14,235 nt of DNA, taken from contig JAIVGT010000195.1 of NCBI GenBank assembly GCA_020201485.1, positions 1-14,235 on the forward strand, read 5' to 3'. The notes beneath the pieces are model-generated. The model searched no databases, was not told the DNA's origin, and saw only the letters and a program-made list of their open reading frames with translations. Source of the DNA: Halobacteriales archaeon (lineage in GTDB: Archaea; Thermoplasmatota; SW-10-69-26; JACQPN01; JAIVGT01). The position numbers were made by a program, and so were the translations under genes. Below, piece after piece: positions 1-14,235 of this stretch (the stretch's first letter is position 1; each line of letters opens with the position of its first letter).

Positions 1-705
1 CGCATGCTCCTCCCGTACATGCACGACCTGTACCGGACGGCGACGCGCGGCTTCGCATTCCCGACGTACAGCACGAGCCTGAAGAAGGTCGCGCCGTACA
101 TGGGCTTTCGCTGGCGCGGCAACGACGTGAACGGCATGGAGTCCATCGCGCTGTTTTTCGCGTACGTCAAGGACGCCGTCGGCAACGCCGACAAGCTCCA
201 GCGCGTGCTCGCGTACAACGAGGACGACTGCCGCGCGACGCGCGTCGTCAAGGACTGGCTCGCGCAGCAAGCCGGTGGGCAGGAACATGCCGGACCTCGA
301 GTTCGTTTGCTGGGTGCCCCGCGGCGGCGAACGCCGTCTCGACGAACGGCTGCGGCGCGTGCGACAACAAGATGTGTCGTACGAGTGAGTAGCGGTGCGG
401 AACGGACTCGTCGAAGGCTACGGTTGGTGCTGCATCCTCGCGTTCGCCTTCGACCTGCCGTACGCCGCTGTCATCCGCGGGTTCGATGCCGCGGGATGCG
501 TGCCGTGCGAAGCGCATATCTCGACCACAACGGAGAGCCACCGCAGCGCGTTCTTGGCAGCGTGAGGCTCAGGCCTTGCCACCGAACGCTGCCCGGTCTG
601 CCACAGTGCGCCTCCTCGGTGACACCTGGACCGCCTCGGGGGATCAACGCGTCTCGCTCCTCCTGCACGTCGGGCACACGCCCTCGTGTTGCGGCAGCGC
701 GATGA
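1..705 (+). CDS. RecB-family / RNase H-like nuclease, C-terminal part (5' end outside window)
   Basis: The frame is open from base 1, so the gene begins upstream. The first ~90 residues read like the C-terminus of TM0106/YprB-type predicted nucleases: a segment around YSTSLKKVAPYMGFRW, then a YNEDDCRATRVVKDWL motif near residues 71-86. In this DEDD-type RNase H-like fold the aspartates of the last motif bind catalytic metal, and family proteins normally end a few residues after it. Here the frame instead stays open to 705 and becomes Arg/Pro/Ala-rich, unlike a protein domain, and it overlaps the opposite-strand gene ending at 644. The true C-terminus is therefore probably near 285, and the extension is either a lost stop, a frameshift or a sequencing error. 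The alternative frames stop at 386-388 and 390-392. Substrate is unknown; the family is linked to DNA or RNA processing by annotation only. Confidence 0.6.
   Translation, partial: RMLLPYMHDLYRTATRGFAFPTYSTSLKKVAPYMGFRWRGNDVNGMESIALFFAYVKDAVGNADKLQRVLAYNEDDCRATRVVKDWLAQQAGGQEHAGPRVRLLGAPRRRTPSRRTAAARATTRCVVRVSSGAERTRRRLRLVLHPRVRLRPAVRRCHPRVRCRGMRAVRSAYLDHNGEPPQRVLGSVRLRPCHRTLPGLPQCASSVTPGPPRGINASRSSCTSGTRPRVAAAR
287..565 (+). pseudogene. Possible broken small gene: one frame interrupted by a single TGA
   Basis: A frame starting with ATG at 287 runs to a TGA at 386-388 (33 aa, beginning MPDLEFVCWVPRGG). The same frame then continues to a TGA at 563-565; the part from GTG 395 encodes 56 aa with a hydrophobic segment (ILAFAFDLPYAAVI), a WCC motif and a CVPC motif. 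Both halves have mostly G/C third codon positions, unlike the other frames here. Three readings are possible: a decayed gene with one nonsense codon, two tiny genes, or chance in a GC-rich region. UGA recoding (selenocysteine) cannot be excluded but nothing specific supports it; no SECIS-like structure was identified. I recognise no family. The interval 566-643 that follows holds nothing I can identify. Confidence 0.25.
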
Positions 706-988
706 TGGCCTGGAGCGCGGCGTTGAACGCCTGGGTCACCCGCCCATCCGGCCGGTCGTGCAGCCCCTCCCAGAAGAACAGCCGCTCGAACCGCAGGATG
801 GCCACGGCCGCGAGGTCGCGCAGCATCCTCTCCGGGTCGCCCTCGACCGCGGCGCGCACCTCGGCGAGCAGCTCGCCATCGCCGTCCGGCATCGCCTCGC
901 GGTACCATCCCTCCCTGCCCTCGACCTCGACGACGACCAGCCGCGGGACGGCCGTGTCCTGGCGTCGCACCGCCACCGCGACGGTCAC
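644..988 (-). CDS. Hypothetical protein with C-terminal CPTC motif; paralogue of the gene upstream
   Basis: This 114-residue protein starts at GTG 988. The GTGA overlap with the stop of the preceding gene (985-987) implies translational coupling. The N-terminus is a beta-rich stretch (VTVAVAVRR...PRLVVVEVEGREGWYREAMPDGDG), possibly a small ligand or substrate-binding strand pair. The rest is helical: DPERMLRDLAAVAILRFERL, then FFWEGLHDRPDGRVTQAF. A single CPTC near the C-terminus could be one half of a metal knuckle or a redox pair. The helical half aligns with the same part of the upstream protein (DPE.....AA......R.......FWE...TQAF), so the two appear to be ancient tandem duplicates and may form a heteromer. 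No known family recognised. Reading further upstream in this frame gives Arg-rich non-protein sequence, which supports the GTG start. Confidence 0.6.
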   Translation of the reverse strand: MTVAVAVRRQDTAVPRLVVVEVEGREGWYREAMPDGDGELLAEVRAAVEGDPERMLRDLAAVAILRFERLFFWEGLHDRPDGRVTQAFNAALQAIIALPQHEGVCPTCRRSETR

Positions 989-1464
989 GCGTCCACGCCT
1001 CCCAGGCTGGCTTCGCGCTGGCGGGCGATGCGCTTCGCGTTGATGGCACCGAAGCCGCGGGCCTCGAGCGTCTGCCGCAGCTCGGCGAAGGCCTGCGTCG
1101 TCAGCGGCGACGCCTCGCCGTCCTCGCTCTCCCAGAAGGTCATGCGCATGGCGCGGATGTAGAGCGCCGCCGCAGTCTGCCGACACAGCTCCTCCGGGTC
1201 CACCTCGCCCTCGCAGATGCGCTCGAACATCTCGCGCTCGGTCTCGTCGAGGAAGCCGCTCAGGTAATAACCGTGGCGCAGGGCGGCGCGCTTCGCCGCG
1301 TCCCGCTCGGCCTGCGTCGAGGGCAGCCCGGCGTGGCGCGAGCAGCGCCCGCCGCCTCCAGCGAGGGGCGGGCGGCGGCACGAGGTCGCGTTGCGGGTCC
1401 CATACCCGCACGCCGGGGCGGGCGGAAGGCGGTGAGCGTCGTCGCCGGAAGGGATGGCTTCCAT
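985..1464 (-). CDS. Hypothetical protein; first gene of a coupled paralogous pair
   Basis: The 159-residue frame from ATG 1464 contains a well-formed C-terminal 110 residues: a charged helix (TQAERDAAKRAALRHGYYL), SGFLDETEREMFERICEGEV, then DPEELCRQTAAALYIRAMRM followed by TFWES and TTQAF, ending ARGFGAINAKRIARQREASL. The first ~45 residues are Pro/Gly/Arg-rich and may be a disordered tail or not translated at all; no other good start lies close to the domain. An AT-rich core (AAAAG on the coding strand, complement of 1496-1500) lies 32-36 nt upstream of ATG 1464, as an archaeal TATA box would. The helical part resembles the downstream partner, with which it overlaps by GTGA. Function unknown; no signal peptide or membrane segment. 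Confidence 0.5.
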   Translation of the reverse strand: MEAIPSGDDAHRLPPAPACGYGTRNATSCRRPPLAGGGGRCSRHAGLPSTQAERDAAKRAALRHGYYLSGFLDETEREMFERICEGEVDPEELCRQTAAALYIRAMRMTFWESEDGEASPLTTQAFAELRQTLEARGFGAINAKRIARQREASLGGVDA

Positions 1465-1618
1465 GCTGCCCCGGTGCGCTGCGCGAGGCAAGGAGCTTTT
1501 GGCGGGGCCCGTTACAAGTCGCAACACAGCGCGGCCGACGAGCGCTTCTACTTGAAGGAGGGGCATTCGGTTCCTAGGAAATGGCTGAGGACCGGCATCG
1601 CGCGGGGCCTCCACGGAG

Positions 1619-1822
1619 TCAGAAGCATCCGTCGTCCGGGCCATGGTGCGGCGCATCCACCTTGGGCAGGTCTGCCTTCCAGCCCGTCCCGAGACCGGCC
1701 AGCACCCCGCACCCGCCGAACACCGCGACCAGCGCGCCGGCCAGCGGCACGCGTGGCAGCAGGGCGAGCCCCACGAGCAGCCCGAGGAGGGCGGGCAGGA
1801 GCAGGCGGATGCGCACGACCAT
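1619..1822 (-). CDS. Small membrane protein, two predicted helices
   Basis: A 67-residue protein beginning MVVRIRLLLPALLGLLVGL. Residues ~5-23 and ~27-46 form two hydrophobic segments separated by a short RVPLAG turn; the second holds GGCG. The positively charged N-terminus suggests it lies inside the cell. The tail (GWKADLPKVDAPHHGPDDGCF) is polar, with two adjacent histidines and a penultimate cysteine. No family recognised; composition and the clean hairpin architecture argue for a real gene. It is divergent from the CoA ligase gene (about 100 bp between starts) and lies 154 bp upstream of the paralogous pair on the same strand. The 1465-1618 gap carries only the candidate promoter of that pair. 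Confidence 0.5.
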   Translation of the reverse strand: MVVRIRLLLPALLGLLVGLALLPRVPLAGALVAVFGGCGVLAGLGTGWKADLPKVDAPHHGPDDGCF

Positions 1823-1925
1823 GCCCCCTCAGCGGTCAGCCGCGCCTTGACCGCTCCGCCCTTCCTGTGGCACAACGTACTTGCCCGTCCGCGACGGTCG
1901 CAGTCGCGGCATGCCCAGCGCCAGC

Positions 1926-3494
1926 ATGGCGGACTACTTCCTGTACGACCGCCTGAAGGAAGCAAAAGGCGACCGCGTCGCCATCCGCACGCGCACCGAC
2001 GCCTGGACGTACGGCCGCGTCGCGCAGGAATCGGACCGCGTCGGCAACGCCCTGCGCGCCCTGGGCGTGCGCCCCGAGGAGCGCGTGCTCATCAGCATGC
2101 CCGACGTGCCGGAGTTCGCGGCCGGCATCTTCGGCGCGCTGCGCATCGGGGGCGTGGTGGCCATGGTGAACCCGCTCCTGCCCGCGGAGGACCTCGCGTA
2201 CTACGTGGGCTACACGCGCTGCTCCGCGCTGCTGTGCGACGCCGACGTCGCGGCCAAGCTCGGGCCCGTCATGGAGCACTTCCCGCTGCTGCGCGGCGTC
2301 ATCGTCCTCGGCGCGCCGCCTCCAGGCCAGCTGTTCCACTCCTGGGGCGACGCGGTGCGCGGCACGAGCACGTGCGAGCCGTGGCCTTCCGGCCCGGACG
2401 ACCCCGCCTACTGGCTGTTCACGAGCGGCTCGACGGGCAAGCCGAAGGCGGTCGTGCACCTCCAGCACGACTTCCCCTGGCTCACGGAGCGCTACGCGAA
2501 GCAGGTCCTCAGGATGACGCAGGACGACGTGACGCTCAGCGTCGCGCGCCTGTTCTTCGGCTACGGCACGGGCTCGAACCTGTTCTTCCCCTTCGCTGTC
2601 GGGGCCACGACCTGCCTCTTCCCTGAGAAGCCCACGCCCGAGGTGCTGTTCGAGGCCATCGCGCGCTTCAAGCCCACCATCCTCACGAGCGTGCCGACGA
2701 GCATCAACGCCATGGTCAGCCATCCGGACGCGGCGAAGCACGACCTGTCCTCGCTGCGGTGCGTCATCAGCGCGGGGGAAGCCCTGCCCCCGGAGCTGTT
2801 CCACCGCTGGAAGCAGCGCTTCGGCGTGGACATCCTCGACGGCATCGGCAGCGCCGAGACCTTCCACATCTACATCACGAACGCGCCCGGGGACGTCGTG
2901 CCCGGCTCCCTCGGCCGGCTCGTGCCCGGCTTCGAGGCGAAGCTCACGGACGAGCAAGGGACCGAGCTTCCCGACGGCGACATCGGCACGCTCTGGGTGA
3001 AGGGCGACAGCGTGGGCGTCGGCTACTGGCAGGCGCACGAGAAGTCGAAGGAGACGTTCCACGGGGATTGGGTGCGGAGCGCCGACCTGTTCCGCCGCGA
3101 CGCGGACGGGCGCTACTGGTACTGCGGCCGGGCGGACGACCTGCTCAAGGTCGGCGGCATGTTCGTCTCGCCCCTCGAGGTCGAGGACTGCCTGCTGCAG
3201 CACCCGGCGGTGCAGGAGTGCGCGCTCGTCGCCTACCAGGAGCAAGGCCTGGACAAGCCCATCGCCTTCGTCGTGGCCAAGGCGGGCGCGGCGCAGGACG
3301 AGGCCCTGGCCAAGGACATCGCGCGCTTCGTGAAGGGCAGGCTCGCCGCATACAAGTTCCCGCGCCGCGTGCGCTTCGTCCAGGACCTGCCGCGCAACGA
3401 CCGGGGCAAGGTGGAGCGAAAGAAGCTGCGCGAGGAGCTGGCCAAGGCCGGGCTGGGGCAGACCTTCGACACCGACCTGAGCAGGCGGCCCTGA
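1926..3494 (+). CDS. Benzoate-CoA ligase family protein (ANL superfamily acyl/aryl-CoA synthetase)
   Basis: This soluble enzyme of 522 aa activates a carboxylic acid with ATP to an acyl-adenylate and transfers it to coenzyme A. Motifs in order: phosphate loop TSGSTGKPK (166-174), FFGYGTGSNLFFPF (210-223), which forms part of the acid pocket in benzoate-CoA ligases, GIGSAETFHIYITN (306-319), GRADDLLKVGG (401-411), and PRNDRGKVERKKL with catalytic Lys495. The overall pattern, including the opening ADYFLYDR, fits the benzoate-CoA ligase family better than fatty acyl or acetyl-CoA synthetases, and the length is typical. ATG 1926 is chosen because the family homology begins there; ATG 1911 is an equally possible start and TTG 1881 less so. 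No Shine-Dalgarno is visible. The stop overlaps the start of the next gene. The exact substrate (benzoate, a hydroxybenzoate, or another aromatic acid) cannot be read from sequence. Confidence 0.85.
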   Translation: MADYFLYDRLKEAKGDRVAIRTRTDAWTYGRVAQESDRVGNALRALGVRPEERVLISMPDVPEFAAGIFGALRIGGVVAMVNPLLPAEDLAYYVGYTRCSALLCDADVAAKLGPVMEHFPLLRGVIVLGAPPPGQLFHSWGDAVRGTSTCEPWPSGPDDPAYWLFTSGSTGKPKAVVHLQHDFPWLTERYAKQVLRMTQDDVTLSVARLFFGYGTGSNLFFPFAVGATTCLFPEKPTPEVLFEAIARFKPTILTSVPTSINAMVSHPDAAKHDLSSLRCVISAGEALPPELFHRWKQRFGVDILDGIGSAETFHIYITNAPGDVVPGSLGRLVPGFEAKLTDEQGTELPDGDIGTLWVKGDSVGVGYWQAHEKSKETFHGDWVRSADLFRRDADGRYWYCGRADDLLKVGGMFVSPLEVEDCLLQHPAVQECALVAYQEQGLDKPIAFVVAKAGAAQDEALAKDIARFVKGRLAAYKFPRRVRFVQDLPRNDRGKVERKKLREELAKAGLGQTFDTDLSRRP

Positions 3495-4213
3495 TGGAGT
3501 TCGCCAGCGAGCCGTGGACGCGCGTCGCCGAGCTCGCCGCGCAGCGGGCCATCGTCCTCCTGCCCCTGGGGGCCATCGAGGCCCACGGGCCGCACTTGCC
3601 CCTGGAGACGGACAGCCTCCTGGCCCTCGCGCTGGCGCGGCGATGCGCGGAGCGGCTGCGGGCGCAGGGCAAGGTCGCGCTCGTGGCCCCCGCCATCGCC
3701 ACCACCGCCGCGTCCTTCGCCGCGGATTTCCCGGGCACGGTCAGCATCGACGCCGAGAGCGAGCGCCGCATCGTGGTGAACACGGTGCAAGCCCTGCATC
3801 GCCTGGGCGCGGCGCGGGTCGCGCTCGTGAACCTGCACTTCGACCCGGAGCACATGCGCGCCGTGAAGGGCGCGATGGCCGAGCTGGACGCGGCCCGGAC
3901 CGTGTTCCCGGACGTCACGCGCCGCGTCCACGCGCAGCGCATCGGCGGCGAGTTCGCGACCGGGGCGTGCCACGCCGGCGAGTTCGAGACGAGCATCCTG
4001 CTCGCCGTCGCCCCGGAGCGCGTGGATGGGTCCCACCGCGACCTCCCGCCGCGCGAGGTGGACCTGGCCGCGGCCATCCGCGAGGGGAAGCGCTCCTTCC
4101 GCGAGCTCGGCCTGGACCAGGCGTACTGCGGGCATCCGGCGACGGCCACGGCGGAGGAGGGCGAGCGGTTGCTCGGGGTCTTGGCCGACATCGTGCTGGA
4201 AGCCCTGGCTTGA
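3494..4213 (+). CDS. Creatininase-family metal-dependent amidohydrolase
   Basis: The 239-residue product matches the creatininase fold. The signature LPLGAIEAHGPHLPLETD gives metal ligands Glu29, His31 and Asp40, with the same spacing as Glu34, His36 and Asp45 of Pseudomonas creatininase. The next ligand segment reads VNLHFDPEH, so His115 and Asp117 take the place of creatininase His120 and Glu122; the formamide hydrolases of this family carry NGHGGN here instead. HAGEFETS (160-167) supplies the conserved glutamate region. The family hydrolyses C-N bonds (creatinine, formamides, lactam-like rings). The start at 3494 shares its A with the TGA of the CoA ligase, so the two are translationally coupled and probably act in one pathway, perhaps on an amide of an aromatic acid; that pairing is inference. 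No signal peptide, so cytoplasmic. Confidence 0.8.
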   Translation: MEFASEPWTRVAELAAQRAIVLLPLGAIEAHGPHLPLETDSLLALALARRCAERLRAQGKVALVAPAIATTAASFAADFPGTVSIDAESERRIVVNTVQALHRLGAARVALVNLHFDPEHMRAVKGAMAELDAARTVFPDVTRRVHAQRIGGEFATGACHAGEFETSILLAVAPERVDGSHRDLPPREVDLAAAIREGKRSFRELGLDQAYCGHPATATAEEGERLLGVLADIVLEALA

Positions 4214-4227
4214 AGCGATGCGAGGTG

Positions 4228-4273
4228 CGCGGGTCGCATGCGCGACGGGGCGCGCCCCATGCGCGGACCCGCG
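4228..4273. terminator. Inverted repeat between convergent genes, candidate bidirectional terminator
   Basis: Outer arms CGCGGGTC (4228-4235) and GACCCGCG (4266-4273) are perfect complements and enclose a perfect 12-bp palindrome GGGGCGCGCCCC (4247-4258). The structure lies between the ends of the hydrolase gene (4213) and the MFS gene (4310). There is no T-tract, so a classical intrinsic terminator is not shown; a transcript-end stabilising structure is equally possible. Confidence 0.4.
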
Positions 4274-4309
4274 GGAATCCCGACATAGGTCGCCGGGGGG
4301 AGCCTGGCC

Positions 4310-5773
4310 TCAGCGCTGCAGCGGGGCTTCGTGCACCGGCGCGTGCCCCGCCGCTCCGTGCAGGTCCGCGGGGACCTCCGTGGGGCGGAGGAGGCCAGCG
4401 CCCAGCGCGGCGGCCAGTCCGGCGAACACGCCGCCCACGAGGAACGCCGCGTGATAGCCGCCGACGAGGGCGTCGAGGGGCCCGGCGCCTTCGGCGACCG
4501 CCGCGCTGGTGCGCGCCGCGGCCAGGCTGGCGAGCACGGCGAGGCCGAGCGCGCCGCCCATCATGAAGCTCGTGTTCACCACGCCGCTGGCGATGCCCGC
4601 CTCCTCCGGCGCCACCGCGCCCATGGCCGCGAGGAGCACGGGGTTGAACGCGATGCCGGCGCCGAAGCCGAGCAGGAGCATGCCGGGCAGCACGTCGAGC
4701 CAGAAGTCCCCGGCCACCGGCGCGCGCGTGAACAGGAGCAGGCCGAGCGCCGCGCACGCCAGCCCGGCGGCGAGCGGCTTGCGGATGCCGAAGCGGTCGA
4801 CGAGCTTCGCCGACACGCCGAGCGACAGCAAGCCCATGAGCAGGTTCGCCGGCAGGAACGCCAGGCCGACCTGCAGCGGGCTGTAGCCGAGGACGAGCTG
4901 CAGGTACAGCGCGCTGAGGAAGAACCAGGCGAACATCGCCGCGGCCCAGAGCACGCCGATGGCGTTCGACACCGCCAGGTTGCGCTCGCGGAACAGGCGC
5001 AGCGGGATGAGCGGGGCCGGCACGCGCGCCTCGATGGCGACGAACGCCGCGGACAGGACGGCGCTCGCGCCGAGCAGGCCCAGCGTCCGCGGGCTCGTCC
5101 AGCCGGCCTCGTTGCCGTTGATGACGGCGTACACGGCCAGGAGCAGCGAGGCGGTGATGGTGGCCGCGCCGCCCACGTCGAGGCGCACGCGCTCGCCGCC
5201 CGCGTGGCTCTCCGGCACGAGCTTCCGGCACAGGGCGAACACGGCGATGCCGATGGGGATGTTGACGAGGAAGACCCAGTGCCAGTCGAGGGCGCTCGTG
5301 AGGAAGCCGCCGAGCATGGCTCCGATGCTGCCGCCGCTGCTGGCCACGAAGCCGTACACGCCCATGGCCTTCGCCAGCTCGCCCGGCTCGCGGAACATGC
5401 TCATGAGCAAGGACAGGCCGACGGCGCTGACCACCGCGCCCCCCAATCCTTGGATGGCGCGCGCTGCGACGAGCGTGGCCTGCGAGTCCGCCAAGCCGCA
5501 GGCGAGCGAGGCCACGGTGAACAACGTGAGGCCGCCGAGGAACAGCTTGCGCCGGCCGCACAGGTCGCCCAGCCTTCCCCCGAGCAGGAGGAAGCCGCCG
5601 AAGGTCAGCATGTAGGCGTTCACCACCCAGGCCAGGCTGGCGTCGCCGAAGCCGAGCTGCTGCTTGATGCTGGGCAGCGCGACGTTGACGATGGTCACGT
5701 CGAGGACGATCATGAGCACGCCGAGGCAGATGACGATGAGGGCGAGCCAGCGCGTGCGGTCGATGGCGGGCAT
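4310..5773 (-). CDS. MFS transporter, DHA2 (EmrB/QacA-type, 14-helix) drug:H+ antiporter
   Basis: The 487-residue membrane protein is almost entirely hydrophobic segments and has the length of 14-helix DHA2 transporters. Helix 1 carries LDVTIVNVALP with Asp25, the D1 motif of this subfamily. Motif A is GGRLGDLCGRRKLF (65-78) in the first cytoplasmic loop. The antiporter motif C region is SSGGSIGAMLGGF (145-157), followed by DWHWVFLVNIPIG (163-175), another DHA2 hallmark. The family exports drugs, dyes or amphipathic metabolites using the proton gradient. The start ATG at 5773 is preceded by the palindrome CCTTAAGG (5801-5808), 28-35 nt upstream, which fits an archaeal TATA-type promoter, so the gene may have its own promoter despite lying only 57 bp behind the kinase gene. 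Substrate unknown; export of aromatic compounds made or degraded by the neighbouring operon is only a guess. Confidence 0.88.
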   Translation of the reverse strand: MPAIDRTRWLALIVICLGVLMIVLDVTIVNVALPSIKQQLGFGDASLAWVVNAYMLTFGGFLLLGGRLGDLCGRRKLFLGGLTLFTVASLACGLADSQATLVAARAIQGLGGAVVSAVGLSLLMSMFREPGELAKAMGVYGFVASSGGSIGAMLGGFLTSALDWHWVFLVNIPIGIAVFALCRKLVPESHAGGERVRLDVGGAATITASLLLAVYAVINGNEAGWTSPRTLGLLGASAVLSAAFVAIEARVPAPLIPLRLFRERNLAVSNAIGVLWAAAMFAWFFLSALYLQLVLGYSPLQVGLAFLPANLLMGLLSLGVSAKLVDRFGIRKPLAAGLACAALGLLLFTRAPVAGDFWLDVLPGMLLLGFGAGIAFNPVLLAAMGAVAPEEAGIASGVVNTSFMMGGALGLAVLASLAAARTSAAVAEGAGPLDALVGGYHAAFLVGGVFAGLAAALGAGLLRPTEVPADLHGAAGHAPVHEAPLQR

Positions 5774-5798
5774 GGGGCCGGCCTGGGACGCCGGGCGC

Positions 5799-5810
5799 TG
5801 CCTTAAGGAT
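5799..5810 (-). promoter_or_regulatory. Candidate TATA-like element of the MFS gene
   Basis: CCTTAAGG (5801-5808) is the only AT-rich core in the 57-bp gap between the kinase stop and the MFS start, at about -30 from the ATG. The same CTTAAG core lies about the same distance upstream of the surface-protein gene (11818-11823). Proposed from position and composition only. Confidence 0.35.
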
Positions 5811-5830
5811 GTGGCCCCGACCTCTTGCGC

Positions 5831-7474
5831 TCACGCCGCGCGCGTCGGGGGCTCGCGCGCCGCGGACGCGGGGAGCGTGAACGAGAACGTGGCCCCGGTG
5901 CCCGGCCCGGCGCTCTCCGCCCAGATGCGCCCGCCGTGCCGCTCGACGATGCCCCGGCTGATGAACAGGCCGAGGCCGGTGCCGCCGTGCTCCGCGTCGA
6001 GCTGGCTGAAGGCCTCGAACAGCCGCGTCGCGTCCTCCGGGGCGAACCCCGCGCCGGAGTCCACGACCTGCACCAGGCATGCCGTCTCGCCCGGGGTCAG
6101 GCGGAGCGTGATGCGCCCGCCCGGGGGCGTGAACTTCAGGGCGTTGCCGACGAGGTTGGACAGCACCTGCTGGACGCGGTCCGGGTCGGCCTCGGCGATG
6201 GCGGCAGGCGGCGCGTCCAGCGCCAGCTCCACCTCGCGCCGCTGCGCCGTCTCGGCGTACATGTCGAGGGTCTCCTGGAGCACGCTGACGAGGTCCACCG
6301 GGCGCATCGAGAGCGGCAGCCTGCCGCCCTGCAGGCGGGACACGTCGAGGAGGTCGGTGAGCAGGCGCAGGAGGCGGTGCACGTTGCGGTCGAGGATGTC
6401 CACGGCGCGCCGCTGCCGCTCGCCGCCCTCCATCCCGCTCTCCTTCAGCATGTCCACCTGCATGGCGATGGGCGTGAGCGGGGTGAACAGCTCGTGCGCC
6501 GCCGTGTTGAGCAGGTGGGTCTTGAAGCGCGCGCTCTCCTCCAGGCGCTCGATGAGCTGCTCCCGCGCGGTGCGCTCGGCGCGCTCCAGCTCCCGCTCCC
6601 GGGTCACGTCGCGGAAGAAGGCGAACACGGCCGGCCGCCCCCAATAGTCGCCCGTGCCCAGGCCGACCTCGATGTCGCGCTCCTGCCCGTCGCGCTCCAT
6701 CGTGGTCAGGATGCGCGGCGCCTCGCCCGCGCCGGCCGGCGTCCGCACGCGGTCGCGCAGGTGCGCCTCCGCCTCAGCGTCGAGCGCGGGGAAGGCCGGG
6801 CCGCCCGCCGCGCTCTCGCGCCGCCGTCCTAGGATGTCCGCGCCGGCGTCGTTGAGGAAGACGAGGCGGGGCTCGCCGTCGGGGGCGGCCTGGCTGATGG
6901 CGAGGCCGATGCCGAGCTGGTCCGCGGCGTCCACCACGGCGCGGCTCCACTCCTCGCCGAGGTGCAGGGCGCGCTCCACGTCCCGCGGGTCGGTCCGGGG
7001 CGGGCCCCGCGCCGGCTCGGCGCGGTCCGCGCGGACCAGGGCCACGATCTCCCCCGGTCCTGCGGCGCACATCGTGACCCACGTCGCGACGCGCCGCCCG
7101 GCCGCACCGGCGAAGACGAGACGCAGCGAGACCTCGCCGTGCTCGCGGGCAGCGCGGAACCACCACGCCAGCTGCGCCGGCTCGGCGAGCAGGCCTTGCA
7201 GGTCGCGCGGCACCGCCCCTTCCTGCTCCACGCCGAGGAGGTGGAGGAACGCCTGGTTCACGGCGAGGAGCCGGCCCTGCGCGTCCACGCGGAGCAGCGC
7301 GACCGGCAGCGCGTCCATCGCCTCGGCGGGGAAGGTCCGGGGGAGCGACGCGCCGCCCGCGCCCAGCAACGTTGGCCGGGCCCCCTTCCCGGTCGCGCCG
7401 TCCGTCCCGCGCGCGTCCTCGCCCGCGTGCGCGAGGCCCGGGTGCGCGGTCGGCGGCGGCGCGGGCGCGCTCAT
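5831..7474 (-). CDS. Soluble PAS-domain sensor histidine kinase
   Basis: From ATG 7474 the protein has 547 residues; an in-frame ATG at 7519 would add 15. Two PAS-like domains come first (about 50-150, with the LLRVDAQGRLLAVNQAF strand pattern, and about 170-300, ending FAFFRDVTRERELERAE, the usual PAS-to-helix linker). Then follow a HisKA dimerisation helix with H box NTAAHELFTPL (phospho-acceptor His327) and an HATPase domain: N box SNLVGNALKFTPPGG (Asn444), G1 DSGAGF, F box and G2 GGTGLGLFIS. No transmembrane segment is present, so it senses a cytoplasmic signal (small ligand, redox or light cofactor). The H box has Phe where Arg is usual (HELRTPL). No response regulator is encoded nearby, so the partner is elsewhere. 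It follows the CheB-CheR fusion in the same direction and a CTTAGG element lies about 30 nt upstream. Confidence 0.85.
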   Translation of the reverse strand: MSAPAPPPTAHPGLAHAGEDARGTDGATGKGARPTLLGAGGASLPRTFPAEAMDALPVALLRVDAQGRLLAVNQAFLHLLGVEQEGAVPRDLQGLLAEPAQLAWWFRAAREHGEVSLRLVFAGAAGRRVATWVTMCAAGPGEIVALVRADRAEPARGPPRTDPRDVERALHLGEEWSRAVVDAADQLGIGLAISQAAPDGEPRLVFLNDAGADILGRRRESAAGGPAFPALDAEAEAHLRDRVRTPAGAGEAPRILTTMERDGQERDIEVGLGTGDYWGRPAVFAFFRDVTRERELERAERTAREQLIERLEESARFKTHLLNTAAHELFTPLTPIAMQVDMLKESGMEGGERQRRAVDILDRNVHRLLRLLTDLLDVSRLQGGRLPLSMRPVDLVSVLQETLDMYAETAQRREVELALDAPPAAIAEADPDRVQQVLSNLVGNALKFTPPGGRITLRLTPGETACLVQVVDSGAGFAPEDATRLFEAFSQLDAEHGGTGLGLFISRGIVERHGGRIWAESAGPGTGATFSFTLPASAAREPPTRAA

Positions 7475-7498
7475 CCCTTCAGGTGAGTCCGAGTGTCC

Positions 7499-7506
7499 TC
7501 CTAAGG
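7499..7506 (-). promoter_or_regulatory. Candidate TATA-like element of the kinase gene
   Basis: On the coding strand this reads CCTTAGGA, an AT-rich core 25-32 nt upstream of ATG 7474 in the gap after the CheB-CheR gene. Position fits an archaeal TATA box. The adjoining GGAGG is too far from the ATG to act as its ribosome site. Weak evidence. Confidence 0.25.
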
Positions 7507-7560
7507 CTTTGCGGCGCAACGGCCCGCGCTTCCGTCGGCGTCCGAGGCGGCGGGCTGGAC

Positions 7561-7578
7561 GGCCGGCAGCGACCGGCC
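7561..7578 (-). terminator. Hairpin just after the CheB-CheR stop codon
   Basis: GGCCGG (7561-7566) and CCGGCC (7573-7578) form a 6-bp GC stem with a 6-nt loop, starting 11 nt beyond the TAG at 7589-7591 on the minus strand. No T-tract follows, so it could be a pause or processing structure rather than a terminator. Confidence 0.3.
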
Positions 7579-7588
7579 TCGGGCGTCC

Positions 7589-10156
7589 CTACTTGTGCCC
7601 GTCCGAGGGCCCGGTCGGCGTGCCCACCGGCAGGAACACGAGCACGACGCCGTCCACGCGGCTGTCCGAGGTCCGGTAGGGCGTGATGTTCAGGCGGTAG
7701 GCGTGGCCGCGAGGGTCGTGCACGTCCATGGCCTTGGCGGCGAACCTGTGCAGCACGCCCAGCACTTCCCCGCGCAGGTCGGGGAGGAAGGGCTGGCGCA
7801 GGTCGGTGAGGGGCCGGCCGATGTCGGTCGGGATGAGGTTGAGCAGCTGCTGCGCGCTCGGCGTGAACCGGCGGATGCGCAGGTCCGGCCCGAGCATGAT
7901 GATGGGGATGCCCACGCTGTGCAGCAGGTTGAGCAGGTCGTTGTTCACGCGCTGCACGTCGGCGTTGCGCTGCTGCAGCTCCTCGTTGAGCGTGGTCAGC
8001 TCCTCGTTCGTGGACTGCAGCTCCTCCTTCGCCGTCTCCAGCTCCTCGTTGGCGCTCTGCAGCTCCTCGTTCGTGGACACGGCCTCCTCGTTCGCCGAGC
8101 GCAGCTCCTCCGTGGTGGCCTCGTAGTCCTCGATGAGGCGCTGCAGGTAGGTCCGCGTCTCCTCCAGCTCCCGCTGCTGGGCGGCGCGGGTCGCATCGCG
8201 GTCGGGCGACCGCGCTGGCCCGTGGAGCCAGCCGGGGAGCCAGCCGCGGCGCTCCCCCGCCTCGCGGGGACCCCGCGGCGCGCGCCCCTCCTCCTGGAAC
8301 ACGACCAGGGTGTACCGCTCCGTCCCCGCGCCGTCCAGGGGCACGGCCTCGAGCGTCACGCTGTGCCCGTCGGAGAGTCGCAGGTCCTCGCGTCGGACCG
8401 CGGCCCGCTGCGCTTGGGCCTCCTCGACCGCCTTCCGCAGCTCGATGCCCAGGCCGTCCCGGGCCATCTTCACGATGCTCAGGCTGGCCGGGCCGGGCGT
8501 GTGCTCCAGGTAGCGCCCGGTCCCGCCGCGGAAGTGCAGCACCTCGAGGTGCTCGTTGAGGACCACCGCCGCGTGCGGGCTGCGCTCCAGGAGCATGCGG
8601 TCCGCTTCCCGGAACACGTCCTGCTCGGTCGCGGGGGCGAGGCCGCGCGCCGGCACCGGGCGGGGCATGGCCGCGGCCCGGGGCGGGAGCGCCTGCTGCA
8701 GGACGTACGTCGGGACGTTGCGTTTCACGTAGATGCGCTGGTCCTTGTCCACGGCCTCGAACAGGTCCTCGGAGCGGCCCACGGACTCCGACGAGCCGAG
8801 CAGGAGGTAGCCGCCCGGCTTGAGCGCGTAGTGGATGGTGGCGAGGACGCGGCGCTGCAGCTCCGGCTCCATGTACACGAGCACGTTGCGGCAGCTCACG
8901 ATGTCCATGTTCGAGAACGGCGGGTCGTTGGTCACGTTGTGCACGGCGAAGACGCACACGCCGCGCACCGTCTTGCTCACGCGGTACCCGTTCTCGATGC
9001 GCTCGAAGAAGCGGATGAGGCGCTCCGGGGGCACGTCGTCGGCGATGGTCTCCGGGTAGCTGCCTTCGCGCGCCTGCCGCACGGCCTTCTCGCTCAGGTC
9101 GGTGCCGAAGACCTGCACCGGGACGTTCAGCCCGGCTCCCTGCAGGTACTCCAGGAGGAGGACGGCCACGGAGTACGTCTCCTCCCCGCTGGCGCAGCCG
9201 GCGACCCAGGCGCGGATGGGCTGCTCCGGGGAGCGGCCCGCCACCAGGCCGGGCAGGATGCGCTCGCGCAGGGCGTCGTACATCTCCGCCTCGCGGAAGA
9301 AGCGCGTGACGTGGATGAGCAGCTCCTCGTGCAGGACGCGCGCCTCGCGCGGGTCGGTCCGCACCAGCTCCGTGTACTCCCTCACGGAGTCCCTGCGCGT
9401 GGCCACGATGCGGCGGTGGATGCGGCGCGTCACCGTGGTGCGCTTGTACTGGCTGAAGTCCATGCCGGTGCGGTTGCGCAGCACCTTCAGCAGCTCGCCG
9501 AGGTCCTCGCCCTCGATGGGTGGGCCCTTGTCGTCCGGCGGGCCCTGCCGGGCGATGCGGGCCAGCTCCGCGGCGATCTCCTGCGGGGGCATGACGAAGT
9601 CCACGCTGCCGGACGAGATGGCGTTCCAGGGCATCTCGCGGTACTTGGCCGACTCCAGGCTCTGCGCGAACGTGAAGCCGCCCGCGGCCCGGATGTGCCT
9701 CAGGCCCTCCGTGCCGTCGGACAGCGCGCCGGACAGCACGACGCCCAGGGCGCGCGGCCCGGCGTCCTCGGCCACGGAGCGGAAGAAGCGGTCGATGACG
9801 TGCGTGTTCGGCTTCCCGAGGTCGCGCGCCGCGAGGTGGAGCGCGCCGTTCCGGAGGGCGAGCTGGGCGTTCGCCGGGATGATGTACACGTGGTCGGGCA
9901 GGACAGGCATGTCCTGCTCCACCTCCTGCACCGGCATGGCCGTCATGCGCTGCAGCACCTGCGACATGCGGCTCTCGTGCCGCGGGTCGAGGTGCACGAC
10001 GAGCACGAAGGCCAGGCCCGTGTCCGCGGGAAGCGCGTGGAGCAGCTCGGTGAACGCCTCGAACCAGCCCGCCGAGGCGCCGATGGCCACGACCTGGGGC
10101 CGTGCGCTCCCCCGGCTCGCCTGCTCCTGGCTGGCAGGTGTGGTCGGGGGCGCCAT
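7589..10156 (-). CDS. CheB methylesterase - CheR methyltransferase - coiled coil - PAS fusion protein
   Basis: An 855-residue soluble signalling protein. Residues 20-205 are a CheB catalytic domain with a complete triad: Ser28 in GASAG, His55 in VVHLDPRH, Asp147 in LSGALSDG. Residues ~218-480 are CheR: an N-terminal helical part, the S-adenosylmethionine loop AGCASGEETYS (319-329), FGTDLS (350-355), and CRNVLVYM (422-429). A PAS-like stretch follows (~515-622), then a heptad coiled coil (~656-745) and a C-terminal PAS_10 domain (~745-845). There is no receiver domain, and no kinase domain at the end, although some relatives carry one. This architecture is known as a fusion in bacteria and archaea, usually in stand-alone sensory loci. 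The first motif is GASAGW, with Trp31 where Gly is usual. ATG 10156 is chosen because the CheB homology begins right after it; upstream residues are Arg-rich. Confidence 0.9.
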   Translation of the reverse strand: MAPPTTPASQEQASRGSARPQVVAIGASAGWFEAFTELLHALPADTGLAFVLVVHLDPRHESRMSQVLQRMTAMPVQEVEQDMPVLPDHVYIIPANAQLALRNGALHLAARDLGKPNTHVIDRFFRSVAEDAGPRALGVVLSGALSDGTEGLRHIRAAGGFTFAQSLESAKYREMPWNAISSGSVDFVMPPQEIAAELARIARQGPPDDKGPPIEGEDLGELLKVLRNRTGMDFSQYKRTTVTRRIHRRIVATRRDSVREYTELVRTDPREARVLHEELLIHVTRFFREAEMYDALRERILPGLVAGRSPEQPIRAWVAGCASGEETYSVAVLLLEYLQGAGLNVPVQVFGTDLSEKAVRQAREGSYPETIADDVPPERLIRFFERIENGYRVSKTVRGVCVFAVHNVTNDPPFSNMDIVSCRNVLVYMEPELQRRVLATIHYALKPGGYLLLGSSESVGRSEDLFEAVDKDQRIYVKRNVPTYVLQQALPPRAAAMPRPVPARGLAPATEQDVFREADRMLLERSPHAAVVLNEHLEVLHFRGGTGRYLEHTPGPASLSIVKMARDGLGIELRKAVEEAQAQRAAVRREDLRLSDGHSVTLEAVPLDGAGTERYTLVVFQEEGRAPRGPREAGERRGWLPGWLHGPARSPDRDATRAAQQRELEETRTYLQRLIEDYEATTEELRSANEEAVSTNEELQSANEELETAKEELQSTNEELTTLNEELQQRNADVQRVNNDLLNLLHSVGIPIIMLGPDLRIRRFTPSAQQLLNLIPTDIGRPLTDLRQPFLPDLRGEVLGVLHRFAAKAMDVHDPRGHAYRLNITPYRTSDSRVDGVVLVFLPVGTPTGPSDGHK
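7976..8122 (-). repeat. Seven 21-bp in-gene repeats encoding coiled-coil heptads
   Basis: Units of exactly 21 bp, most beginning CAGCTCCTC on the plus strand, repeat seven times. They encode heptads of the EELQSAN/EELETAK/EELTTLN kind, and the repetition is explained by the coiled coil that links the CheR region to the last PAS domain. Heptads of this sequence are typical of CheB-CheR-PAS fusions. Confidence 0.85.
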
Positions 10157-10164
10157 CGCACATG

Positions 10165-10210
10165 CTAGGGCGTTTCCGGCCTTGAACCTAGGGCGTTCCC
10201 GGCCTTGAAC
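10165..10210. repeat. 23-bp tandem direct repeat in the divergent control region
   Basis: Copy 1 is 10165-10187 and copy 2 is 10188-10210. Each begins CTAGGGCGTT and ends GGCCTTGAAC, and they differ at one base (T versus C at the eleventh position). They lie head-to-tail between the divergent starts at 10156 and 10321, about 9-54 nt upstream of the CheB-CheR fusion start. Likely a pair of regulator-binding sites or a recent tandem duplication of the promoter; CCTAGG at the junction lies about 33 nt before the fusion's ATG. Confidence 0.7.
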
Positions 10211-10285
10211 CATGCCCAAGTGGGGGGAGCGCGAGGCTCGTCTTCGCCATGGATGGGTCAAGCGTGGCGCTCGGCAACGTCCGCG

Positions 10286-10296
10286 AACCTTCAAGG
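10286..10296 (+). promoter_or_regulatory. Candidate TATA-like element of the plus-strand sensory operon
   Basis: CCTTCAAGG (10288-10296) is an AT-containing near-palindrome about 29 nt upstream of ATG 10321. It resembles the CCTTAAGG upstream of the MFS gene. Position-based proposal only. Confidence 0.25.
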
Positions 10297-10320
10297 CGAG
10301 GCGGGGCCCACCCCCCGGGC

Positions 10321-10812
10321 ATGGCGACCGGCGGGCTCTCCATCCAGCGGGAGGAGCTGGCGAGCTTCCTGCAGGACGTGCCCCAGGGGGGCCACGCCGT
10401 GCTGCGCAGCGAAGGCATCGGCCTCGAGGAAGCGCTCGACGCCTGCCTCGCCGCGGCCGAGGACCAGGACGAGGAGCTGCGCGTGCTCGGCGTGCGCCGC
10501 GAGCGCGTCGCCCCTGCGGCGCGGCGCGTCGAGCCGCGCATCCCGGACGGCGACCTGGACGGCTTCGTGCGCGGCCTCGTCGCCCCGGCGGGGGGCGGCG
10601 TGCTGCTCGTCATCGACGCCGAGGGCTCGGCGCGGGGCTCCAGCGTGTCCCGGCACGTCGCGTTCGAATCCGGGCTGCGCGCGCACGCCGGCGGCATGCC
10701 GCGCGTGGTCTGCATCTACTCCCGCGAGGCTGTGGCCTTGTTCGGCCCGCGCTTCCCCGAGGTCCGGGGCATGCACGACTTCGGGCACCTGCTCGAACGA
10801 GGCGCGGCATGA
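10321..10812 (+). CDS. Uncharacterised protein, possible MEDS-like sensory domain
   Basis: The 163-residue protein begins MATGGLSIQREELASFLQDV. Visible order: an N-terminal helix, QGGHAVLRSEGIGLEEALDA, a helical LAAAEDQDEELRVLGV segment, GGGVLLVIDAEGSARG, FESGLRAHAGGMPRVVCIYS, and FPEVRGMHDFGHLL. The alternation of strands and helices, an acidic residue before the penultimate strand, the 'RVVCIYSRE' strand and the following His-containing segment recall the MEDS (DcmR sensory) domain, a degenerate RecA-like fold common in archaeal signalling proteins. This is a tentative fold-level match; no Walker motif is present. ATG 10321 is chosen because GC-rich third positions begin there; ATG 10249 is possible. 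It overlaps the CheB gene by ATGA, so the two are co-translated and probably work together. Confidence 0.6.
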   Translation: MATGGLSIQREELASFLQDVPQGGHAVLRSEGIGLEEALDACLAAAEDQDEELRVLGVRRERVAPAARRVEPRIPDGDLDGFVRGLVAPAGGGVLLVIDAEGSARGSSVSRHVAFESGLRAHAGGMPRVVCIYSREAVALFGPRFPEVRGMHDFGHLLERGAA

Positions 10813-11423
10813 GCCCAGGGGGGCTGGCCGACCTCGCCCCCCACCGCATCGGCGTCGTGGCCGGCTCCGCCGGAGCCATCCCGCCGATGCTGGAGCTGGT
10901 GCGCCGCCTGGCGCACCGCGACCGTGCCTGCCTGTTCATCATCTACCACCGCGCCGGCGACCACCACTTCGATTGGAGCAAGCTGCTGCCGAAGGACAGC
11001 GGCTTCCGCGCCGTGATGGCCGAGCCGGGCTTGGCGGTGGAGCGCAACCACGTGTACTACCCGCACCTGTCCGAGGATCTCATCGTGCGCGACGGCCGGC
11101 TCGACGTGTTCCCGCCGGCGCAGCGGCTCCATCCCAACATCGACCGCCTGCTCATCAGCCTCGCCGCCGAGTACGGCCCGCGCGTCGTGGCCACGCTGCT
11201 CTCCGGCTACGGCCGCGACGGCGTCGAGGGCCTGCGCGCCGTCCAACGCGCCGGAGGCGTGACCGTCGCCGTGGACCCGTCGCGCGCCCAGGCACCGAAC
11301 CTTCCCTTCGCCGGCATCGACGCCGGCGTGGTGGACCTCGTGCTGTCGCCGGACGACATCGTCGACCGCGTGCTGGCGCTGGTCGAGGGCGAACGCCCCC
11401 ACCTGGGCAAGGCGTTCCGGTAG
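10809..11423 (+). CDS. Stand-alone CheB-type protein-glutamate methylesterase domain
   Basis: The 204-residue product is a CheB catalytic domain without the usual N-terminal receiver. Likely triad: Ser20 in AGSAG, His47 in FIIYHRAGD, Asp137 in LLSGYGRDG. CheB removes methyl groups from, or deamidates, glutamate/glutamine side chains of chemoreceptors. Sequence around each catalytic residue departs from the norm: the usual GASAGG is AGSAGA, and the usual HLxPxH is HRAGDH, so its target may not be a standard chemoreceptor. It begins within the stop of the preceding possible MEDS-like gene (ATGA overlap), and is divergent from a second CheB domain in the CheB-CheR fusion. The paired methylesterases in one locus could act on different substrates. 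The gene is followed by the 430-bp leader region of the surface-protein gene. Confidence 0.8.
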   Translation: MSPGGLADLAPHRIGVVAGSAGAIPPMLELVRRLAHRDRACLFIIYHRAGDHHFDWSKLLPKDSGFRAVMAEPGLAVERNHVYYPHLSEDLIVRDGRLDVFPPAQRLHPNIDRLLISLAAEYGPRVVATLLSGYGRDGVEGLRAVQRAGGVTVAVDPSRAQAPNLPFAGIDAGVVDLVLSPDDIVDRVLALVEGERPHLGKAFR

Positions 11424-11700
11424 GCGCGCACGGGACGAGCCACCGGTGTCGCACGATCAGGAGACCACGCCGTGGGATGCCGCCGTAACACCGCAACGTC
11501 GCGAGGGGGGCTTGGGGGGAAATGAGTCCGCCAGCTCGCGGGTTTGTCGATAGCGAAAGGCAGGCTCGTTGCGCGCGAGCGTTGCCCGCCGCGTGGTTCA
11601 TGCGGCAGCGCGACCTGCCGTGCCGATGCAAGGCGACGCAACACGATCACGCTGAGCCGCGATGGTCTACGGGCAGCTGTGCGGGGATGGCACGCGGGAT

Positions 11701-11746
11701 CTCTACATTTCGCCGTGCCAAGGCGAAACTCCGTAGAGGAGTTTCG
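11701..11746 (+). promoter_or_regulatory. Mutually exclusive hairpins in the surface-protein leader
   Basis: Structure A nests CTCTAC (11701-11706) with GTAGAG (11733-11738) around TTTCGCC (11708-11714) paired with GGCGAAA (11722-11728). Structure B pairs CGAAACTCC (11724-11732) with GGAGTTTCG (11738-11746), loop GTAGA. The arms overlap, so only one can form at a time, as in attenuators. All pairs are perfect complements. It may instead be a mobile-element relic or dyad binding site. Confidence 0.4.
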
Positions 11747-11813
11747 ACACAGCTGGCGCATGCCGCACGCGCGAAGTGCAGGCTCCCTGAACTTCCCCGG
11801 GTGGGTTTCAGCA

Positions 11814-11827
11814 GCGGCTTAAGCCGC
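11814..11827 (+). promoter_or_regulatory. Palindrome with CTTAAG core upstream of the surface-protein gene
   Basis: GCGGCTTAAGCCGC is a perfect 14-bp palindrome, centred about 33 nt before ATG 11854. Its CTTAAG core at that distance is compatible with an archaeal TATA box on a nearly leaderless mRNA, or with an operator. If it is the promoter, the hairpins upstream (11701-11746) are not transcribed with this gene. Confidence 0.4.
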
Positions 11828-11853
11828 CGCATCCTCCGACCTCGGGGTTTGCC

Positions 11854-14235
11854 ATGTTCGCGCGCCGTCAGCACGTCCTGTCTGTCCTTGGGCTCGTCGC
11901 CGTCTTGCTGTTCAACCTGGTGCCGGTCGTGCCCGCTGACGCGCCGCCTTCGAATGCCGAGGGTACCGTCGTCGTCCACGTCGCCTTCGCGGCCTTCGGC
12001 CAGTACCACACCGTCGGCTACGTGCCAGACACGCCGAACTTCGGCACGGGCACGATCACGTGCGGCACGGGCTCGACGTGCGAGAACAACACCGCGTACG
12101 GCTCGGGCAAGCTGACGTGCAGCGCCGGGAGCACGTGCAAGAACGACACATCCTGGAACAGCACCATCACGTGCCAGGCGGTGAGCGTGTGCAACAACGC
12201 CGCTTACGGCAACGGCCACACGACGTGCCCGCCCCTGGTCGCCACGTGCACGGCCGGGGCGACGGGCTCCGCAGGGACGAAGGCCTGCGCCGCAGCCTGC
12301 TCCTCCGGCACGAAAGCCGTCTTGCTGTGCAACCCGAACGCCACCTGCCTGGACAGCGCCGCGAGGGTGAATGGCACCATCTCCGTCGGCATCTTCAGCG
12401 TGAGCGCGACCAACACCGCGTCCGACCGCGCGACCCTCGCCTGCGGGGCGAACGTCACCTGCACCGGGAACGCCGCCCTGGGAACATCGTTCATCGCGTG
12501 CGTGGACACGAGCACGTGCACCGGCAACGTCGCCGCGGTCAACGCCAACATCACGTGCGGCATCGGTGCGGCGTGCAAGGGGAACATCGCGAACAACGAG
12601 AGCCTCCTGTCGTGCAACACCACGGCCCTCTGCGAGAACAACCACGTGCTCGGCAACGCTTCGTTCACCTGCAACGCGAACGCTTGGTGCGTGAACAACA
12701 CCGTCGCCGGGAACGTCTCGTTCACTTGCGGCAGCGGGGCGGTGTGCCGGAACAACACCATCGTGTCCTACGTCGGCATCTCGGCCGCGCCGCCGACACC
12801 ACCGACGTTCTCCCGGGCCGTGACGGTTCCGCTGGTGGATTCGGAGAACGACTGGATCATGGACGGCAATCTGTCCGCCGACACGACGGACAGCACCGTC
12901 AAGGAGTACTGCCAAGCCCAAGGTCGCAGCGGACACAGCCGCTTCATCGAGAGCACGGGCATCGACTTCACCCTGCACCTCAATGGCACCGCGGATTGCG
13001 CCAACGCGAACTACAACGTCACCCTTCTCGTGAACAACCACGGCTTGGACCAGATGGAGGACCTGTGCAACACGCAGCCCAAGGACACGACCAAGGACTG
13101 CGCTGGCAAGTACTGCCCTCCCTCCCCGGGCGCGCCGTCAGGCTCGCCGTTCACGAACTACTTCTCGCCAGTTGGTTGCGAGGCGCACATCCGCCTCGGC
13201 AACCTGAGCAACCTCGCAGCGCACCCGGTGCTCGCGAACTTCACGGGCTTCGGCGACAACGACTTCGGCTTCGGTTATCCAGGGGAATACGATGCCACGG
13301 TGGACACAACGACGAGCGTGACGTTCTCCGATGTGACGAACATCGCCGTCCCGGGGAATCCGTGGCTGGTCCGCTTGGACATCCAGGATTTCAAGCTTCT
13401 GTTCACCGGAGGCCCGAACAACCCGCCGGGCGGCGATGACTGGAACATCGATGCGCGGGTCAACGCGACGGACGGGTCCTGCAGCAGCCTCGTCCGCACG
13501 ATGCACAGCAGGTTCATCCAACCGAGCAGGCTCGACCTCCTCATCCGCAACGCCACCGGATGCGAGAATCAGACGCTGGACCTGCACGTCGTGCCGTACA
13601 CGCACCTGTTCGACTCGTTCATCGACGTGAACGGGGACGCCACAGGCACCTCGGGCGCAGGAACCACCACCTGCGACGCCTCCGCCTCGTGCTCGTCGAA
13701 CAACGCCTGGGGAAGCGGCATCGTCTGGTGCGGCCCGCTGACCACGTGCAAGAGCGCGACCGCGTTCGGCAATGGCAACGTGACCTGCTTGGCCGGGTCG
13801 AAGTGCGAGAACGACACCGCGCCCGGCTACTCCGACCACGTGGGCGCGACGCAAGCCGGGCCGTGCCCGCCGCAGATCGGCCCGAACGCGACGACGCAGC
13901 TGCCGGATGGTCGCGCAGTGGGAACGCTGTGCGACATCAGCACGCAGATCATCTTGACCGATGGCTGGTACACCGGAACGCAATACGCCAACGGCACGTA
14001 CGACAGCCAAGCCGACTCGAACGATGGCAACTTGACCTACAACGTCAGCGTTCTGAGGGCGCCCGATGTCAACACGACGCACATCGCGTTCCTCCTCACC
14101 CCCGACATCGCCAACGACCCGCTCGAGAACGATTGGCTCCTCGATGGCCAGGCCACCACGAGCGATCCGGTCTGCCACGCGGAGTGGCGCACGTCGCACA
14201 GCCGGTACTACCCGCCGAGGGGTTTGGACCTCACG
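11854..14235 (+). CDS. Secreted, cysteine-rich, N-glycosylation-rich solenoid repeat surface protein (3' end outside window)
   Basis: The frame is open from ATG 11854 to the last base (794 codons). A signal peptide is clear: RR at 4-5, a hydrophobic core at 8-27, and a likely signal peptidase I site after ADA (28-30). Three blocks of ~19-residue repeats with C-x5-C per coil occupy ~70-132, 159-298 and 607-651, mostly of the form TC-x5-C-x-[NG]-N. Between them lie modules with DW ... C-x7-HSR[FY] at 331-372, 527-562 and 758-793. About 28 N-x-S/T sequons were counted by eye, most in the repeats and loops, pointing to archaeal-type N-glycosylation. The repeats suggest a parallel beta-solenoid with one disulfide per coil. 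No enzyme motif is seen; roles in the cell envelope, adhesion or surface binding are guesses. No family recognised. No Shine-Dalgarno; the palindrome at 11814 may be its promoter. Confidence 0.85.
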   Translation, partial: MFARRQHVLSVLGLVAVLLFNLVPVVPADAPPSNAEGTVVVHVAFAAFGQYHTVGYVPDTPNFGTGTITCGTGSTCENNTAYGSGKLTCSAGSTCKNDTSWNSTITCQAVSVCNNAAYGNGHTTCPPLVATCTAGATGSAGTKACAAACSSGTKAVLLCNPNATCLDSAARVNGTISVGIFSVSATNTASDRATLACGANVTCTGNAALGTSFIACVDTSTCTGNVAAVNANITCGIGAACKGNIANNESLLSCNTTALCENNHVLGNASFTCNANAWCVNNTVAGNVSFTCGSGAVCRNNTIVSYVGISAAPPTPPTFSRAVTVPLVDSENDWIMDGNLSADTTDSTVKEYCQAQGRSGHSRFIESTGIDFTLHLNGTADCANANYNVTLLVNNHGLDQMEDLCNTQPKDTTKDCAGKYCPPSPGAPSGSPFTNYFSPVGCEAHIRLGNLSNLAAHPVLANFTGFGDNDFGFGYPGEYDATVDTTTSVTFSDVTNIAVPGNPWLVRLDIQDFKLLFTGGPNNPPGGDDWNIDARVNATDGSCSSLVRTMHSRFIQPSRLDLLIRNATGCENQTLDLHVVPYTHLFDSFIDVNGDATGTSGAGTTTCDASASCSSNNAWGSGIVWCGPLTTCKSATAFGNGNVTCLAGSKCENDTAPGYSDHVGATQAGPCPPQIGPNATTQLPDGRAVGTLCDISTQIILTDGWYTGTQYANGTYDSQADSNDGNLTYNVSVLRAPDVNTTHIAFLLTPDIANDPLENDWLLDGQATTSDPVCHAEWRTSHSRYYPPRGLDLT
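12061..12249 (+). repeat. First C-x5-C coil block of the surface protein
   Basis: Coils begin at Cys70, 89, 107 and 125 with partner cysteines at 76, 95, 113 and 132. Spacing is 19, 18 and 18 residues, so this block is less regular than the second, and its last pair has an extra residue. The repeat is followed by an irregular 26-residue segment with extra cysteines (145 and 149). Confidence 0.75.
12328..12747 (+). repeat. Second C-x5-C coil block, exact 57-bp (19-residue) period
   Basis: First cysteines are at 159, 197, 216, 235, 254, 273 and 292 and partners at 165, 203, 222, 241, 260, 279 and 298. Intervals are exactly 19 residues, or 38 where one coil (178-196) has lost both cysteines but keeps the phase (Val178 and Ser184). 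That makes eight consecutive coils. Confidence 0.85.
12844..12969 (+). repeat. DW...C-x7-HSR module, copy 1 (residues 331-372)
   Basis: ENDWIMDG begins the copy; Cys353 precedes His361-Ser-Arg-Phe by eight residues, and IDF follows nine after the His. It carries six extra residues between DW and Cys compared with copies 2 (13432-13539) and 3 (14125-14235). Confidence 0.7.
13432..13539 (+). repeat. DW...C-x7-HSR module, copy 2 (residues 527-562)
   Basis: GDDWNIDA opens the copy; Cys543 is eight residues before His551-Ser-Arg-Phe, and LDL follows at +9. The DW-to-Cys distance (13) equals copy 3. Confidence 0.7.
13672..13806 (+). repeat. Third C-x5-C coil block of the surface protein
   Basis: Cys607/613, 626/632 and 645/651 again repeat at exactly 19 residues. 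The block sits between the second and third DW/HSR modules, so the architecture alternates solenoid segments with a second domain type. Confidence 0.8.
14125..14235 (+). repeat. DW...C-x7-HSR module, copy 3 (residues 758-794, cut by window end)
   Basis: ENDWLLDG opens the copy; Cys774 is eight residues before His782-Ser-Arg-Tyr, and LDL follows at +9. The module is interrupted by the end of the window, so more alternating modules probably follow. Confidence 0.7.

Follow-up and report, generated by a model that had tools for sequence, protein, structure and literature searches.

A predicted 19-residue beta-helix with a cysteine pair in nearly every coil in an archaeal protein

What kind of protein carries two cysteines, five residues apart, in coil after coil of a 19-residue repeat, and what might it do for an archaeon? 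The question is raised by the window analysed here, the whole stretch of DNA, which is one whole contig (C36; 14,235 bases). An open reading frame starts at an ATG at position 11854 on the forward strand and is open at the contig's last base; 794 residues are visible, and the C-terminus of the encoded solenoid protein, P0001, is lost at the contig end. The gene is genuine, since a search of 5.8 billion proteins yielded two homologues, P0002 (891 aa) and P0003 (893 aa), which match it along its whole length with 59-62% identity. These share a C-terminal end, ...GWMV[ST]GGSP, lying about 95 residues past the end of the contig, and no membrane anchor was seen by eye at their C-termini. The features of the gene are as follows.

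11854..14235, + strand: solenoid-protein gene; reading frame open at the contig end, with about 95 further residues suggested by the homologues
11854..11940, + strand: signal-peptide-like N-terminus, aa 1-29, read directly from the sequence
12043..12210, + strand: solenoid block one, aa 64-119, coils at C70, C89 and C107; pLDDT 51-72
12211..12309, + strand: irregular stretch, aa 120-152, with C125-x6-C132 and C145-x3-C149; pLDDT 31-49
12310..12765, + strand: solenoid block two, aa 153-304, made up of eight coils, each of them exactly 19 residues long
12367..12423, + strand: Cys-less coil, aa 172-190, with V for the first Cys and S for the second
12838..13041, + strand: D domain copy 1, about aa 329-396, with DW..D[GA], HSR[FY] and a Cys pair; by hhalign
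13429..13626, + strand: D domain copy 2, about aa 526-591; by hhalign
13654..13824, + strand: solenoid block three, aa 601-657, coils at C607, C626 and C645
14119..14235, + strand: D domain copy 3, from about aa 756, cut by the contig end; by hhalign, via the homologues

The motif C-x5-C occurs 13 times in P0001, at residues 70, 89, 107, 159, 197, 216, 235, 254, 273, 292, 607, 626 and 645, and a slot at residue 178 keeps the phase with V and S at the two Cys positions. The original prediction of thirteen such coils plus one Cys-less coil in three blocks is thus correct, as are its coordinates (12061-13806, the codons from C70 to C651) and the exact 19-residue phase that it gave for block two (eight slots, 159 to 292) and block three (607, 626, 645); block one (70, 89, 107) is spaced by 19 and then 18. 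In 10,000 shuffles of P0001 the motif occurred 2.1 times on average and 8 times at most, against 13 observed, and pairs 19 residues apart numbered 0.004 on average and 1 at most, against 8 observed; the periodicity is not a chance pattern. Self-identity of residues 61-305 peaks at lag 19, followed by 38, in all three proteins (lags 5-44 compared), and the coil consensus is G-N-[GS]-T-phi-T-C-G-A-G-[AS]-T-C-K-N-N-T-A-L. Blocks one and two are built of the same repeat as block three (aa 60-306 versus block three, hhalign E 8.5e-8), and the four Cys of the irregular stretch between blocks one and two (aa 120-152) are conserved in both homologues.

The solenoid blocks alternate with three Cys-paired D domains. 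Each copy carries DW..D[GA] and HSR[FY] together with two conserved Cys separated by 27-29 residues, and hhalign relates the copies to one another (D1/D2 E 1.2e-7, D1/D3 E 1.1e-10, D2/D3 E 4.3e-9). With no Pfam match at E<=10, the D unit is a candidate for an undescribed domain in its own right.

The homologues also bear on how the cysteines pair. P0002 and P0003 have 14 C-x5-C pairs each, and both have one at the coil that is Cys-less in the window. Among the 42 coil slots of the three proteins, both Cys are present in 41, neither in one, and a single Cys in none; the chance that the two missing coil Cys of 28 are partners is 1/27, so the joint loss, though modest as evidence, favours pairing of C(0) with C(+6). 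Each full-length homologue has 46 Cys. The cut P0001 shows 41, an odd number that counts against the disulfide-pinned rod proposed below, although P0002 leads one to expect another three in the part lost at the contig end.

The structure model was made from an alignment of only three sequences. For the whole protein it is poor (mean pLDDT 38.7), with a low-confidence helix at aa 3-22; within block two pLDDT climbs from 49-66 (aa 150-189) to 88-94 (aa 220-299), and outside aa 190-304 it is 31-72. Strands are predicted in block two at -3..0, +5..+7 and +10..+12 from the first Cys in all eight coils (+12 in 7/8), giving a predicted three-strand beta-helix, its handedness taken from templates, in which both Cys stack at fixed positions in nearly every coil. 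The earlier proposal of an extracellular, disulfide-stapled beta-solenoid is therefore borne out in part: its fold agrees with the model, and its comparison with antifreeze proteins gives way to a better one. In a predicted-fold search the closest fold by a wide margin, among the matches listed, is that of self-associating autotransporter passengers. Foldseek alone found no match in the PDB at E<=0.001, placing TibA second (E 0.0016, TM 0.41) and Ag43 fifth, behind or among unrelated helices. Insect antifreeze proteins are absent from the best 50 predicted-fold matches listed, which carries no weight either way, and BFVD structure matches (best E 1.2e-5, TM <=0.60 among those listed) had mixed annotations and were set aside.

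The structural references for this comparison are TibA (4q1q), Ag43 (4kh3, 7ko9, 7koh and 7kob) and AIDA-I, with the Pfam family AIDA (PF16168). Ag43 is described as forming three-stranded helices that self-associate (PMC8993888), and TibA as carrying sugars along its helix (PMC4358343). Like these passengers, the window's protein has a 19-residue repeat (self-identity of K-12 Ag43 is strongest at lag 19) and a three-stranded beta-helix, in its case by predicted fold only, and the best register between them aligns inward residues. It is set apart from them by its archaeal host, the pair of Cys that nearly every coil carries, the alternation with D domains and its N-x-S/T sequons. For the register, the mean hydropathy of seven Ag43 rungs, picked from 19 listed, was slid along that of 29 Cys-bearing coils through all 19 registers. 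In the best one V falls on C(0) and A on C(+6) (r 0.59, P 0.049 with shuffled columns and the maximum over registers), and the second best, at offset 6, is nearly equal (r 0.57), so that the test is marginal; BLOSUM62 chooses the same register more clearly (-0.9 versus -3.7 for the next). The V and S of the Cys-less coil fall exactly at the C(0) and C(+6) positions, and together with the register match this leads us to read the disulfide as replacing a small hydrophobic core pair. Each 19-residue coil would then make a single turn of a compact beta-helix with three strands, as in the self-associating autotransporters of E. coli, with phi(-2), C(0), C(+6) and A/V(+11) pointing inward. C(0) and C(+6) would be joined in one disulfide per coil where the Ag43 repeat has its Val-Ala core contact, and Asn stacked at +9 would form a polar ladder at a corner.

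Whether this likeness reflects shared ancestry can be approached with the family models. The Pfam AIDA model finds K-12 Ag43 (E 1.7e-56) and has no match in P0001-P0003 at E<=10 and none in the 389 genomes of the phylum, the host's own included. The autotransporter barrel (PF03797) is found in Ag43 and in neither of the two full-length homologues, the C-terminus of P0001 itself being cut. Because the AIDA model finds Ag43 and none of the three proteins or 389 genomes, convergence with the autotransporter helix is the simpler reading; remote common descent is also possible.

Other solenoids resemble the protein less closely. The antifreeze protein of Tenebrio molitor has 12-residue coils, a C-x5-C disulfide in its coils and a continuous T-x-T ice face; C-x5-C is common to the window's protein (13/14 slots), whereas the period is 19 rather than 12 and the T-x-T face is not continuous, and as the nearest analogy it is displaced by the autotransporter helix. 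The ice-binding adhesin domain of Marinomonas primoryensis (3p4g) is Ca2+-dependent and is not known to have a disulfide per coil; it belongs to the RTX/Ca2+ repeat family, and P0001-P0003 have no RTX-type Pfam match at E<=10. A Cys-rich ice-binding protein of Chloromonas sp. is described (PMC4838330) as secreted and disulfide-bonded, a three-sided beta-solenoid by homology model with eleven coils, loops projecting from one face, and 15 Cys on the concave side predicted to cross-link loops. On that description its Cys would cross-link loops, whereas the window's protein has one pair per coil.

Relatives are few. Searches of the 5.8 billion proteins that scored about 8,000 best-word candidates each found nothing beyond P0001-P0003, and one with the solenoid alone found none at E<=10; given their word and length limits, distant relatives can be missed. 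By these comparisons the gene is a sparse, accessory one, since it has no match in the genomes of 59 relatives and a three-protein profile found no homologue in the 388 other genomes of the phylum, six class relatives included. At E<=10 Pfam recognises nothing in P0001-P0003, NCBIfam gave a single row (E 0.38), which lies below the cut-off, and P0001 matches nothing among PDB sequences at E<=1; a coil profile retrieved from these only four GlmU rows (E 0.97-3.3), which were rejected. A P0001 pattern search of genome contigs gave 10 stretches and alignment A2 gave 37 in viral contigs, none confirmed, and tblastn with P0002 found none in phages and plasmids at E 0.1. A 4-coil profile run against the 389 phylum genomes gave four rows in the gene itself and four elsewhere (E 0.002-0.005). 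The latter were all rejected: three have stop codons inside, and the fourth (L006) falls in an ORF that does contain Cys but where no reading frame has two C-x5-C motifs 19 residues apart. We found no description of an archaeal or disulfide beta-solenoid of this kind in the open-licence literature searched, in line with the earlier statement that no archaeal family is known to combine C-x5-C with 19-residue coils, nor one of a 19-residue adhesin-type helix combined with one Cys pair per coil and an archaeal host.

The host genome (2.24 Mb in 404 contigs, 77% complete) was placed by RpoB' because archaeal SSU rRNA was not found in it. Its RpoB' is 83% identical to that of Centralia_MAG_189 and 75% to those of CSSed11_322R1 and SW_10_69_26, with which it forms a supported clade (100/97) among Thermoplasmatota, agreeing with the archaeal source suspected at the outset; the exact position of Centralia_MAG_189, on a long branch, is less certain. 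That genome's record, L011 (JAJPHT010000046.1), bears an archaeal RpoB' under the title 'Proteobacteria bacterium isolate Centralia_MAG_189', which is probably a mislabel. Membership of the contig in the host genome is probable, since the best match of its CheB-CheR-PAS protein among 20 relatives searched, 44% identical, is in a genome of the same class. The window holds other genes of note. The CheB-CheR-PAS fusion (7589-10294, - strand) adjoins a second CheB-like gene (10212-11423, + strand) on the opposite strand and has single-frame, nearly full-length matches in the class relatives G005 and G001, and an AMP-binding ligase (1911-3494, + strand) abuts a creatininase-family gene (3494-4213, + strand), which suggests one operon.

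As to function, N-x-S/T sequons are twice as frequent as expected: P0001 has 28 where 13.0 would be expected, and the homologues have 32 and 35 where 13.2 and 14.8 would be. Within the eight-coil block, coil position -5 holds 6/12 of the sequons in each homologue and 3/10 in P0001. STT3 was not found in the host's 77%-complete genome and is present in 6/6 class relatives, so glycosylation is possible. On balance we lean towards a secreted, probably cell-surface rod or stalk protein of 19-residue, disulfide-pinned beta-helix coils, serving adhesion or cell-cell association, in which faces rich in Thr, Ser and Asn, with many sequons, would make the contacts. A fuller version, that an archaeal lineage independently reached the autotransporter 19-residue helix, locked it with roughly twelve disulfides, one to a coil, set N-glycan sequons in a column along the rod and uses it in cell-cell adhesion as a counterpart of TibA and Ag43, is a tentative suggestion that we hold with some doubt. 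Given the fold analogy with adhesins, we rank a surface stalk or adhesin first; a structural part in the envelope comes next, and the binding of ice or metal is ranked low.

The alternative to an adhesin of a structural envelope component, for instance a sheath or an S-layer-like glycoprotein, would also suit the signal-like N-terminus, the sequon excess, the STT3 of the class relatives and the three repeated D domains. We consider it unlikely: the protein belongs to no recognised Pfam or NCBIfam family at the thresholds above, and the lack of a homologue in the other 388 phylum genomes argues against a core envelope protein of the lineage. An ice-binding solenoid of insect or algal type, with an outward Thr array on ice, is far less probable. 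It would account for the C-x5-C per coil, as in the Tenebrio protein, and Thr stands at -1 in 20/39 coils and at -3 in 14/39, but [ST]-x-[ST] at -3/-1 occurs in only 6, 4 and 4 of 14 coils in the three proteins and strict T-x-T in 3, 2 and 4, scattered, and at every other i/i+2 pair of positions in the coil T-x-T occurs fewer than three times in each of them. Slightly less credible still are Cys that stay reduced and form a ladder binding metal ions or clusters along the rod. The stacking of Cys at two positions of nearly every coil would permit this, and VKOR was not found in the host's 77%-complete genome; VKOR occurs in 3/6 relatives and was not found in the one of the same family, so its distribution is mixed evidence on disulfide formation. 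Against metal binding stand the one coil that lacks both Cys where none lacks one alone, the probable extracellular location, and C-x5-C as a known disulfide spacing in the Tenebrio protein. A beta-helix polysaccharide lyase or epimerase is the least probable, with no Pfam family at E<=10 and eight coils of identical strands and no inserted loops, where the enzymes' coils are longer and irregular.

If the reading as a disulfide-pinned surface rod is right, a disulfide can stand in for the Val-Ala core contact of the compact 19-residue three-strand helix, which in the solved structures met with here belongs to surface adhesins of E. coli. Its appearance in an archaeon, with no sign of common ancestry, would make it a clear example of convergence on a single geometry of coil, and the design of very stable solenoids could take it as a natural template. 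The protein is also a candidate surface or adhesion protein of the uncultured SW_10_69_26 clade of Thermoplasmatota.
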